The notes under the pieces were generated by a model. The model ran no database searches and was not told the origin of the DNA. It worked only from the letters and a program-made list of their open reading frames with translations. From contig CADEEH010000008.1 in assembly GCA_902826305.1 (NCBI GenBank), positions 1-64,000 of the forward strand: a stretch of 64,000 nucleotides of DNA. The letters are read 5' to 3'. Of the stretch, positions 1 to 64,000 are shown one piece after another. This DNA comes from an uncultured Burkholderiales bacterium. GTDB taxonomy: Bacteria; Pseudomonadota; Gammaproteobacteria; Burkholderiales; Burkholderiaceae_E. Numbering within the stretch: position 1 is the first letter of the stretch; each line of letters starts with the position of its first letter. Made by a program: the position numbers and the translations under genes.

Positions 1-1103
1 TCCTCGCGGACGAACTTCTCGCCGTCGAGTTCGATCCGCGACAGCATCTGGAACTTGAGCGAACCGACGAACAGGCTGCCTTGCCAGGCGGGGAACTTGT
101 CGCCGGTGTAGAACGCCATGCCCGACGGTCCGATCGACGGCGTCCACTGGTGCACCGGCTCCCTGACGTCGGCGCGGCGCGTGCCCTCGCCGATCCGGAA
201 GCCGGTCACGTACTCGCGACCGTAGGTGATCACCGGCCAGCCGTAGTTGGTGCCGGCCTCCTCGACGTTGATCTCGTCGCCGCCCTGCGGGCCGTGTTCG
301 TGGGTCCAGAGCCGGCCGGTGACCGGATGCAGCGCGGCGCCCTGCACGTTGCGATGACCGAACGTCCAGATCTCGGGCAATGCGTCCGGTGCCTTCGCGA
401 ACGGATTGCCCGGCGGCACGCTGCCGTCGGTGCGGATGCGGACGATCTTGCCGAAGTGGGTGCCGAGGTCCTGTGCGCGGTCGCGTTCGCTGTAGCGGTC
501 ACCCATCGTCACGAACAACACACCCCCCGGGGCGACGACGATGCGTGATCCGAAGTGATTGTTGCCCGATGCCGCCTGGCGTTGCGCGAAGATCACCTTG
601 ACGTTGGTCAGCCCGGCATCGGACAGTTCGGCGCGAGCCACCGCGGTCCTCGCGCCCGAATCGGTCGGTTCCGAATAAGACAGGAACAACACGCGGCTGC
701 GGGCGAAGTCGGCCGACAGCGCCACATCGAGCAGGCCGCCCTGGCCCTGCGCCTGCACCTTCGGCACACCGGCGATCGGCGCCGACAACTCGCCGCGGCT
801 GCTGACGAAGCGCATCGTGCCGCCACGTTCGGTGACCAGCATCCTGCCATCGGGCAGGAACACGAGCGACCACGGCAACGTCAGGCCCTTGGCGACCTCG
901 ACGACCTGGAAGCCGACCGCGGCGTTCGCCCGGCCGTCGTCGGCGGTGACAGGGCACACGCCGGCGAGGCCCAGGGCGGAGCCGCCGAGCAGACGGATCG
1001 CGTTCCTGCGCGGTGTTCGGATTCGAATGTGACTCGACGATGAATCGTCGCTCGAGATGTCGTGATGGTGCATCGCCTGCACGAGTCGCTTCAGGTGTCG
1101 CAT
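1..1103 (-). CDS. PQQ-dependent sugar dehydrogenase (soluble aldose dehydrogenase type), 3' end outside window
   Basis: Reading leftward from an ATG at 1103, about 367 residues are visible and the frame stays open to the window edge. The first ~50 residues hold a TPRRNAIRLLGG stretch like a twin-arginine signal, pointing to periplasmic export. The body shows hallmarks of the YliI/Asd family of six-bladed propeller glucose/sorbosone dehydrogenases: LPWSLVFLPDGRMLVTER near the start, then THEHGPQGGDE, NYGWP and GPSGMAFYTG. Known members oxidise aldoses with PQQ in the periplasm. A GGAGGT ribosome site lies 9 bases upstream. Roughly the last 30-50 residues must lie left of base 1. Substrate cannot be told from sequence. 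Confidence 0.88.
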   Translation of the reverse strand, partial: MRHLKRLVQAMHHHDISSDDSSSSHIRIRTPRRNAIRLLGGSALGLAGVCPVTADDGRANAAVGFQVVEVAKGLTLPWSLVFLPDGRMLVTERGGTMRFVSSRGELSAPIAGVPKVQAQGQGGLLDVALSADFARSRVLFLSYSEPTDSGARTAVARAELSDAGLTNVKVIFAQRQAASGNNHFGSRIVVAPGGVLFVTMGDRYSERDRAQDLGTHFGKIVRIRTDGSVPPGNPFAKAPDALPEIWTFGHRNVQGAALHPVTGRLWTHEHGPQGGDEINVEEAGTNYGWPVITYGREYVTGFRIGEGTRRADVREPVHQWTPSIGPSGMAFYTGDKFPAWQGSLFVGSLKFQMLSRIELDGEKFVRE

Positions 1104-1126
1104 GGTCGGGACCTCCGGCGCCATGC

Positions 1127-1132
1127 TACATT
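1127..1132 (+). promoter_or_regulatory. Candidate -10 element TACATT
   Basis: GCTACATT lies 42 bases before the ATG at 1169, the same spacing as similar hexamers ahead of several other genes here. No convincing -35 box is seen, so this is an inference from recurrence. Confidence 0.4.
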
Positions 1133-1168
1133 CGTGGCCCTCCGAATACCCCTGATTCCGACGCCGAG

Positions 1169-1987
1169 ATGCAGTGCGATCCACGAACGTTGCGCGCGAT
1201 CGTCACGGCCGTGACCCTCTGCGCCGCGGACGTGTCCCTCGCGCAGGGCAAGCTGAACGTCAGCGAATCGGTCGAGTTGAGCGCGCCGGTCGCGCGGACC
1301 TGGGCGGTGATCAAGGACTTCGACCAGTGGCAACGCTGGCATCCCGCGATCACCGGTACCGAGATCGTCAAGGGTCGCGGCAACAACGCGGGCACGGTGC
1401 GGCTGCTGACCACACGCGACGGCCAGCGGATCAGCGAAGAGTTGCTCGCCTACAGCGACAAGCTGATGAGTTATCGCTATCGGATCGTCGAGTCGACGCT
1501 GCCGGTCGCGCAGTACGTGTCGACGATCAAGGTGGTCAAGGGTCGTGGCGTGTCGGTGATCGTCTGGCGCGGATCGTTCAACGCCGCCCCCGGTGTCGCC
1601 GACGCGGAGGCGCGGCGGGTGATCACCGGCATCTATCTCGCCGGCTTCGACGGTTTGAAGAAGCGTCTACCGCCCCCGGAACCACCGAAGCCGGCCAGAC
1701 CGGGCAAGCCGGCGGCCAAGCCGGGCGACAAGCCACCGGCGGATGTGTCCAAGCCCGGGTCGAAACCGTCGCCTGGCACGGCGCCGAAGGACACACCGAA
1801 GTCGATACCGAAGGACACACCGAAGTCGGTGCCGAAGGACGCACCGAAATCGGTGCCGCAGGAAACACCGGCCAGGCCGGTCGCCCCCGCCATCAAGGAC
1901 GCGCCGGTTTCCCCGCCGAAGCCGCCCGCCGCGCCGGTGCCGCGGCCGTCACCCGCTCCCCCGCCGTCACCGACGACAACCGGCTGA
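1169..1987 (+). CDS. Periplasmic SRPBCC (START-like) protein with Pro/Lys-rich repeat tail
   Basis: The 272-residue product begins with a signal peptide (residues 1-26, ending LAQG), followed by a START/polyketide-cyclase fold at about 30-165, with the typical opening SAPVARTWAVIKDFDQWQRWHP and a GTVRLLTT strand. From residue ~166 it changes to a disordered tail rich in Pro, Lys and Asp that contains three and a half 8-residue repeats of the form PKDTPKSV. The fold binds small hydrophobic ligands in other proteins; the ligand here is unknown. The ATG at 1169 is preferred because it places the signal peptide at the N terminus. It is divergent from the sugar dehydrogenase, 65 bases away. Confidence 0.75.
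   Translation: MQCDPRTLRAIVTAVTLCAADVSLAQGKLNVSESVELSAPVARTWAVIKDFDQWQRWHPAITGTEIVKGRGNNAGTVRLLTTRDGQRISEELLAYSDKLMSYRYRIVESTLPVAQYVSTIKVVKGRGVSVIVWRGSFNAAPGVADAEARRVITGIYLAGFDGLKKRLPPPEPPKPARPGKPAAKPGDKPPADVSKPGSKPSPGTAPKDTPKSIPKDTPKSVPKDAPKSVPQETPARPVAPAIKDAPVSPPKPPAAPVPRPSPAPPPSPTTTG
1784..1870 (+). repeat. 24-bp tandem repeat, 3.6 copies, in-frame
   Basis: Units begin at 1784, 1808, 1832 and 1856 and encode PKDTPKSI, PKDTPKSV, PKDAPKSV and a diverged PQETPARP. Copies 1 and 2 differ only in the last codon. It lies within the tail of the SRPBCC protein. Confidence 0.85.
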
Positions 1988-2068
1988 TCGGGGCGCGCGG
2001 CAGGCGCCTGTGCTGTATACGCTTCTGCTTCGAGTCGCGTGTTCGCACCACACGTCCGTCGATGGGTC

Positions 2069-2530
2069 TCAGGCCCGGATGAATTCGGCGATGCGCGGAT
2101 CGCGACGCATCGCGGCCAGGTCGTCGGCACTCGGCAGTTGCGGCCGATCCCGTTGCCGGTTGACCAGGCACAGGAAGCCGAGCGGCTCGTCGCCGGCGCG
2201 GAACTGGTGCCAGGTCAGCGCGGAGATCCGCACCAGGTCCTGCGGGCCGACCGGGTGGATCCGGTCACCGACCAGGCAAGACCCGCGACCGCGCGCGATC
2301 ATCACCGCATGGGTGTGTTCATGCCGCTCGAGGGTCGACCAGCCGCCGGCGGCGACCTCGAAGTAGCGCCATTCGCAGCCGAGCGTCGGATCGTCGAACA
2401 GGACCTGCCGCGTCACGTCGCGAAACGGCGCGCTGCCTTCTTCCTTGTAGCGCATCACCTCGACGCCGTCCCAGCGGAAATCGGCACCGGCCTTGCGCAC
2501 CGGCGAATCGCCGGCGGATGAATCGGTCAT
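2069..2530 (-). CDS. Cupin-domain protein, candidate methylthioxylulose 5-phosphate methylsulfurylase-like enzyme
   Basis: A 153-residue single-domain cupin. Metal-binding residues are readable: His70, His72 and His74 in ERHEHTHAV and His108 in TWHQF, with FRDVTRQVLF and PLGFLCLVNRQRDRPQLP flanking. This resembles, from memory, the Rhodospirillum rubrum cupin that removes methanethiol from methylthioxylulose 5-phosphate to give deoxyxylulose 5-phosphate. That enzyme is also encoded next to a RuBisCO-like protein, as here: the RLP stop at 2541 lies 10 bases upstream of this start. AAGGA precedes the ATG at 2530. Fold is certain; the reaction is inferred from similarity and neighbourhood. Confidence 0.75.
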   Translation of the reverse strand: MTDSSAGDSPVRKAGADFRWDGVEVMRYKEEGSAPFRDVTRQVLFDDPTLGCEWRYFEVAAGGWSTLERHEHTHAVMIARGRGSCLVGDRIHPVGPQDLVRISALTWHQFRAGDEPLGFLCLVNRQRDRPQLPSADDLAAMRRDPRIAEFIRA

Positions 2531-2540
2531 CGTGGATCCT

Positions 2541-3665
2541 TCAGGACGAGCCGGCCTGCGGTCCGGTGCACGCCTCGACACGGGCGACGAACTGCTCGAT
2601 GCGTTCACTCATCGCGTCGCCCGCCTCGAGCAGGTTGCCGCCGATCAGCAGCACCACGTCGCGCCCGTAGTCGGCGACGATCTCCTCGACCCGCTCGACG
2701 CGCATGCCACCGGCCGGAATCGGCAGGATCGCACGATGAGTGCCTTGTGTCGTACGCGCCGCGGCGGCGATCGCCAGGCAGGTCTCGCGGTCGTAGCTGA
2801 AACGTCCGCCGTGGTTCGGAAAGATCGTCGCATCGGCGCCGAACGCACGAAACAGCCGGCCGAGCAGCAGCGCGGGCGCGATGCGGGCGGCGCCCGCGAA
2901 CGCCGGGTGCGCGAGCACCGGCACACCCATCGCCAGCCGCACCGCGTCGATGAACGACGGCACACCGAGCAGCATCGGGCAGGCAAGCACCATCTGCACA
3001 CCTTCGTCGTGCACCACACGCGCCTGTTCGGCGAGCCGGGTCGGGCCGCCCGAGATGCACGGGGCGTAGATCGCGCGCCGCCCGGTCTCGCGGTTCGCCC
3101 GCGCGACCGCGCGCTGGACCAGTGCCACCCGCTCGGCGAACGGTGCAAACGGCTGGTCCGCCAACCCGTGGTCGTCCTTGATCAGGTCGATGCCGGCCAC
3201 CGCGAACGCATAGGCGAGATCGGCCAGCGCCTCCGGTGGCGAGCCGATCGGTTTCAACGCGCTGCAGGTCAGCGCGCGATCCGGCACGCCGAGCCGTTCG
3301 CGGATGCCGGCGGCGCCCGCGACCGGACCCGGCAGCGCGTCACAGATCGAAGGCGGAAGCTCGACGTCGAGCAGCGTCACCTCGTCGTGCAGCGAACTGT
3401 TGCCGAACAGCATGTTCAGCAACTGGCCGGCCTCCAGGCCGGTCGCGGCCACCGACAGCGACAGCACCACGCGGTGGCTGTCACCCGCGGGATCGGACTC
3501 GATCGTCGCGACCGTCGCCAGCACGTCACGCAACACGACCGCGTCGCGGATCGCCGTCGGCGGCATCTCGACACTCTGCTCGACGGCCAGCGCGGCGGCC
3601 CGTTGGTCGACCTGGTCGGCGGGGCAGCGGATCCGGTAGTGGGCGCGGAAACGCTCAGCGTTCAT
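2541..3665 (-). CDS. RuBisCO-like protein (form IV, RuBisCO large-subunit family)
   Basis: 374 residues, the usual length for form IV proteins and shorter than true RuBisCO (~470). The C-terminal barrel is clear: SALKPIG (Lys138), then the carbamylation-loop segment GIDLIKDDHGLAD with Lys163, Asp164 and Asp165. The third residue is His where carboxylases have Glu, so it should not fix CO2. Known form IV enzymes are enolases or isomerases of methylthioribulose-1-phosphate, or act on apionate derivatives. Pairing with the cupin points to 5-methylthioribulose-1-P isomerisation in an MTA-isoprenoid shunt; the apiose-type decarboxylase alternative remains. Its ATG overlaps the stop of the DUF2189 gene by 11 bases, so the three are probably cotranscribed. 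Confidence 0.82.
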   Translation of the reverse strand: MNAERFRAHYRIRCPADQVDQRAAALAVEQSVEMPPTAIRDAVVLRDVLATVATIESDPAGDSHRVVLSLSVAATGLEAGQLLNMLFGNSSLHDEVTLLDVELPPSICDALPGPVAGAAGIRERLGVPDRALTCSALKPIGSPPEALADLAYAFAVAGIDLIKDDHGLADQPFAPFAERVALVQRAVARANRETGRRAIYAPCISGGPTRLAEQARVVHDEGVQMVLACPMLLGVPSFIDAVRLAMGVPVLAHPAFAGAARIAPALLLGRLFRAFGADATIFPNHGGRFSYDRETCLAIAAAARTTQGTHRAILPIPAGGMRVERVEEIVADYGRDVVLLIGGNLLEAGDAMSERIEQFVARVEACTGPQAGSS

Positions 3666-4446
3666 CGTCCGCTGCGATCAGGTCGCGGTAGGCATGCCAG
3701 GTGGCATGGCCGATCCACGGGGCGGTGATCACCAGCAGCCCGAACCAGATCGCCAGGCTCGTACCGATGATCAGCACGATCAGCAACGCCCACAGGTAGA
3801 TCGCCCGTGGGTTCAGGAACAGCGTCTTCACACTGGCGAAGATCGCCATCATCGTGTCGATCCGCCGGTCGAGCATCAGCGGCACCGACACCACGGAGAT
3901 GCTGAAGACCAGCGTGGCGAACACGAAGCCGACCGCGGCCCAGACCGCGACGAACTCCAGGTTCTGCAGCGAGACGATCTGCGCGAGCATGCCTTTCATC
4001 GTCGGGAAATCGGTGGTCGAGAAGAGCGCGAAGATCACCACCGACACCCGGGCCCAGACGATCATCGCGAAGGTGAGGATCGCCGCGTAGAACGCGATCG
4101 ACGGCAGGTTGCGGCGCCAGCAGTAGAAGCTGGCCGGCAGGTCGGGTTTCTCGCCCCGGCTGCGCTGCCGCGACAACTCGTAGACGCCGGTGCAGACGAA
4201 CGGTCCGAGCAGGAAGAACCCGGCGCTCACACCCATCGTCAATTGCCATCGCGTCGCATAGATCAGGGAGATCGCCGTACCCATCGCCGCAAACAGCAGC
4301 CCGTAGAACGCGCCGCGAAAGCCGGTGGCGCGCAAGTCCTGCCAGCCGCGGGCCAGCCAGGACAATGGCGCCGTCGTCGCCACCGCGCGCACGCCCGGTG
4401 ACCGATCGATCGCCTCGGTGGCCTGCGTGCCCGCCTGTTCACTCAT
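3655..4446 (-). CDS. DUF2189 integral membrane protein
   Basis: A 263-residue protein with a ~30-residue polar N terminus and about six hydrophobic segments, matching the DUF2189 family (WLARGWQDLRATG at the start of the conserved part, GPFVCTGVYELSR after the second segment, and a C-terminal AIWFGLLVITAPWIGHATWHAYR). The family sits in the inner membrane and has no established function. The ATG at 4446 is chosen because conserved sequence starts just after it and an AGGGGG stretch lies upstream; the frame stays open further upstream but encodes only Cys/Arg/Val-rich shadow sequence. First gene of the unit with the RuBisCO-like protein and the cupin. Confidence 0.8.
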   Translation of the reverse strand: MSEQAGTQATEAIDRSPGVRAVATTAPLSWLARGWQDLRATGFRGAFYGLLFAAMGTAISLIYATRWQLTMGVSAGFFLLGPFVCTGVYELSRQRSRGEKPDLPASFYCWRRNLPSIAFYAAILTFAMIVWARVSVVIFALFSTTDFPTMKGMLAQIVSLQNLEFVAVWAAVGFVFATLVFSISVVSVPLMLDRRIDTMMAIFASVKTLFLNPRAIYLWALLIVLIIGTSLAIWFGLLVITAPWIGHATWHAYRDLIAADDER

Positions 4447-4632
4447 CTCGTCGCCCCCTGCTGATCGTCGCCTGCGTCGGGCAACGGAATTGTCGCGATC
4501 GAGTATAGCGCCGGCATCACGCGTCGACCCGTCACACGCGCGGGCGCCAAAACCCGCGTTGCCACCGTCGGTATTGGATATGGGGCAGCACGTGCGGCGG
4601 GGCTGACTCTCTGGCAGCATGCGGGGAATTGC

Positions 4633-5853
4633 ATGGCCGCACGAGGACTCGAGGCACACGAGGACTCTGGACCACACAAGGACTCTGAGCCGTACAAGGA
4701 CGCAGGGCCGCACAAGGCGCCAGGCCAGACAAGGGTCGCAAGGCGACACGAAATCGCAAGGCGACACGAGGGCTGGCGACGCAAGGACATGGCAAGAACG
4801 ATCGAACGGGTTCCACCGCCGCATCTGCGCGAAGTCGAGCGCATGGCTGCCGAGCGGCGTGCCGACGAGGGCGGCCATCGCCTGCGCCACACATTCGCTC
4901 TTGGAGCGGGTGTCGGCGCCGGCCTGCTCGTCTGTGCGCTGGTGTTGTGGTTCGCATTGTCGTCCGAGCCGACGGTGGCGCGGCGTGCAGGTGATGGCGC
5001 CCTCGGCGAACGCACCGCGCGCACCGGAGTGACCGGCACCGTGACGACCTCACCGACCGACGCCCAGTCCGCCGCGGGTGTGCAGGGCGAGCCTCGGATC
5101 GCACGGGCCGACCCGCCGCCGATCTCGCGCGTCGAGCCTGCGCCAACGCCTGCCGACCCGGCCAACACGGCGCGAACGGGCCGCTCCACCGACGGGCCTG
5201 GTGCGGCCGCGGCGGATCAGCGGCGCACGGATCGGACATCCCGGCCGGCCGTCAATGAGAGGTCCGTGGCGGCACCGCGAGCGGAGGCAGTCCCCGGCCG
5301 CGAGGCGGGTGCCCCCGCGACGCCCGCAACCCCGGCGCCGGCGACCTCGACAAGCCCGGCGACGCCCGCGACCTCGGCAAGCCCGGCGCCTCCTGCGACC
5401 TCGGCAACGCCGGCGACTCCGGCAACCCAGGCAAGCACGGCAACCTCGGCGACCCAGGCAACCCCGGCAACCCCACCCCGGCGGGTTCTCGGGTCCGTCG
5501 AGACCGGCCCGGGACCGCGGGTCGTGCTGCACGTCGACCGCAGCGCCGCCGAACGCGAGCCGGCCCGTCTGGCACGACTCGCCGAGCGGCTGCGCGGCGC
5601 GGGCGCCGGTTCGATCGAAATGGTCGAAGTTGACGTCCGGATCGGTCGCGATCAGTTGCGCTTCTACTTCGATGACGATCGGGCGGACGCGCAGCGGCTG
5701 GCGGCAGCCCTGGCCATACCGGCCGGCCAGGGCACCGGCCCGGCACGATCGCCGGAGGTGCGCGACTTCACGTTCTACCGCCCGTTGCCCCGCGGCGGCA
5801 CCATCGAGATCTGGCTCGCCTCGTCCACCTCGGAGAGCGCCGCCTTCAATTGA
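4633..5853 (+). CDS. Single-pass membrane protein with Ala/Thr/Pro linker and LytR_C-like C-terminal domain
   Basis: 406 residues from the ATG at 4633 (GGGGAA upstream). Residues ~9-50 are seven degenerate hexapeptide repeats ([18 protein letters not shown] and so on). One transmembrane helix follows at ~86-108 ([21 protein letters not shown]), then ~180 residues dominated by ATPAT-type repeats. The last ~120 residues are globular, with [31 protein letters not shown] and a final strand, resembling LytR C-terminal domains that bind envelope partners. The topology predicts a periplasmic C terminus. A later ATG at 4789 would drop the hexapeptides and is an equally possible start. No function is claimed. 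Confidence 0.6.
4657..4782 (+). repeat. 18-bp degenerate tandem repeat, 7 units, in-frame
   Basis: Seven consecutive 18-base units, each beginning with a cacgag/cacaag-like hexamer, encode the six-residue units [36 protein letters not shown] and HEGWRR. The first four and last three form two subfamilies. Confidence 0.8.
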
Positions 5854-5870
5854 CGTTGACGTCAACGTCA
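5851..5870. promoter_or_regulatory. Perfect 20-bp palindrome ahead of icmF, candidate acyl-CoA regulator operator
   Basis: TGACGTTGACGTCAACGTCA is its own reverse complement over all 20 bases. It contains two overlapping copies of TTGACGTNNACGTCAA-like sequence, the form I recall for MerR-family regulators of branched-chain acyl-CoA catabolism (LiuR type). Its left edge is the stop codon of the preceding gene, and it lies 126 bases before the icmF ATG. TTGACG at 5850 with CAAGAT at 5873 (17-base spacer) could be a promoter overlapping it. Confidence 0.65.
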
Positions 5871-5995
5871 TTCAAGATCGCGGACCAACCCCCATTCGTT
5901 CCTTCCGGCAATCGGGCGGAGTATGTTTCGGATTCCGGGATATGCGCCAGCCGAGCCGGGCCGCCTGCGCCCGTCCGCGGGAGGAGACCGCAGCG

Positions 5996-8900
5996 ATGAC
6001 CGACCTGTCCGACGCCAAGAAGCTCGCCCAGTACCGCGCCACCCACAAGGTGCGCTTCGTCACCGCCGCCTCGCTGTTCGACGGTCACGATGCCTCGATC
6101 AACATCATGCGCCGGATCCTGCAGTCGATGGGCTGCGAAGTGATCCACCTCGGCCACAACCGGTCGGTCAGCGAAATCGTCGACTGCGCGCTGCAGGAGG
6201 ACGCCCACGGCATCGCGGTGTCGTCCTACCAGGGCGGGCACGTCGAATACTTCAAGTACATGATCGACCTGCTGCGGCAGGCCGACGCGGGCCACGTCCG
6301 GGTGTTCGGTGGCGGCGGCGGCGTGATCGTCGCCAGCGAGATCCAGGAGCTGCACGATTACGGCGTGACCCGGATCTACAGTCCGGAGGACGGCCAGAAG
6401 ATGGGGCTGGCCGGGATGATCGGCGACATGATCAGCCGCTGCGACGTCGACCTCACGGCTTATTCGCCGACGACCGTCGAGCCGGTCACGCGGTCGCGCC
6501 GTGCGCTCGCGCAGCTGATCACCGCGCTCGAACACGGCGGGCACTCGGGCATGGATGCCGGCGCGTTCGAGGCGCTTCGCAACGATCTGCATCGCCGCGC
6601 CGACACGGTCAGGACACCGACGCTGGGCATCACCGGAACCGGTGGTGCGGGCAAGTCGTCGCTGACCGACGAGCTGGTGCGCCGGCTGCGCCTGGACCAG
6701 GACGACAGGCTCAGGATCGCGATCATCTCGGTCGATCCGACCCGGCGCAAGAGCGGCGGTGCGCTGCTGGGTGATCGCATCCGGATGAACGCGATCGACT
6801 CGCCCAATGTCTACATGCGCTCGCTGGCCACACGCGAGGCCGGCAGCGAGATCAGCCAGGCGCTGCCCGACGTGATCGCCGCCTGCCGCGTCGCCGGCTT
6901 CGACCTGATCCTGGTCGAGACCTCGGGCATCGGGCAGGGTGACGCGGCGATCGTGCCGCTGGTCGACACGACGTTGTACGTGATGACCCCGGAGTTCGGC
7001 GCGGCCAGCCAGCTCGAGAAGATCGACATGCTCGACTTCGCCGACTTCGTGGCGATCAACAAGTTCGACCGCAAAGGGGCCGTCGACGCGCTGCGCGACG
7101 TCTCCAAGCAGTACCAGCGCAACCGGGAACAGTTCACGAAGCGCCCCGACGAGATGCCGGTGTTCGGCACACAGGCATCGCGTTTCAACGACGACGGCGT
7201 GACCGCGCTCTACCAGGCGATGCTGCCGCGGCTGCAGGAGCTGGGGCTGGCGACGCCGGTCGAGCCGCGGCTGCCGAAGGTCTCGACCCGGCACTCGACC
7301 GCGCAGGTGGTGATCGTGCCGCCGGATCGTTCGCGTTACCTGGCCGACATCGCCGCGACGCTGCGCGGCTACAAGGCACGTGCACGACAGCAGGCGAAAC
7401 TCGCCCGCGAGGTGCAGCAGCTGCGCGCGAGTGCGCGGATGCTCGAGGCCGAAGGCGGCGGTGCCGCCGAAGCACGCGACACCGTCGCCACGCTGGCCGA
7501 CCGGCGCGAGGCGGGACTCGACCCGGCGGCGCGCAAGCTGCTCTCGTTGTGGCCGAAGATGCAGCAGGCCTATTCGGGCGACGAATACGTGGTGAAGATC
7601 CGCGACAAGGAGATCCGCACCGAACTCACCCGCACGACGCTGTCCGGCACGCGGATCCGCAAGGTGTCGCTGCCGACCTGGGAGGATCACGGCGAGCTGC
7701 TGCGCTGGCTGATGCTGGAGAACGTGCCCGGCTCGTTCCCGTTCACCGGCGGCGTGTTCGCGTTCAAGCGCGAAGGCGAGGATCCGACCCGGATGTTTGC
7801 CGGCGAGGGTGACCCGTTCCGCACCAACCGCCGCTTCAAGCTGCTGTCCGAGGGCATGCCGGCCAAGCGGCTGTCGACCGCTTTCGACTCGGTGACGCTG
7901 TACGGCAACGACCCGGACCTGCGTCCCGACATCTACGGCAAGGTCGGCAACTCGGGCGTGTCGATCGCGACGCTGGACGACATGAAGGTGCTGTACGGCG
8001 GCTTCGACCTGTGTGACGCCGCCACCAGCGTCAGCATGACGATCAACGGCCCGGCGCCGACGCTGCTGGCGATGTTCATGAACACCGCGATCGACCAGCA
8101 GCTCGACAAGTTCCGCGCCGACAACGAGCGCGAGCCCACCGACACCGAGGCGGCCAAGATCCGCGAGTGGACGCTGGCCAACGTGCGCGGCACGGTGCAG
8201 GCCGACATCCTGAAGGAAGACCAGGGCCAGAACACCTGCATCTTCTCGACCGAGTTCAGCCTGAAGGTGATGGGCGACATCGCCGAGTACTTCGTGCACC
8301 ACGACGTGCGCAACTTCTATTCGGTAAGCATCAGCGGCTATCACATCGCCGAGGCCGGCGCGAACCCGATCAGCCAGCTCGCGTTCACGCTGGCCAACGG
8401 CTTCACCTTCGTCGAGGCGTATCTCGCGCGCGGCATGCACATCGACGACTTCGCGCCGAACCTGTCGTTCTTCTTCAGCAACGGGATGGACGCCGAATAC
8501 ACGGTGCTGGGCCGGGTCGCGCGCCGGATCTGGGCGGTGGCGATGCGCGACCGTTATGGCGCGAGCGAGCGCAGCCAGAAGCTCAAGTACCACTGCCAGA
8601 CCAGCGGCCGCAGCCTGCACGCGCAGGAGATCGACTTCAACGACATCCGCACGACGCTGCAGGCGCTGATCGCCACCTACGACAATGCCAACAGCCTGCA
8701 CACCAACGCCTACGACGAGGCGATCACGACGCCCACCGAGGAGAGCGTGCGCCGCGCGATGGCGATCCAGCTGATCATCAACCGCGAATGGGGCCTGGCC
8801 AAGAACGAGAACCCGAACCAGGGCAGCTTCATCGTCGAGGAGCTGACCGAACTGGTCGAGGAGGCGGTGCTGTCCGAGTTCGAGCGGATCGCCGAACGCG

Positions 8901-9286
8901 GCGGCGTGCTCGGCGCGATGGAGACCGGCTACCAGCGCGGCCGGATCCAGGACGAGAGCATGCACTACGAGATGCTCAAGCACACCGGCGAGTACCCGAT
9001 CGTCGGTGTCAACACGTTCCGCAATCCGCATGGTGATGCGGTGCCCGGCAGCCTCCAACTGGCGCGTTCGACCGAGGACGAGAAGCGCTCGCAGCTCGCC
9101 CGGCTGGCGGACTTCCACGCGCGGCACGCGGCCGAGTCGCCGGCCGCGATGGCGCGGCTGCAGCGGGCGGTGATCGACAACGGCAACGTGTTCGAGGTGC
9201 TGATGGACGCGGTGCGCTGTTGTTCGCTCGGCCAGATCACACGTGCACTGTTCGAGGTCGGCGGGCAGTACCGGCGCAGCATGTAG
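5996..9286 (+). CDS. icmF: Fused isobutyryl-CoA mutase IcmF (B12-dependent, with G-protein chaperone domain)
   Basis: 1096 residues, the length typical of IcmF. Order: B12-binding domain at ~15-145 with DGHDAS (His31 as the lower cobalt ligand) and VFGGGGGVI; MeaB-like GTPase at ~205-430 with Walker [27 protein letters not shown] and the base-specificity motif NKFD; a helical linker; then the mutase barrel to the end ([40 protein letters not shown]). It interconverts isobutyryl-CoA and butyryl-CoA, or related branched acyl-CoAs, with adenosylcobalamin; the GTPase part loads and protects the cofactor. The ATG at 5996 has a strong GGAGGAG. Substrate choice among IcmF-type mutases cannot be fixed by eye. 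Confidence 0.96.
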
Positions 9287-9305
9287 CACGGAAGGCGGCG
9301 GGCGG

Positions 9306-9725
9306 ATGCGGCAGGTCGGCACGACACTCGCCGTCGACACCCGCGGTCGCGGGTTGTTCGACATCACCTCGCGCCTCGTCGACTGGGTCCGCGAGTCCGG
9401 GATCCGTCAGGGACTGCTGACGGTGTTCATCCGCCACACCTCGGCGAGCCTGGTCATCCAGGAGAATGCCGACCCGGGCGTTCGTCGCGACCTCGAACGG
9501 TTCTTCGCGTCGCTGGTGCCCGACGGCGATCCGCGTTTCGAGCACGACCAGGAGGGACCCGACGACATGCCGGCCCACGTGCGCGCCGCGCTGACGCAGA
9601 CACAACTGTCGATCCCGGTGCAGCACGCGGCACCGGTGCTCGGCACCTGGCAGGGGGTCTACCTGTACGAACACCGGACCCGCGGCCATCGCCGCGAGGT
9701 GGTGCTGCATCTGATCGGGCAATGA
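9306..9725 (+). CDS. YjbQ/UPF0047 family protein
   Basis: A compact 139-residue protein with the whole family signature: LLTVFIRHTSASLVIQENADPGVRRDLERF, then HDQEGPDDMPAHVRA and a final GTWQGVYLYEHRTRGHRREVVLHLIG. YjbQ proteins form trimers and show weak thiamine-phosphate synthase activity when overproduced; the true role is unsettled. The start at 9306, 20 bases after the icmF stop, is the only ATG placing the conserved core correctly, with a modest GGCGGGCGG upstream. Could be cotranscribed with icmF. It converges on the GNAT gene, whose stop is 10 bases away. Confidence 0.9.
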   Translation: MRQVGTTLAVDTRGRGLFDITSRLVDWVRESGIRQGLLTVFIRHTSASLVIQENADPGVRRDLERFFASLVPDGDPRFEHDQEGPDDMPAHVRAALTQTQLSIPVQHAAPVLGTWQGVYLYEHRTRGHRREVVLHLIGQ

Positions 9726-9735
9726 CGCCGGCGCG

Positions 9736-10617
9736 TCAGCGCAGGCGGCTGTGCGGGCCCGAGACTCGGCCCGGGTTCAGCACCGGCAGGTTCTCCAGCG
9801 AATCGGACTTGACGACCCAGGTTGCCGGCGGCACGGCCGGCACGGCCGGCGTGGGCAGGTGATCCGGACGACGACGGTCCTCCTCGGCACGCCAGCGCTT
9901 GATGTCGATCGTCTCCAGACCCTCGCGCAGGTCGCGGGCGGCCCATTCGGCGCGTTCGATCCGGAACACCATGTAGTGGCGCTCGCGTCCGGCCTCGTCA
10001 CGGATCGAGCCGAGGTCGACCGGGTCGAGCCCGACCTTCTCGAGCACGCGGTGCGCGGGCTTGTTCTCGTGCATCGAGCGCGCGTACAGCCGCGGTGCGT
10101 CGCTCTCGTTCATCGCCGCCTGGACCGCGAGACGTGTGGTCTCGGTGCCGAAGCCGCCGCCCCAGAACTCGGGATGGGTCCACAGGCTCATCTCGACGCC
10201 GTCCGCGTACGGCGCGAAGCGATACACCGCGACGAACTGTCCGGTCTTGCGCAGCACCGCGGCCAGCGCCGCGATGCGGCCGTTGCGCGCCTGCGCGGCG
10301 ATCGATTCGATCCGCTCGAACACCGGCAGCCGGTGTTCCGGGCGCTGCCACAGCAGGTGATCGTTGAAGCCTTCGACCTGGGTCGCTTCGTACAGCGGCC
10401 ACGCATCGCTCAACGCTATCGGCCGCAACGCCAGGCGTTCGCTGTAGTGGTAGACGCAACGCTGTGCGAAATGCTGGAAGTTCAACGGAAACGCCCGGTC
10501 GCCAGGAATGGCCCCGATGATGTCGACGACCGCTTTGGCGCCTGAGCGTTTGCGGGTGGGCGGATCGAAACGACGAATGACCGGCAGCCCGATGTCTGGG
10601 AACTGCGACAGCACCAC
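9736..10617 (-). CDS. GNAT-family N-acetyltransferase (RimJ/RimL type)
   Basis: Up to 293 residues from a GTG at 10617. The RimJ/RimL-like core lies at ~60-230: LRPIALSDAWPLYEATQ, the acetyl-CoA loop EFWGGGFGTETTRLAVQAAM (a variant of the Q/R-x-x-G-x-G/A pyrophosphate loop) and YARSMHENKPAHRVLEKVGL, the usual helix where neighbouring residues change least. Such enzymes acetylate protein N termini or small amines; the substrate here is unknown. About 55 extra residues precede the core and a Pro-rich 35-residue tail follows. The start is uncertain because no ATG is available upstream of the domain. Confidence 0.75.
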   Translation of the reverse strand: MVLSQFPDIGLPVIRRFDPPTRKRSGAKAVVDIIGAIPGDRAFPLNFQHFAQRCVYHYSERLALRPIALSDAWPLYEATQVEGFNDHLLWQRPEHRLPVFERIESIAAQARNGRIAALAAVLRKTGQFVAVYRFAPYADGVEMSLWTHPEFWGGGFGTETTRLAVQAAMNESDAPRLYARSMHENKPAHRVLEKVGLDPVDLGSIRDEAGRERHYMVFRIERAEWAARDLREGLETIDIKRWRAEEDRRRPDHLPTPAVPAVPPATWVVKSDSLENLPVLNPGRVSGPHSRLR

Positions 10618-10827
10618 GGACGAACGGTCGGTTCCCGTTGCGCGGACCCGGCTTGGACTCGGTGCGTCGTGGGCGTCGTGTTTACCCGTCGTTTCCGCGC
10701 CGCCGGCCCCGGCTTTGTGGTTTACTGGGACAGGGGTCGGGGCCGGATGGTCGGTCCGCGACCGTCAACGGCCCGGGTCGCCTGGCTTCGGCGGGTGACG
10801 TTCCCGGACCCAGGGGCGTTGGTACGC

Positions 10828-12672
10828 ATGAAGGACGAGTCAACACCCACCGACCGGCCGGCGGATCGTCCGGCCGGGGCCGCCGACGGAGCATCATCTG
10901 CCGCCGCGGGCCCCGGCTCGTCTCCGATCGAGGCGGCCCGGCTGGTCCGCATGATGGACGCGGCCGGCGAGGCCTACTGCGTCCTCGACCGTGACTGGCG
11001 CATCGTCCAATGCAACGAGCCGCTCGCCCGTTTCTTCGGTGTCGACATCACGGGCATCGTCGGCAGGACCACGTTCGAAGTGAACGCACGGCTGAGCCAG
11101 TCGGTGTTCTTCCCGGTGCTGCGCGACGCGATGGACGGCCGTGTCGCCGGATTCCGGACCGGCTACTCGGTGCGGACCGGTCACTGGCTGATGTTGCGGG
11201 CCTATCCGTTCGACGACGGCATCGCGGTGATGGTCCACGACATCTCCGAACTCAGCGACGAACAGCAACGGCTGACCTACCTGGCGCTGCACGACTCGCT
11301 GACCGCGCTGCCGAACCGGCTCGCGCTGCAGCGTGAGATCGGCGAGGCGATCGCGATCGGTCGGCCTTTCTCGGTCGTGTTCCTCGATCTGGACCGGTTC
11401 AAGAACGTCAACGACTCGGCGGGCCATGTCGTCGGCGACCGGGTGCTGATGGAAATGTCGGCGCGGTTGTCGCAGGTGCTCGCCGAGGGTGATCGGCTGT
11501 TCCGTGTCGGCGGCGACGAGTTCGTGCTGGTGACCGCGGCGCTGGATCGCGATCTCGACGACAAGGTCCAGGCGATGCTGGTCGCGGCCAAACAACCGAT
11601 CCTGATCGGTGGCGTGGAGTACACACTCGGCGCCACCGCCGGGGCGTCCTGCTCGCCGCACGACGGGGACGCGTACACGACGCTGATCCGCCGCGCCGAC
11701 ATGGCGATGTACGCGGCCAAACACGACGCATCCGGGACGATGCGCCGCTACGACCCGGGGCTCGAGGCCTCGACGGTGCGCAAGCTGACGATCGAACAGG
11801 CATTGCGCCGTGCGCTCTCGGGCAACCACTTCGAGCTCCACCTGCAGCCGAAGGCGACCGTGGCCGGGCTGCGCCTGGTGGGTGCGGAGGCGCTGCTGCG
11901 CTGGCCGCATCCCGATCGCGGCTTCGTCGATCCGGTGGAGCTGCTGGAGGTCGCACAGGACTGCGGACTGCTGGTCGATGTCGATCGCTGGGTGCTCAAC
12001 CATGCGATCGGCATGCTGGCGCAACTGCGCCAGGAAGGTGTGCCGACTCGGATCGCGGTCAACGTGTCGGGCGCGAGTTTCGAGCGCACCGGCCTGGCCT
12101 CGCAGGTCCTGGAGCTGCTGACACGCTACGACGTGCCGCCCGAACTGCTCGAGATCGAGATCACCGAGAGTTGCCTGATGCGCAACACCGAGACCAGCGC
12201 GGCCACGCTGGACGCGCTGACCGCGGTCGGCGTGCGGGTCTGCGTCGACGACTTCGGCACCGGGTATTCGAGTCTCGCCTACTTGAGCGACTACGCGGTC
12301 GACACGCTGAAGATCGACTCGCAGTTCGTACGGCGGGCCACCATCGATTCGCGCAGCCGCAACCTGATCCGCGGGATCATCGCGCTGGCCCACTCGCTGG
12401 AACTCGACGTCGTCGCCGAGGGTGTGGAGACCGAGGAACAGTTGCAGCTGATGCGCGAGCTGCAGTGTGACCATCTGCAGGGGCACCACTTCGCCCGGGC
12501 GATGTCGTGTGAGGAGTTCAAGGCGTTCGCAAGGGCCGCGATCAAGGCCGGGCGCGGGCCGCTGGCCGAGCCGGCGGCACCGGTCGCCCGCCGCGGCCTC
12601 GGCGTGGACGACACGCCGGTGCTGCCGCGCCGCCGGCAGCGCGCCGCCGCGGGCGACAAAAAGGCCCGGTGA
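10828..12672 (+). CDS. PAS-GGDEF-EAL c-di-GMP turnover protein
   Basis: 614 residues, cytoplasmic, no transmembrane segment. PAS domain at ~30-140 (CVLDRDWRIVQCNEPLARFFG). GGDEF domain with intact active site VGGDEF at ~228, so it may synthesise c-di-GMP; the five-residues-upstream position reads AEGD instead of RxxD, so the product-inhibition site is missing. EAL domain from ~340 with AEALLRW, NVSGASF, EITES, DDFGTGYSS, KIDSQFV, AEGVET and QGHHF all present, so phosphodiesterase activity is likely. The basic tail ends RRRQRAAAGDKKAR. The ATG at 10828 is favoured; earlier in-frame starts would add low-quality sequence. Its stop codon lies in the loop of a terminator hairpin. Confidence 0.92.
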   Translation: MKDESTPTDRPADRPAGAADGASSAAAGPGSSPIEAARLVRMMDAAGEAYCVLDRDWRIVQCNEPLARFFGVDITGIVGRTTFEVNARLSQSVFFPVLRDAMDGRVAGFRTGYSVRTGHWLMLRAYPFDDGIAVMVHDISELSDEQQRLTYLALHDSLTALPNRLALQREIGEAIAIGRPFSVVFLDLDRFKNVNDSAGHVVGDRVLMEMSARLSQVLAEGDRLFRVGGDEFVLVTAALDRDLDDKVQAMLVAAKQPILIGGVEYTLGATAGASCSPHDGDAYTTLIRRADMAMYAAKHDASGTMRRYDPGLEASTVRKLTIEQALRRALSGNHFELHLQPKATVAGLRLVGAEALLRWPHPDRGFVDPVELLEVAQDCGLLVDVDRWVLNHAIGMLAQLRQEGVPTRIAVNVSGASFERTGLASQVLELLTRYDVPPELLEIEITESCLMRNTETSAATLDALTAVGVRVCVDDFGTGYSSLAYLSDYAVDTLKIDSQFVRRATIDSRSRNLIRGIIALAHSLELDVVAEGVETEEQLQLMRELQCDHLQGHHFARAMSCEEFKAFARAAIKAGRGPLAEPAAPVARRGLGVDDTPVLPRRRQRAAAGDKKAR

Positions 12673-12683
12673 TGCCGGGCCTT
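12656..12683 (-). terminator. Intrinsic terminator for the Cache-domain gene
   Basis: Stem AAGGCCCGG / CCGGGCCTT (9 bp, 5-base loop) at 12661-12683. Read on the minus strand it is followed by a T-rich run (12656-12662), the canonical order for the gene ending at 12731. The stop codon of the plus-strand GGDEF-EAL gene is in the loop, so the hairpin also marks that gene's end. Confidence 0.85.
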
Positions 12684-12730
12684 CGGGCAGTCGCGGGATC
12701 GCCGCGACCGCGTGCGCGTGAGGCGCGGAA

Positions 12731-13174
12731 TTACTTGTAGTAGCCGACCGCGCAGACCTGGTCGCCGACCTTGGTCACGTACGAGACCTTCTGCACCGGA
12801 TCGGTCGCCCCCGGACGCGGCCACATGTAGGCCACCTCGGCGACCTTGCCTTCCTGGGCGGTCTTGTACATCTCCTCACCCAGGGCCTTGCCGGTCTTGT
12901 CCTTCAGTTCCTTCATGTTCTTGCCGGTCAGCGTCGGATGCGCGGTGAACACACCATCGGATCCGCCGCAGAACGGATACAGGTCACGATCCTTGAAGCC
13001 GCCTTCGCCCTTGGAGAATGCGGTCAGCGCGGCGGCCTTGTCGGCCTTCAATGCCGCGATGGCCTTGTCGAGCATCGCCTTGGCTTCCGCGGCCGTGCCG
13101 AAATCGGCGGCGAACACGGAGCCGGCGGCGGCGAACGCAGCAGCGGCGATGACAAACGACACGGTTCTGCTCAT
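12731..13174 (-). CDS. Periplasmic single Cache-domain protein
   Basis: 147 residues with a clear Sec signal (cleavage about residue 22, SVFAAD) and one small Cache fold: a long helix EAKAMLDKAIAALKADKAAALTAFS, then FKDRDLYPFCGGSDGVFTAHP, NMKELKDKTGKALGEEMY and the strands AEVAYMWPRPGATDPVQKVSYVTKVGDQVCAVGYYK. Free-standing Cache proteins sense or bind small ligands such as organic acids, but no signalling partner is fused here. GAGGAG lies 8 bases before the ATG. The gene is followed by an intrinsic terminator and stands alone. Two Cys residues (in PFCGG and QVCAVG) could form a disulfide. Confidence 0.88.
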   Translation of the reverse strand: MSRTVSFVIAAAAFAAAGSVFAADFGTAAEAKAMLDKAIAALKADKAAALTAFSKGEGGFKDRDLYPFCGGSDGVFTAHPTLTGKNMKELKDKTGKALGEEMYKTAQEGKVAEVAYMWPRPGATDPVQKVSYVTKVGDQVCAVGYYK

Positions 13175-13407
13175 GGGGTATCTCCTCGATAGTCCAGGGA
13201 ATGATGCGTACTGTAGAACTCAACCCCTCACGGGGTGCGCGATCCTACAACGATCCCGAACGAGCGTGTGTCGGAATATTTTATCGCCTGTAAGGCTCGT
13301 GTAACCTGTGCGGCGCACCGGCGCGGGGCGCTCGGCGGATAGTATCGGGCGTCGAACGCGCGCGCGTCGCCCGGCCTCGCCAGGGGTGTGAGCGTCGTGG
13401 AGTCGGC

Positions 13408-13429
13408 ATCGAAGCGGGTCCGCTTCGAT
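13408..13429. promoter_or_regulatory. 22-bp inverted repeat (10-bp arms, 2-base spacer)
   Basis: Arms ATCGAAGCGG and CCGCTTCGAT are perfect complements separated by GT. The element ends 18 bases before the ATG of the YHS lipoprotein and just before its ribosome site, so it could be an operator or, if transcribed, a hairpin near the translation start. Confidence 0.6.
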
Positions 13430-13447
13430 CGGGAGAAGGGGGGGTCG

Positions 13448-14041
13448 ATGACGACGTGCCGATGGCTGGTTTGGATGCTGATCGCGTGGCTGACGGGCTG
13501 TGCGCCGCTGGTCACGCAGAGCCCGGGTGATGGTCTGAGTCCGGTCAATGCGGTCCGCGACGGCGAGGACAAACACCTGATCCTCGCCGGCCACGACGTG
13601 GTCTCGTATTTCACCGAAGGCACACACCGGCTCGGCCTGCGTGAACACCGCAGCGTCCACAAGGGAGTCACGTTCCGTTTCTCCAGCGCCGCCAACAAGA
13701 CGCTCTTCGACGCGCAACCGCAGAAGTACCTGCCACAATTCAATGGCTACTGCGCGAACGGCGTGCTCTACGGCATACCGTGGGGTGGTGATGCAAACAC
13801 CTGGCGCATCATCGACGGCAAGTTGTACATCTTCGGCGGCGCGAACTCGCGCGATGCGTTCCTGAACGACGTTCCGGGCAACGTCGCGCTCGCGCAGCGG
13901 TACTGGAAGGAAGAGATCGACGGGTCCAATGCCCTGACGCAGCGGCTGTATCGGATGGTCCTGCGGGTTCCGCATTATCGTAGCGACGAGGAGGTCGCCC
14001 AGCAGGCGGCGCAGGCTCGAGCGAAGGGGCTTGCGAAGTAG
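13448..14041 (+). CDS. YHS-domain lipoprotein
   Basis: 197 residues from the ATG at 13448, with AGAAGGGGGGG upstream. An N-terminal lipoprotein signal ends AWLTGC, so Cys18 should be lipidated. The YHS domain follows at ~45-125: LAGHDVVSYFTEG, KGVTFRFSSAANKTLFDAQPQKYLPQFNGYCANG, a fold often tied to metals or metal-handling enzymes. The last ~60 residues are helical and polar. Similar genes in Burkholderiales are annotated only by domain; the role is unknown. The gene is preceded by a 22-bp palindrome and followed by 13-bp repeats. Confidence 0.8.
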   Translation: MTTCRWLVWMLIAWLTGCAPLVTQSPGDGLSPVNAVRDGEDKHLILAGHDVVSYFTEGTHRLGLREHRSVHKGVTFRFSSAANKTLFDAQPQKYLPQFNGYCANGVLYGIPWGGDANTWRIIDGKLYIFGGANSRDAFLNDVPGNVALAQRYWKEEIDGSNALTQRLYRMVLRVPHYRSDEEVAQQAAQARAKGLAK

Positions 14042-14076
14042 GGCCTCGACGTAGGGCCTCGAAGTAGGGCCGAAGC
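14038..14076 (+). repeat. 13-bp tandem repeat, about 3 copies
   Basis: GTAGGGCCTCGAC, GTAGGGCCTCGAA and GTAGGGCCGAAGC follow one another, the first overlapping the stop codon of the YHS lipoprotein. The spacer then holds a short palindrome. Confidence 0.7.
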
Positions 14077-14078
14077 AA

Positions 14079-14094
14079 GGCCTGCCAGCAGGCC
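14079..14094. terminator. Possible terminator hairpin without T-tract
   Basis: GGCCTGC and GCAGGCC pair around a two-base loop, 38 bases after the YHS gene. No run of T follows, so this may instead be a processing signal or a chance palindrome. Confidence 0.35.
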
Positions 14095-14146
14095 CTGGTC
14101 CGCGCCGGCGCGGTCTCCGGCGGGGTGATGGCGACGGAGGCTGTCG

Positions 14147-14527
14147 ATGGTGCGCGCGCTGCTGATCGGAGTGTCGCTGATGCAGGCCGCGGGAACGCTG
14201 GCGCAGACCCTGTCGGCATCCGACTGTGTCGAAGGAGCGCAGTTCGTCCGCAACGCGGCGCTGTCGCGGGACAACGGCATGGGCGCGCGGCAGTTCATCG
14301 ATCGGCTCGACGAGGACCTGTCGATGGTGATGGCAATGCCGCCGCCGGCCCGCTGGTTCGTCTACTCGGAAGTCGAGGAACGGTTGCTGCGGCACGCGGT
14401 CGCGCGGGTCTTCGACAAGCCGCAGGATGCCGAGGGCCATCGTACCGAGTTCCTCGCCGCCTGCGACCGCCTGCGCGAACTGCGCGCCTGCACCGAGGCC
14501 GCGTGCCCGCCAGGCGACACACGCTGA
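14147..14527 (+). CDS. Small secreted protein of unknown function
   Basis: 126 residues. The start ATG follows GGAGG by 6 bases. A Sec signal peptide (MVRALLIGVSLMQAAGTLAQ, cleavage after Ala-Gln) is followed by ~105 mostly helical residues with four Cys: one near the new N terminus (ASDCVEGAQF) and three near the end (AACDR, RACTE, EAACPP), so disulfides are likely. I do not recognise a family. Its upstream neighbour is also an envelope protein; the glutathione transferase gene begins 73 bases downstream behind its own candidate promoter. Confidence 0.65.
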   Translation: MVRALLIGVSLMQAAGTLAQTLSASDCVEGAQFVRNAALSRDNGMGARQFIDRLDEDLSMVMAMPPPARWFVYSEVEERLLRHAVARVFDKPQDAEGHRTEFLAACDRLRELRACTEAACPPGDTR

Positions 14528-14558
14528 CCGCGCGCGAACCGCATCGGACCGTGTCCGT

Positions 14559-14564
14559 TACAGT
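14559..14564 (+). promoter_or_regulatory. Candidate -10 element TACAGT
   Basis: GTTACAGT lies 42 bases before the glutathione transferase ATG, in the recurring position described under findings. No clear -35 box. Confidence 0.4.
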
Positions 14565-14600
14565 GCGCCAGTGGTTCCTTTCCGATCGGAGACTTCCCAG

Positions 14601-15248
14601 ATGACCCTGAAACTCTACTTCGCCCCGGGTGCCTGCTCGTTCGTTCCCCACTCGTTGCTCGAGGCCAGCGGAGCGGCGTTCGAGCCGTCGCTGGTCCTGC
14701 TGCACAAGGGCGAGCACCTGACACCGCAGTACAAGGCGATCAATCCGCGCGGCCAGGTGCCGGTGCTGGTCGATGGCGACCAGGTGATCACGCAGATCGT
14801 CGCCATCGTCGATCACCTGGCCGCGCGTTTCCCGGAGCATCGTTTCCTGCCGGCGCCGGGCATCGCGCGCACGCGGGTGCTCGAAACCTTCGCCTGGTTG
14901 AACAACACGGTGCATCCGACCTTCACCCACGTGTTCATGCCGCAGCGTTTCACCGACAACGAGGCGATCCACGACGATCTGCGTCGCTTCAATCGCGAGA
15001 AGTTCCGCGGCCAGCTGGCCGAACTCGAGGTGATCGCCGGACGTGCGGCGCCATTCATCGCCGGAGCGGATTTCGGGCCGCTGGATGCCTACACGCTGAC
15101 GGTGACGCGTTGGGCCGGACTTGCCGGGATCGATCCCACGTCGTTTGCGACGCTGTGGTCGTTCGTGCAACGCGTGGCCGCACATCCGCCGGTCGCGCGC
15201 GTGATCGAGCGCGAGCGGCTGCGGCTCGACATGTACAAGCCGGCGTGA
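14601..15248 (+). CDS. Glutathione S-transferase (beta-like)
   Basis: 215 residues. Thioredoxin-fold half at 1-78: LYFAPGACSFVPHSLLEASG with Cys10 in the PGACS position, which is the mixed-disulfide cysteine of bacterial beta-class enzymes, and the cis-Pro segment GQVPVLVDGD binding the glutathione gamma-glutamyl group. Helical C-terminal half from ~85. Transfers glutathione to electrophiles or reduces disulfides in the cytoplasm; the substrate is not predictable. Unusual for the family, the QVITQIVAIVDHLAARFP segment has Thr-Gln where Glu-Ser is common at the glutathione site. Monocistronic by context. Confidence 0.88.
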   Translation: MTLKLYFAPGACSFVPHSLLEASGAAFEPSLVLLHKGEHLTPQYKAINPRGQVPVLVDGDQVITQIVAIVDHLAARFPEHRFLPAPGIARTRVLETFAWLNNTVHPTFTHVFMPQRFTDNEAIHDDLRRFNREKFRGQLAELEVIAGRAAPFIAGADFGPLDAYTLTVTRWAGLAGIDPTSFATLWSFVQRVAAHPPVARVIERERLRLDMYKPA

Positions 15249-15311
15249 TCTGCCGCGGCCAAGCGGCGGTCGGCAGGGTCGATCGCCGTCCGTCGGCCCG
15301 GAAAGAAGGGC

Positions 15312-15328
15312 TTGTTGCACTGCAACAA
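15312..15328. promoter_or_regulatory. PhaR-like operator 1
   Basis: TTGTTGCA-C-TGCAACAA is a 17-bp palindrome just upstream of the phasin promoter -35 box. It matches the TGC/GCA-rich sequences recognised by PhaR, the repressor released when polyhydroxyalkanoate granules form. Confidence 0.75.
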
Positions 15329-15335
15329 AAAACAC

Positions 15336-15363
15336 TTGACATTGCCTGCCAGCGGAGCAGAAT
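15336..15363 (+). promoter_or_regulatory. Phasin promoter (TTGACA-N16-CAGAAT)
   Basis: A consensus -35 TTGACA at 15336-15341, a 16-base spacer and CAGAAT at 15358-15363 (four of six to TATAAT). PhaR-like sites lie on both sides, 7 bases upstream and 5 bases downstream. Confidence 0.8.
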
Positions 15364-15368
15364 GCGGT

Positions 15369-15384
15369 TTGTGCGGTGCAACAA
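15369..15384. promoter_or_regulatory. PhaR-like operator 2 (imperfect)
   Basis: TTGTGCGGTGCAACAA shares the TTGT...GCAACAA ends of operator 1 with a degenerate centre. It would cover the transcription start. Confidence 0.6.
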
Positions 15385-15435
15385 AAGGCCGCCAGTTATC
15401 CCGACCCATTTCCGAACATCCGCTGGAGCACGACC

Positions 15436-15975
15436 ATGGCCGCCACCCCCGAAACCCTGCTGAAGCTGCAAGCCGAAGCCGTCAACGTCTCGAACACCGC
15501 CGTCGCCAAGGCGATCGAAGGTGTGCAGAAACTCGCCGAATTCAACATGGCCACCGCCAAGGCCGCGGTCGAGGAATCGACCAGCCGCATCCAGGCGCTG
15601 CTGACCGCCAAGGATCCAAAGGCGCTGTCCGAGCTGCTGTCCCGCTTCGCGCAACCGGAGACCGAAAAGGCCACCGCGTACGCCAAGGGTGTCTACGAGA
15701 TCACCAGCCAGACCAGCGCCGACCTGTCCGCGCTGTTCGAGAAGCAGATCGCCGACAGCCAGAGCCAGGTCTTCGCCGCGATCGATGCGTTCGCCAAGAA
15801 CGCGCCGGCCGGTTCCGAAGGTGTCGTCTCGCTGCTGAAGTCGATGGCGACATCGGCATCGGCCGCGTACGAGCAGGCCGGTTCGGCCAGCAAGAAGTTC
15901 TTCGAGACGGCGCAGTCCAACCTCGCCGGCATGACCAAGACCGTTCCGGCCGCGACCAAGGCCACGCGTCGCTGA
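15436..15975 (+). CDS. phaP: Phasin (polyhydroxyalkanoate granule coat protein)
   Basis: 179 residues, almost entirely amphipathic helix with high Ala content, no signal peptide. It fits the phasin_2 family: TPETLLKLQAEAVNVSNTAVAKAIEGVQKLAEFNMATAKAAVEEST, then PKALSELLSRFAQP and a C-terminal FFETAQSNLAGMTKTV. Phasins coat intracellular polyhydroxybutyrate granules and limit their coalescence. The ATG at 15436 is chosen because the family begins there. The promoter is flanked by PhaR-like palindromes, so expression should rise when granules titrate the repressor. No PHA synthase or phaR lies in the window. Confidence 0.93.
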   Translation: MAATPETLLKLQAEAVNVSNTAVAKAIEGVQKLAEFNMATAKAAVEESTSRIQALLTAKDPKALSELLSRFAQPETEKATAYAKGVYEITSQTSADLSALFEKQIADSQSQVFAAIDAFAKNAPAGSEGVVSLLKSMATSASAAYEQAGSASKKFFETAQSNLAGMTKTVPAATKATRR

Positions 15976-16104
15976 TCGTCGCCTCGACGGTCTGTTGAAC
16001 GATCGCCGGGCCCGTCCCGGCAGGACGGCGGCAGGGCGCAAGCTCCGCCGCCGTTTCCGTTGCTGGCGCGGCGGACACCGCGTACACGCGTCGCCGGTCG
16101 GTGC

Positions 16105-16110
16105 TACAGT
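16105..16110 (+). promoter_or_regulatory. Candidate -10 element TACAGT
   Basis: GCTACAGT lies 41 bases before the GTG of the AMP nucleosidase gene, matching the recurrent spacing. Confidence 0.4.
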
Positions 16111-16145
16111 CGACCGCATCGTCCGGCCCACGATGCCCGTTGCCC

Positions 16146-17627
16146 GTGTCCCTGCGTCCTGCCATCGCCAGCCAGCAGTTCGATGACGCCGCACTCGCGC
16201 TTGCGCACGTGCGGGCGATCTACGATGCGAACCTCGCCTACCTTCGCGACGAACTGCAGCGCTTCCTGCAAGGCATCGATCCGCCGGAGCGTGTGCATGC
16301 GTTCTACCCGACGGTGCGGCTGGTCACCGACACCGTCGCACGTCCGGACTCGCGGCTGGCCTACGGCTTCGTCGCCGGGCCGGGCACCTACGCGACGACA
16401 CTCACCCGTCCCGACCTGTTCGACGACTACTACCTGGATCAGTTCCGGCTGCTGATCGGCAATCACGGCGTCGCGCTCGAGGTCGGCACCGGCAGCGAGC
16501 CGATCCCGATGCATTTCGCGTTGCCCGAGGACCATCACCTCGAGGGGGCCCTGGGTCCGGAGCGGCAGTTGCGCCTGCGTGACCTGTTCGACCTGCCCGA
16601 CCTGGCGGCGATGGACGATGGCATCGCCAACGGCACCTATCAGCCGGCGCCGGGTGAACCGCATCCGTTGTCGCTGTTCACCGCGTCGCGTGTCGACTAC
16701 TCGCTGCATCGCCTGCGCCACTACACCGGCACCGCGCCCGCGTGTTTCCAGAACTTCGTGTTGTTCACCAACTACCAGTTCTACGTCGACGAATTCGTCC
16801 GTCTCGGCCATGCACTGATGGCCGGCGACCGCTCGGCCGCACTCGAGGACAGCGATGCCTACGAGGCCTTCGTCGAACCGGGGGATCTGACGACGCTCCG
16901 TGGCGGCGGCACCTCCGGCAGCGCACCGCCGCGGCTGCCGCAGATGCCCGCGTACCACCTGGTGCGCGGTGATCGCGCCGGCATCACGATGGTCAACATC
17001 GGTGTCGGACCGGCCAACGCGAAGACGATCACCGATCACATCGCGGTGCTCAGGCCACATGCGTGGATGATGCTCGGCCATTGCGCGGGCTTGCGCAATT
17101 CGCAGCGGCTGGGTGACTACGTGCTCGCCCACGGCTACGTCCGCGAGGATCACGTGCTCGACGAGGACCTGCCGTTGTGGGTGCCGATTCCGGCGCTGGC
17201 CGAGATCCAGGTCGCGCTCGAGGCGGCGGTGGCCGAGGTCACGCGGCTGTCGGGTTATGAACTCAAGCGGATCATGCGCACCGGCACGGTCGCCTCGACC
17301 GACAACCGCAACTGGGAACTGCTGCCGCAGCAGACGCCGGTGCGCCGTTTCAGCCAGAGCCGGGCGGTGGCACTCGACATGGAAAGTGCAACCATCGCCG
17401 GCAACGGGTTCCGCTTCCGCGTGCCGTACGGCACGCTGCTGTGTGTGTCCGACAAACCGCTGCATGGCGAGATCAAGCTGCCGGGCATGGCCGGTCGGTT
17501 CTACCGCGAACGGGTCGAACAGCACCTGCGGATCGGGCTGCGCGCGGTCGAACTGTTGCGGACCCAGCCGGTGGCCCGCCTGCACAGCCGCAAGCTGCGC
17601 AGCTTCTTCGAAGTCGCGTTCCAGTAG
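16146..17627 (+). CDS. amn: AMP nucleosidase
   Basis: 493 residues from a GTG at 16146, matching the usual ~480-490. The N-terminal half is the Amn-specific regulatory domain (RLAYGFVAGPGTYATTLTRPDLF, DYYLDQFRLLIGNHGVALEVG, RVDYSLHRLRHYTGT). The C-terminal half is the nucleoside-phosphorylase-like catalytic fold (VNIGVGPANAKTITDHIAVLRP, GHCAGLRNSQRLGDYVLA, AVALDMESATIAGNGFRFRVPYGTLLCVSDKPLHGE, the last with the catalytic Asp). It hydrolyses AMP to adenine and ribose 5-phosphate, usually ATP-activated and phosphate-inhibited, adjusting adenylate pools. GTG is favoured because the upstream TACAGT looks like the promoter. Confidence 0.95.
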   Translation: MSLRPAIASQQFDDAALALAHVRAIYDANLAYLRDELQRFLQGIDPPERVHAFYPTVRLVTDTVARPDSRLAYGFVAGPGTYATTLTRPDLFDDYYLDQFRLLIGNHGVALEVGTGSEPIPMHFALPEDHHLEGALGPERQLRLRDLFDLPDLAAMDDGIANGTYQPAPGEPHPLSLFTASRVDYSLHRLRHYTGTAPACFQNFVLFTNYQFYVDEFVRLGHALMAGDRSAALEDSDAYEAFVEPGDLTTLRGGGTSGSAPPRLPQMPAYHLVRGDRAGITMVNIGVGPANAKTITDHIAVLRPHAWMMLGHCAGLRNSQRLGDYVLAHGYVREDHVLDEDLPLWVPIPALAEIQVALEAAVAEVTRLSGYELKRIMRTGTVASTDNRNWELLPQQTPVRRFSQSRAVALDMESATIAGNGFRFRVPYGTLLCVSDKPLHGEIKLPGMAGRFYRERVEQHLRIGLRAVELLRTQPVARLHSRKLRSFFEVAFQ

Positions 17628-17734
17628 CCGGGCCGGGTCCGACGCCGGTCGGCCCCCGGGTCAAGGAAAGCGGTCCGCGGTCGATGTGGCGGGCACGGGC
17701 CGCTGCGTCGGCTCGCCTCGAAGGAGCCGGCCCC

Positions 17735-19216
17735 ATGTCCATCCGACCCGTCCTCGTTGTCCTCACGGCCGCCGCCGCACTGTGGGCGTCACCTGCCGTC
17801 CGGGGCGCGGAGCCGGCCGATGGTCTCCGGCCGCCGGCCGCTTCCGCGGGGTCCCCGGCATCGGGCGCGGCGGGCGCTCCGTCGTCGGCCGCCCCATCGT
17901 CGGCCGCCGGGGCGACCCCGCCGACCGGCGCGCGCCAGGTGCCACCCGGCGCACCGCCGCTGATCGCGATCCCGCGCTTGTCGGAACAGGTCACCGAAAC
18001 CCCGCAGCCGCGGCCGGCGGCCAATGCGGCGCCGGCCAAGGCGTCGGCATCGACCGCGGAACACACACCACCGGCGAGTGCAGCTGCACCGAAGGCGGCG
18101 ACGCCGGCGCCGGCGAGCCCGGCGGCCGCAGCAGCACCTCCGAAGGCTTCGCCGCCGCCCGCCGCGCGGGCTGCCACGGTCCCCTCGGGCCAGACGGTGC
18201 AGGCCGTCCATGCGGCACCGGGTCCTCGATCCGACCATGCACCGGCACCGGCACCGGCACCGGCGCACGCCGCTGCCGCCGGCACGCCGTCCGCTCACGC
18301 CGCGGCGGAAGCGCCCAGACCGGCGGCTCCGACCGGCGCGGCCGCAACGCCACCGATCCCGACGACCGCGATGTCGGAATCGCAACGGCTGGCGGCGCTG
18401 CGTGACCGGATCGCCGAGAAGGTGATCGAGCACCGCGCGGCAGCCGCGGGGACACCGCCGCCGTCGCTGGTGATCACGGTGCGCAAACCGGAGGGCGGCT
18501 CGGCCCACGGAAAATCGACACGCCGCAACGCCGATCACGGCGGCGCACACTGGAGCTACCAGGGTGCGACCGGCCCCGAGCACTGGGCCGACCTCGATCC
18601 GGCCAATGCCGCCTGTGCCATCGGTCAGCGGCAGTCCCCGATCGACATCCGGGGCGGCGTCAAGGTCGATCTGGAGCCGATCACCTTCGACTACCGCGCC
18701 GTGCCGTTCCGGGTGATCGACAACGGGCACACCGTCCAGGTCAACGTCGAACGCGGCAACACGATCACGGTGATGGGGCGTCGCTACGACCTGGTCCAGT
18801 TCCACTTCCATCGACCGGCCGAGGAGCGGGTCGACGGTCGGGTGTACGACATGGTCGCGCACCTGGTCCACAAGAGCGCCGATGCGAAACTCGCGGTGGT
18901 CGCGGTGCTGCTCGAACGCGGCGCCGCGCACCCGCTGATCCAGCGCGTCTGGAACAATCTGCCGCTCGAACGCAACGAGGAGGTGCCGGCCTCGCAACCG
19001 GTCGACCTGAACGACCTGCTGCCCGCCGATCGCGGCTACTACACGTTCATGGGCTCGCTGACGACACCACCGTGCACCGAGGGTGTGTTGTGGATGGTGC
19101 TGCGCCAGCCGGTGAACGTCTCGGCCGACCAGATCGGCATCTTCATGCGGCTGTATCCGATGAATTCGCGACCGCTCCAGTCCGCAGCGGATCGGCTGAT
19201 CAAGGAATCGAACTGA
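17735..19216 (+). CDS. Secreted alpha-class carbonic anhydrase with very long Ala/Pro-rich linker
   Basis: 493 residues. AAGGAG lies 8 bases before the ATG at 17735. Signal peptide at 1-24 (AVRGAE), then ~240 residues of Ala, Pro, Ser and Thr with almost no other structure, then the enzyme from ~267: HWSYQGATGPEHW, CAIGQRQSPIDI, the zinc ligands in FHFHRP and the third His in MVAHLVHK, and SLTTPPCTEGVLW with the gate Thr. It hydrates CO2 in the periplasm or outside. Bacterial alpha enzymes are usually ~220-250 residues, so the linker doubles the size and suggests anchoring to, or spanning, the envelope. A Cys pair (NAACAIG, TPPCTEG) fits the conserved disulfide. Confidence 0.93.
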   Translation: MSIRPVLVVLTAAAALWASPAVRGAEPADGLRPPAASAGSPASGAAGAPSSAAPSSAAGATPPTGARQVPPGAPPLIAIPRLSEQVTETPQPRPAANAAPAKASASTAEHTPPASAAAPKAATPAPASPAAAAAPPKASPPPAARAATVPSGQTVQAVHAAPGPRSDHAPAPAPAPAHAAAAGTPSAHAAAEAPRPAAPTGAAATPPIPTTAMSESQRLAALRDRIAEKVIEHRAAAAGTPPPSLVITVRKPEGGSAHGKSTRRNADHGGAHWSYQGATGPEHWADLDPANAACAIGQRQSPIDIRGGVKVDLEPITFDYRAVPFRVIDNGHTVQVNVERGNTITVMGRRYDLVQFHFHRPAEERVDGRVYDMVAHLVHKSADAKLAVVAVLLERGAAHPLIQRVWNNLPLERNEEVPASQPVDLNDLLPADRGYYTFMGSLTTPPCTEGVLWMVLRQPVNVSADQIGIFMRLYPMNSRPLQSAADRLIKESN

Positions 19217-19266
19217 GATCGGACGCGGCGCGTCCGTTGCTGTCGCGCTGCCGGGTTACCGCCGGG

Positions 19267-19282
19267 CTGTATGAACGTACAG
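19267..19282. promoter_or_regulatory. LexA (SOS) box
   Basis: CTGTATGAACGTACAG fits CTGT-N8-ACAG, the LexA site used in beta- and gammaproteobacteria. It covers the -35 region of the helicase promoter: a TACACT -10 begins 10 bases downstream and the ATG lies at 19305. Confidence 0.82.
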
Positions 19283-19291
19283 CATCTCGGC

Positions 19292-19297
19292 TACACT
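19292..19297 (+). promoter_or_regulatory. Candidate -10 element TACACT
   Basis: The hexamer starts 13 bases before the helicase ATG, so transcription would begin at or one base from the start codon (leaderless mRNA). Confidence 0.5.
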
Positions 19298-19304
19298 CGC
19301 GGGC

Positions 19305-21470
19305 ATGCCGATCGCACACAGCCGGGCGAATGACGACGAGATCGACGCACCCGACCCGTTCGGACCACTGAACGACGGCCAGCGTGCCGCCGCCAGCCAC
19401 GGTGAGGCGCGCGGCGGCCGGGTCGATGCCGGGCCGCTGCTGATCATCGCCGGGGCGGGCACCGGCAAGACGGCGACGATCGCGCACCGGGTCGCGCACC
19501 TGGTCCGCCAGGGCGTCGCGCCCGAACGGATCCTGCTGCTGACCTTCTCGCGACGCGCCGCCGACGAGATGACGCGGCGCGCCCGCGCGCTGCTCGGCGG
19601 TGCCTCGGGTCCGTCCGGCCCGGCGGCGCTGCTGCCCTGGGCGGGCACGTTCCACTCGATCGGTGCCCGCCTGCTGCGCCAGTACGCGTCACGCATCGGG
19701 CTCGCCCCGGACTTCGGCATCCTCGATCGCGCCGACTCGGCCGACCTGATCGACTGGCTTCGCGACGAGCTCGGCCTGTCGCGGCTCGGGCAGCGGTTCC
19801 CGCGCAAGGACACCTGCCTCTCGATCTATTCCCATCGGGTCAATACCGGATGGCCGTTGGCGCGGGTGCTCGACGAGCAGTTCCCGTGGTGCGCCGAATG
19901 GCAGGTCGAGCTCGGCACACTGTTCCGGCGCTACGTGCAGACCAAGCAGGCACAGGCGGTGCTCGACTACGATGACCTGCTGCTGTGGTGGCATGCGGCG
20001 CTGACCGATCCCGCCGGTGGCGCGGCACTTGCGACCGACATCGGCGCACGCTTCGATCATCTGCTGGTCGACGAGTACCAGGACACCAATGCGCTGCAGG
20101 CGGCGATCCTGCTCGCGCTCAGGCCCGACGGACGCGGCCTGGCGGTCGTCGGTGATGACGCGCAGTCGATCTATTCGTTCCGCGCCGCCGACATCTCGAA
20201 CATCCTCGAGTTCCCGGCACGTTTCCAGCCCCCGGCGCGCACCGTCGTGCTCGACACCAGCTACCGTTCGGTGCAGTCGATCCTCGATGCGGCCAATGCC
20301 TTGATGGCCGACAGCCCGCGCGCCTACCGCAAGACGCTGCGGGCCGCGCGAGGTCCGGGGGGTCGTCCGCGGCTGGTGACCGTGCTCGACGACCGCGCAC
20401 AGGTCGACCATGTCGTGGCCGAGGTGCTGCGTGTCCGCGAGAGCGGACTGCGGTTGCGCGACCAGGCGGTGCTGTTCCGCACTTCACATCACAGCGATCT
20501 GCTCGAGGTCGAGTTGCTCCGCCGCGGCATCCCGTTCGTCAAGTACGGCGGACTCAAGTTCCTCGAGGCCGCCCATGTGAAGGACGTGCTCGCGGTGCTG
20601 CGCTGGGCCGACCAGCCGCGCCACGCGATCGCGGCCTTCCGGGTGCTGCAACTGCCGCCGGGCATCGGCCCGTCGGGTGCGCGACGGATGTACGACCGGA
20701 TGCAGCGGGAGGGTGGCGGCTTCGCGACCCTCGCGGCGATGCCCGTACCGGGTGCCGCGCGCGACGTGTGGACCGGCCTCGTCACGCTGCTGTCCACACT
20801 CGCCGCGCCGGACGCGCGATGGAGCGGTCAGATCGACCGTGTGCTCGACTGGTATCAGCCGGTGCTCGAGCATCGGCACGACGGCGCGGCGGTGCGTGCG
20901 GCCGATCTCCGGATGCTGGCCACGATCGCACGCCAGTTCGGCAGCCGTCAGCGTTTCCTCGCCGAGCTGACGCTCGATCCGCCGCAGGCCGCCGGTGATC
21001 TCGCCGGGCCGCCTGCCCGCGACGAGGACTACCTGAATCTCGCGACCGTGCATTCGGCCAAGGGGCAGGAATGGGCACACGTCTACCTGCTCAACGTGGC
21101 CGACGGCAACTTCCCCAACGAGTTCGCCACCGGGACACCCGATGGCATCGAGGAGGAACGTCGGCTGTTGTACGTGGCGATGACGCGGGCGCGTGATTCG
21201 CTGCAACTGATCGAACCGCAGCGCTACTACGTCACGCGGCAGCCGCGCCTGGGCGCGGGCTACGTCCACGGCGCGCGCAGTCGCTTCCTGACATCCGCGG
21301 TCCTTGCCTGCCTGGACGCAGGTCCCGACGAGACGAACGCGGCGATGGCGATGTCGGTGGCGGAACCGGTGCCGCCGGCTTCGATCGGGCCGGCGATCGT
21401 CCGGTCACCCGGCGTCGGAGGGTCCGCGCCCGGCATCGATGCAGCCGCGGCCGTACGTTCGATGTGGTGA
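19305..21470 (+). CDS. UvrD/Rep-family ATP-dependent DNA helicase
   Basis: 721 residues, superfamily 1A. Q motif at LNDGQRAAA, Walker A AGAGTGKTATIAHR (~49), motif Ia LLLTFSRRAADEM, Walker B LLVDEYQDTNALQ (~245), motif III VVGDDAQSIYSFRAAD, motif IV LDTSYRSVQSILDAAN, motif V LATVHSAKGQEWAHVYL and motif VI EEERRLLYVAMTRARD. It unwinds DNA 3' to 5' and probably serves repair or replication restart. It is close to but not clearly UvrD, Rep or PcrA, and the C-terminal ~60 residues are low complexity. A LexA box over the promoter puts it in the SOS response. Confidence 0.92.
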   Translation: MPIAHSRANDDEIDAPDPFGPLNDGQRAAASHGEARGGRVDAGPLLIIAGAGTGKTATIAHRVAHLVRQGVAPERILLLTFSRRAADEMTRRARALLGGASGPSGPAALLPWAGTFHSIGARLLRQYASRIGLAPDFGILDRADSADLIDWLRDELGLSRLGQRFPRKDTCLSIYSHRVNTGWPLARVLDEQFPWCAEWQVELGTLFRRYVQTKQAQAVLDYDDLLLWWHAALTDPAGGAALATDIGARFDHLLVDEYQDTNALQAAILLALRPDGRGLAVVGDDAQSIYSFRAADISNILEFPARFQPPARTVVLDTSYRSVQSILDAANALMADSPRAYRKTLRAARGPGGRPRLVTVLDDRAQVDHVVAEVLRVRESGLRLRDQAVLFRTSHHSDLLEVELLRRGIPFVKYGGLKFLEAAHVKDVLAVLRWADQPRHAIAAFRVLQLPPGIGPSGARRMYDRMQREGGGFATLAAMPVPGAARDVWTGLVTLLSTLAAPDARWSGQIDRVLDWYQPVLEHRHDGAAVRAADLRMLATIARQFGSRQRFLAELTLDPPQAAGDLAGPPARDEDYLNLATVHSAKGQEWAHVYLLNVADGNFPNEFATGTPDGIEEERRLLYVAMTRARDSLQLIEPQRYYVTRQPRLGAGYVHGARSRFLTSAVLACLDAGPDETNAAMAMSVAEPVPPASIGPAIVRSPGVGGSAPGIDAAAAVRSMW

Positions 21471-21531
21471 GGCCGGCACGCCGGCGTGTGATGGTTCGAC
21501 CGCTTCGCGCGGCAGGCAACCACGTCCGCGA

Positions 21532-23169
21532 TCAGGGAATCGCCGGACGGCTGGTGCCGCGAGCCTCGGCCCGCGGCGTCGATGCCGGCTCGCGGACGAA
21601 TTTGTAGACCTCGAGGAATCCCGGCATGAAGCGCCGGACCTCGACTTGCGCCAACCCCTGGCGCGACAGGAAACGAGTGACCCGGTTCTCCGGGTCGTAG
21701 ACGTTGTTGCGCCGGGTGACGAACCAGACCACCTGCCGGCCGCGGACCGCGCCGGCCATCGGCGCCAGATCCTGTTCGCGCACCGCCGGCGCACACTTGC
21801 CCGACGGATACCGCGCCTGCAGGCCGGGCGCGGGGAAATCGGCCGGTGCACCCTTCAGCGCGACGTCGTCGACATCGATCTCCTTGAGTGCATGTGACAG
21901 CGGCAGGGCCAGTTCGTTGGCCGCCAGCAGGACGACCGCACCGCCGGCTTCACCGGCGCGCGGGGCGGCGAGTGTCAGCGGCGGCTGGCCGATCTGGCGC
22001 GCGACCTCGTCCCACGGTTCCTTGCCCTCGTAGCGTTGAGCCTCGTAGACCACCGCGGCCACGTGTGCGGACAACACCGCACAGGCGGCGAACACCTTCA
22101 GCGAGCGCGAGCGGATCATCGTGATCGCCACCGCCGCGGCGAGGATCGCCGCCGGCACGATGCCGATCATCGCGCGTGCGATGAAGATCGGCTTGACCGA
22201 TGCACTGACCGCCAGGTTCAGGACGATCGGCACCACGGCCAGCGTGCCGAGCACGACCGCTTCGCGCCACAGACCGCGCCGGACCGCGATCAGCAGGCCA
22301 CCGGCGGCCAGCGCCAGGCCGGCCCAGAACGCATCGTGCACGCCGAGGCTGAACACGAAGCGCAATTCGTTGATCACCCGCCAGCCATCCGGTGCCGGGA
22401 TCCAGAAGTCGGACTTGATGCCCTGGGCCTGTTCCAGCATCACCGGCAGGTACGGCAGCCAGGAAATCACCGCCAGCCCGATCGCGACCCCGAGCGGCAA
22501 GGTCCAGCGTCGTGTCGAGCGATCGCCGAGGAACAGCAGGCCGAACGCGGCCAGCACACCCGCCACCAGCAGCACCGACGTGTTGTTCGCCCAAAGGACG
22601 ATGGCAACACCCGCCGACAACGCGGCGAGGGCGACCAGCCGCCCGCGCAGGCCGCCGTACGCCGGTTCACGCATCGTGCGCAGCAGCTTCAGCGCGCCAT
22701 AGGTGAACAGGGCGGCCCCGAAACACAGCAGCGTGTACGGCCGGGCTTCCTTCGCGAACTCGATCTGGAACGGTGTCAACGCGAACATCGCGCCGGCGAT
22801 CCAGCCGGTGGCCGGACTGACCTGTCGTCCGGCCAGGATCATCACACCGGTGGTCGCGACGCCGAGAAAGACCGACAGCGCACGCAACGCGATCGAATCG
22901 TCCCCGAACAGACCGATCCAGCCCTTGAGCAGAAGGAAGTAGAGCGGCGGATGTGGATCACACTGCGGCACCAGTCGCCACAGGTCGACGATCGACTGGC
23001 GTGCGTCCCACCACGAGTATCCCTCGTCGAGCCACAGGGCCTCGTCGCCGAGCCCATGGATCCGGAGCAGCAACGCCAGCAGGATGACAAGCGCCGAGAG
23101 CAGCCACGGGTCCGAGGCCGCCCGCAACCAGGTCGAACGGCCCTGTGGCTGACTGACGCGATCTGTCAA
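21532..23169 (-). CDS. Family 39 (ArnT/PMT-like) membrane glycosyltransferase
   Basis: 545 residues from a TTG at 23169 (no ATG precedes the conserved part). About ten hydrophobic helices occupy residues ~22-400, followed by a soluble ~140-residue periplasmic domain. The first periplasmic loop reads LGDEALWLDEGYSWWDARQS with the catalytic Asp-Glu, and DPHPPLYFLLLKGW follows, both typical of family 39. Members move sugars from lipid carriers to lipids or proteins outside the membrane. The acceptor is unknown. No polysaccharide or lipid A genes are adjacent. It converges on the helicase, stops 61 bases apart. Confidence 0.85.
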   Translation of the reverse strand: MTDRVSQPQGRSTWLRAASDPWLLSALVILLALLLRIHGLGDEALWLDEGYSWWDARQSIVDLWRLVPQCDPHPPLYFLLLKGWIGLFGDDSIALRALSVFLGVATTGVMILAGRQVSPATGWIAGAMFALTPFQIEFAKEARPYTLLCFGAALFTYGALKLLRTMREPAYGGLRGRLVALAALSAGVAIVLWANNTSVLLVAGVLAAFGLLFLGDRSTRRWTLPLGVAIGLAVISWLPYLPVMLEQAQGIKSDFWIPAPDGWRVINELRFVFSLGVHDAFWAGLALAAGGLLIAVRRGLWREAVVLGTLAVVPIVLNLAVSASVKPIFIARAMIGIVPAAILAAAVAITMIRSRSLKVFAACAVLSAHVAAVVYEAQRYEGKEPWDEVARQIGQPPLTLAAPRAGEAGGAVVLLAANELALPLSHALKEIDVDDVALKGAPADFPAPGLQARYPSGKCAPAVREQDLAPMAGAVRGRQVVWFVTRRNNVYDPENRVTRFLSRQGLAQVEVRRFMPGFLEVYKFVREPASTPRAEARGTSRPAIP

Positions 23170-23181
23170 GCGAACACTCTA

Positions 23182-23198
23182 GGCATCGTTGCGATGCC
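23182..23198. promoter_or_regulatory. 7-bp-arm inverted repeat upstream of the glycosyltransferase
   Basis: GGCATCG and CGATGCC flank TTG, 12 bases upstream of the TTG start codon of the minus-strand gene. Could be an operator or a 5' leader hairpin. Confidence 0.35.
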
Positions 23199-23313
23199 AC
23201 CTGTCTGACGGTGCGCGCGAGTATGCCACACCGGACTTGCGGCTCCGGTAACCCGATGTATCAAATGGTTAGGCGGGAGAGTCCGCATGGCGAACGGTCA
23301 GCGACCAGGCAAG

Positions 23314-23346
23314 AAAAAACCCGGGCGGCCGACGGGCCTGCCCGGG
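23314..23346 (-). terminator. Intrinsic terminator of the repeat-protein gene
   Basis: On the minus strand CCCGGGC ... GCCCGGG form an outer 7-bp stem enclosing further GGCC pairing, followed directly by six T. It lies 52 bases beyond the stop codon at 23398. Confidence 0.85.
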
Positions 23347-23397
23347 GAACGAACCGGACTCCCCGGGGGCGGGGGCCGGAGCGATGCCAGCGTTGCG

Positions 23398-23853
23398 TCA
23401 GGCGATCGACGAGGCATCCTTGACGACCGGGCGCCCGTCATCGAGCGCCAGACCGGAAGCATCTTTCACCGCCGGGCGCCCGTCATCGAGCGCCAGGCCG
23501 GAGGCATCTTTCACCGCCGGACGCCCATCGTCGAGCGCCAGACCGGAAGCATCTTTCACCGCCGGACGCCCGTCGTCGAGCGCCAGGCCGGAGGCATCTT
23601 TCACCGCCGGACGCCCATCGTCGAGCGCCAGACCGGAAGCATCTTTCACCGCCGGACGCCCGTCGTCGAGCGCCAGGCCGGAAGCGTCCTTCACCGCCGG
23701 GCGCCCGTCATCGAGCGCCAGTCGGGAGGCGTCCCTGACCGCGGGTCGGCCGTCATCCAGCGCCAGCGAAGCGGCCGGCAGGGTGCTTGCCTGCACCTGC
23801 AGCGCGGCGAAGGCAAGCGAAACGGGGATCAGGATCTTGGCAAACGTGTTCAT
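23398..23853 (-). CDS. Secreted protein built of eight 15-residue repeats, function unknown
   Basis: 151 residues. GGAG precedes the ATG at 23853. Residues 1-22 are a signal peptide (FAKILIPVSLAFAALQVQA). After STLPAA the rest is eight head-to-tail copies of LALDDGRPAVKDASG, varying only at a few positions (R for K in copy 1, R or S for G at borders, V for A in copy 8), then SIA and the stop. No Cys, no membrane anchor, alternating acidic and basic residues. Each unit could make a short turn-rich motif or stay disordered. It has its own terminator and appears monocistronic. I know no family; the near identity of copies signals recent expansion or gene-conversion. Confidence 0.8.
   Translation of the reverse strand: MNTFAKILIPVSLAFAALQVQASTLPAASLALDDGRPAVRDASRLALDDGRPAVKDASGLALDDGRPAVKDASGLALDDGRPAVKDASGLALDDGRPAVKDASGLALDDGRPAVKDASGLALDDGRPAVKDASGLALDDGRPVVKDASSIA
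23410..23769 (-). repeat. 45-bp tandem repeat, 8 exact-length copies
   Basis: Eight contiguous 45-base units. Inner units alternate between two sequence variants (distinguishable by GGCCGGAGG versus GACCGGAAG at one boundary), and one two-unit block of 90 bases is repeated exactly, showing duplication in 90-base steps. The outer two units are most diverged. Several frames on both strands are open through it, giving false ORFs. Confidence 0.95.
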
Positions 23854-24038
23854 GGCGAGCTCCATCGAATTCGGTTGAGAGTCTTTCGACCCGCGCTCAT
23901 CGGCGCGGTCGATGGAGCCAGTGTGGGCGTGCGAGGTCACCCGATCATGATCGACCGGTATCCTCGAGGGACCCGTGTGATCTCGATTCCGTCACGAGGT
24001 GGCGCGCGGGGGCGCGCGCACGACGACCGGTGATGTGC

Positions 24039-24878
24039 CTAGGCCGCCTGACGCATCGAACCGACGCGCGGTTCGTCGATCCGCAGCGTCAGGCACTTGG
24101 CGGCGCCGCCGGCACGGATGAACTCGCCGAGCGCGACCGCTGTCACTCCGAAGCCGCGGCGACCGAGTTCGGCAACGAGCGCCGCCGAAGCGCGATTGAG
24201 CACGATCCGGCGCCCGATGGCGACCGCGTTGCAGGCAAAGGCGCGGGCATCGGAATCACCGACCACGAGCCGCTGCGACGCCGGCACGCGGGACTCGATC
24301 ACCCGTCGTGATGCCTCGGCGAACGCCGCCGGGTGGTACATCAGTTGACCGTCGGGCAACGGACAGAAGCACGTGTCCAGGTGATAGAAACGCGGGTCGA
24401 CCAGCTCGAGCGGCTGCACTTCGATGTCGAGTGTGTCGGCGAGCAGCGAAGCCGCGCGGGCATCGGTCCGATGGCCGTGGCCCATCCACAGCAGCGGCTG
24501 CGAGCGATCGAGCAGCGCGTCACCCGCACCCTCGAACATGACGTCGTCACCGAGGGTACGTACGGACAGGCCGTGATCGGCGAACCAGCGCGCGAAATGA
24601 GGCTCCTCGCCGCGCCGTTCGTCGTGGCGGAACCGTGACAGCACGACCTGGCGCCCGAGCACCGTTCCCGCGTTCGCGGTGAACACCATGTCGGGCAGCC
24701 CCGGCACCGGTTCGATCACCGACACGGTCGACATCGACGACAGCACGTCGTGCAGCCGGGTCCACTGACGGCGCGCGCGGACGCGATTCTCCGTGGCGAC
24801 CTGGCCCTGCATCCACGGATTGATCACGTAGCTGACCTGGAAGCAGCCGGGGGCACACATCAGCAGCTGAGCCGTCAC
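24039..24878 (-). CDS. ArgZ-like arginine dihydrolase (guanidine-modifying superfamily)
   Basis: 279 residues from a GTG at 24878 with AAAGGA upstream. It resembles the N-terminal catalytic domain of cyanobacterial ArgZ/AgrE, which converts arginine to ornithine, ammonia and CO2: MCAPGCFQVSYVINPWM, GLPDMVFTANAG with Asn69, FEGAGDAL with Glu116 and Asp120, YHLDTCFCPL with His166 and Asp168, and AAKCLTLRI with nucleophile Cys262. As I recall, ArgZ uses Asn71 and Cys264, a constant two-residue shift. The gene follows ornithine aminotransferase by 51 bases, so its product ornithine has an immediate outlet. Dimethylarginine hydrolase or plain deiminase activity are the alternatives. Confidence 0.78.
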   Translation of the reverse strand: MTAQLLMCAPGCFQVSYVINPWMQGQVATENRVRARRQWTRLHDVLSSMSTVSVIEPVPGLPDMVFTANAGTVLGRQVVLSRFRHDERRGEEPHFARWFADHGLSVRTLGDDVMFEGAGDALLDRSQPLLWMGHGHRTDARAASLLADTLDIEVQPLELVDPRFYHLDTCFCPLPDGQLMYHPAAFAEASRRVIESRVPASQRLVVGDSDARAFACNAVAIGRRIVLNRASAALVAELGRRGFGVTAVALGEFIRAGGAAKCLTLRIDEPRVGSMRQAA

Positions 24879-24929
24879 TTCGATCCTTTCGTGGCTTGTG
24901 AGTGGTTGCGTGTCACGTGATGCGCCTGT

Positions 24930-26177
24930 TCAGGCGGCAACGCGCGACACACCGCGTCGGTTGAGTACTCCCCGGGTGTCGATCGAACGCAGTATGGCGC
25001 CGATCGCCTCGATAGCAACGTCCAGTTGCGCTTTGTCGACAACCAGCGGCGGGGCCAGGCGCACGACCGTCTGGTGGGTCTCCTTGCTGAGTACGCCGCG
25101 TTCGGCGAGGCGTTCGCAGAAGGTGCGTGCGGAGATATAGGTGGGGTCGAGGTCCATGCCGATCAATAGCCCCTTGCCGCGGATCTCGGCGATCGCCGGA
25201 TGGTCGATGCGCTGCAGCCCGCGCATCAGATGACGACCCATCACGTCGGCGCGTTCGGCGAGCCGGTCGCGTTCGAGGATCCGGAGCGCCGCGCGACCGA
25301 CCGCGGCCGCCAGCGGATTGCCGCCGAAGGTGCTGCCGTGGTCACCGGGCCGGAACACCGACATCAGGTCGTCGCGGCCGAGGAAGGCGGACACCGGCAA
25401 CAGGCCGCCGCCGAGGGACTTGCCCAGGATCAGTCCGTCCGGGCGCACCTGTTCGTGGTCACAAGCCAGGCGCCTGCCGGTGCGACCGAGACCGGTCTGC
25501 ACCTCGTCGCAGATCAGCAGCACGTCGTGGCGGGTGCAGATCTCGCGCACGGCCCGCAGGTAACCCGGGGGCGGCACGACGATGCCCGCCTCGCCCTGCA
25601 CCGGCTCGACGATGAACGCCGCGGTCCGCGGCGTGATCGCGGCCTCGAGTGCTGCCGCGTCCCCATACGGTACGCTGTCGAAGCCGGGGGTGAACGGACC
25701 GAAGCCGTCGCGATACTGCGCCTCACCCGAGAAACTGATGATCGTTGTCGTGCGGCCCGCGAAGTTGCCGTTGGCGACCACGATCCGGGCCTGATCGGGG
25801 GTGATGCCCTTGACCTTGTGGCCCCACTTGCGTGCCGCCTTGATCGCGGTCTCGACCGCCTCGGCGCCGGTGTTCATCGGCAATGCCCGGTCCATCCCGG
25901 TGAAGCGGCACAGTTCGGCGAGGAACGGACCGAGCTGGTCGGTGTGGAACGCACGCGAGGTCACCGCGAGCCGCGACGCCTGTTCGACCAGCGTGGCGAC
26001 CAGTTCGGGATGGCTGTGGCCGAAGCTGACCGCCGAGTAACCGGACATCATGTCGAGATACCGGCGGCCGGCGGTGTCCCACAGGAACACCCCCTCGCCC
26101 CGATCGAGCACGACCGGCAACGGGTGGTAGTTGCGGGCGCCGAAGCGGTTCTCCAGTTCCATCTCGAGCGGTTGCAT
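24930..26177 (-). CDS. rocD: Ornithine aminotransferase
   Basis: 415 residues, fold-type I class III aminotransferase. Markers: YHPLPVVLDRGEGVFLWD at the start (the NYHPLPV segment is typical of ornithine:2-oxoacid transaminases), MNTGAEAVETAIKAAR, FIVEPVQGEAGI, LICDEVQTGLGRTG, the PLP lysine in LGKSLGGG, and GSTFGGNPLAAAV. It converts ornithine and 2-oxoglutarate to glutamate semialdehyde and glutamate. GGAG lies 7 bases before the ATG at 26177. First gene of a two-gene unit with the ArgZ-like hydrolase, divergent from an Lrp-type regulator 130 bases away, which probably controls it. Confidence 0.93.
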   Translation of the reverse strand: MQPLEMELENRFGARNYHPLPVVLDRGEGVFLWDTAGRRYLDMMSGYSAVSFGHSHPELVATLVEQASRLAVTSRAFHTDQLGPFLAELCRFTGMDRALPMNTGAEAVETAIKAARKWGHKVKGITPDQARIVVANGNFAGRTTTIISFSGEAQYRDGFGPFTPGFDSVPYGDAAALEAAITPRTAAFIVEPVQGEAGIVVPPPGYLRAVREICTRHDVLLICDEVQTGLGRTGRRLACDHEQVRPDGLILGKSLGGGLLPVSAFLGRDDLMSVFRPGDHGSTFGGNPLAAAVGRAALRILERDRLAERADVMGRHLMRGLQRIDHPAIAEIRGKGLLIGMDLDPTYISARTFCERLAERGVLSKETHQTVVRLAPPLVVDKAQLDVAIEAIGAILRSIDTRGVLNRRGVSRVAA

Positions 26178-26200
26178 CGTGGGCTCCTGCAGCAGGACAG

Positions 26201-26260
26201 TCGTTGATGCAATTATGCGAACATGTTCGGGCAATGTGCTTGCGCATCATTGCCACTCGT
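26201..26260. promoter_or_regulatory. Divergent rocD/lrp control region
   Basis: The 130-base divergent spacer holds a perfect GAACATGTTC palindrome at 26219-26228, flanked by GATGC on the left and GCATC on the right, plus ATGCAAT and GCAATG steps. This is the kind of loose dyad and A/T-rich sequence Lrp-type regulators bind. The exact site is inference. Confidence 0.5.
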
Positions 26261-26307
26261 CGGGGTTCGGTGCAAGATTCGTGCATGAACCCGCCCGCCA
26301 GGCTGTC

Positions 26308-26790
26308 ATGACTGCACCACGCACCACCACGCCGCTGGACCGCACCGATCGCCGCCTGCTCGAGTACCTGCAGCAGCATGGCCGCGCGTCACACGTCGAA
26401 CTGTCCGAACGGGTCAACCTGTCGGCGCCGCAATGCCTGCGCCGTGTCCGGTCACTCGAGGAGCGCGGCGTGATCCGCCGCTACGCCGCGCTGCTCGATC
26501 CGGAAGCGCTCGGCTACGGGGTCACCGCGTTCGTCAGCATCGCGCTCGATCGCGAGCAGTCGAAGCGGGCGCGCCGGCTCGAGGAGCAGATCCGGCAGTT
26601 TCCCGAGATCCTCGAGTGTTATGCGATCTCGGGTGACTTCGACTATCTGCTGCGGGTCGTCGCCCGCGACCTGAAGGCATTGTCGGAACTGCTGACCGAT
26701 CGGCTGATGCAGATTCCCGGCGTGTCGGGTGCACGATCGACGATCTGCCTCGAAGAGATCAAGCCCCCTTCACCGATGCCGCTGGACTGA
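26308..26790 (+). CDS. Lrp/AsnC-family transcriptional regulator
   Basis: 160 residues. Winged-helix half at ~10-65 (LDRTDRRLLEYLQQHGRASHVELSERVNLSAPQCLRRVRSLEERGVIRRY) and RAM ligand-binding half from ~70 (GYGVTAFVSIALD, PEILECYAISGDFDYLLRVVARDLKALSELL, ending TICLEEIK). Such proteins bind amino acids and act as octamers. Divergent from rocD and the ArgZ-like gene, so arginine or ornithine is the likely effector. The gene overlaps the 3' end of the convergent patatin gene by 32 bases. Confidence 0.93.
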   Translation: MTAPRTTTPLDRTDRRLLEYLQQHGRASHVELSERVNLSAPQCLRRVRSLEERGVIRRYAALLDPEALGYGVTAFVSIALDREQSKRARRLEEQIRQFPEILECYAISGDFDYLLRVVARDLKALSELLTDRLMQIPGVSGARSTICLEEIKPPSPMPLD

Positions 26791-27736
26791 CCGGCGCGCC
26801 GTTGCCGTCGCCGGCCGCGGCCAGCGCACGGATGCGGTCGGCGGCTTCGAGCGTTTCGCGGTAGCCGGCCTCGATCGCGCGTTCCCTGAATTCGCGACGC
26901 ATGCTGACCCAGTAGCCGAAGTGCGGGTGCAGGTTCAGGTCGGAGGCACGCACGTCCGGCTCGGTCAGGCCGCGTTTGCGCAGGTCCCCCTCCCGATACC
27001 GCAGCGCGCCTTCCGGCGCGCGGTCTTCGTGTGCCGACGCATCCACCGAGATCACCCGCGTCGCGCCAAGCTGGCGGGCGATGCGCACCGGCATCGGCAT
27101 CGTGAGGTCGGCATCGACGAACTGTTCACCCCGGATCGTGACCGGCCGGAACAGGCCGACGATGGCACACGACGCCTGCACCGACACGCCGGCGCTGCCC
27201 GCCGTGAACGCCCGCACCGCCCCGTCTTCGGCACGCACCGCGACCGAGGCGAAGCGGGTCGGCAACGATTCGAGCGTACGTCCCCCGAGCGTGTCGTCGA
27301 CCCAGCGCGCGAGCGGCCCGCCGCTGAAACGCTCGCCGCGTCCGATCACCAGCGCCACCATGTCGAGCACCCCGGCATCGAGCGCCAGTTCCACGATCCG
27401 TGCGCCACCGATGCCGGCCGCGTACAACACGCCGGCCAGCGAACCGACCGATGCGCCGACGACCAGGTCGGGACGCACGCCGATCTCGTCGAGGGCCTTG
27501 AGCACACCGGCATGGACGAATCCGCGCGGGCCGCCGGAACTCATCACCAGCGCCAGCGGTCGTGGCGGCAGCGCCCGGGGCGGCCAGGGCTCGGCGCGGG
27601 GAGCCTCGGCGCCGTCGTGGTCGGTATCCGGAAACAGGTCACATCCGCTCAAGCCGGCCAGCGCGACCGAGGCGGCGATGCCGCGACATAGCCGCCGGCG
27701 GTCGTGGCCGGGAAAAGGTTGGATCGCTGCCGTCAT
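26759..27736 (-). CDS. Patatin-like phospholipase lipoprotein
   Basis: 325 residues from the ATG at 27736. N terminus HDRRRLCRGIAASVALAGLSGC with a lipobox ending at Cys32, so it is membrane-anchored by lipid. Patatin domain: oxyanion loop SSGGPRGFVHAGVLKALDE, nucleophile elbow GASVGS, and EQFVDADLTMPMPV with the catalytic Asp, where DGA or DGG is more usual. It is expected to hydrolyse acyl esters of phospholipids; bacterial RssA-like relatives are poorly characterised. The last 32 bases are antisense to the end of the Lrp gene. Confidence 0.88.
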   Translation of the reverse strand: MTAAIQPFPGHDRRRLCRGIAASVALAGLSGCDLFPDTDHDGAEAPRAEPWPPRALPPRPLALVMSSGGPRGFVHAGVLKALDEIGVRPDLVVGASVGSLAGVLYAAGIGGARIVELALDAGVLDMVALVIGRGERFSGGPLARWVDDTLGGRTLESLPTRFASVAVRAEDGAVRAFTAGSAGVSVQASCAIVGLFRPVTIRGEQFVDADLTMPMPVRIARQLGATRVISVDASAHEDRAPEGALRYREGDLRKRGLTEPDVRASDLNLHPHFGYWVSMRREFRERAIEAGYRETLEAADRIRALAAAGDGNGAPVSPAASVKGA

Positions 27737-27940
27737 TCGATGTTCCGCCGGGTGTGTCGCCGGCACGCTGGGGTTTCAGTCGCGCGATCGGGTGTCTCGC
27801 GCCACGAGGCCGATGCCGCACTGCCCGGCATGGCCGTCCCGGGGTACCCGATCAGCCCCATGGTAAGGTTTTCCCGGTCGCGCCGAGGGTACGGGCGCAG
27901 CGGGCGCGTGTTTTGCTGTCTGGCCTTGGGTGATCCGCCG

Positions 27941-28627
27941 ATGTCTTCATCCGTTCAACACCGTTCGATCGCCAAGTACCGCCGCCGGGCCGCGGGCTAC
28001 GATGCCAGCACCGGGCGCACCCGTGTGCTGCGGCTGCGCACGATCGACGGCCTGTTGCTGCAGCCCGGTGACGTGGTGCTCGACGTCGGTTGCGGTACCG
28101 GCTTGAGCTTCGAGCCGCTGCGCGAACGGATCGGACCGACGGGGCGGATCGTCGGCGTCGATCAGAGTCCGGAGATGGCGCAGCAGGCGGTCCAGCGCGT
28201 GCAGTCGCGCGGCTGGTCCGATGTCACCGTGGTGGTGGGGCCGATCGAGGACTTCCGCTGGGCCGGTCGGTTCGATGCAATCCTGTTCAACTACGCCCAC
28301 GACATCACACGGTCGTCGCAGGCGGTGTCGAACATCTTCCGGCATGCGGCGCCGGGGGCGCGGGTCGCGATGGCCGGAATGAAATTGTTTCCCTGGTGGG
28401 CCGGTCCGCTGAACCTGTACGCACTGGCCAAGAACTGGGGATGGAACGGCAGCGTCGCCGGCATGCGCCGGCCGTGGGACATCGTGCAGCGCCACGTGCC
28501 GGATCTGCGGGTCGAGTCGACGCAGTTCGGCATGGGCTACATCGCGCGCGGGCGGGTCGGCGGCGTGACGGCTGTCGCGGATCTCGACGGGCCTGCGAAC
28601 GAGGCCGTGGCACCGGGGCGATCGTGA
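27941..28627 (+). CDS. Class I SAM-dependent methyltransferase (UbiE-like)
   Basis: 228 residues. SAM-binding motif I VVLDVGCGTGLSFEPLRE, acidic motif II IVGVDQSPEMAQQA, motif III region FDAILFNYAHDITRS, and a distal AAPGARVAMAGMKLFPWW. The N terminus SIAKYRRRAAGYDAS is typical of phosphatidylethanolamine or quinone methyltransferases. It is not EgtD, which is longer with a different fold signature, although ergothioneine gene egtB follows. Substrate unknown. The ATG at 27941 starts the conserved region; no strong ribosome site is seen. Confidence 0.85.
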   Translation: MSSSVQHRSIAKYRRRAAGYDASTGRTRVLRLRTIDGLLLQPGDVVLDVGCGTGLSFEPLRERIGPTGRIVGVDQSPEMAQQAVQRVQSRGWSDVTVVVGPIEDFRWAGRFDAILFNYAHDITRSSQAVSNIFRHAAPGARVAMAGMKLFPWWAGPLNLYALAKNWGWNGSVAGMRRPWDIVQRHVPDLRVESTQFGMGYIARGRVGGVTAVADLDGPANEAVAPGRS

Positions 28628-28723
28628 TCGGCCGCGTGAATCGGCCGTGGTGAATGTGAACAACAGACGACATGCGATGAAGGACGGGATGGGGGTATGC
28701 GGGAGCCAGCGAGGGGACAAGGG

Positions 28724-30001
28724 ATGATCCGACGACAGACCCGCAGCCGGCCGGTGCCGGCACTGCTGCCGCAGCAGCTTGCCGACGTGCGCGCGCAGAC
28801 ACTGGCGCTGGCTGGTGGCCTGAGCGGCGAGGACTGCGCGCTGCAGTCGATGCCCGATGCCAGTCCGGTCAAGTGGCATCTGGCGCACACGACCTGGTTC
28901 TTCGAGGTGTTCGTGCTCGAATCCCACGAGCCCGGCTTCCGCCCGTTCGATCCTGCGTTCCGTGTGCTGTTCAACAGCTACTACGAAGGCATCGGCAACA
29001 AACATCCGCGACCCGAACGCGGCATGATCTCGCGTCCGGACCTGGACCGGGTGCTCGCCTATCGGCGCGAGGTCGACGAGCGTGTGCAGGCCCTGGTGCG
29101 GGATCCGGCTCGGCTGCTGCGGGTCGCACCGCTGCTGACACTCGGCATGCATCACGAGCAGCAGCACCAGGAGCTGATCCTGACCGACCTGAAGGACCTG
29201 CTGTCGCGCAACCCGGCCCGGCCGGCGTATCGCGACGGCTGGCCGCTGACCCCGGTCGCGCCGGAGCCGTTGCGTTGGCTGTCGTTCGAGGGCGGCATCC
29301 GTCCGATCGGCCACGAGGGCCGAGGATTTGCGTTCGACAACGAACAGCCGCGTCACGACGTGCTGCTGCGACCGTTCGAACTCGCGTCGCGGCCGATCAG
29401 CCACGGCGACGTGATCGACTTCATCGACGACGACGGTTATCGGCGGCCCGAGTTGTGGCTGTCGGCCGGCTGGGACTCGGTCCTGCAGGGCGGCTGGCAG
29501 GCGCCGCTGCATTGGGAACGCGGCGCGGACGGATGGTCCACGTTCACGCTGCGTGGCTTGTGTCCGGTCTCGCGCGATGTCCCCGCGGTGCACCTGTCGT
29601 ACTTCGAGGCCGACGCGATCGCGCGCTGGATGGGCGCACGCCTGCCGAGCGAGGCGGAGTGGGAGGTCGCCTGCGGCGAGGAGCCGGTCGAGGGCAACCT
29701 GCTCGAGTCCGGCATCTACCATCCGTGTGCGTCGCGCAAGCCGGCGCGACCGGGACGCCCGGTGCAGATGTTCGGCGACGTCTGGGAGTGGACACGCAGC
29801 GACTACGGTGCGTACCCCGGCTTCCGGACCGCGGAGGGCGCGGTCGGCGAGTACAACGGCAAGTTCATGTGCGGCCAGTACGTGTTGCGCGGCGGCTCAT
29901 GTGCGACGGCCGCCTCGCACCTGCGCGCGACCTATCGCAACTTCTTTCCGCCGCAGGCACGCTGGCAGTTCAGCGGCGCCCGGGTCGCCCGCGACGCCTG
30001 A
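28724..30001 (+). CDS. egtB: Ergothioneine biosynthesis protein EgtB
   Basis: 425 residues: DinB-like half at ~1-170 and formylglycine-enzyme/sulfatase-modifying half from ~190. Iron ligands are visible in VKWHLAHTTWFFE (His52 or His55) and MHHEQQHQELILTD (His144 and His148). The C-terminal half has LRWLSFEGG, YFEADAIARWMGARLPSEAEWE, GDVWEWTRSDYGAYPGF, YVLRGGSC and ARWQFSGARVARD. EgtB joins hercynine to a thiol with O2 to make the sulfoxide precursor of ergothioneine. EgtD, EgtE or SenB partners are not in the window. GAGGGGACAAGGG precedes the ATG at 28724; an ATG at 28697 is possible. Confidence 0.92.
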   Translation: MIRRQTRSRPVPALLPQQLADVRAQTLALAGGLSGEDCALQSMPDASPVKWHLAHTTWFFEVFVLESHEPGFRPFDPAFRVLFNSYYEGIGNKHPRPERGMISRPDLDRVLAYRREVDERVQALVRDPARLLRVAPLLTLGMHHEQQHQELILTDLKDLLSRNPARPAYRDGWPLTPVAPEPLRWLSFEGGIRPIGHEGRGFAFDNEQPRHDVLLRPFELASRPISHGDVIDFIDDDGYRRPELWLSAGWDSVLQGGWQAPLHWERGADGWSTFTLRGLCPVSRDVPAVHLSYFEADAIARWMGARLPSEAEWEVACGEEPVEGNLLESGIYHPCASRKPARPGRPVQMFGDVWEWTRSDYGAYPGFRTAEGAVGEYNGKFMCGQYVLRGGSCATAASHLRATYRNFFPPQARWQFSGARVARDA

Positions 30002-30041
30002 ACCGCAGGCTGCGGGCAGTCCCGCCGGCTCGCGGTTGAAT

Positions 30042-30047
30042 TACCAT
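30042..30047 (+). promoter_or_regulatory. Candidate -10 element TACCAT
   Basis: Starts 12 bases before the ATG of the SEC-C protein, implying a leaderless mRNA. No clear -35 box. Confidence 0.35.
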
Positions 30048-30053
30048 TGACCG

Positions 30054-30743
30054 ATGAAACCGATCTCGACGGACCGACCGTTGTCGGACGAGGAGCTGAC
30101 CCGTCTGGACGCCATCCTCGCGTCGATCAATCCGGACGATTCGATGCTGCTCGAGGAGGTCGACGGCTTCTTCGCCGCATTGATCTGCTGTCCGGACCGG
30201 GTGCCCCCGGGTGAGTATCTGCCGGTGCTGCTCGGCGACGACTCGGAGCGGGTCCGTTCGCTGGAAACCGTGGCCGAGGCCGAGGACCTGATGGGCCTGC
30301 TGACCCGCCACTGGAACTCGGTGGCCGGCCAGTTGTACGAAGGCGAGGGTTTCACGCCGGTGCTGACCTATGACGAGTCGGGCCAGGCACGCGGCAACGC
30401 CTGGGCGATCGGCTTCGTGCGTGGGATGTCGCTGCGGCCCGAGGCCTGGGAGGCGGTCGACGAGGACGACGAACTGGCCGAGTCGCTCGATCCGCTGATG
30501 CGCCTGGTCGAGGAGGTCGGTCCGCCGGAGGGTCCGGCCGGCGAGGTGATCCCCGAGGTCGAACGCGAGTCGGTCATCGCCGCGATGCTCGAGGGTGTGC
30601 TCGACGTCTACGACTACTTCCGCGAACAGCGCGAGGCCGCGCTCAAGCCGGCACCGATCCGCACCGGCCCGCGACCGGGACGCAACGATCCCTGCACCTG
30701 CGGCAGCGGTCGCAAGTACAAGAACTGCTGCGGGGCCAATTGA
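30054..30743 (+). CDS. UPF0149/YecA-family protein with C-terminal SEC-C zinc motif
   Basis: 229 residues. The N-terminal ~180 residues fit UPF0149 ([52 protein letters not shown], acidic throughout). The end [20 protein letters not shown] is a SEC-C zinc motif with CxC and CC ligands, as at the tail of SecA, where it binds zinc, SecB or ribosomes. Possibly a SecA- or ribosome-associated factor; function is not established. Its stop codon overlaps the TTG start of the next gene. Confidence 0.85.
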
Positions 30744-31996
30744 GCGCCGTATCGCCGGCGACGAATGCTTCGCCGGTCGATTCCGGATACGCGTGGCTGC
30801 GGCTGGTGATCGTGCTGGCGACGATGACAATCGCCAGCTCCGGCATGTATGTCGTTGTTGTCGTGTTGCCGGCCGTTCAGGCGGAGTTCGGCGTCGCACG
30901 CGCCGATGCGTCGCTGCCGTACACACTGACGATGATCGGTTTCGGCATCGGCGGCATCCTGATGGGACGCCTGTCGGACCGCTACGGTGTCGCGTTGCCG
31001 CTGGCCGCGAGCGCGATCTGCCTGGCCGCCGGCTACGCGCTGGCGTCCTATGCGGGCGGCATCGTCACCTTCGCGATCGTGCACGGCGTGCTGATCGGCC
31101 TGCTCGGCAGTTCGGCGAGTTTTGCGCCGCTGATGGCCGACACCTCGTTCTGGTTCGAGCGCCGTCGCGGCATCGCGGTGGCGATCTGCGCCAGCGGCAA
31201 CTATCTCGCGGGTGCGTTGTGGCCCCCGGTGATCCAGCATTTCGTGACCACGATCGGCTGGCGCCAGACCTATCTCGGCATGGCCCTGTTCTGCCTCGTC
31301 ACCGTGCTGCCGCTGTCGTGGCTGTTGCGCCGGCGCCGGCCGGCCGTGGTCCACGCGCCGGGCGCCGCGCCGGTGGTCTTGCACTCGGCGCAGCCGCTCG
31401 GCATGTCGCCCGGTGCGCTGCAGACACTGCTGTCGATCGCCGGTGTCGCCTGCTGCGTGGCGATGGCGATGCCGCAGGTCCACATCGTCGCCTACTGCGG
31501 TGATCTCGGCTACGGCGCGGCACGCGGCGCGCAGATGTTGTCGCTGATGCTCGGCTTCGGCATCGTCAGCCGGCTGGTCTTCGGCCTGATCGCCGACCGG
31601 ATCGGCGGGCTGCGCACGCTGCTGCTCGGTTCGACGATGCAGGCGATTGCCCTGGTGCTGTTCCTGCCGTTCGACTCCCTCGCCTCGTTGTACCTGATCT
31701 CGGCGTTGTTCGGGCTCTTCCAGGGCGGGATCGTGCCGCAGTATGCGATGGTCGTGCGCCAGTACTTCGCACCCAGGGAGGCCGGCGAACGTGTCGGCGT
31801 GGTGCTGATGGCCACGCTGCTGGGCATGGCGCTGGGCGGCTGGCTGTCGGGCAAGATCTTCGACGTGACCGGTTCGTACGATGCCGCGTTCATCAACGGC
31901 ATCGGCTGGAACCTGCTGAACATCGCGATCATCTACGCGCTGCTCAGGCGCAGCCGGCGGCTCGACCTGGATCACTCCCGGCTCGAGCCCGCCTAG
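30740..31996 (+). CDS. Major facilitator superfamily transporter
   Basis: 418 residues, twelve hydrophobic helices in two halves separated by a basic loop ([10 protein letters not shown]). Loop 2-3 motif GRLSDRYG and its second-half copy GLIADRIGG are intact. Sequence style ([37 protein letters not shown]) suggests the monocarboxylate or oxalate/formate-like branch, though the substrate is not known. The start is taken as the TTG at 30740, which overlaps the preceding stop as TTGA, implying translational coupling to the SEC-C gene. The next ATG lies inside the first helix. Confidence 0.85.
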
Positions 31997-32029
31997 GGCC
32001 CGCCTGGAGCCGATCCGACATCCGGCCTG

Positions 32030-32806
32030 CTACAGCACGAAGGGCTGGCCGGTGACCGGCGTCGACGGCACCCCCATGTCCTGCTGCGGCATCAGTCCGG
32101 CCTCGTAGCCCAGGCGACCCGCCTCGATCGCGAGCTTGAATGCCCGCGCCATCACCACCGGATCGTGGGCATGGGCGACCGCGGAGTTCAGCAGCACCGC
32201 GTCGTAACCGAGCTGCATCGCCTGCACCGCATCGGCCGGTGAACCGATGCCGGCATCGACGATCAACGGCACGTCGGGCAGCCGAGCGCGCAATGTGCGC
32301 AGCGCATACGGGTTGACCAGCCCCTGGCCGGAACCGATCGGCGCGCCCCAGGGCATCAGGATCCGGCAGCCGGCGTCGAGCAGCCGGCGGCAGGTGACCA
32401 GGTCGTCGGTGCAGTACGGAAAGACCTCGAAGCCGTCACGCGCCAGCTCGGTGGCGGCGGTGATCAGTTCGAACGGATCCGGTTGCAGCGTGTATTCGTC
32501 GCCCACGACCTCGAGCTTGATCCAGTTCGTCTCGAACAGCTCGCGCGCCATCCGGGCCAGCGTGACCGCTTCGCGCGCGCTGCGGCAGCCGGCGGTGTTG
32601 GGCAGGATCCGTGCCCCGCTCGCCTGGATCAGGGCGACGAACTCGTTGGCCGACGCGCCATGGGCGAGCTGACGCCGCAGTCCCATCGTGACCACCTGCG
32701 CGCCGGAAGCTTCGATCGCACGGCGCAGGATCTCCGGCGACGGATAACCCGCCGTACCGAGCAGGAAGCGGCTGTCGAGCGGGGTATCGGCGAGGATCAG
32801 CGACAT
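32030..32806 (-). CDS. thiG: Thiazole synthase ThiG
   Basis: 258 residues, TIM barrel. Signature segments: [73 protein letters not shown] with the Schiff-base lysine in [21 protein letters not shown] and [28 protein letters not shown]. It builds the thiazole phosphate of thiamin from deoxyxylulose 5-phosphate, dehydroglycine and ThiS-thiocarboxylate. GGAG lies 10 bases before the ATG at 32806. Last visible gene of thiO-thiS-thiG. Confidence 0.96.
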
Positions 32807-32826
32807 CGTCTGCAATCTCCAGGAGT

Positions 32827-32858
32827 CGGTCGGGGCCTGGTCGGACCTCGCGACGTGG
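32827..32858 (-). other. Intercistronic hairpin between thiS and thiG
   Basis: CCTCGC and GCGAGG pair around GACGTG in the 62-base gap between thiS and thiG. No T-run follows on the minus strand, so it may adjust mRNA stability or ThiS:ThiG ratio and is not a terminator. Confidence 0.35.
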
Positions 32859-32868
32859 CGAGGCTCGG

Positions 32869-33111
32869 TCAGCCGCCGACGATCCGTTGAAAGGTGGTCA
32901 CCCGGTCGCCATCGTGCAGGCGGCACGCGGCACGTGCATCGCGGGCGACGAACTCGCCGTTGACCGCGGTCGCCAGTGCCTGCGGCGGATGCCCCAGCAT
33001 CTCGATCAGCGCGGCAAGTGACACCGGTTCGATCGATTGCGGCTCGCCATTGAGCACGATGGAGATCAGGCCGGGTCGACTGCCCGCGACGGGGCGGGTG
33101 GATGGGTTCAT
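32869..33111 (-). CDS. thiS: Sulfur carrier protein ThiS
   Basis: 80 residues, beta-grasp fold: [24 protein letters not shown], then [14 protein letters not shown] and the C-terminal [11 protein letters not shown]. The terminal Gly-Gly is adenylated by ThiF and converted to the thiocarboxylate that donates sulfur to ThiG. A ~15-residue N-terminal extension precedes the usual ThiS start. The ATG overlaps the thiO stop as ATGA. ThiF is not in the window. Confidence 0.93.
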
Positions 33112-34196
33112 GCGCGGATCCCGATCGCGCGCAGTGCCCGTTCGACCAGTGCCGGTGCGATCAGCCAGCCGTGACGGAACAGTCCGTTGATCCGGGTGAT
33201 GCCCTCGTGGGTCTCCAGGCGGGGCAGGTTGTCCGGCAGCGCCGGACGCAGGTTGGTCTCGGTGAACACGACCCTTGCCTCGGCGAGTTCCGGGATCATG
33301 CTGTGCGCGGCGGCGAGCAGTTCGACCAGGCTGCGCACCGACACCGGCGAGCGGTCCTCGCTTTCGATCTCGCTCGCGCCGACGACGACCAGATCGTCGG
33401 GCCGCGGAACCACGTAGACACGATGCCGCGGATGCAGCAGCCGCAGCGGGCGGTTGATCGTCACCCCGGGCGCGTGCAACCAGACGATCTCGCCGCGCAC
33501 GCCGCGCACCGCCCATTGCGGTCGGGCGCCGACGCCGCGCACGTCGAACACGTGATCGAACTCGTGGCGCGCACCCTGGCCGGTGGTCAACACATGAGGG
33601 TCGACGCGGGTGATCGGGGTGTCCCAGTACCAGTGCACACCGGCGACCCGGCCGGCCTGGGCGAGTGCGGCCATCGCCTGGACCGTGTGGATGTGGCCCT
33701 CCATCGGCAGCTTCCAGGCATGGGCGACGTTGTGCAGTGCCGGCTCGAGGTCGCGCAGCTGCGCGGCATCGAGCGGCTGCGGCCGATGTGCGGCGTCGGC
33801 CTTGGCCTCGAGCAGCGAGATGATCCGCTGCGCGGTGCCGAGATCCGGCCGATGGGCGAGCAGCAGCGTGCCGTTGCGATCGAACGCCACCGGCCCGTGG
33901 GATTCGAGTCCGGCGACGATCCGCGGCCAGAGTTCCAGCGACAGCAGGCCGAGTGTGAACACGTCCTCGTCGGCGCATTCGAGTTCGGACACCGGGCTCA
34001 ACATGCCGGCGGCGGTCCATCCGGCGGCACCCCGCACCAGCGGGCCGGCGACCGGATCGAACACCGAGACCCTGACGCCGGCACGCGCGAGTGTCCACGC
34101 CAGCAGCCGGCCGAGCAGGCCCGCGCCGGCGATGCCGACGGTCTCGATGGCCAGCGAGGCCGAGGGGCTCGGCTGGCGTTCCTTGGGGACGTTCAC
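33108..34196 (-). CDS. thiO: Glycine oxidase ThiO
   Basis: 362 residues. FAD-binding DAO fold: [45 protein letters not shown] (substrate-side loop typical of ThiO), [35 protein letters not shown], then [26 protein letters not shown] and a final [16 protein letters not shown]. It oxidises glycine to iminoacetate for ThiG. The GTG at 34196 follows GGAAGAAGAG and lies just after the riboswitch. First gene of the operon. Confidence 0.93.
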
Positions 34197-34202
34197 GGGC
34201 TC

Positions 34203-34306
34203 TTCTTCCGCCGGTACGAACCGGATCAAGTTCGCGGGTTTGGATCGACCATCTCAGTGAGCCGGACCTTCACTGACGGCAGGTCCGCCCACACCCCGGA
34301 GCGTGG
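34203..34306 (-). promoter_or_regulatory. TPP riboswitch (THI element)
   Basis: Reading the minus strand, the conserved order is present: CCGGGGTG near 34300, CTGAGATGG at about 34250 (the CUGAGA core), then ACCCGCGAACTTGATCCGG ending with GTACCGGCGGAAG, equivalent to the GAACCUGAUC...GGUA part of known elements. The 3' end of the aptamer runs into the GGAAGAAG ribosome site of thiO, whose GTG is about 10 bases on. TPP binding should therefore block translation initiation; no T-run terminator is seen between aptamer and gene. Confidence 0.92.
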
Positions 34307-34313
34307 AATACCG

Positions 34314-34342
34314 ACTCTAAGGAAATGGGGGGCGGCCGTCAA
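34314..34342 (-). promoter_or_regulatory. thi operon promoter (TTGACG-N17-TAGAGT)
   Basis: On the minus strand TTGACG (34337-34342) and TAGAGT (34314-34319) are 17 bases apart, placing the transcript start a few bases ahead of the riboswitch. Confidence 0.7.
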
Positions 34343-34400
34343 TTTCGGCCTGCGCGCGACGCGGAATCGACTCCGCTCCCGTGCCGCCGCCCGCGTGCGC

Positions 34401-35957
34401 TCAACGCGGCGGTGACGGCTGGCGCAACGGATCGCCGCTGGAGGCCCGCTTGACCTCGAACATCGCCGCGTCCGCGCGGGCGAGCAGGGTCTCGGCATCG
34501 GTGCCGCCATCGGGTGCACAGGCCACGCCGATCGCCGCCCGCAGGCCGCAGTGCACACCTTCGATCATCATCGGATCCGAAATCACCTCGGAGACCCGTT
34601 CGGCGATCCAGGCGGCGTGGCGTGCATCCTGGATCGGATCGAGCACCAGCACGAACTCGTCACCACCGGGACGGGCGAGCAGGTCGGTCGGACGTACGAC
34701 CCGGCGCAACCGCTCGGTCACCGTGCACAGCACCCGGTCACCGAACGCATGGCCATGGCGATCGTTGAGCGGCTTGAATCCGTTCAGGTCCAGGTACAGC
34801 ACCGCGACCGGACGGACACCCAGGTCGCGCTCGAGGCGCCGCGTCAGGTGCCGCATCAGGCCGCGCCGGTTCAACGCGCCGGTCAATGCGTCGCGCAACA
34901 CGTCGCGCTCCAGGCTCTTCCTGCGGGCCCATTCCGCCGATCGGTCGCTCAGTGTCCACAGCAGCCCGGCCTCCGGCCGCATCGGGTCGAATCGACAGAC
35001 ACGCACGCCGAGGCAGGCCGGCTTGCCGTCGTCGAGCACGACCTCGAGATCGATCGAACGATGCCCGTGGATGCGGGCCTGCGCGCGGGCGATCAGTGCA
35101 TCGAGCCGTGGCACCGTGCGTCGCAGTCGCCGGGCCAGGTTGATCCGCAGCACCGACGGGTCCGACACCGATTCGAACCAGGCGTGGACCACCGGATTGC
35201 TGCGGGTGATCCGATCGCCGTGGGTCAGCATGATGCCCAGCGGGCTGCGGTCGAACAGCGCCCACTGCTGCGCCTGCATCCGCGTGGCCTGCAGCGTCGC
35301 GACGATCGCCGCGCGATGGTTGTCCAGATAATCGATGGTGACGCCGAGCAGACGCGACAGCAGCAGCGCGAAGCCGGCCAGGAACATCAGCGTGTGCGGC
35401 GTCTCCAGCTGCAGCAGCCACAATCCCGAGCCGAGTGTGAACGCCAGCAGCGTGACCATGAACGCACGCGGCGAGGAGGCGAGCGCACGCAGCGCACCGA
35501 TCGGCGCGGCGACGCCGATCGCCGCGAGCAGCGCGCCGCGTCCCGGGCTGATCGGCATCGGCAACGCGATCAGCGTCGCGCTGTAGAGCCACAGCAGTGC
35601 GGTCAGGATCACGATCGTCCGTTCCGTGCGCAGCGCCGACTCCCCCCGTCCGACGCCGGCCCGGGGCGACCGCTCGTGTGAACCGCCGGACCGTGCCCCG
35701 GACTCCTGCGGATCGCCGCCCGGGCGGCCGATGACGAAAAATCGGGCCAGCGCCATCAGCGTCGCGAACAGGCAGCCGCCGGCCAGGATCCAGGGTCCGA
35801 CCTTCGGCGCGGCCACGAGTGAGATCGCGATGCTGATCAGCACCGCCTGGGTGGCCATCGGCGCGCGGATCCGCGCCAGTTCCGCCAGCCGCAAATCGGC
35901 GACTTCCGGGTCCCGGTCGTTGAGCAGGGCGGAGAGGCGGGACGACAGCAGGGCCAT
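34401..35957 (-). CDS. Membrane-bound diguanylate cyclase
   Basis: 518 residues. About five hydrophobic helices at ~35-190 with a charged loop, then a PAS-like region (ALFDRSPLGIMLTHGDRITRSNP) and the GGDEF domain from ~345 (LRDALTGALNRRGLMRHL). The active site RPGGDEF at 431-435 is intact, and RPTD at 422-425 forms the RxxD inhibitory site at the proper five-residue distance, so it should make c-di-GMP with product feedback. No EAL domain. The ATG at 35957 lacks a good ribosome site; upstream sequence in the same frame is not protein-like. Confidence 0.88.
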   Translation of the reverse strand: MALLSSRLSALLNDRDPEVADLRLAELARIRAPMATQAVLISIAISLVAAPKVGPWILAGGCLFATLMALARFFVIGRPGGDPQESGARSGGSHERSPRAGVGRGESALRTERTIVILTALLWLYSATLIALPMPISPGRGALLAAIGVAAPIGALRALASSPRAFMVTLLAFTLGSGLWLLQLETPHTLMFLAGFALLLSRLLGVTIDYLDNHRAAIVATLQATRMQAQQWALFDRSPLGIMLTHGDRITRSNPVVHAWFESVSDPSVLRINLARRLRRTVPRLDALIARAQARIHGHRSIDLEVVLDDGKPACLGVRVCRFDPMRPEAGLLWTLSDRSAEWARRKSLERDVLRDALTGALNRRGLMRHLTRRLERDLGVRPVAVLYLDLNGFKPLNDRHGHAFGDRVLCTVTERLRRVVRPTDLLARPGGDEFVLVLDPIQDARHAAWIAERVSEVISDPMMIEGVHCGLRAAIGVACAPDGGTDAETLLARADAAMFEVKRASSGDPLRQPSPPR

Positions 35958-36182
35958 GGATCGGATGAAAACGGGTACGTGCCCTCGGGGGCGCCGGGGA
36001 TGATCCCGAGACGTTACGGCATGCGGATCGTTTCCGCCGCGGGCATTCGTCACCGACCGACCGGTGCCGCCGGCGATTCGACAGGCGGCGGTCGGTTCGT
36101 GTGGCCGAAACATGCGCCGGCCGGATCGGGCCAACACCCGCCGGTCGTGTGCGGTCCTCGGCAGCCGACCGGCGACCTCGAC

Positions 36183-36188
36183 TACCAT
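36183..36188 (+). promoter_or_regulatory. Candidate -10 element TACCAT
   Basis: Starts 12 bases before the GTG of the ABC binding-protein gene, suggesting a leaderless transcript for the importer operon. Confidence 0.35.
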
Positions 36189-36194
36189 CCGTCG

Positions 36195-37496
36195 GTGACA
36201 CCTCCACCGAGCCTGCGGCGGCTGCGCCGGGTCATCCTCGGCATCGCCGCGGCGGCGCTGGTCGCCGCCTCGGCGCCTGCGCAGGCGGCGCGACTGGTGA
36301 TCGCCTGCGGCGGCATCGGCACGGAGTCCGAACAGTGCCGGATCGCCGCCGACGCGTGGGCCCGCCGCACCGGTCACCAGGTCGACTACTTCGCGTTGCC
36401 GCGCCCGGCCGACGAGCGGCTCGCGCTGATCCGGCAACTGTTCGCCGCCGGCTCGAATGCGATCGACGTGATCGCAGTCGACGTGGTGTGGCCCGGCATG
36501 CTCGCCTCCCACCTGCTGGCGCTGACCAGTCGCATCGACGGCATCGACCGGCACCTGCCCGCGATGCGCGATGCCGCGACCGTCGACGGGCGGCTGCTCG
36601 CGGTGCCGTGGTTCACCGATGGCGGTGTGCTGTTCTACCGGCGCGACCTGCTCGAACGTCACCGCCGGCCGGTGCCGCGCACCTGGCAGGAACTGACCGA
36701 GACCGCCGCGCTGATCCAGAGGGCGGAGCGTGCCGCCGGGCACTCGCCGTTCTGGGGTTACGTCTGGCAGGCACGGGCGTATGAGGGCCTGACCTGCAAC
36801 GCGCTGGAACTGATCACGAGCCACGGCGCGCGGCTCTTCGACGCTGATGGCCGCATCGCGTTCGATTCAGCGCCCGCGCGTGACGCACTGACGCAGGCGG
36901 CCTCGTGGGTCGGCACGATCTCGCCGCCCGGGGTGCTGAACTACGCGGAGGAGGACAGCCGTGGGGTGTTCCAGTCCGGCCACGCGGTGTTCATGCGCAA
37001 CTGGCCGTATGCGTGGTCACTCGCGCAGGGCGAGGGCAGCCCGGTGCGCGGCAAGGTCGGCATCGCGCCGCTGCCGCACGGACCCGGGGGCGGGAGCGCG
37101 GCCGCGCTCGGCGGGCGGATGCTCGCGGTGGCTGCCCACACCCGCGAGCCGGAGGCGGCGATCGACCTGGTCCGCGCGTTGACCGCGCCGCAGGAGATCC
37201 GCCGGCGCGCGATCGAGGCGGGCTTCGCGCCGAGCCTGCCGGCGCTGTATGGCGATGCGGACGTGCTCGCCGCCAATCCGCACTTCGGGCCGCTGGCCGA
37301 GGTGTTCCGGCAGTCGGTCGCGCGGCCGTCGGCACTGGCCGGCGAGCGGTACGGCCAGGTGTCGGCGGCGCTGTTCACCGGCTTTCACGCGATCCTCGCC
37401 GGCCGCATCGATGCCACCCGCGGCACCGCGGCGCTGCGTGCGACGTTGTGCCGCCCGGCGAATCCGCTGCTCGCGGCATGTGGCGCCGAGCGGTGA
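36195..37496 (+). CDS. ABC importer, sugar-type substrate-binding protein
   Basis: 433 residues from a GTG at 36195. A signal peptide (~1-30, APAQAARL) is followed by a cluster-D binding protein: LVIACGGIGTESEQCRIAADAWARRTGHQVDYFALP, FAAGSNAIDVIAVDVVWPGMLA, AVPWFTDGGVLFYRRDLLERH, and HAVFMRNWPYAWSLAQ. These resemble trehalose/maltose-type receptors (ThuE, AglE). First gene of a tight set with two permeases and an ATPase. Ligand is probably a di- or oligosaccharide or polyol but unproven. Confidence 0.9.
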   Translation: MTPPPSLRRLRRVILGIAAAALVAASAPAQAARLVIACGGIGTESEQCRIAADAWARRTGHQVDYFALPRPADERLALIRQLFAAGSNAIDVIAVDVVWPGMLASHLLALTSRIDGIDRHLPAMRDAATVDGRLLAVPWFTDGGVLFYRRDLLERHRRPVPRTWQELTETAALIQRAERAAGHSPFWGYVWQARAYEGLTCNALELITSHGARLFDADGRIAFDSAPARDALTQAASWVGTISPPGVLNYAEEDSRGVFQSGHAVFMRNWPYAWSLAQGEGSPVRGKVGIAPLPHGPGGGSAAALGGRMLAVAAHTREPEAAIDLVRALTAPQEIRRRAIEAGFAPSLPALYGDADVLAANPHFGPLAEVFRQSVARPSALAGERYGQVSAALFTGFHAILAGRIDATRGTAALRATLCRPANPLLAACGAER

Positions 37497-37517
37497 AGCC
37501 ATGAGCGCGGGTGTCCG

Positions 37518-38423
37518 ATGCGCCTGATCGATCGCCGTCGACGCGCGGCGCGCGGCCTGCTCGCCCCGATGCTCGTGGTGCTGCTGCTGATCGCGGGCTG
37601 GCCGCTCGTGCGCACCGTCTGGCTGTCGGGCCGCATCGAGCCGACCGGCATCGCTGCGGCAGGCGCCGGCGACCCCGCCGCGTCCGCCGGCTTGTGGCAC
37701 AACTACGCGGTGGTGCTGACCGATCCGAACTGGTGGCTCGCGCTGCGCAACACGCTGGTGTTCACCGTCGGCTCGGTCGCGCTGGAGACGCTGCTCGGCA
37801 TCGCGATCGCCCTGGCATTGGCCAGCGCGATGCCGGGCCGGCCGCTGCTGCGCGCGGCGGTGCTGGTGCCGTGGGCGATCCCGACCAGTGTCTCCGCGCA
37901 GATGTGGTCGTGGATGCTGAACGACGTGTTCGGTGTCATCAACCGCACGCTGGTCGCGCTGAGCTGGATCGACGACGGCATCGCGTGGACCGCGCAGCCC
38001 GGGCTCGCGATGCTGACGCTGGTCGCGGTCGACGTCTGGAAGACGACCCCGTTCGTCGCGCTGCTGGTGCTGGCGGGCCTGCAATCGGTACCGACCGACT
38101 GCTACGAGGCGGCTCGGCTGGACGGGGTGTCGCCCTGGACCGTGCTGCGCAAGGTGACGCTGCCGCTGATCGCGCCGGCGATCGCGGTCGCGGTGATCTT
38201 CCGGACGCTGGATGCGTTGCGTTCGTTCGACCTGATGTACGTGATGACCGGGCAGGACGTGCAGACGATGACGGTGTCGCTGTACGTGCGCCAGTGGCTG
38301 GTCGACTTCCAGCAGACCGGCATCGGCTCGGCTTCGGCGACGCTGACGTTTTTCCTGATCGCGCTGGCCGCGCTGGCGATGATCCGCGTCGGCCGGGTGG
38401 AACTGGTCGAGGGTGGCCGGTGA
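37518..38423 (+). CDS. ABC sugar importer permease 1 (MalF/ThuF type)
   Basis: 301 residues, six helices. N-terminal helix LLAPMLVVLLLIAGWPLVRTVWLS, the membrane domain NTLVFTVGSVALETLLGIAIALALA and the EAA loop YEAARLDGVSPWTVLRKVTLPLIAPAIAVAV that contacts the ATPase. Starts 21 bases after the binding-protein stop. Its TGA overlaps the ATG of permease 2. Confidence 0.93.
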   Translation: MRLIDRRRRAARGLLAPMLVVLLLIAGWPLVRTVWLSGRIEPTGIAAAGAGDPAASAGLWHNYAVVLTDPNWWLALRNTLVFTVGSVALETLLGIAIALALASAMPGRPLLRAAVLVPWAIPTSVSAQMWSWMLNDVFGVINRTLVALSWIDDGIAWTAQPGLAMLTLVAVDVWKTTPFVALLVLAGLQSVPTDCYEAARLDGVSPWTVLRKVTLPLIAPAIAVAVIFRTLDALRSFDLMYVMTGQDVQTMTVSLYVRQWLVDFQQTGIGSASATLTFFLIALAALAMIRVGRVELVEGGR

Positions 38424-39262
38424 TGGCACGACGCGGACGGCACGGCCTGAAACTCCTCGCCTGGGCGATCACCGTCGCTGTCATCGTCGTCTATGCGGTG
38501 TTCCCGCTCGCCTGGGCGATCGTCACGTCGCTGAAGACCGGCAGTGCACTCTTCGATGCGCAGCCGTGGCCCGCGCAGCCGACGTTGTCGAACTACCGCG
38601 AGGTGCTGGCCGACCCGGCGTTCGTCCGCAGCATCGTCAACTCGGCGCTGGTCGCCGCGGTGACCGTGGTCGCGGGCGCTGGCCTGGCGATCGGCGCCGC
38701 ATGGGCGCTCGTGCGTTCGGACCTGCGCGGCCGGCGCGCCGTCATGCTCGCGATCCTCGCGGTGTCGATGTTCCCGCAGGTGGCGGTGCTGGCGGGGATG
38801 TTCGAGGTGATCCGGGGCCTGGGCCTGTACGATCACCCGCTTGGCCTCAGCCTCGCCTACCTGATGTTCACGCTGCCGTTCACCACCTGGACGCTGGCCG
38901 CGTTCATGCGCCAGTTGCCGATCGAGCTGGAGGAGGCCGCGATCGTCGACGGCGCCGGGCCGCTGCTGACGCTGCGTCGTGTGCTGCTGCCGCTGCTCAG
39001 GCCGGCGCTGGTCACCACCTGCCTGCTTGCGTTCATCGCCGCGTGGAACGAGTTCCTGTTCGCGCTGACGTTCACCGTATCGGACCTCAGGCGCACGGTG
39101 CCGGTGGCGATCGCGCTGATGTCGGGCTCGAGTGAACACGAGCTGCCGTGGGGCCTGATCATGGCGGCCAGTGTGATCGTCACCGTGCCGCTGGTCGTGG
39201 TGGTGATGGTGTTCCAGCGCCGCATCGTCGCCGGGCTGACCGCCGGCGCGGTCAAGGGCTGA
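38423..39262 (+). CDS. ABC sugar importer permease 2 (MalG/ThuG type)
   Basis: 279 residues, six helices: AVFPLAWAIVTSLKTGSALF, NSALVAAVTVVAGAGLAIGAAWAL, MFPQVAVLAGMFEVIRGLGLYD and the EAA loop LEEAAIVDGAGPLLTLRRVLLPLLRPALVTT, then AWNEFLFALTF typical of MalG-like subunits. Start and upstream stop overlap as TGATG. The ATPase gene follows after 5 bases. Confidence 0.93.
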   Translation: MARRGRHGLKLLAWAITVAVIVVYAVFPLAWAIVTSLKTGSALFDAQPWPAQPTLSNYREVLADPAFVRSIVNSALVAAVTVVAGAGLAIGAAWALVRSDLRGRRAVMLAILAVSMFPQVAVLAGMFEVIRGLGLYDHPLGLSLAYLMFTLPFTTWTLAAFMRQLPIELEEAAIVDGAGPLLTLRRVLLPLLRPALVTTCLLAFIAAWNEFLFALTFTVSDLRRTVPVAIALMSGSSEHELPWGLIMAASVIVTVPLVVVVMVFQRRIVAGLTAGAVKG

Positions 39263-39267
39263 GTGCG

Positions 39268-40335
39268 ATGGCCAGGCTCGAGCTTCGCGGCATCACCAAG
39301 CGCTTCGGCAACGCGGAGATCCTGCGCGGCATCGACCTGGCGATCGATGACGGCCAGTTCGTCGTCTTTGTCGGACCGTCCGGCTGCGGCAAGTCGACGC
39401 TGCTGCGGATCATCGCCGGCCTGGATGAACCGAGCTCGGGCGAGCTGCTGCTCGACGGCCGCGACGCGCTGGTGATGGAGCCGCGCGAGCGCGGCGTCGC
39501 GATGGTGTTCCAGAACTATGCGTTGTATCCGCACATGACCGTGTTCGACAACCTGGCGTTCGGGCTCGAGGTTGCGCGGGCCGACCGCGCGGCGATCGAT
39601 GCGTCGATCCGCGAGGCGGCCGCGATGCTCGGGATCGACCACCTGCTCGATCGCAAGCCGAAGGACCTGTCCGGCGGGCAACGGCAGCGGGTGGCGATCG
39701 GCCGTGCGCTGGTGCGAAAACCGAAGCTGTTCCTGCTCGACGAGCCGCTGTCGAACCTGGATGCCGCGTTGCGCGGCCAGACCCGGGTGGAACTTGCGGG
39801 CTTGCACGAACGCATCGGCGCGACGACGATCTACGTGACCCACGACCAGGTCGAGGCAATGACCCTCGCCGACCGGATCGTCGTGCTCGACGCGGGCCGG
39901 GTGTCGCAGGTGGGGCCGCCGCTGGCGTTGTACGAGACACCGGCCAACCTGTTCGTCGCCGGCTTCATCGGCAGCCTGCGGATGAACCTGCTGGCGGTCG
40001 AGGCGGTGAACGACGGCGAGGGGAGCGGCGTGCGGCTGCAGGACGGCACACGACTGGCACTGGCACCGGAAGTGACGGTGCAGCCGGGCGAGGCGCTGAC
40101 GCTCGGCATCCGCCCGGAGCATCTGCATGTCGACGGCGACGGCCCGATCCGTGGCGTGGTGACGCGGGTCGAACGGCTCGGTGACGCGACGCTGCTGCAC
40201 GCCGACACCCGGTCGGACGAGTCGATCGTCGTGCGCGTGGACGGGCGGTCCGAGGTCCGGCGGGGCGAAGCGGTGGCGATCACCCCCGATCCGGCGCGGC
40301 TGCATCCGTTCGGCGCGGACGGCCAACGACGGTGA
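39268..40335 (+). CDS. ABC sugar importer ATPase (MalK/UgpC type)
   Basis: 355 residues. Walker A GPSGCGKSTLL, Q-loop FQNYALYPHMTVFDNLAFGL, signature LSGGQRQRVAIGRAL, Walker B KLFLLDEPLSNLDAALR, switch VTHDQVEAMTLADRI. From ~235 a MalK-like regulatory extension (ETPANLFVAGFIGSLRMNLL, LTLGIRPEHLHV) ends the protein, typical of carbohydrate importers. Energises the two permeases upstream. The lipoate-ligase-like gene starts 16 bases beyond its stop. Confidence 0.95.
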   Translation: MARLELRGITKRFGNAEILRGIDLAIDDGQFVVFVGPSGCGKSTLLRIIAGLDEPSSGELLLDGRDALVMEPRERGVAMVFQNYALYPHMTVFDNLAFGLEVARADRAAIDASIREAAAMLGIDHLLDRKPKDLSGGQRQRVAIGRALVRKPKLFLLDEPLSNLDAALRGQTRVELAGLHERIGATTIYVTHDQVEAMTLADRIVVLDAGRVSQVGPPLALYETPANLFVAGFIGSLRMNLLAVEAVNDGEGSGVRLQDGTRLALAPEVTVQPGEALTLGIRPEHLHVDGDGPIRGVVTRVERLGDATLLHADTRSDESIVVRVDGRSEVRRGEAVAITPDPARLHPFGADGQRR

Positions 40336-40351
40336 CACCGCGGGCACGCCG

Positions 40352-41083
40352 ATGTTCGACGTCGCGTTCACGCTGATTGCTCCGGCCGCCGCCGACCCGT
40401 TGCCGGTGCTCGACGACGGCGGCGTGGCGCTGGAGGACCGGCTGATCACCGAGGCGATCTTCGGTCGCCCGTGCGCGGCGTTGTGGACCGCGCCCGCCGG
40501 CCTCATCGTGCCGCGTTCCTACAGGCGCTTCGACCGATTCGAGAGCGCGCGGGCCGAGTCCGCCGCCCGCGGCACACCGGTCTGGCTGCGCCCGTCCGGC
40601 GGCGGCATCGTGCCGCAGGGCCCGGGCATCGTGAACCTGAGCCTCGCGTTCGCGACGATGGCCGCGCCTGACGGCCTGGGCCGCGCGGTGTACGACGGAT
40701 TGTGTGATCTGCTCGGCGCCGCGCTCGCCGGCTTCGGCATCGACGCCGAGCCGCGCGAGGTGTCCGGATCGTTCTGCGACGGCCGCTTCAACCTGGCGGT
40801 CGCTGGCCGCAAGATCGCCGGCACCGCGCAGTACTGGAAACACCTCGGGCCGGGCCGGCGCGCGGTGCTCGCGCACGCGCTGCTGATCGTCGATGCCGAC
40901 GCCGACGAGATCACGTCGCGGGTCAATGCCTTCGAACGGGCGATCGACAGCGGCACCGTGCACGATCCGGCGACGATCACGTCGGTGGCGCGCTGCCTGG
41001 CGGGACGGGGCACGGACCTGGCGCCGGCCGCGCGGCTGGCGCTGGTGCGCGAGGCGCTGGTGCGGGCAATCGACGCGCATTGA
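40352..41083 (+). CDS. Biotin/lipoate A/B protein ligase family protein
   Basis: 243 residues with the lipoate-ligase fold: VPRSYRRFDRFESARAESAARGTPVWLRPSGGGIVPQGPGIVNLSLAF (the RxSGGG loop binding lipoyl-AMP) and FNLAVAGRKIAGTAQYW with the catalytic-type lysine in GRKIAG. It lacks the separate accessory domain of E. coli LplA. It may transfer lipoate or octanoate to 2-oxoacid dehydrogenase or glycine-cleavage proteins. The 16-base spacing after the importer ATPase makes cotranscription probable, which is unexpected for a sugar-type importer. Acceptor and donor are undetermined. Confidence 0.82.
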   Translation: MFDVAFTLIAPAAADPLPVLDDGGVALEDRLITEAIFGRPCAALWTAPAGLIVPRSYRRFDRFESARAESAARGTPVWLRPSGGGIVPQGPGIVNLSLAFATMAAPDGLGRAVYDGLCDLLGAALAGFGIDAEPREVSGSFCDGRFNLAVAGRKIAGTAQYWKHLGPGRRAVLAHALLIVDADADEITSRVNAFERAIDSGTVHDPATITSVARCLAGRGTDLAPAARLALVREALVRAIDAH

Positions 41084-41137
41084 GAGGTGCGATGAGAGGC
41101 GCAATGAGAGCCGCAATGAGAGCCGCAATGAGAGGGG
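41081..41137 (+). repeat. 12-bp tandem repeat, about 4.7 copies
   Basis: Units TGAGAGGTGCGA, TGAGAGGCGCAA, TGAGAGCCGCAA (twice) and TGAGAGGGGA run from the stop codon of the lipoate-ligase-like gene to the ribosome site of the next gene. Each unit supplies an ATG preceded by a purine-rich GAGAG. Confidence 0.85.
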
Positions 41138-41144
41138 ACATCGC

Positions 41145-42257
41145 GTGGCCGAGCCGCTGAAGAACAGCTACGGTCCGGCGATCGTGCAGGCGATCGCCGG
41201 CAGGATCGCTGCGGTCGAGCCGGCGTTCGATCACCGCGGCTTCATCGACGACGCACTCGACGGCTATGACGCACTCGAGCTGATGGCGCGTGCCGGACAG
41301 ATCGCGGACGCGATGCGGGTCTGGCTGCCGATCGATCCGGCCGAGGCGATCACGATCCTGACCGCGTCGATGGGCCCGAAGCTCGAGGCCACCGAAGGCA
41401 ACGGCCTGTCGCCATTCCTGTACCTGCCGCACGGCATGTTCATCGGCCGGCACGGCCTCGAGTGTTTCGAGGTCTCGATGCACGCGCAGCACGAGCTGAC
41501 ACAACGTTTCACCGCCGAGTTCAGCCTGCGGCCGTTCCTGACGCACCACCCTCGCGAGACACTGGCGGTGCTCGCCGGCTGGGTCGACGATCCGAGTGAA
41601 CACGTGCGTCGCGCGGTGTCCGAGGCGACACGGCCGCGGTTGCCGTGGGCGCCGCGGCTGACGGTGTTCGCCGCCGATCCGTCACCCGTGCTGGCGCTGC
41701 TCGACCGGCTGAAGGACGACCCGTCGCTGTACGTCCGCCGCTCGGTGGCCAATCACCTGAACGACATCGGCAAGGAGAATCCTGCGCTGCTGATCGAGAC
41801 CGCGCGCCGATGGCTGCAGGACGCGACACCCGAGCGGCAGTGGATCGTCCGGCATGCGCTGCGGTCGTCGATCAAGGGCGCGTCGGCCGATGCGCTGGCG
41901 TTGCTGGGGTATGCCCACCGGGTCGAGCTGTCGGTGGAAAACGTGCGGATCGAACCGGCGCGGGTGAGGATCGGTGGGCGGGTGCGGGTGGCGTTCGATC
42001 TGGTCAATCGGTCGTCGGAGGCGCAGCGGGCGCTGGTCGATCTGCGGGTGCACTTCGTCAAGGGGAACGGCGGGACACAGGTGAAGGTGTTCAAGTTGAA
42101 GACATGTGCGCTGGGACCGGGGGAGCGGGAACGATTCGCGAAGAGTGTGTCGGTCGCGGAGCTGACGACGCGGCGGCACTATCCTGGGGGGCATGAGGTC
42201 GAACTGATGGTCAACGGGGAGGTGCAGCGTCTGGGCAGGTTCGATCTGGACGCCTGA
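41145..42257 (+). CDS. HEAT-repeat DNA alkylation repair protein (AlkC/AlkD-like)
   Basis: 370 residues from a GTG at 41145 preceded by GAGGGGA. Helical HEAT repeats fill ~20-260 (RPFLTHHPRETLAVLAGWVDDPSEHVRRAVSEATRPRLPWAPRL and DPSLYVRRSVANHLNDIGKENPALLIETARRWLQD), matching the family of DNA alkylation repair glycosylases that excise alkylated bases. The last ~100 residues form a beta-rich domain (VRIEPARVRIGGRVRVAFDLVNRS). Such two-part ~370-residue members resemble AlkC. It ends the importer/ligase set; whether it shares that transcript is uncertain. Confidence 0.85.
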   Translation: MAEPLKNSYGPAIVQAIAGRIAAVEPAFDHRGFIDDALDGYDALELMARAGQIADAMRVWLPIDPAEAITILTASMGPKLEATEGNGLSPFLYLPHGMFIGRHGLECFEVSMHAQHELTQRFTAEFSLRPFLTHHPRETLAVLAGWVDDPSEHVRRAVSEATRPRLPWAPRLTVFAADPSPVLALLDRLKDDPSLYVRRSVANHLNDIGKENPALLIETARRWLQDATPERQWIVRHALRSSIKGASADALALLGYAHRVELSVENVRIEPARVRIGGRVRVAFDLVNRSSEAQRALVDLRVHFVKGNGGTQVKVFKLKTCALGPGERERFAKSVSVAELTTRRHYPGGHEVELMVNGEVQRLGRFDLDA

Positions 42258-42379
42258 CCGGGCCACCGGCTCAGGGCGGACGCGTCGCGATCCACACCGG
42301 CGTGCCATCGTCGCCGCGCCGCCAGTAATCGCTTGACCGGGTCGTCGTCGCAGCCTAGAAGTGGTTGGACGGATTGTTT

Positions 42380-42396
42380 GCCGCTGCATCAGCGGC
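42380..42396. promoter_or_regulatory. 7-bp-arm inverted repeat ahead of the hydrolase gene
   Basis: GCCGCTG and CAGCGGC pair around CAT, 16 bases before the ATG at 42413. If transcribed it would sit close to the ribosome site. The rest of the 155-base gap shows nothing recognisable. Confidence 0.4.
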
Positions 42397-42412
42397 ACCA
42401 CGAAAGTTCGCG

Positions 42413-43441
42413 ATGAACCTGTTCCACACCGTCCTGCGACCTGCAGTTCTCGTCACCGCCGCCCTGCTGTCCCTGGTCGCGCCGGCGCGCGCGCAGCACG
42501 CGGGCTTTCGCACGCTGACCATCACCGGAGACACACCCGCGACCGTGGCCTTGTTCTATCCCACGGCCGTGGCGGAACGCACCATTCCGATGGGCCCGTG
42601 GCTGCCGGTCGTGTCACCGGGTGCGCCGGCCTCCGATACCAGGCTCAAGGGGCTGATCCTGATTTCACACGGCACCGGCGGCACGGAGTTGAACCATCAC
42701 GATCTCGGCACGAGGCTGGCCCGGGACGGCTACCTGGTGGCCGCCGTGCGCCACGCGGGTGACAACTGGCAGGACCGTTCGCTGGTCACTTCGGGTCGCT
42801 ACTTCACCGAACGTCCCGCCCAGCTGAGTCGGGTGCTCGATGCGCTGATCGCAAGTCCGGAGTGGGGGCCCCGCATCGCGGCCGACCACATCGGTGCCGT
42901 CGGGCACTCGGCCGGCGGCTATGGCGTGCTGGCGCTGGCCGGTGGACAGGCCGATTCGCAGCGCTCGTCGCAGCATTGCCGTACGGCCCAGGACGACCCG
43001 GGTTACTGCGCGCTGGCCAAGGGTGCGGGTGGCACCGAAGCCTCCGGGACGGGGTCGGCACCCGTCGCCGTGTCGGAATCACGACCGGTGGCGGTGCAGG
43101 ACCGTCGAATCCGGGCCGTGGTCGCGCTGGCCCCGATGGCCGTGGTGTTCACACCCGAGAGCCTCGCGGCCATCACGGTGCCCGTGCGCGTCATCATGGC
43201 CGAGCGCGACGTGGTGCTCAACGGCAAGTACCACGGCGGATATGTCGCAGCGAGCCTGCCCGCGGCCCAGGTCAGCACGGTGTCCGGTGCCGGGCACTTC
43301 GCGTTCATGGCGCAATCGACCATCCCTCTGCCCTCGGCGGCAGGTGATGCTTCGGCCGATCCGGCGGGCTTCGACCGCGCGGCTTTCCTTCCCCGGTTGG
43401 AGAACGAGGTCGCCGAGTTCTTCGCGGCGCAGTGGCGATGA
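42413..43441 (+). CDS. Secreted alpha/beta hydrolase (dienelactone hydrolase/PAF-acetylhydrolase-like)
   Basis: 342 residues. Signal peptide to ~28 (LVAPARAQHAGF). Hydrolase fold: oxyanion region LILISHGTGGTELNHHDLGTRLARDGYLVAAVRHAGDNW, nucleophile elbow GAVGHSAGGYGVLALAG, acid-side strand VPVRVIMAERDVVLNGKYHG and GAGHFAFMA with the catalytic His. Related predicted dienelactone hydrolases of proteobacteria act on unknown esters in the periplasm. A 40-residue insertion after the nucleophile contains two Cys (QHCRT, GYCAL) that may form a disulfide. Confidence 0.87.
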   Translation: MNLFHTVLRPAVLVTAALLSLVAPARAQHAGFRTLTITGDTPATVALFYPTAVAERTIPMGPWLPVVSPGAPASDTRLKGLILISHGTGGTELNHHDLGTRLARDGYLVAAVRHAGDNWQDRSLVTSGRYFTERPAQLSRVLDALIASPEWGPRIAADHIGAVGHSAGGYGVLALAGGQADSQRSSQHCRTAQDDPGYCALAKGAGGTEASGTGSAPVAVSESRPVAVQDRRIRAVVALAPMAVVFTPESLAAITVPVRVIMAERDVVLNGKYHGGYVAASLPAAQVSTVSGAGHFAFMAQSTIPLPSAAGDASADPAGFDRAAFLPRLENEVAEFFAAQWR

Positions 43442-43571
43442 GTGGCGGGCAACGGTTGCGTTGATCGCCCCTGCCTGCCAGGACGGCAGGAATCATCTAT
43501 GCTTTCTCCGTCCGGACATTCAATGTTGTTCGAATCGCGCATGCCCGGTGACCTCAACGACAGGGGCTTGC

Positions 43572-43964
43572 ATGACCGAACACCCGATCGACGCCTGGCA
43601 TCGGCTGATCAGGCAGCATGATGCGCAGGGCCTGGAGTTGCTCCTGGACGAGGAAATCCTCATCTACTCGTCGCTGGTGCATACCCCACAACGCGGCCGG
43701 CGTATCGCGATGGCCTACATGAAGGCCGCGTTCGACCTGGTCGGCGCGGTCAACGCGTTTCGCTACACACGAGAGATCATCGGCCCGACCGATGCGGCGA
43801 TCGAGTTCGAGTTCGACATCGATGGTGTCGAAATCAATGGCGTCAAGCTGCTGCGATGGAATCCGGCCGGGCACATCACGGAGGTCAAGCTGATGATCCG
43901 GCCGCTGCGGGCGATGGAAGTTGTCCAGGCGAGGTTCGCGACGATGCTGCAGGCGGGGCGCTGA
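43572..43964 (+). CDS. NTF2-like (SnoaL-type) small protein
   Basis: 130 residues with the cone-shaped NTF2 fold: IDAWHRLIRQHDAQGLELLLDEEILIYSSLVHTPQRGR, MAYMKAAFDLV, DAAIEFEFDIDGVEINGVKLLRWNPAGHITEVKLMIRPLRAMEVV. This fold serves enzymes and binding proteins alike; no catalytic set is recognised. The ATG at 43572 sits 130 bases after the hydrolase gene with a candidate TATGCT -10 at about 43498. Confidence 0.75.
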   Translation: MTEHPIDAWHRLIRQHDAQGLELLLDEEILIYSSLVHTPQRGRRIAMAYMKAAFDLVGAVNAFRYTREIIGPTDAAIEFEFDIDGVEINGVKLLRWNPAGHITEVKLMIRPLRAMEVVQARFATMLQAGR

Positions 43965-44097
43965 CGCGGACGAGGTGACCTGAGCCCTCGCCGTTGTGTC
44001 GCCGGAACGCCATTGACGACAAGCCCCGAGGCGCGCAGATTCGGTGTCGCGACGGCTGCGACGCGTCGGTCGGGGTGGGGCGCGGAGTGGTCGAGTC

Positions 44098-44403
44098 ATG
44101 CTGAGGCTCGTTGCGACGGTCGGGGTAGCCGTGGTCATCGCCGGTGCCCTTTACTTCGTCTCCCCGGTGTCGACGGATCAGTTCGAGTCCACCCGGCGCC
44201 TGGTCGAGGCCGACGAATACCTCCGGTCAGTCTTTGGGCCGCCGCTGAGGGCCAAACAGCGACGCACCCGATTCTCCCGCGACACGCGGCAGGTCAAGCA
44301 GGTGATCCTGTTGTTCGAGATCCGAGGCGCACGATCCGAAGGGGTGGTCGAGGCCGAGTTCTCGGTCGAATCGCCGGAGAGTGTCACGCTGCGTCCGAGA
44401 TGA
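44098..44403 (+). CDS. Small membrane-anchored protein of unknown function
   Basis: 101 residues from the ATG at 44098. One N-terminal helix (LVATVGVAVVIAGALYFV), then a ~75-residue periplasmic part: STRRLVEADEYLRSVFGPPLR, a basic RRTRFSRDTRQVKQVILLFEIRG stretch and the acidic SEGVVEAEFSVESPE. The layout (single anchor, Leu-rich helix, GPP turn, beta strands) is reminiscent of Coa1-like cytochrome oxidase assembly factors, but too weak to assign. An earlier ATG at 44044 would add 18 Arg-rich residues. Confidence 0.55.
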   Translation: MLRLVATVGVAVVIAGALYFVSPVSTDQFESTRRLVEADEYLRSVFGPPLRAKQRRTRFSRDTRQVKQVILLFEIRGARSEGVVEAEFSVESPESVTLRPR

Positions 44404-44460
44404 CACGCTGCAGGCACCGGGCATGAACTTCACTTCAGTTGATCAGGAGACGGCGACACG

Positions 44461-44904
44461 ATGCGGACGACCCCTTTCCGTTCGGCCGAGGTCAAGGCGA
44501 AGTTCGATGCCTATCCCGCCGACGTTCGCGCGGAGCTGCTCGCACTGCGTGAACTCGTCTTCAGTGTCGCCGCCGCAACGCCGCAGGCGGGTGACCTCGA
44601 GGAAACCCTGAAGTGGGGCGAGCCGGCCTACGTCACGAAAAACGGTGCGGGCAGCACGGTACGCATCGACTGGAAACCGAAATCCCCGACCGAATACGCG
44701 ATGTATTTCAACTGCCGGACGACGCTGGTCGAGACCTTTCGAAGCCTGTTCCCCGATGATTTCAGGTTCTCCGGCAACCGGGCGCTCGTGTTCACCATCG
44801 GGTCGAGGCCGGCACAGGATGCACTGCGCTTCTGCATCGCAACTTCGCTGACGTACCACGTCCGCGAGCGACCCGGGCGTATCAAGCCGGCGGCCCGCGG
44901 CTGA
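44461..44904 (+). CDS. DUF1801 (YdhG-like) protein
   Basis: 147 residues. Matches the DUF1801 fold: VKAKFDAYPADVRAELLALRELVFSVAAA, LEETLKWGEPAYVTKNGAGSTVRIDWKPKSPTEYAMYFNCRTTLVETFRSLFP, GNRALVFTIG and PAQDALRFCIATSLTYH. Related to frataxin-like YdhG domains; function unknown. AGGAG lies about 12 bases before the ATG. It converges on the HIT gene, stops 36 bases apart. Confidence 0.82.
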   Translation: MRTTPFRSAEVKAKFDAYPADVRAELLALRELVFSVAAATPQAGDLEETLKWGEPAYVTKNGAGSTVRIDWKPKSPTEYAMYFNCRTTLVETFRSLFPDDFRFSGNRALVFTIGSRPAQDALRFCIATSLTYHVRERPGRIKPAARG

Positions 44905-44940
44905 TCTCGAAGCGGCTGCAGTCGATCCGGGCCGGCGACG

Positions 44941-45375
44941 TCAAGGTCCGCCGGCTTCGTCCATCCGGATCCGACCCGCCAGTTCCTGCAGCACCGCGAG
45001 CTCCGGATTCTTGCGCGGCCAGACCAGGTCGACCCCGTCGTTCTCGTGCCGCGGCAGCACGTGCAGATGCAGATGCGGCACCGTCTGCCAGCCGGCCGGC
45101 CGGTTCGCCTGCAGGATCGTGATGCCCGCCGGCCGGAACGCGCGTTCGACCGCCTTCGCGACGCGGGTCGCGGTGCGGAAGAACGCGCCGGCCAGTTCCT
45201 CGTCGAGCTCCAGCACCGTCTCGATCTGCCGGCGGGTCGCCACGATCACGTGGCCGGGATTGACCTGGCCCGCGTCCATGAACGCGATCGTGTGTTCGTC
45301 CTCGTGGACGATCGCCGCCGGCAGTTCGCGCCGGATGATCCGGGTGAAGACGCTGGGAGCCGCCTCACTTGTCAT
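44941..45375 (-). CDS. HIT-family nucleotide hydrolase/transferase
   Basis: 144 residues. HIT core: FTRIIRRELPAAIVHEDEHTIAFMDAGQVNPGHVIVATRR, AFRPAGITILQANRPAGWQTVPHLHLHVLPRHENDG, giving the HxHxH-x-x triad HLHLHVL with its catalytic His. Likely cleaves AMP-lysine, ADP or dinucleoside polyphosphates as in HinT and Fhit relatives. Its ATG overlaps the stop of the beta-lactamase-like gene as ATGA, so the two are translated together. Confidence 0.93.
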   Translation of the reverse strand: MTSEAAPSVFTRIIRRELPAAIVHEDEHTIAFMDAGQVNPGHVIVATRRQIETVLELDEELAGAFFRTATRVAKAVERAFRPAGITILQANRPAGWQTVPHLHLHVLPRHENDGVDLVWPRKNPELAVLQELAGRIRMDEAGGP

Positions 45376-46544
45376 GTCATCGTCTGGTAGACGGTCGTCT
45401 CGAACTCGGTGAACAGCGGCAGCGACTTCACGTCGGCGAACGGCAGGATCTGCGAGAAGTACACGCCACCGAGGCCCTTGGTCCGGTCGATCCAATAGAA
45501 CGTGTTGGCCAGGCCCGCCCACTGCAGGCCGCCCGCCGCGCGGCCGGTCGGCGCCGGCTCGATGTTGATCTGCCACGACAGGCCCCAGTTCTTCGGCACG
45601 CCGGGCAGGAACTCGCCGCTGTTGGACAGCGGCGGCATCACCGTGTGCAGCGGCGTGACCTTCAGGTCGCCCATCGCGTTGGAGGCCATCTGCTGCACGG
45701 TCTGTGCACGCAGCACCTGGGTGCCGTCATCGGCGCGACCGTCGTTGAGCACCATCCGGACGAACTTCAGGTAGTCGCCGCAGGTGCCGTACATGCCACC
45801 GCCGCCCATGTCGAACTCCGGCTGCTGCGGGATCTCGAATTCGATCGGCTGCAGCTTGCCGTCTTCGCCCCGCTGGTGCACCTTGGCCAGTCGACGCCGC
45901 ATCGATTCGCTGATCGTGAATCCGGTGTCCTGCATGCCGAGGGGTCCGAGCAGATTCTCCTTCAGGTACTCGCCGAGCCGCTGCCCGGTGACTGCCTCGA
46001 TCGCCTTGCCGGCCATGTCGATGTTGATCCCGTACTCCCAGCGTGCACCCGGGTCGAACAGCAGCGGCGTCTCGAGCGCCGCGTCCTGGCAGCTGATGAT
46101 GCCGGGCAGCCCCTTGTTCTGCTGGTAACGGCCGATGTCCTCGTTCCAGATTTCGTAGCTGAACCCGGCCGTGTGGGTCAGCAGGTGGCGCAGCGTGATG
46201 TCGCGCTTGGGCGGGCGCAGCCGCGGTTGGCCGGCGCCGTCGAACCCTTCGAGCACCTGGGCCCGGCCGAGCTGCGGAACCCATCGCCTGGCCGGACCGT
46301 CGAGGTCGAGCTGGCCGCGTTCGACCAGCTGCATCGCGCCGGCACCGGTCAGTGCCTTGGTCATCGACGCGATCCAGACCACGGTGTCGGTGGTCATCGC
46401 TTCGGGCTGGCCGAGGGCGCGCCGGCCGAAGCCGCCCTCGTAGATCGTCCCCTGTCGATCGGTCGCCATCGCGACCACACCCGGAACGTCGCCGGCGGCG
46501 ACGGCCTGGCCGAGCAATGCATCGGCCCTGGATTTCAGCGACAT
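45372..46544 (-). CDS. Serine hydrolase of the class C beta-lactamase/esterase family
   Basis: 390 residues, no signal peptide, so cytoplasmic. Catalytic SxxK is SMTK (~60), the YxN motif is YGIN (~170), with LRHLLTHTAGFSY and MGGGGMYGTCGDYLKFVRMVL supporting the family. The absence of a signal favours an esterase or transacylase of the EstB type over a beta-lactamase. GAGGAG precedes the ATG at 46544. First gene of a two-gene unit with the HIT protein. Confidence 0.88.
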   Translation of the reverse strand: MSLKSRADALLGQAVAAGDVPGVVAMATDRQGTIYEGGFGRRALGQPEAMTTDTVVWIASMTKALTGAGAMQLVERGQLDLDGPARRWVPQLGRAQVLEGFDGAGQPRLRPPKRDITLRHLLTHTAGFSYEIWNEDIGRYQQNKGLPGIISCQDAALETPLLFDPGARWEYGINIDMAGKAIEAVTGQRLGEYLKENLLGPLGMQDTGFTISESMRRRLAKVHQRGEDGKLQPIEFEIPQQPEFDMGGGGMYGTCGDYLKFVRMVLNDGRADDGTQVLRAQTVQQMASNAMGDLKVTPLHTVMPPLSNSGEFLPGVPKNWGLSWQINIEPAPTGRAAGGLQWAGLANTFYWIDRTKGLGGVYFSQILPFADVKSLPLFTEFETTVYQTMT

Positions 46545-46653
46545 GATGCTCCTCCTCGATGACGCCCTTCTGGGGTACGGCGCGGACGGGCGGGGATCGA
46601 ATCTACACCCGGGGCGCGCGCGCGACCAGCACCGCCGCCGGCCGCTTCCGCGC

Positions 46654-46659
46654 TACAGT
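46654..46659 (+). promoter_or_regulatory. Candidate -10 element TACAGT
   Basis: GCTACAGT starts 43 bases before the ATG of the receiver-GGDEF-EAL gene, in the recurrent position. Confidence 0.4.
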
Positions 46660-46696
46660 GGATGCCTCGGCGCTCCTCCTGTCGCCGATCGTCCGA

Positions 46697-48499
46697 ATGA
46701 CCGAAAAAGAGAATCCAGCGACCGCCCCGGCTGCCGGGCCGGCGCCCACGCCTGACGAGACCGGCGGGCGGCCCTTGGCGCCCGCCCGTGTGCTTGTCAT
46801 CGACGATGACCCGCGGCGGCTCGCCGGGATGCGCGCACAGCTCGAATCGATCGGCTACCTGGACGTCGTCGAGTGCGACCGGCCGGAGCGTGCACTCGAT
46901 GCGGTCGACCATCATCGACCCGACCTGGTGCTGCTCGAACACGGCCTTCCCGAGGTCGGCGGGCCGGAGATCCTGCGCCGTGTGCGCGCCGACGCGGAAC
47001 TGAGCTACGTCCCGGTGATCATGCTGATCGCCGGCAACGATCCGGTGGTCAAGCAGCAGGCGCTCGAACTCGGAGCGACCGACCTGCTGGTCAAGCCGGT
47101 CGACCCGAGTGAACTGGTGCTGCGCCTGCGCAATGCCCTCGCATTCAAGGCGCATCACGACTATCTCGCCTTCTACGACGGCCTGAGCGGCCTGCCGAAC
47201 CGGCGCCTGTTCCTGCGCAACCTGACCACCGCGTTGCGGGATGCGCAGCGTGATCGCGGCACGCTGGCCCTGCTCAGCATCGGGCTGGACCGGTTCCGCC
47301 AGGTCAACGAATCGCTCGGTCACAAGGTCGGTGACGAGCTGCTGCGCACCGCGGCGATCCGGTTGAGCGAGTCGGTTCGCGGCCGTGGCACCGCCGGCCG
47401 GATCGGCGCCGACGAGGTCGTCGGCGCGGTGGCACGGATCGGTGGCGACGAGTTCGCGGTGATCCTGCCGCAGCTGCCGCAGGTGGAGGCGGCCGCCCTG
47501 GTCGCGCAACGGCTGCTGTCGGTGCTGTGCCGGCCGTTCGACGTGGACGGTCGTGAACTGTTCGTCACCGCCAGCATCGGCGTGGCCGTCTTTCCGCACG
47601 ACGGCAGCGATCCGCAGCAGTTGCTCAAACACGCGGATGCGGCGCTCACCCATGCCAAACATCGCGGCCGCAACACATTCGTGTTCTATTCGGCGGACCT
47701 GGAGCAGCGCGCGGTCGAGCGGCTCGGCCTGTCCAACCAGCTTCGCCGCGCGCTCGAACGCGACGAACTGGCGATCCACTTCCAGCCGAAGGTCCGTGCC
47801 GACGGTTGCATCGTCGCCTGCGAGGCGATGCTGCGCTGGAGTCATCCGCAACTGGGCGCGGTCTCGCCGGGGCGGTTCATCCCGCTGGCCGAGGAGATCG
47901 GCCTGATCGTGCCGTACGGCGAATGGGCGCTGCGCGAGGCCTGCCGCCAGGCCGCCGAGTGGCACGCCCGCGGCCACCGGATCTCGGTGGCGGTCAACGT
48001 GTCGAGCCTGCAGTACCGCGCGGCCGCGTTCGTCGCGGTCGTCTCCGGCGTACTCGCCGATACCGGCCTGGATCCGGAATGGCTGGTGCTCGAACTGACC
48101 GAGAGCCTGCTGATCGAAAGTGTCGACGAGGCGGTGGCGATGATGCACGAGATCCGCTCGCTCGGTCCGCGGCTTTCACTGGACGACTTCGGCACCGGTT
48201 ACTCGGCGCTGCAGTACCTGAGGCGCCTGCCGCTGGATGAACTCAAGCTGGATCGTTCGTTCGTGCGCGGATTGCCCGACGACGAGGCGAGCGCTGCGAT
48301 CGCCCGTGCGCTGGTTTCGCTCGCCAAAGGCCTGAAGATGACGTTGACCGCCGAGGGTATCGAAGCGGCGGGTGAGTACTCGTTCCTGGCCGGCTTGGGC
48401 TGCGATCTGTTCCAGGGTGAACTGTTCAGTCCGCCGGTCTCCGCCGCGGCGTTCACCTCGCTGCTCGATCGGGGCCAGTCGCTCGGCAAGCCGGGCTGA
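46697..48499 (+). CDS. Receiver-GGDEF-EAL protein with degenerate receiver
   Basis: 600 residues. Receiver at ~30-150 keeps the acidic pocket (VLVIDDDPRR) and Lys (LLVKPVDP), but the phosphoacceptor position reads LVLLEHGLP with Glu81 in place of Asp, and the switch Thr is Ile (VIMLIAG), so phosphorylation is unlikely and Glu may mimic it. GGDEF domain has intact ARIGGDEF without RxxD upstream, and an insertion repeating the motif as GRIGADEV just before it. EAL domain carries CEAMLRW, NVSSLQY, ELTES, DDFGTGYSAL, KLDRSFV, AEGIEA and QGELF, so phosphodiesterase activity is plausible. Cytoplasmic. Confidence 0.92.
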   Translation: MTEKENPATAPAAGPAPTPDETGGRPLAPARVLVIDDDPRRLAGMRAQLESIGYLDVVECDRPERALDAVDHHRPDLVLLEHGLPEVGGPEILRRVRADAELSYVPVIMLIAGNDPVVKQQALELGATDLLVKPVDPSELVLRLRNALAFKAHHDYLAFYDGLSGLPNRRLFLRNLTTALRDAQRDRGTLALLSIGLDRFRQVNESLGHKVGDELLRTAAIRLSESVRGRGTAGRIGADEVVGAVARIGGDEFAVILPQLPQVEAAALVAQRLLSVLCRPFDVDGRELFVTASIGVAVFPHDGSDPQQLLKHADAALTHAKHRGRNTFVFYSADLEQRAVERLGLSNQLRRALERDELAIHFQPKVRADGCIVACEAMLRWSHPQLGAVSPGRFIPLAEEIGLIVPYGEWALREACRQAAEWHARGHRISVAVNVSSLQYRAAAFVAVVSGVLADTGLDPEWLVLELTESLLIESVDEAVAMMHEIRSLGPRLSLDDFGTGYSALQYLRRLPLDELKLDRSFVRGLPDDEASAAIARALVSLAKGLKMTLTAEGIEAAGEYSFLAGLGCDLFQGELFSPPVSAAAFTSLLDRGQSLGKPG

Positions 48500-48647
48500 C
48501 GTCGGTTCGTCACGGCGGCAGTGCCGCCCCGGGCGGGCACGCGTCGGCAAGGCAGCTCGCGGCCCTCTGCGGGGGCGACGGGCGCGTCATGATCCCTTCA
48601 TGTCGATTGCCTATCGTCACCTGTTTCCCACCGACGCGAGCCACGCC

Positions 48648-50135
48648 ATGACCAGGGACGACGCCAGCAGCTACCGGACGGCGACATCGGGCGCGTCGTC
48701 GACCAGGCGCCCGGGCAACACCCGCCGGTGGATCGCGACCTTGCTCGGGACCGGTGCGTTCTGCCTCGTCGCCACGACCGGCCAGGCCGCGCCGACGTTC
48801 GTCAACGGCCTGGTCATCGACGGCGCGTCGATCGATGCCTCCGGCACCAGCGCGGTCAACGACGGTCGCCTCGGCTTCTTCTCGGACCTGTACTACGATC
48901 CGCGACGCCGCGAGTGGTGGGCGCTGTCGGACCGCGGTCCGGGCGGGGGCACGATCGACTACGAGACGCGGATCCATCGGTTCATCCTCGACGTGAACCC
49001 GACGACCGGTGCGATCTCGAACTTCCAGGTCCTGAAGACGCTGATCTTCCGCAAGGGAGGAAGCGCGCTGAACGGTCTCGCTCCCGAAGTCGGTGGCCCG
49101 CTGGGATACGCGTTCGATCCCGAGGGTGTCGTCGTCAGTCCGCGCAGCGGCAACCTGTTCGTCTCGGACGAATACGGCCCGTCGCTCTACGAGATCAGTG
49201 ATCACGGCCGGCTGGTGCACCGCTACGAGATACCAACGCGGCTGTTGCCGCGCAATGCGGCCAGCGGTGCGGTCAACTACGCGAACGACACCGGCAACAC
49301 GGCCGGCAAGCGGACGAATCGCGGATTCGAAGGCCTTGCGATCAGCCCCGACGGCCGATACGTGTACGCGATGCTGCAAAGTGCGTTGCTCGACGAAGGC
49401 GCCGGCGACGGCGTGTACTGTCGTATCGTGCAGTTCGACACGAAGCGGCGCGAGGCGGTTGCGCAGTACGCGTATCGGATGGAGGCCGCCTCGCAAGGGC
49501 GCGGCATCTCGGCGCTGGTGGCGCTCAACGAGCACGAATTCCTGGTCCTGGAGCGCAACAACCGCGGCGTCGGTGTCGATGCCAACCTGCAGAGCCCCAA
49601 CAAGAAGGTGTTCCGGATCGACCTCGGTGACGCCACCGACGTCAGCGGCATCGACCTCGATGCACCGGGCGTGGCCTTCACGCCGGTCACGAAAGAGGCG
49701 ACCCCGTGGCTCGACCTGGCGGCGACGGCGACACTCGCCGATCCGTCCCTGGCTGCGTTCGGCGGCGTGTCACCGGAGAAGTGGGAAGGGCTGACGATCG
49801 GACCGCGTCTGGCCGACGGCTCCTACCTGCTGCTGGCAGGGACCGACAACGACTACTCGGTGACGCAGAACGAAACCGGCGTGCAGCTCGACGTCTACTT
49901 CAAGGCCGGAGGCGGATCCGTCAGCCGCATCAAGTGCGCGATCGGTACCTTCGACCACTGCGTGACCGTCAATGCGGATGGCACGACCGGCGTGCCGACC
50001 CCGCCGGGGTTCGATTTCAGCGGCTATCGGCTGATTCCCGGCGTGTTGCACGCCTACAAGGCGAGCCCTGCGGACCTGGAACGCTACGACCGGCCCGGTC
50101 CGCGACATCGTCACGAACCGGACGATCGCCACTAG
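48648..50135 (+). CDS. Secreted phytase-like esterase (esterase-like activity of phytase family)
   Basis: 495 residues from the ATG at 48648 (an ATG at 48600 is also possible). A long polar N region precedes the hydrophobic signal RRWIATLLGTGAFCLVATTGQA. The rest is a beta-propeller-like domain: LGFFSDLYYDPRRREWWALSDRGPGGGT, GYAFDPEGVVVSPRSGNLFVSDEYGPSLYEI, NRGFEGLAISPDGRYVYAMLQSAL, SALVALNEHEFLVLERNNRG, EKWEGLTIGPRLADG and LLAGTDNDYSVTQ. The family is named from an E. coli phytase with esterase activity; the natural substrate is unknown. A Cys pair (IKCAI, DHCVT) is near the end. Confidence 0.82.
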   Translation: MTRDDASSYRTATSGASSTRRPGNTRRWIATLLGTGAFCLVATTGQAAPTFVNGLVIDGASIDASGTSAVNDGRLGFFSDLYYDPRRREWWALSDRGPGGGTIDYETRIHRFILDVNPTTGAISNFQVLKTLIFRKGGSALNGLAPEVGGPLGYAFDPEGVVVSPRSGNLFVSDEYGPSLYEISDHGRLVHRYEIPTRLLPRNAASGAVNYANDTGNTAGKRTNRGFEGLAISPDGRYVYAMLQSALLDEGAGDGVYCRIVQFDTKRREAVAQYAYRMEAASQGRGISALVALNEHEFLVLERNNRGVGVDANLQSPNKKVFRIDLGDATDVSGIDLDAPGVAFTPVTKEATPWLDLAATATLADPSLAAFGGVSPEKWEGLTIGPRLADGSYLLLAGTDNDYSVTQNETGVQLDVYFKAGGGSVSRIKCAIGTFDHCVTVNADGTTGVPTPPGFDFSGYRLIPGVLHAYKASPADLERYDRPGPRHRHEPDDRH

Positions 50136-50208
50136 GGCCTGTTGACGGGGGCGCTCGCGCCGCTGCCGCTCTGCCGATCCGCGAGGACCAGGCGCTGGCA
50201 GGCCCTAG
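50132..50208. repeat. 77-bp element bounded by 10-bp inverted repeats
   Basis: CTAGGGCCTG at the left and CAGGCCCTAG at the right are exact inverted copies 57 bases apart. Each arm contains the TAG stop codon of one of the two convergent genes. The interior is GC-rich without an ORF. It may act as a two-way terminator stem or be the remnant of a small mobile element. Confidence 0.6.
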
Positions 50209-51113
50209 ACCGCGTGTCCCTCGCGCCAGTGATCGAGCTGTTCACGCGTCGGGATGCCTTCGCGGCCGCCGAAGCGTGTGCACTTGAGCGCCGCCGCGGC
50301 ACTCGCGAAATCGATCGCGTCGAGCAGCGGCTGATCTTCGGCGAGCGCCAGCGCGAACGCGCCATGCCAGGTGTCGCCGGCGCCCAGCGTATCGACCGCC
50401 TTCACCTTGGGCGCCGGCCGCCGGTGCAGTGTGTGGCCGTCGAACCAGCGCACCCCCTCGCCGCCGAGAGTCACGCCGCAGATCCGGTTGCGCCCGCCGA
50501 AGGCCCGCGGCAACGCCTCGTCGGGCGCGCCGAAACCCAGCCCCTTGAGCATCGTCTCCGAGAACACCGGGTGGGTCGCCCGCCGCGCGACCGGCAGCAC
50601 CGCCTCGGGCTCGCCGCCGTCGGCATCCAGGATGCTCGGCAGGTCGCGGCGCTCCGCCTCGTTGAACAGCGACAGCGACCCGTTGAGCCAGCGCGAATCG
50701 GCCAGCACTGCCTCGGCGCGAACGACCTCCGACAGCGGCAGCCAGGCCGCATCCGGCGGATAACCCTGGGGTTGCGCGGAGACCACCAGTCGTTCACCGC
50801 GCGCGTCGATCAGCACACTCGAGATCTTGGTCCGGTAGCCTTCGAGGCGGCGCACCGCGTGCACGTCGACACCTTCCTGCGACAGCATCGCGATCACCCG
50901 GTGACCGAGGGCATCGTCGCCGACACGGCCCCAGTACTGCGCCTGGCCGCCGAGGCGCTGCACGGCGACCGCGGCATTGGCCGCCATGCCGCCACCGGTC
51001 ACGACGAACCGGCTGGCGGCGATCTTGGCCGGCGGCATGCGGACCTCGTCGACCAGGAAGATCTGGTCGACCGTCGCCGAGCCGCCGAGGCAGATGACCA
51101 GTGACTTCGCCAT
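50205..51113 (-). CDS. PfkB-family carbohydrate kinase (ribokinase-like)
   Basis: 302 residues. Substrate-side GGGMAANAAVAVQRLGG near the N terminus and PfkB signature 2 DTLGAGDTWHGAFALAL with the catalytic Asp near residue 250. Also VGDDALGHRVIAML and LGGEGVRWFDG. The arrangement is close to sulfofructose kinase YihV and other sugar kinases, but no sulfosugar genes lie near, so only sugar kinase is claimed. It phosphorylates a sugar or related alcohol with ATP in the cytoplasm. Confidence 0.9.
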   Translation of the reverse strand: MAKSLVICLGGSATVDQIFLVDEVRMPPAKIAASRFVVTGGGMAANAAVAVQRLGGQAQYWGRVGDDALGHRVIAMLSQEGVDVHAVRRLEGYRTKISSVLIDARGERLVVSAQPQGYPPDAAWLPLSEVVRAEAVLADSRWLNGSLSLFNEAERRDLPSILDADGGEPEAVLPVARRATHPVFSETMLKGLGFGAPDEALPRAFGGRNRICGVTLGGEGVRWFDGHTLHRRPAPKVKAVDTLGAGDTWHGAFALALAEDQPLLDAIDFASAAAALKCTRFGGREGIPTREQLDHWREGHAV

Positions 51114-51296
51114 CGCGGATCACTCTAGCACGTGGTGTGTGACGAGCAACCGTGCCGGCCACGCCCTGCGCAGCCCCGCTCGTCGGACCGGCACGCTTGT
51201 TGCAGCGCGTGTCGGTTCAAGCTGCTTCGGCTGGCGACCGATACCCGAATGGCGACCCGCGGGTTCCCGCAGGGATCCGGGCCGCAGGAGCAGGAC

Positions 51297-52118
51297 ATGT
51301 TCGAACGCGCCCCGCAGACTCTCGCCGCCTGGACCAGCTGGTTCGCACGGGCCGAAGTGCCGGTGCTGCGCGCGACCATCGACGCGATCCAGGTGCTGGC
51401 CGACGACGAGGACGCGGTCAATGCCCATCAGCTGGCCGATGTCGTGCAGCGGGACCCGCTGATGACGTTGAAGGTGCTCGCGTTCCTGGGCATGAACCGC
51501 CCGCGCCGGATGCTGGGGGACGCCGAGACGGTCACCGCGGCGATCGTGCTGATGGGGGTGCCGCCGTTCTTCCGGCGCTTCGCCGACTTGAAGGCGGTCG
51601 AGGACCAACTGGCGGGTGAACCCGAGGCGCTCGACGGATTGCACGCGGTGCTGCGGCGGTCCCATCGCGCCGCGGGATTTGCGATCGGCTTCGCGGTGCT
51701 GCGCAAGGACACCGACGCCGAGATGATCCACGAGGCCGCGCTGCTGCACGACTTCGCCGAACTGCTGCTCTGGTGCCACGCCCCCCGGCTCGCGCTCGAG
51801 ATCCGGCGCCGGCAGGCGGCCGACCCGACGCTGCGTTCAGCCGCGATCCAGCGCGAGCTGCTGCATATCCAGCTCGCCGATCTCGAACAGGCGCTGATGA
51901 AGGCATGGCAACTGCCGGCGATGCTGATGCGGATCACCGACGACCAGCGCGTCGACGATCCCCAGGTCCGCAACGTGCTGCTGGCGATGCAACTCGCGCG
52001 CCACAGCCAGGCCGGCTGGGACAATGCGGCATTGCCTGACGACTATCGCGCGATCGGCCAGCTCGTCGGCCTGTCGCCGGCGGTGGTGAGGTCGCGGATC
52101 CTCGAGTTCGAGGACTGA
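51297..52118 (+). CDS. HDOD-domain regulatory protein
   Basis: 273 residues, HDOD fold from ~20: VPVLRATIDAIQVLADDEDAVNAHQLADVVQRDPLMTLKVLAFLG, TVTAAIVLMGVPPFFRRFADL, AGFAIGFAVLRKDTDAEMIHEAALLHDFAELLLW. HDOD domains resemble HD phosphodiesterases without activity; only the HDF fragment of a metal site remains here. They act in bacterial signalling, often with c-di-GMP proteins. GGAG lies 6 bases before the ATG. No fused output domain. Confidence 0.87.
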   Translation: MFERAPQTLAAWTSWFARAEVPVLRATIDAIQVLADDEDAVNAHQLADVVQRDPLMTLKVLAFLGMNRPRRMLGDAETVTAAIVLMGVPPFFRRFADLKAVEDQLAGEPEALDGLHAVLRRSHRAAGFAIGFAVLRKDTDAEMIHEAALLHDFAELLLWCHAPRLALEIRRRQAADPTLRSAAIQRELLHIQLADLEQALMKAWQLPAMLMRITDDQRVDDPQVRNVLLAMQLARHSQAGWDNAALPDDYRAIGQLVGLSPAVVRSRILEFED

Positions 52119-52138
52119 TCCGGACGCCTGCGGACGCT

Positions 52139-52630
52139 TCAGAGCGCCGAGATGACGGCCTTGAAGCCGGTGCGGATCCGTTCGACCTCGGCATCGGTGA
52201 AGCGGCCCTTGCGACTGACGCTCAGCGAGACGACGTCGCGCCCGCGCGCGGTGAAAAACGACAGCTCGCTGACCGCGTCGTTGCGGATCGTCGAGAACGC
52301 ACCTTCGCCCAGCGACGGCTCGTCGCGTGCGCCGCGACCGGCGATCTCGCGGAACGCCTTGACGCTGGCCACGCCGCCGCTGCCCGATCGGTTGAGGATC
52401 AGCGCATCCTCCTCGAGTTCGTTGAACATGCACTGCAGCCCGTAGTCGTCGGCGCTGCGCTGCCGGGTCTCGCGCGGCAGGAAATCGGCGAGGTGCTTCT
52501 GCGCGAGTGCACACAACATGTTCGACGGTGGCGGCGCATTGGTGATCGGCTCGCGTTCCTGGGCCGCCGCGGGCAGTGCCGCGAGCAACAGCAGGCTCAG
52601 GGCGGCGGCAAGAGGGTGCAGGCGGGGCAT
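52139..52630 (-). CDS. Secreted protein of unknown function
   Basis: 163 residues. Signal peptide to ~23 ([11 protein letters not shown]). The mature part has [58 protein letters not shown] and a C-terminal [41 protein letters not shown]. Two Cys (MLCAL, LQCMF) may pair. No family is recognised with confidence. It converges on the HDOD gene, with stops 20 bases apart. Confidence 0.65.
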
Positions 52631-52769
52631 GGTGGCGGTTCCTGTCGATCGCGAACGACGGCCCGGGGGCCCGGCGCCTGCGCGGGGGTACGATTGTCGT
52701 CGTCCGACCGGTCCGATGCAACCCGACGGATTTTGGGCTCCGGAGCGGGCCCGGTCGTGTCCCAACTGC

Positions 52770-52775
52770 TACATT
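52770..52775 (+). promoter_or_regulatory. Candidate -10 element TACATT
   Basis: GCTACATT lies 84 bases before the ATG of the SDR gene, the longest such spacing here. A -10 role is less certain than for the 42-base cases. Confidence 0.3.
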
Positions 52776-52853
52776 GCCGATCACAGGCGCTCACGCCGCG
52801 CACCACGGAGGCGCACGGCGAATGAAGCCGGCATCGAAGGAGGGGAAAAGACG

Positions 52854-53612
52854 ATGAGCACGAATGACAAGGTGGCGTTGGTGACCGGTGCCGGCAGCGG
52901 CATCGGGCGTGCGGTGGCGCTGGCCTTCCTGGAGGCGGGTTACCGGGTCGTGCTGGCCGGGCGCCGCCGGGACGCGCTCGAGGCGACGGTTGCGCAGGCC
53001 GCCGGCGCGGCCGGGCGCACGCTGGCCGTGCCGACCGACGTCGGCGACCCGCGCGCGGTGGCCGCGCTTTTCGAGGCGATCGGTGCCTCGTTCGGCCGTC
53101 TCGACGTCCTCTTCAACAATGCCGGCACCGGCGCGCCGGCGGTGCCGCTCGAGGAACTGACCGCCGAGCAGTGGACCCGTGTGGTCGATGCGAACCTGAG
53201 CGGTTCGTTCTATTGCCTGCAGGGTGCGTTCCGGATGATGAAGTCCCAGCAGCCGATGGGTGGGCGGATCATCAACAACGGATCGATCTCCGCCCATGCG
53301 CCGCGACCCAATTCCGCGCCGTACACGGCGACCAAACACGCGATCACCGGCCTGACCAAGGCCGCCTCGCTGGACGGGCGCAAGTACGACATCGCGGTCG
53401 GCCAGATCGACATCGGCAACGCACTGACCGAACTCTCGTCGAAGTTCGCCCAGGGTGTGCCGCAGGCCGACGGGCGGGTTGCCGTCGAGCCGCTGATGGA
53501 TGTCGCCCATGTCGCGCAGGCCGTGTTGCACATGGCGAGCCTGCCGCTGGATACCAACGTGCTGTTCATGACGGTGATGGCGACCAAGATGCCGTACGTG
53601 GGCCGCGGCTGA
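52854..53612 (+). CDS. Short-chain dehydrogenase/reductase
   Basis: 252 residues. Rossmann motif [38 protein letters not shown], Ser in [14 protein letters not shown] and the catalytic YTATK. The Arg pair after the second strand (AGRRRD) favours NADP(H). Substrate unknown. AAGGAGG lies about 12 bases before the ATG. The FAD monooxygenase gene follows and may share the transcript. Confidence 0.93.
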
Positions 53613-53730
53613 GACCGGATCGGACCCGAGCCCGTATGTCGAGCGCGCGTTGAGCCTGAAGACCCGCAGCCGGATCGTCCCGGACACCCGCGATCGGCCG
53701 CGGCCGGCGGATGCGTCGGACACGCTGCCG

Positions 53731-55029
53731 ATGGATCACCTGCCGCGACTCGCGCCGGGTGCGTCGCTCGCCGTGTCTGCGTCGTCGAACGTGCACGGCC
53801 GGATCGCGGTCGTCGGCGGTGGCATCGCCGGCACGGCCGCGGCGCTGTTCCTTGCCGGCATCGGCGTCGAGGTGGTGCTGTTCGAGCGCCGGCAGCGACC
53901 TGCGCTGGAAACACCCGGCATGCTGCTGCAGGCCAACGGACAGGCCGCACTCGACGTGATCGAGTCGGGGTTCGCGCGCCGCCTCGGCGGCGTGCCGGTC
54001 CATCGCTGGTACGGCGAGGACTCGCGTGGCCGGGTGCTGATCGACGTGCACTACGACGACTGGCGCCCGGGCAGTCACGCACTCGGTGTACATCGCGGAC
54101 TGCTGCACGCGGCCCTGTGGTCGCTGCTCGAGGGGTCGGCAGCCCGCATCGTGACCGGCGTCACGGTCTCGGCGGTCCGCGGCGACGAACACGGGGTCGA
54201 CTTGTCGTTCGATCGTTCCGACGGTCGGCCGCAGGGTGATGCGCAGACGCCGGCCCGATACGACGGCATCGTGCTGGCCGACGGTTTCGGATCGACGCTG
54301 CGCGACCAGTGCGGACTGGTCCATCGGAGCCGGTCGTCCGCCTGGGGGCAGCTGTGGGCGATCGTTCCCGATCACGAGCGCCGCTTCGTCGGCACCTACG
54401 AACAACGCGCGGGCGACGACGGCATGAATCTCGGCATCCTGCCGGTCGGACGTCCCGGCGGCAGGGCCGAAGTGATGTTGACCTGGGCGTTGCGTGCCGA
54501 CCGGCTCGACGCCTGGCGTGCCGAAGGGATCGAGGCCTGGAAGGACCGGGCGAAGAACCTCTGGCCCTGGGCCGCGCCGGTGATCGATGCGATCACCGAC
54601 CCGGGGCAGGTCAGGTTCGAGCCGTTCGGCGAGGTGCGGATGACGCAGTGGCATCGGGACCGCGTCGTTGTCGTCGGTGACGCGGGCCACGCCGCCGAGC
54701 CCGACCTGCTCCAGGGTGCCAACCAGGCACTGGTCGATGCGACGACCCTGGCCTATGCGGTGGGTGCTTCGTATGGCCGCCTGCCGGATGCGTTCGCGCG
54801 CTACAGCGACGTGCGACGGCGCAACCTCAGGTTCCACCAGTCCGCGAGCCGGTGGTTCACGTCGATGACGCGACGGCCTTCGCCGGCTACGCGACTGTTG
54901 AGCTGGGGGCTGCGCCTGCGGGCGCTGCGCGGGCTGGCCGTGCAGACGATCGCCGGTGTGCGCCAGGGTGTGTTCAGTCCGCCGATCCGGTTGCCCGGCG
55001 ACGTGTTGACCGACGATGACCTCGACTGA
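53731..55029 (+). CDS. FAD-dependent monooxygenase (PHBH-fold)
   Basis: 432 residues from the ATG at 53731, or 459 from a TTG at 53650. FAD motif IAVVGGGIAGTAAALFLAGIGVEVVLFERR, the mid motif YDGIVLADGFGSTLRDQ (the DG fingerprint) and VVVVGDAGHAAEPDLLQGANQALVDA (the GD motif binding ribityl). These define p-hydroxybenzoate-hydroxylase-type flavin enzymes that hydroxylate or epoxidise small molecules. The C-terminal ~90 residues (ARYSDVRRRNLRFHQSASRW onward) are helical. Substrate unknown; the SDR upstream may act in the same pathway. Confidence 0.87.
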   Translation: MDHLPRLAPGASLAVSASSNVHGRIAVVGGGIAGTAAALFLAGIGVEVVLFERRQRPALETPGMLLQANGQAALDVIESGFARRLGGVPVHRWYGEDSRGRVLIDVHYDDWRPGSHALGVHRGLLHAALWSLLEGSAARIVTGVTVSAVRGDEHGVDLSFDRSDGRPQGDAQTPARYDGIVLADGFGSTLRDQCGLVHRSRSSAWGQLWAIVPDHERRFVGTYEQRAGDDGMNLGILPVGRPGGRAEVMLTWALRADRLDAWRAEGIEAWKDRAKNLWPWAAPVIDAITDPGQVRFEPFGEVRMTQWHRDRVVVVGDAGHAAEPDLLQGANQALVDATTLAYAVGASYGRLPDAFARYSDVRRRNLRFHQSASRWFTSMTRRPSPATRLLSWGLRLRALRGLAVQTIAGVRQGVFSPPIRLPGDVLTDDDLD

Positions 55030-55074
55030 AGCCGGCACGATCGGGCGGTATCACCGTCAGAACGGAGGAGAGTG

Positions 55075-55752
55075 ATGAACGAACGCTGGGCACCGGCATG
55101 GCGCGAATCGCGCGGGCTTCTGTTGTTCATCGTGCTGATGGTCGCGTTCAGGAGCGCGATCGCGGACTGGAACGACGTCCCCTCGGGTTCGATGCAGCCG
55201 ACGATCGTCGAAGGTGACCGGGTCTATGTCGACAAGCTCGCCTACGAGCTGCGCGTGCCGCTGACGCAGCTTGCACTGGTCGTCCGCGGTGCACCGGAAC
55301 GCGGCGACATCGTCGTCTTCGATTCCCGGCGCGCGGGGGTGCGCCTGATCAAGCGTGTGGTCGGCCTTCCCGGGGAGACGATCATGCTTCGCGACAACCG
55401 ATTGTGGATCGACGGCCGGCTGGTCGAGCACCAGGAACTTCCGGCCGCGCGCGACGCCGGTGGTTCGGCGGACGCGATCGAGTGGCTCGACGGGCGGGCG
55501 CATCAGATCCGGCGCGCCCGCGACGCGCGGTCTTCGCTGTCGGACTTCGGACCGGTGCGGGTCCCCGAGGATCACTACTTCGTGCTCGGTGACAACCGCG
55601 ACAACAGTGCCGATTCCCGGGTGCACGGGCCGGTGCCGCGGGCCGAGCTGGTCGGGCGCTCGACCCACGTGGTGCTGTCGTTCGATCACGACGCGGGGTT
55701 CCTGCCGCGCGCCGGCCGCTGGTTCGCGCGCCTGGATCCGCAGCCGCGCTAG
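55075..55752 (+). CDS. lepB: Signal peptidase I
   Basis: 225 residues, one N-terminal membrane helix (GLLLFIVLMVAFRSAIA). Catalytic Ser in VPSGSMQPTI, catalytic Lys in RLIKRVVGLPGE and the closing motif LGDNRDNSADSR are all intact, so it should be active. It cuts Sec and Tat signal peptides in the periplasm. Typical LepB has two helices; this is a single-helix form, probably a second copy dedicated to a subset of proteins. GGAGGAG precedes ATG 55075. Confidence 0.9.
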   Translation: MNERWAPAWRESRGLLLFIVLMVAFRSAIADWNDVPSGSMQPTIVEGDRVYVDKLAYELRVPLTQLALVVRGAPERGDIVVFDSRRAGVRLIKRVVGLPGETIMLRDNRLWIDGRLVEHQELPAARDAGGSADAIEWLDGRAHQIRRARDARSSLSDFGPVRVPEDHYFVLGDNRDNSADSRVHGPVPRAELVGRSTHVVLSFDHDAGFLPRAGRWFARLDPQPR

Positions 55753-55796
55753 CGCGCCGTTCGCCTGGCACCGCCGGCGCGAATCGGGACAGCACA

Positions 55797-55934
55797 CTAG
55801 GCCTGCATCGTGATCACGAGCACGATGCAGGCCAGCACGACCGCGACCGCGGTGCCGGCGGCGATCATGTAGCCGAGCAGGGCGAGCCAGTCGCGCCATG
55901 CGAAGCGCGGCATGTCCAACGGACGAACGATCAT
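55797..55934 (-). CDS. 45-residue single-helix membrane protein
   Basis: MIVRPLDMPRFAWRDWLALL starts a 45-residue product whose remainder is one hydrophobic helix ending VITMQA. GGGAG lies 10 bases upstream of the ATG at 55934. It lies between signal peptidase I and the PdsR-like regulator, convergent with the former and divergent from the latter. No family is recognised. Small size leaves some doubt that it is expressed. Confidence 0.5.
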   Translation of the reverse strand: MIVRPLDMPRFAWRDWLALLGYMIAAGTAVAVVLACIVLVITMQA

Positions 55935-56122
55935 CTCGGGGCGACTCCCATCGGTGCGGTGAGCGCAGCGACATCGCTGCAGGTGCCATGGGACACTCGC
56001 CGACGGTCGGCGGCGGGGCATGAATCGGGCAGCCTGCCGCCCGATTCGGGCAATCCGCTGACAACCGGTCCGGCCCCGGGGCGGTCCGGCGGGCCGATCG
56101 CTCGGTGGCCGGGGCACGCTGG

Positions 56123-56128
56123 TACAGT
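56123..56128 (+). promoter_or_regulatory. Candidate -10 element TACAGT
   Basis: Starts 13 bases before the response-regulator ATG, so the message would begin at the start codon. Confidence 0.45.
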
Positions 56129-56135
56129 CGCGCCC

Positions 56136-56831
56136 ATGCCCCGTCGCATCGCGATCATCGAGGACGACGCCGCGATCCGCGCGAACCTGCGCGACGCGTT
56201 CGTGCGTCACGGCTTCGACGTGCAGGTGTTCGGTGCACGAGCCGAGGCGCAGGCGGCACTCGGCGCACGATTGCCCGAACTGGCGATCATCGACATCGGC
56301 CTGGGCGACGAACCCGAGGGCGGCTTCGAATTGTGCCGCTGGTTGCGTTCGCAGGCACCGGCACTGCCGATCCTGCTGTTGTCCGCCCGCGATTCGGACA
56401 TCGACATCGTCTCCGGGCTGCGACTCGGGGCCGACGACTACCTGACGAAGAACGTGAGCCTCGCGCACCTGATGGCGCGGGTCAACGCGTTGTTCCGCCG
56501 TGCCGATCTGGTCGGAGCCGCGACCGCCGGCCCCGAGGTGCTCGAGCGCGGACCGCTGCGGCTGGATGCGGCGCGTTTCGAGGCGAGCTGGCGCGGCCGG
56601 CCGGTCGAACTGACGGTGACCGAATTCTGGATGCTGCACGCCCTCGCGCGTCACCCGGGTCACGTCAAGGATCGGGACGCGCTGATGCGCGAAGCGAACA
56701 TGGTGGTCGACGACCAGACGATCACGTCGTACGTGAAGCGGATCCGGCGCAAGTTCGAGGCGGTGCAACCGGGATTCGATGCGATCGAGACCGTCTACGG
56801 CCTCGGCTACCGCTTCCACGAACGGACCTGA
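56136..56831 (+). CDS. Response regulator, PdsR-like (proteobacterial dedicated sortase system)
   Basis: 231 residues. Receiver: acidic pair IIEDDAAIR, phosphoacceptor Asp in LAIIDIGLGDEPEGGFELCRWLR, SARDSD and Lys in YLTKNVS. OmpR-type winged helix follows (PVELTVTEFWMLHALARHPGHVKDRDALM, ETVYGLGYRFH). The uncommon IDIGLGDE-EGGFELCR stretch and GLRLGADDYLTK match, from memory, the response regulator that accompanies dedicated sortase systems. The histidine kinase gene follows after 6 bases. A -10 hexamer sits right before the ATG. Confidence 0.8.
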   Translation: MPRRIAIIEDDAAIRANLRDAFVRHGFDVQVFGARAEAQAALGARLPELAIIDIGLGDEPEGGFELCRWLRSQAPALPILLLSARDSDIDIVSGLRLGADDYLTKNVSLAHLMARVNALFRRADLVGAATAGPEVLERGPLRLDAARFEASWRGRPVELTVTEFWMLHALARHPGHVKDRDALMREANMVVDDQTITSYVKRIRRKFEAVQPGFDAIETVYGLGYRFHERT

Positions 56832-56837
56832 CCGACG

Positions 56838-58913
56838 ATGACGGGGGCGCGGCGGCTGCCGTTCGGGCTTCGTTCGCTGCTCGCGCTCGCGCTGTTGCCG
56901 CTGGTGGCGCTGCCGCTGATCGGCCTTCGTTTCGTCGACGTGATGACCGAACTCGCACGCAACGAACGGCTGGAGAACCAGGCCGCGGCGGCGCGATCGC
57001 TGGCCGCGTCGCTGCACGAGCGGCGTGAACTGTTCGAACGTGATGCGGTGATCGGTGCGGCCACCGGTGCACGGCCGCTGCCGGTGCCGACGCTGCCGCG
57101 CATCGTCGTCGACCAGCGAGGCGACGAATGGCCGGGCTCGCCACCGACGGCACTCGCGGCGGTCGATGCGGCCAGCGGCGCGCCGATGCGCAGGCCGGTG
57201 CGGATCCTCGCCGCCCGCGATGGCACACGACCGGCGGGCATGGTGCTGATGGTCGATGCGGACGACGAACGCCTGGTCAAGCCTTCCGCCCGCGATGGCC
57301 GTGTGCAGCCCGGCGACGAACTGATCATCGCCTTCGGCGAGTCGCCCGACACGATGGTCGAACGCCGCGTGACCCCGTCCGAACGCGCCGGCGGCTGGAT
57401 CGCCGAGATCGAGTTCGCGCAGACGCCGCGGCTGCTGCGGCTCGTGCTCGCCGACGTCGACTATCTCGGATCACGCAAGGTCGAATCGCGCGCCGACACC
57501 GGGCTGATGGCGCCGGCGCGCCCGGAAGGGGAACGCGCGGCGATGCTCGACGTCGCCTGGGACAACGCGACCCGCGCGTTCGAGCGCGCGAGCGGTCGCG
57601 TGTCGGTGTTCGACACGTCCGGCGCGTTGCTCGCTCAACGGGGTGAACCCGGTGCCCTGGCCGATCCCGGCCACGGGTGGACCACCCGGGCCGCCCGCTG
57701 GCTGCTCGCCGCCGCGGCCGCGTTGCGGACCCGCTCGGCGGACGACGACGGTGATGCGGCAGCATCCGGGGCAGCGGCCGGTGCACACCAGCCCGGGGCA
57801 TCGGCCGACGTGCTGGCCCGGGCCCTGGCCGGTGTCGCCACGCAGCGGGCGCGCCCGCTCGAGGCCCAGGCGGGACTGCCGCGCTGGCTGCTCACCAGTG
57901 CACAGCCGATCTGGATCGGCGACCGCGTCGGTGGCGCGCTGGTGCTCGAGGAGAGCACCGAAGGCTGGTTGTCGGTCGGACAGCAGGCGCTCGAACGGCT
58001 GACGCTGCTCGCGACCAGCGCGGTCGCCGCCTGTGCGCTGGTGCTGATGCTGGTCGGTTCGATCACCGTCGGCCGGATCGTGCGGTTGCGCCGGCAGGCC
58101 GAGCGGGCGATCGACGCACGTGGCCGCGTCGTCGGCACGATCGCGCCGTCGCCGATCGCTGACGAGATCGGTTCGCTCGGCGACAGCTACCAGCGGGTGT
58201 TGCAGCGCCTGCAGCAGCACCAGCAGTACCTCGGCAACCTGCGCAGCCGGCTGGTGCACGAGCTGCGCACGCCGATCATGATCGTGCGCAGTTCGCTGGA
58301 CAACCTGGCCGACGAGACCGATCCGTCGCGGCGCGACGAATACCTGCAGCGGGTCGCCGATGGTGCCCATCGGCTCGAGCGCATCGTCGCCAGCATGGGT
58401 GAGGCGTCGAGCCTGGAGACGATGCTCGCCGACAGCCGTGCCGAACCGGTCGATCTGCACGTGCTGCTGGAGGGCTGCGCGAGTGGCTATCGGGCCGCCT
58501 TCCCGTCGCGCGAGTTCGTCGTCGACGCCGCGGTGGCCCAGGCGCGCTGTCCGGTGATCGCCGATGCGATCGTGCAGGCGCTCGACAAGCTGGTCGCCAA
58601 TGCCGATGACTTCGGCACCATCGGCACGCCGATCGTGCTGTCGCTGGCGAGCACACGAGACCATGCCGCCGGGTACCGGATCGCGGTCCGCAACCAAGGT
58701 CCGGCGCTGCCGCAGGCGATGCGAGACCAGTTGTTCGATTCGATGGTCTCGGTGCGGGAGGCCTCCGGTGGTGCGCAGGCGCATCTCGGCCTGGGCCTGT
58801 ACCTGGTCCGGCTGGTGGCCGAGTTCCATGGCGGCGAGGCGTTCGCCCGCGACATCCCCAAGGGCGTCGAGGTCGGCTTCACGATCACCGCACCACGGGG
58901 CCCGACCAGCTGA
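56838..58913 (+). CDS. Histidine kinase, PdsS-like (proteobacterial dedicated sortase system)
   Basis: 691 residues. Helix 1 at ~12-32, a ~370-residue periplasmic sensor with a central Ala/Asp-rich unstructured stretch (~290-320), helix 2 at ~395-415, HAMP-like linker, then LVHELRTPIMIVRSSLDNLADE with the phosphorylated His. The ATPase domain is atypical: N-box LDKLVANADDFG, G1 RNQGPALP, G2 AHLGLGLYLVRLVAEFHGG. Length, the unusually large sensor and pairing with the regulator match the kinase of dedicated sortase systems. No sortase or target protein is in the window. Confidence 0.8.
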   Translation: MTGARRLPFGLRSLLALALLPLVALPLIGLRFVDVMTELARNERLENQAAAARSLAASLHERRELFERDAVIGAATGARPLPVPTLPRIVVDQRGDEWPGSPPTALAAVDAASGAPMRRPVRILAARDGTRPAGMVLMVDADDERLVKPSARDGRVQPGDELIIAFGESPDTMVERRVTPSERAGGWIAEIEFAQTPRLLRLVLADVDYLGSRKVESRADTGLMAPARPEGERAAMLDVAWDNATRAFERASGRVSVFDTSGALLAQRGEPGALADPGHGWTTRAARWLLAAAAALRTRSADDDGDAAASGAAAGAHQPGASADVLARALAGVATQRARPLEAQAGLPRWLLTSAQPIWIGDRVGGALVLEESTEGWLSVGQQALERLTLLATSAVAACALVLMLVGSITVGRIVRLRRQAERAIDARGRVVGTIAPSPIADEIGSLGDSYQRVLQRLQQHQQYLGNLRSRLVHELRTPIMIVRSSLDNLADETDPSRRDEYLQRVADGAHRLERIVASMGEASSLETMLADSRAEPVDLHVLLEGCASGYRAAFPSREFVVDAAVAQARCPVIADAIVQALDKLVANADDFGTIGTPIVLSLASTRDHAAGYRIAVRNQGPALPQAMRDQLFDSMVSVREASGGAQAHLGLGLYLVRLVAEFHGGEAFARDIPKGVEVGFTITAPRGPTS

Positions 58914-59036
58914 GCCGGCGTCGCAACCGCGTTGTCGGCCCGGCGCACCGACGACGAAGTCTGATGGTGTCGTCGGATCGACAGGCCTATGATGGCCGAC
59001 GGACCGTCGGTCCCGATACGAAGGACTCGAGGGGCC

Positions 59037-59564
59037 ATGCTGAAGAAGATCGTGCTCGGACTGGTGGTCGCGGGTGTCGTGCTGTTCGCCGTCGGGGCCT
59101 CGCGCCCCGCCAGCTTCCGGGTCGAACGCACGACGAGCATCAAGGCGCCGCCGGCCAAGGTGTTCGCGCTGATCGACGAGTTCCGGCAGTGGAGCCTCTG
59201 GTCGCCGTGGGAGAAGCTCGATCCGGCGATGAAGCGGACCTATTCCGGACCGGCGCGGGGCTCGGGTGCGGGCTACGCCTGGGAAGGCAACGATCAGGTC
59301 GGCACCGGGCGGATGACAATCGCCGACAGCAAGGCGCCGTCACAGGTGTCGATCGACCTCGCGTTCGAGAAGCCCTTCGAGGCTCGCAACCAGGCGGAGT
59401 TCACGCTGCGTCCCGACGGGGACGGCACCTCGGTGACCTGGGCGATGTTCGGGCCGAGTCCGTTGCTGGCACGGGTGATGGGGTTGTTCTTCAGCATGGA
59501 CGCGATGATCGGCAAGGATTTCGAGGCCGGGCTGGCGAACCTGAAGGCGGTGGCCGAGCAGTAG
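59037..59564 (+). CDS. SRPBCC (polyketide cyclase/START-like) protein with N-terminal anchor
   Basis: 175 residues. A hydrophobic N terminus (LKKIVLGLVVAGVVLFAVGA) serves as signal or anchor, then the START-like fold: RVERTTSIKAPPAKVFALIDEFRQWSLWSPWEKLDPAMKRTYSG, GSGAGYAWEGNDQVGTGRMTIAD, TWAMFGPSPLLARVMGLFF. Ligand unknown. A TATGAT -10-like hexamer lies 49 bases before the ATG. The second START-like envelope protein of the window after the one at 1169. Confidence 0.83.
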   Translation: MLKKIVLGLVVAGVVLFAVGASRPASFRVERTTSIKAPPAKVFALIDEFRQWSLWSPWEKLDPAMKRTYSGPARGSGAGYAWEGNDQVGTGRMTIADSKAPSQVSIDLAFEKPFEARNQAEFTLRPDGDGTSVTWAMFGPSPLLARVMGLFFSMDAMIGKDFEAGLANLKAVAEQ

Positions 59565-59661
59565 GCCCGCGAGCAGTAGGTCGGATACCAGCGGGGCGAA
59601 TGCCACCGCCATCGATCACTGCGACTACGATCGGCGCCATCCCTGCGAATGGAGGAGAGTG

Positions 59662-59943
59662 ATGAAAGCGAGCTGGAACGATACGGTGGTCGCGCAGTCC
59701 GACGACACGGTCCTGGTCGAGGGCAATCACTACTTCCCGCTGGCCGCGGTGCCGCCGGAGATGCTCGAGGCGAGCGACACGACCAGCGTCTGCCCGTGGA
59801 AGGGCACCGCCAACTACTATCACCTGCGCGTCGACGGCCAGGTGAACCGCGATGCGGTCTGGTACTACGCGCAGCCGAAGGAGGCCGCACGCGAGATCGC
59901 CGGCCGGGTCGCCTTCTGGAAGGGCGTGCGTGTGACCGAGTGA
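59662..59943 (+). CDS. DUF427 protein
   Basis: 93 residues, the normal DUF427 length: MKASWNDTVVAQSDDTVLVEGNHYFPLAAVP, SVCPWKGTANYYHLRVDG, DAVWYYAQPKEAAREIAGRVAFWKGVRV. CPWKG-x-A-x-Y is the family signature. Function unknown, sometimes linked to nucleotide or fatty acid metabolism only by context. GGAGGAG lies 5 bases before the ATG; the same 15-base GGAGGAGAGTGATGA sequence begins signal peptidase I. Confidence 0.9.
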   Translation: MKASWNDTVVAQSDDTVLVEGNHYFPLAAVPPEMLEASDTTSVCPWKGTANYYHLRVDGQVNRDAVWYYAQPKEAAREIAGRVAFWKGVRVTE

Positions 59944-60004
59944 TCGGGCGACCGGTCGGCAGGTCGACCGGCGGGTGATCGGTCCGCCGGCCGATCGGCC
60001 ACGA

Positions 60005-61024
60005 TCAGTCGACCTTGATGTCGCGCTCGCGGACCATCCGTCCCCACTGGGTGGTCTGCTGGCGGATGAACTGCGTCGCCGCGTCTTCCTCGCCTGTGAA
60101 CACTTCGCCGCCGAGACTCTGCACACGCTCGCGCACGTCGGCACTGGCCATCACCTTGCGCAGCGCATCGCCGAAGCGGCGCACCACCTCGTCCGGTGTG
60201 CCCGCCGGCAGGAACACCGCGTTCCACTCGTAGATCTCGCAGCCGCTGACGCCGGCCTCGGCCATCGTCGGCACATCGGGCAATGATCCGGTACGCCGCG
60301 CACCGGTCAGCGCCAGCGCGCGCAGCTTGCCGGCGCGGATGTGCTGCAGGCCGGAGGCGACGTTGGCGAAGAACACCGGGACCTGTCCACCCATCACGTC
60401 GGTCATCGCCGGCCCGCCGCCCTTGTAGGGCACATGGACCAGGTCGATGCCGGTCCTCGACTCGAACAACTCCGCGGCCAGATGCTGCGCCGAGCCGTTG
60501 CCCGACGATGCGAAAGGTATCGTGCCCGGCCGCGCCTTGGCCATCCGGATCAGGTCGGCGGCCGACTGCGCCTCGAACCCGGGGTGCACCACCAGCACGT
60601 TCGGATACAGCGCGGTGACACCAACGGTCCGGAACGCCTTGTCCGGGTCGTACGGCAGCTTCGGATACAGCGACGGGTTGACCGCGAACTGCGACGCATC
60701 GAGCATCGCGGTGTGGCCGTCGGGTGTCGCCTTGGCCACCAGTGCCGCGCCGATCTGTCCACTGGCCCCGGGCTTGTTCTCGACCACCACCTGCTGGCCC
60801 AGCATCTCGGCGAGCTTCGGTGCGATCAGTCGTGCCATCTGATCGGCGCCCCCTCCCGGCGGATAGGTCACCACCAGTGTGATCGGTCGTGTCGGCCAGG
60901 CCTGTGCGCGAGTGATGACCGGCAATGATGAAACAACGGCGGCGGACAGGCCGCCGACCAGCAACCGCCGGCGCGGCGCCGGATCGATCGGGTGTCGGGC
61001 GTCTGCCCGAAGCGTGTCGGTCAT
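60005..61024 (-). CDS. Bug-family (tripartite tricarboxylate transporter) substrate-binding receptor
   Basis: 339 residues. PRRRLLVGGLSAAVVSSLPVITRAQAWP is a long Tat-like or Sec signal with Arg-Arg-Arg. Mature part: WPTRPITLVVTYPPGGGADQMARLIAPKLAEMLGQQVVVENKPGASGQIGAALVAKATPDGHT, then PYKGGGPAMTDVMGGQVPVFFANV, LRALALTGARRTGSLPDVPTMAEAG and the final PDEVVRRFGDALRKVM. Bug receptors bind carboxylates or other small acids. No TctAB subunits adjacent, as is usual for solo Bugs. Divergent from the amidohydrolase by 84 bases, probably same pathway. Confidence 0.93.
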   Translation of the reverse strand: MTDTLRADARHPIDPAPRRRLLVGGLSAAVVSSLPVITRAQAWPTRPITLVVTYPPGGGADQMARLIAPKLAEMLGQQVVVENKPGASGQIGAALVAKATPDGHTAMLDASQFAVNPSLYPKLPYDPDKAFRTVGVTALYPNVLVVHPGFEAQSAADLIRMAKARPGTIPFASSGNGSAQHLAAELFESRTGIDLVHVPYKGGGPAMTDVMGGQVPVFFANVASGLQHIRAGKLRALALTGARRTGSLPDVPTMAEAGVSGCEIYEWNAVFLPAGTPDEVVRRFGDALRKVMASADVRERVQSLGGEVFTGEEDAATQFIRQQTTQWGRMVRERDIKVD

Positions 61025-61072
61025 GTCGGAAACGATCCGTGAGGGTGGGGAAGGCGGGTCTTCGAGCGACCG

Positions 61073-61078
61073 TAGAAT
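61073..61078 (+). promoter_or_regulatory. Candidate -10 element TAGAAT for the amidohydrolase
   Basis: Starts 36 bases before ATG 61109 within the divergent spacer; no convincing -35 box. Confidence 0.35.
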
Positions 61079-61108
61079 AGGCGAGTTCCGACGAGGGTGG
61101 CAAACGAC

Positions 61109-61972
61109 ATGGATGGTGATCGTGCCCCGGTGCCGGCGGCCGCGCCGAGCCGTGCACGCGGCGACGCGGATCCTCGCGGTTGCGACTGCCACTTCCACGT
61201 GTTCACCGCCGACACACCACCCGCACCGGGCGCGCGTTACCGTCCCGGGTATGACGCGCCGCTCGAGCGCTGGCAGGTGTCGGCCGGGGCCGCGGGCATC
61301 ACGCGCGGCGTGCTGGTGCAGCCGAGTTTCCTCGGCACGGACAACACCGTGCTGCTGCGGACCATCGGCCGCGCCGACGGCCGGCTGGCCGGTGTCGCGG
61401 TGGTCGATCCGGCGATTCCCTTCGACGCGATGCAGCGGCTCGCGACACGGGGTGTCTGTGCGGTGCGTTGGAACCTGCTCGGCCATCCGGATCCGGTGGC
61501 CGCGGTGCAGGCACATCGCGCCGGATGGTTCGACGACCTGCTCCGGCTCGGCTGGCACGTCGAGATCCATCAGGACGACGGCGGGCTGCCGGCGATCCTC
61601 GCCGCGATACCCGCCGCGCTTCCGGTCGTGCTCGACCACTTCGGGCGACCCGGTGCGGCACGGTCCGACGATCCGACGTTCACCAGCGCCGCCCGCCGCG
61701 CCGGCCCGACCTGGGTCAAACTGAGCGCGCCGTACCGCAACGCCGGTCGCGACCCGGGTCGACTGGTGGCGACGTGGCGCGACCTGATCGGACCGTCGCG
61801 CCTGCTCTGGGGCAGCGACTGGCCCTGGACCAATCACGAGTCCGGTCGCGACTACGACACCTGCCTGGCCGACCTCGGGCGCTGGATGCCGGATCCGCAC
61901 GACCGTCACGAAGTGCTCGTCGCCAATCCGGCGCGTTGTTATCGTTTCCACACGAAAGAAATCGAACGATGA
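61109..61972 (+). CDS. Metal-dependent amidohydrolase (PDC-hydrolase-like TIM barrel)
   Basis: 287 residues. CDCHFHVFTADTP (HxH metal site), GVLVQPSFLGTDN, VRWNLLGHPDP, LGWHVEIHQDDGGLP, VVLDHFGRPG and LLWGSDWPWTNHES with the barrel-end Asp. These match the amidohydrolase-2 subgroup with 2-pyrone-4,6-dicarboxylate lactonase and sugar lactonases. Acts on lactones or ring carboxylates. The ATG at 61109 has GAGG 13 bases upstream. Divergent from the Bug receptor, a frequent partnership in Burkholderiales uptake and degradation of organic acids. Confidence 0.87.
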   Translation: MDGDRAPVPAAAPSRARGDADPRGCDCHFHVFTADTPPAPGARYRPGYDAPLERWQVSAGAAGITRGVLVQPSFLGTDNTVLLRTIGRADGRLAGVAVVDPAIPFDAMQRLATRGVCAVRWNLLGHPDPVAAVQAHRAGWFDDLLRLGWHVEIHQDDGGLPAILAAIPAALPVVLDHFGRPGAARSDDPTFTSAARRAGPTWVKLSAPYRNAGRDPGRLVATWRDLIGPSRLLWGSDWPWTNHESGRDYDTCLADLGRWMPDPHDRHEVLVANPARCYRFHTKEIER

Positions 61973-62003
61973 ACCACCGCCGACCGAGCCCGCCGATCGA
62001 CCG

Positions 62004-62765
62004 ATGAACCAGCGCGCACCGATCCCCGCGACCGAGCGTCTGTACCTTCGTGACGGTGCACCGACCGGTGGCAGCGCGACCGTCGTCGCGATCGAAGGCG
62101 ACGCGGTCGCCCTCGACCGGTCCCCGTTCTATCCGGGCGGTGGAGGGCAGCCGGCGGATATCGGCGTGTTGTCGCTGGACGACGGTGACAGCTTCCCGGT
62201 CACGTCGATCGACGTCGATCGAGACGGGGTGTCGTGGCACCGGATCACAAGGGATGGCGTCCGCACGGCGGTGCCGTTGACGCCCGGCCTCGTGATCACC
62301 ACGATCGTCGATGCGCCGCGTCGCTTCGTGTTCAGTCGTTATCACACGTTGCTGCACGTGCTGAACACGGTGGCGATGCGCGAGTACGGCGGCTGGATCA
62401 CCGGCGCCCAGATCGCGGCCGACTACGCGCGCATCGACTTCAAGCTCGAAGCGCTCGGGCCGGCCGTGTGTGCGCTGCTTCGATCGCGGGTCGGCGAGGT
62501 GATCAGCGCCGACCTGCCGGTTCGCGCGCGAACGATCGACGAGGCCGAGTTCAGGGCACGACCGGAACTGCTGCGCACGCTGGACGTGTCGCCGCCCGTC
62601 GCCGACGGACGTGTGCGGATCGTGGAGATCGCCGGCTTCGATGCTCAGGCTTGCGGCGGCACCCATGTCGAGCGCACCGCCGCGATCGGACTTTTCGAGA
62701 TCACACGGACCGAGAACAAAGGCCGCAACAACAAGCGGCTTTACCTGAAACTGTCCGACGGTTGA
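62004..62765 (+). CDS. AlaX-type alanyl-tRNA editing protein
   Basis: 253 residues. N-terminal domain DRSPFYPGGGGQPADIGVL as in alanyl-tRNA synthetase-derived proteins; editing-site HxxxH in SRYHTLLHVLNTVA (His pair), and the Cys-x-x-x-His pair in AQACGGTHVERTAAIG. Zn-binding residues all present. It hydrolyses Ser- or Gly-mischarged tRNA-Ala. The 253-residue size fits the AlaX-M/L group, N-terminal domain included. The start lies 31 bases beyond the amidohydrolase stop. Confidence 0.92.
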   Translation: MNQRAPIPATERLYLRDGAPTGGSATVVAIEGDAVALDRSPFYPGGGGQPADIGVLSLDDGDSFPVTSIDVDRDGVSWHRITRDGVRTAVPLTPGLVITTIVDAPRRFVFSRYHTLLHVLNTVAMREYGGWITGAQIAADYARIDFKLEALGPAVCALLRSRVGEVISADLPVRARTIDEAEFRARPELLRTLDVSPPVADGRVRIVEIAGFDAQACGGTHVERTAAIGLFEITRTENKGRNNKRLYLKLSDG

Positions 62766-62957
62766 AGGCACACGACACGAGGCGTCGCCAGCGTCGCGTG
62801 TCGATCGCTCGGATCGTCGGAAAAGACGGGTGATTCACCCCCATCTGTGATCCACCGACCACCAGCCGTCGGGCCACGCCGTCCGCCCGAACGGCAATCG
62901 TTGGATAAGCCCAACTGATTCCTTGATCCTCCGCCGTAGATGTGCTCGGAGGCTCTC
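62766..62957. other. Gap between AlaX and the GH16 gene
   Basis: A CGACACG ... CGTGTCG inverted pair at 62772-62801 could end AlaX transcripts, without a T-run. The remainder shows no ORF or RNA element I recognise. Confidence 0.3.
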
Positions 62958-64000
62958 ATGTTCTCGCGTCGTTGGCGCAACCCGGTGGTTGCGCTGTTTG
63001 CGGTGGTGGTCCTCGGTGCGTGCGGCGCAGACGGGGGAACGGATGGAACCGACGGCGCGATTGCTGACTCCACCCCCGATGATTCGGTCGACGTGAAGTC
63101 GCGCCTCAAGCCCAGCCGCACCAGCGGCGGCATGGCGAACGGCAAACGTGTGATGTCGGCTGCGACCGGCAGCAAGACGGTCAGCACGACGGTCGCACCG
63201 ACGACACAACCGACCGCGACCAGTGGCGGCTCGTCGAATGTGGTGCCGGCGCCGCCAGACACGTCCTCGACCAACTCGAGCTCGACCAACTCGACCTCGA
63301 CGAACACCGCTCCGGTATCGCCGCCCCCGCCGCCTCCGCCGCCGCCCCCGCCCCCGCCTGCACCTGTGGCCGTGCCCGCACCGGTCGTCCACCCGGAACT
63401 GGCCATCGATGGCATGTTCTCGGCCGGCCTGGCCTCCTGGCCGCCGCAGTGGGGAACACCGGCGCGGATCGTCGCCAGCACCGAACGCACGGGTGGCAAC
63501 GCGGTCGAACTGCAGCCGGGCATCCCGGGTGATCCGCGGCTGATGCAGCCGGTCATCGGGCTGGAGTCCGGCCAGAGCTACACGCTGACCGTGCGTGCGA
63601 AGGCACTCGCCGGCACCGACGCCGAGGTCGCGATGCGGTTCTTCGAGACCTCGTGGGGCGAGGCGTTCCACAGCTCGAAGATCGTCATCGACAGCCCGTC
63701 GTACAAGACCTACACGATCGACCTGACCGCACCGACCTATGTCGGCACCGCGCGGCTGACGATCGAGGCCAACAGCAGCAGCGCGATCGTCGACAGCGTC
63801 AGCCTGCGCAAACGCGCACCGGTTGCGCAGACGCAGCCGGTCACCGACACCGCCAACTCGTACGTGCCGTCGGGCTACACGCTTGCGTTCAACGACGAGT
63901 TCAACGACGGGGCGCTCGATCGGATCAAGTGGCAGACGCGGACGATCCACTCGAACGAGTCGATGGATTTCCTGAACGACGAGTGGCAGGTCTATCGCGA
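62958..64000 (+). CDS. Family 16 glycoside hydrolase lipoprotein with CBM-like domain, 3' end outside window
   Basis: At least 347 residues, frame open to the window end. GGAGG lies 7 bases before ATG 62958. Lipobox VVVLGAC makes Cys22 a lipidation site. Ser/Thr-rich and Pro linker (13 or more Pro in a row) up to ~137, a jelly-roll CBM-like domain at ~145-285 (GNAVELQPGIPGDPRL, SGQSYTLTVRAKALAGTDAEVAMRFFE, TIEANSSSAIVDSVSLRKR), then GYTLAFNDEFNDGALDRIKWQTR, the opening of a GH16 catalytic domain. GH16 enzymes cut beta-1,3 or 1,4 glucans and galactans. The catalytic Glu pair lies beyond base 64000. Confidence 0.85.
   Translation, partial: MFSRRWRNPVVALFAVVVLGACGADGGTDGTDGAIADSTPDDSVDVKSRLKPSRTSGGMANGKRVMSAATGSKTVSTTVAPTTQPTATSGGSSNVVPAPPDTSSTNSSSTNSTSTNTAPVSPPPPPPPPPPPPPAPVAVPAPVVHPELAIDGMFSAGLASWPPQWGTPARIVASTERTGGNAVELQPGIPGDPRLMQPVIGLESGQSYTLTVRAKALAGTDAEVAMRFFETSWGEAFHSSKIVIDSPSYKTYTIDLTAPTYVGTARLTIEANSSSAIVDSVSLRKRAPVAQTQPVTDTANSYVPSGYTLAFNDEFNDGALDRIKWQTRTIHSNESMDFLNDEWQVYR

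Follow-up and report, generated by a model that had tools for sequence, protein, structure and literature searches.

A RuBisCO-like protein and cupin gene pair as a very probable methylthioadenosine-isoprenoid shunt module in an uncultured Burkholderiales bacterium

The window analysed here is a stretch of 64,000 nucleotides (positions 1 to 64,000 of contig CADEEH010000008.1) from a genome assembled in 375 contigs, with an estimated completeness of 95% and a contamination of 3.75%. Three intact genes, encoding a DUF2189 integral membrane protein (3655..4446; PF09955, 121 bits), a RuBisCO-like protein (RLP; 2541..3665) and a cupin (2069..2530), follow each other in that order on the minus strand. 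The TGA stop codon of the DUF2189 gene overlaps the ATG start codon of the RLP gene by 11 bases (3655..3665, minus strand; ATGAACGCTGA). Profile searches matched the RLP, a protein of 374 amino acids, to PF00016 with 63 bits and the cupin to PF07883, both above the cut-offs. For the cupin, the ATG at 2530 is a better start than the GTG at 2608; it lies 10 bases past the RLP stop codon and gives a protein of 153 amino acids, as long as the cupins of the relatives. The sequence-only reading of this DNA had described an RLP with K163-D-D-H, a cupin with HEHTH directly after it and a DUF2189 gene overlapping the RLP gene, all of which are borne out.

On the cupin side, the set is followed by a convergent polyketide-cyclase-like gene (1211-1987) and by a gene of the glucose/sorbosone dehydrogenase family (1..959, minus strand), which is cut by the contig start and is a syntenic neighbour of the RLP-cupin pair in relatives. 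On the other side lies a plus-strand gene of about 1114 codons (5942..9286), which by its sequence was read as a fused acyl-CoA mutase of the IcmF type; a homologue of the same length flanks the RLP-cupin pair divergently in one relative (G024, L047). A search for regulatory RNA gave no Rfam match in positions 1-12000 of the window. Further along, a carbonic anhydrase of the eukaryotic-type (alpha) family is encoded at 18371-19216.

The best solved relative of the RLP is 3qfw (1e-103), followed by YkrW enolases (2oek at 4e-38). In a maximum-likelihood tree, the window RLP falls inside the DeepYkr clade with a support of 100/99; the clade holds 28 rows, including 3qfw and a Rhodopseudomonas RLP, and the YkrW, OiaX-like and form I sequences lie outside it. 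The check proposed in the earlier reading, a phylogeny of the RLP against the form IV clades, thus places it away from both the YkrW and the OiaX/apionate RLPs. The tree program flagged long branches between YkrW and DeepYkr, which affects the relation between the clades more than the membership of the window RLP, whose own branch is longish (0.63). Within the clade, RLPs from the same taxonomic family are the sister group of the window RLP, an arrangement that suggests vertical inheritance. The motif KDDH is present in all 28 DeepYkr rows and invariant in an alignment of 11 RLPs, whereas the YkrW, OiaX-like and form I rows carry KDDE; from these alignments we infer that KDDH instead of KDDE in the carbamylation loop is a signature of DeepYkr proteins. 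The NCBIfam scores of the window RLP stay below every curated cut-off, and no DeepYkr model was among the models matched. Based on the structure matches and the tree, the protein is predicted to be a 5-methylthioribulose-1-phosphate 1,3-isomerase of the DeepYkr type. The structure 3qfw is presumably that of R. palustris RLP1, as its pairing with the Rhodopseudomonas RLP in the tree also indicates. For R. palustris RLP1 and the R. rubrum RLP, the rate of the 1,3-isomerisation is about 1.2-1.3 per second; the cupin acts next (PMC5893883, PMC4958253).

Two further genes of the RuBisCO fold were observed elsewhere in the genome, which thus holds three of them. Contig C16 carries a form I RuBisCO large subunit with a divergent LysR-type regulator (L001:1429-2892), and contig C34 a second, OiaX-like RLP (497 bits, cut-off 700) whose gene overlaps that of an OiaK-like kinase (L061:1519-4214). 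This OiaX-like RLP and the kinase would represent a putative pathway of the apionate type, one that diverges from the curated families.

For the cupin, the best solved relatives are 3kgz (4e-58) and 3jzv, which is Rru_A2000 (2e-51). Rru_A2000 is the methylthioxylulose-5-phosphate sulfurylase of R. rubrum, and its homologue in R. palustris acts likewise (PMC4958253, PMC5893883). Across 101 sequences, a conservation of at least 97% was measured for H70, H72, H74 and H108, as well as for the HxHxH and WHQF motifs. The window cupin is a close homologue of Rru_A2000 with the metal-ligand histidines in place, and these matches predict it to be a 1-methylthioxylulose-5-phosphate methylsulfurylase.

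A DeepYkr RLP was found in 26 of 201 related genomes; the cupin is present in the same 26 and in none of the other 175 (Fisher value 3e-33, calculated on genomes that are related and hence not independent). The two genes are adjacent in every locus of the family. Of 80 GTDB loci spanning several phyla, 71 have a called cupin, with few exceptions directly after the RLP; the calls at related loci are those of a home-made codon-usage caller, and some of the loci without a called cupin run into contig edges. The pairing is far from chance, and the pair is a unit.

The search for mtnP and mtnA proposed in the sequence-only reading had a divided outcome. Profile searches of the genome detected mtnA on contig C58 (390 bits, cut-off 279) and, apparently in place of mtnP, a predicted methylthioinosine phosphorylase together with a candidate MTA deaminase. 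Two members of the phosphorylase superfamily were found in the genome. One of them, an AMP nucleosidase, is the only such gene of the window (16209-17627), which agrees with the earlier statement that other mtn genes are absent from it. The other, on contig C132 (L066:8723-9547), fits best to the methylthioinosine phosphorylase model (367 bits, cut-off 223); it scores 277 bits on the MTAP model, barely above the cut-off of 274.85, and lacks the TDYD motif. Its nearest structure is 3ozb, which is named methylthioadenosine phosphorylase in the database and which we take to be the methylthioinosine enzyme of P. aeruginosa. When aligned with the enzyme of the relative G036, it has ANHAAG at the site of TDYDCW, read here, from MTAP and PNP structures, as a presumable mark of 6-oxopurine specificity. 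The candidate deaminase is an amidohydrolase on contig C89 (L150:1330-2661; 614, cut-off 540) whose score exceeds the threshold of a model with no closer name than TRZ/ATZ family hydrolase. The nearest structure is 4f0r, named methylthioadenosine/S-adenosylhomocysteine deaminase, with 4dzh, 4dyk and 4gbd also close. Since the genome has no other MTAP-like enzyme than the predicted methylthioinosine phosphorylase and also encodes a deaminase-like protein for MTA, the pathway is probably entered by way of methylthioinosine, as Pseudomonas does it. An indirect feed of the shunt of this kind, which the gene content suggests, is a front end of modest novelty that the sequence-only reading had overlooked. 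In a survey of the phosphorylase type in 25 relatives that bear the RLP, the N-x-AAG type was present in at least 22; G036 has the TDYD type as well, G007 gave no match and G050 a fragment only.

With the DeepYkr placement of the RLP, the presence of mtnA and the homology of the cupin, whose function is predicted, to Rru_A2000, the earlier interpretation of the pair as an MTA-isoprenoid shunt is well supported as a prediction. We hold it to be very probable that the pair is an ordinary, vertically inherited module of this shunt, with gene content and synteny observed and the enzymatic steps inferred. In the proposed scheme, MTA, a sulfur-bearing waste compound that arises from polyamine and SAM reactions, would be converted to methylthioinosine, probably by the deaminase on C89, and methylthioinosine to methylthioribose-1-phosphate by the phosphorylase on C132, from which MtnA would form methylthioribulose-1-phosphate. 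The window RLP would isomerise the latter to 1-methylthioxylulose-5-phosphate, and the cupin, with a thiol such as glutathione, would split this into 1-deoxyxylulose-5-phosphate, destined for isoprenoids, and the methylthio group. This group would end as methanethiol, to be joined to O-acetylhomoserine so that methionine is remade; three O-acetylhomoserine sulfhydrylases score above the cut-off in the genome. A search of the genome for mtnD (acireductone dioxygenase) gave no match; judged by this gene, the canonical oxygen-dependent route therefore looks absent. A parallel route via mtnB, mtnC and a class II aldolase (DHAP shunt) may exist.

Conservation of the neighbourhood was examined in the related genomes. 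Genes read from their sequences as metW and metX adjoin the end of the RLP-cupin block in many relatives, an arrangement that fits the joining of methanethiol to O-acetylhomoserine. In the genome of the window, metX and metW (the MetW confirmed by Pfam) lie inside contig C2, so that the loss of the link merely at a contig edge was rejected and the synteny of the relatives is broken here. In 19 of the 26 family loci, the gene after the cupin encodes a crotonase and often shares 4 or 8 bases with it (L037:6122-6931, L052:2064-2894 and 17 others). Four of these crotonases were examined and none reached an NCBIfam cut-off among the models listed. One of them, aligned to 5z7r, is without the usual glutamate pair, the catalytic residues of hydratases. 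Many relatives have such a crotonase, with catalytic residues that are altered, coupled to the cupin; it is missing 3' of the cupin in the window, where the polyketide-cyclase-like gene takes its place. On balance we favour, with some reserve, the view that this branch of the Burkholderiaceae feeds the shunt via methylthioinosine, combining a front of the Pseudomonas type with a back of the R. rubrum type, with the atypical crotonase coupled in many members. No paper containing both terms was found in a literature search combining "MTA-isoprenoid shunt" and "methylthioinosine".

The DUF2189 protein had been proposed as part of the set, exporting or handling methanethiol. That it serves as a third operon component, for instance by exporting or sensing methanethiol at the membrane, would be in keeping with its position on the same strand and with the 11-base overlap, which would allow translational coupling; such a role is nevertheless highly improbable, as the gene is neither adjacent to nor co-distributed with the RLP-cupin pair in relatives. 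No DUF2189 gene was found beside the RLP in the 26 family loci or the 80 GTDB loci. The orthologues in relatives, 60-75% identical to the window protein, are located elsewhere (beside a threonine-dehydratase-like gene in two inspected genomes), and in 8 of the 25 RLP genomes the search for DUF2189 gave no match. A rearrangement private to this lineage is therefore the most likely origin of the join. Neighbourhood and distribution speak against DUF2189 as a pathway part, and it is probably a lineage-specific chance neighbour, for which cotranscription with the RLP is plausible and a functional link is not indicated. The genome holds a second, distant copy (36%) on contig C136, and the literature yielded only an incidental mention of DUF2189.

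Two other readings concern the reaction itself. An assignment of the window RLP to the apionate-pathway decarboxylases or the YkrW enolases could be argued from the shared fold and from weak matches to the OiaX (61 bits, cut-off 700) and MtnW (132 bits, cut-off 513.6) models. However, the fully supported position of the protein in the tree, apart from either group, speaks against both assignments; its KDDH in place of KDDE, the separate OiaX-like RLP beside an OiaK-like kinase on C34 and the lack of an mtnD match in the genome point the same way, leaving this reading hardly any probability. The module might alternatively carry 5'-deoxyadenosine as its main load, instead of or besides MTA. By chemical analogy, the RLP would then isomerise 5-deoxyribulose-1-phosphate directly to 1-deoxyxylulose-5-phosphate, and MTIP-type phosphorylases are reported to take 5'-deoxyinosine (PMC6302742). 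The cupin would not be needed for such a conversion, whereas its strict pairing with the RLP implies a methylthio substrate, and no such test was found among the titles and abstracts of the papers listed; we regard 5'-deoxyadenosine as a very unlikely main load.

By the MTA-isoprenoid shunt reading, a whole lineage joins the organisms that probably produce methanethiol and deoxyxylulose phosphate from MTA by an oxygen-independent way. The findings further suggest that one set of entry enzymes of the shunt can take the place of another. A false lead also falls away, as DUF2189 is not to be annotated as a shunt component.

Among known systems, the OiaX-type RLP of the apionate pathway shares with the window RLP the RuBisCO fold, and an OiaX-like gene is present in this genome, but the window RLP belongs to another clade and is without a kinase neighbour. 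The MTA deaminase/methylthioinosine phosphorylase route of P. aeruginosa resembles the front end described here in the phosphorylase, nearest to 3ozb and with the N-A signature of the purine site, and in the deaminase, nearest to 4f0r, 4dzh, 4dyk and 4gbd; it differs in that here the product would pass to the RLP and the cupin, mtnD of the canonical salvage not having been found in the genome. The closest known MTA-isoprenoid shunt systems are those of R. rubrum (RLP Rru_A1998, cupin Rru_A2000) and R. palustris (RPA2169, RPA2170). Unlike these, the present genome has a methylthioinosine phosphorylase and a deaminase as the feed instead of MtnP, and a DUF2189 gene overlapping the RLP start, seen in this genome only. 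Adjacent DeepYkr RLP and cupin homologues, MtnA and O-acetylhomoserine sulfhydrylase are common to all of them; the two-enzyme module of RLP isomerase and cupin is already known, and the copy in the window is an ordinary one.

Follow-up and report, generated by a model that had tools for sequence, protein, structure and literature searches.

Exported tandem-repeat proteins are an already known descriptive class. Among the closest described systems are TRP32, TRP47 and TRP120 of Ehrlichia, which are acidic (pI about 4), secreted proteins with near-identical tandem repeats (PMC2832021, PMC5895000). They act as effectors of an intracellular pathogen and leave its cells by type 1 secretion, and the repeat domain of TRP120, with repeats of 80 residues, has been reported to be disordered (PMC2832021, PMC5895000). 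The neisserial Ag473 family lipoprotein (NCBIfam NF047840) and the Legionella collagen-like adhesin Lcl (NCBIfam NF046116) are exported too, the latter with a tandem short-repeat region. A further point of comparison is the adenovirus fibre shaft, which is built from 15-residue triple beta-spiral repeats.

The gene considered here lies within a 64,000-nucleotide stretch of DNA from an uncultured Burkholderiales bacterium (hereafter, the window), and is an orphan addition to this class, as a signal peptide is followed by near-identical tandem repeats, although export itself is predicted from sequence. Like the Ehrlichia proteins, its product is acidic, of an exported type, and composed of near-identical tandem repeats. 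Unlike them, it has a Sec-type leader and 15-residue units, and there is no sequence link. The repeat part matches the Ag473 model faintly (15.9 bits against a cut-off of 100). Lipoproteins need a lipobox cysteine, whereas this protein has no cysteine and hence no lipobox. It scores 13 bits against a cut-off of 500 for Lcl, and contains no Gly-X-Y triplets. With the adenovirus fibre shaft, it has in common the 15-residue period, spaced hydrophobic residues and a glycine turn, but the match is no better than a scrambled control, and the units of its paralogues differ in length.

The coding sequence (23398–23853, minus strand) runs from an ATG start to a TGA stop, specifies 151 amino acids, and has the highest in-frame codon usage score of the six frames. 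A Shine–Dalgarno-like GGAG (23860–23863, minus strand) stands 6 nt before the ATG. The protein opens with MNTFAKILIPVSLAFAALQVQA|STLPAAS, continues with eight 15-residue units, and closes with Ile-Ala before the stop, with the leader and linker together accounting for 29 residues. The leader (23788–23853, minus strand) resembles a Sec/SPase I-type signal peptide, with a lysine in the n-region, a hydrophobic core, and an AxA-like site, and cleavage is predicted after residue 22 (VQA|S). The mature chain would comprise about 129 residues, with a pI of about 4.4, a GRAVY of -0.25, and no aromatic residues. The gene had also been credited with its own terminator. Downstream of the stop codon there is indeed a hairpin resembling an intrinsic terminator, with 7 + 4 pairs, one bulge, and a U6 tract behind it (23314–23346, minus strand), but it was missed by a simple terminator scan, probably owing to the bulge in the stem, and the 111-nt stretch that contains it does not fold better than shuffled sequences (z = -0.73). 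The terminator call thus rests on the stem plus the U-run.

The array (23407–23766, minus strand) consists of 45-bp units encoding LALDDGRPAVKDASG, from unit 1 (23722–23766) to unit 8 (23407–23451), eight being the assembled number in a 375-contig assembly where exact 90-bp blocks can be collapsed. Tandem Repeats Finder agrees, reporting a 45-bp array at 23427–23766 (7.6 copies, 90% matches) with a score of 491, by far the strongest in the window, so chance is not an issue. The exact peptide occurs in six of the eight units (units 2–7), the exceptions being unit 1, with the ending VRDASR, and unit 8, with PVVKDASS. Such edge variants are usual in arrays that evolve by unequal exchange. At the DNA level, unit 3 equals unit 5 and unit 4 equals unit 6, with exact identity spanning 107 bp at a 90-bp offset; units 3–6 (23497–23676, minus strand) are two identical 90-bp blocks, while units 2 and 7 represent other synonymous versions. 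The original prediction of a signal peptide with eight near-identical 15-residue units, and of an exactly repeated two-unit block left by recent duplication, is therefore borne out, and variation in copy number between strains is plausible. The window holds other tandem arrays, at 5338–5474 (units of 9/18/27 bp, consensus CCGGCGACCTCGGCAAGCCCGGCAACC, more diverged than the eight-unit array), at 1779–1870 (a short array of a 24-bp unit, 3.8 copies), and at 41075–41135 (a short array of the 12-bp unit GCGCAATGAGAG, 5.1 copies).

Variation among the inner six units is confined to third codon positions (7 variable columns), and pairwise codon differences amount to 51 synonymous and 0 non-synonymous. 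However, plus-strand open reading frames (23384–23878 and 23287–24033) cross the array, and it could be argued that the true product lies on the opposite strand, or that the array is noncoding DNA. One antisense frame (RPSSSARPEASFTAG) shows 77 synonymous and 24 non-synonymous differences, and looks conserved as well because third positions overlap. Consequently, the array alone cannot decide the strand. A unit that is GC-rich and has a length divisible by three leaves the long antisense frames open. The strand is instead decided by the paralogues: on contig C271 the frame that corresponds to these plus-strand frames is stopped, whereas ATG, GGAG, signal peptide, and motif are all retained in the sense frame. 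The sense frame is also the one favoured by codon usage, scoring 0.17, against 0.05 or less for antisense frames, although ordinary neighbouring genes score higher (0.26–0.40). Together with the lack of any Rfam match in the window, these results make an antisense or noncoding origin highly improbable. The claim of a real coding gene for an exported-type repeat protein thus holds, and the locus is a clean example of a repeat peptide held constant while codons drift and copies reshuffle, in a small orphan family with paralogues.

The paralogues were found by searching the window’s own assembly with the repeat protein, and they rule out a one-off frame artefact. These further loci all sit at contig ends, as is expected because repeats break an assembly. 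On contig C268 lies a second gene, of which the 5' part is present (MKAIANILIPATFAVVTMASAATIHATIDSHRPTVTDASSLAMRSVNDATTLAGTDRPEVKDASGLAYRSIKDATTL), and C76 ends in repeats of the C268 type, with the 3' end ...LAFRSVNDAGQLA-stop. Matching repeat DNA and orientation suggest that C76 and C268 each hold half of a single gene. A third, partial copy is represented on C271 by its 5' part. Both 5' parts begin with a leader similar to that of the window gene and have a GGAG before the ATG. Common to all loci is a nearly constant core, V-x-D/N-A-S/T-x-L-A, set in units of 11, 14, or 15 residues. The gene starts on C268 and C271 are identical at 39 of 56 residues and have the leader and motif in common, with 12/4/20 differences at the three codon positions (dN 0.19 and dS 0.45 by NG86; 0.14 and 2.0 by YN00). 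Upstream, C268 and C271 are alike, the window locus resembles them only weakly, and no firm shared promoter emerges.

Synteny between C268 and C271 extends over almost all of their length (about 4 kb), at ~80% DNA identity. The adjoining PLP enzyme of Cys/Met metabolism shows 83% identity between the two contigs. In most genomes of the taxonomic family this enzyme occurs in one copy, with no more than 73% identity. Since it is normally single-copy, C271 probably derives from a congeneric organism and was co-binned, a segmental duplication being less likely; whichever applies, C271 provides an independent comparison. The bin itself, with a listed contamination of 3.75%, probably includes pieces of a second congeneric organism. 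The assembly contains no second copy of the surroundings of the window locus.

Matches to known families require particular care for near-perfect repeats, and hits from profile libraries need scrambled-repeat controls. The repeat protein exceeds the Pfam cut-offs for ALF, Kiwellin, and Strep_pep. However, when five scrambled 15-mers were each repeated eight times, two of the five arrays passed unrelated cut-offs (DUF765 at 32.9, FliG_M at 32.9, IS66_C at 32.5, and IPI_T4 at 27.6). The ALF repeat match (PF03752; 31.3 bits against a cut-off of 25.4) is not specific, as scrambles score as high. The Strep_pep match (PF14404; 25.3 bits against a cut-off of 25) has no single significant stretch and, like the Kiwellin match, is an artefact of the repeats. 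None of the three is matched by the paralogue fragments. Given that scrambles match equally and paralogues match none, the Pfam hits represent chance matches summed over the repeats. NCBIfam and PHROGs matches were likewise put down to repeat inflation after the scrambled-unit controls, which upholds the initial view that the protein has no recognisable family.

The distribution of the family appears to be narrow, all loci detected so far lying in this one assembly. The family profile found no relative when run on the 73 further genomes from the taxonomic family, a comparison spanning 16 genera in all with no genus mate in the collection. Even samples drawn from the order (399 genomes), class (369), and phylum (398) likewise yielded no relative among ~10 scored candidates per genome, a depth at which weak relatives could be missed. 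Scans of a genome collection of 84,980 species and of viral contigs detected nothing, and neither did protein-level searches against plasmid and phage sequences. Beside the lyase or the dimethylarginine-hydrolase-type gene, no small repeat gene with a signal peptide was seen in other genera, and literature searches returned no described family of this exported-repeat kind. The original prediction had counted absence from relatives against the gene; the 73 family genomes do lack it, and this reads as narrow distribution rather than as an unreal gene. Such a distribution, and the ease with which short repeats arise, would also suit a repeat family of recent origin that chance and mutation bias have preserved, its selected function being slight or absent. 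That is unlikely, as the assembly holds several loci with the leader kept, and the inner units show 0 amino-acid changes against 7 variable synonymous sites.

The explanation that we tentatively favour, at a rough probability of 0.45, is that of a lineage-restricted family encoding an exported, acidic, extended repeat chain, whose array changes in length by block duplication under selection on the peptide, and which may serve as a flexible surface, matrix, or periplasmic spacer. Synthesised with a Sec signal peptide, the protein would be set free as the mature chain. Unequal exchange of 45/90-bp units would both lengthen the array and homogenise it, with selection holding the peptide constant. 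We infer an extended shape for the exported product, which might act, in the periplasm or extracellularly, as a flexible and multivalent chain of spacer or matrix type, with the core motif as a repeated contact unit and copy number setting length or avidity. If the product is made, it would offer a minimal system for studying the function of a pure-repeat exported chain and the tuning of repeat number. A more far-reaching version, in which a genus-restricted family built on the core motif and variable spacers forms a previously undescribed periplasmic or extracellular polymer, with length tuned by repeat number, is doubtful.

The main rival to a flexible chain is an ordered fibre or solenoid (a beta-solenoid, a triple beta-spiral-like trimer, or an amyloid-like stack), with one unit per rung, forming a stalk or fibre. 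The strict 15-residue period, the spaced hydrophobics (L-x-L...V), and the turn-like DDGRP speak for it, as does the only PDB match found by phmmer, a weak one to adenovirus fibre (E 0.076). However, one of two scrambled-unit controls hit another fibre better (E 0.0064), and the family profile matched nothing in the PDB. The attributes of a triple beta-spiral (a 15-residue unit, core hydrophobics, and a Gly/Pro turn) are partly present in the window unit and are not kept in the paralogues, where units are 11 and 14 residues long, lose the turn glycine or a core position, and do not retain both core leucines. AlphaFold gave no confident fold, the low pLDDT (50.5 alone, 46.1 with paralogues) being weak evidence for disorder in a repeat orphan with 1–4 sequences. 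The predicted monomers, modelled as single chains, have almost no strands and no ordered domain. An ordered fibre therefore seems a rather poor fit.

The genomic context has a bearing on where a flexible spacer chain might act. On its upstream side, the same (minus) strand carries a dimethylarginine-hydrolase-type gene and one for a class-III aminotransferase; on the downstream side lies a gene for a membrane protein that matches PMT_2 weakly. All ten of the neighbours scanned are of metabolic or housekeeping type, and none hints at a phage or a dedicated exporter. An extracellular location for the protein is a guess, because no anchor, sorting motif, or secretion-system gene adjoins the array, and the periplasm is equally possible. 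The neighbourhood also bears on whether the eight units could be released or modified as small peptides after export, in the manner of a multi-copy signal or RiPP-like precursor. Identical, strongly conserved peptide copies behind a leader would suit such a precursor, as would the Strep_pep match just at its cut-off, but scrambled arrays give matches of the same kind. Pfam identified no peptide-modifying ligase, cyclase, protease, or peptide exporter among the ten neighbours, and the protein has no dibasic or other obvious processing site. In addition, Sec leaders are generally known to be unusual among bacterial RiPP precursors, and a precursor role is accordingly quite improbable. Elsewhere in the window, a gene at 17441–19216 encodes a eukaryotic-type (alpha) carbonic anhydrase domain, preceded by a long Ala/Pro-rich, low-complexity N-terminal half.
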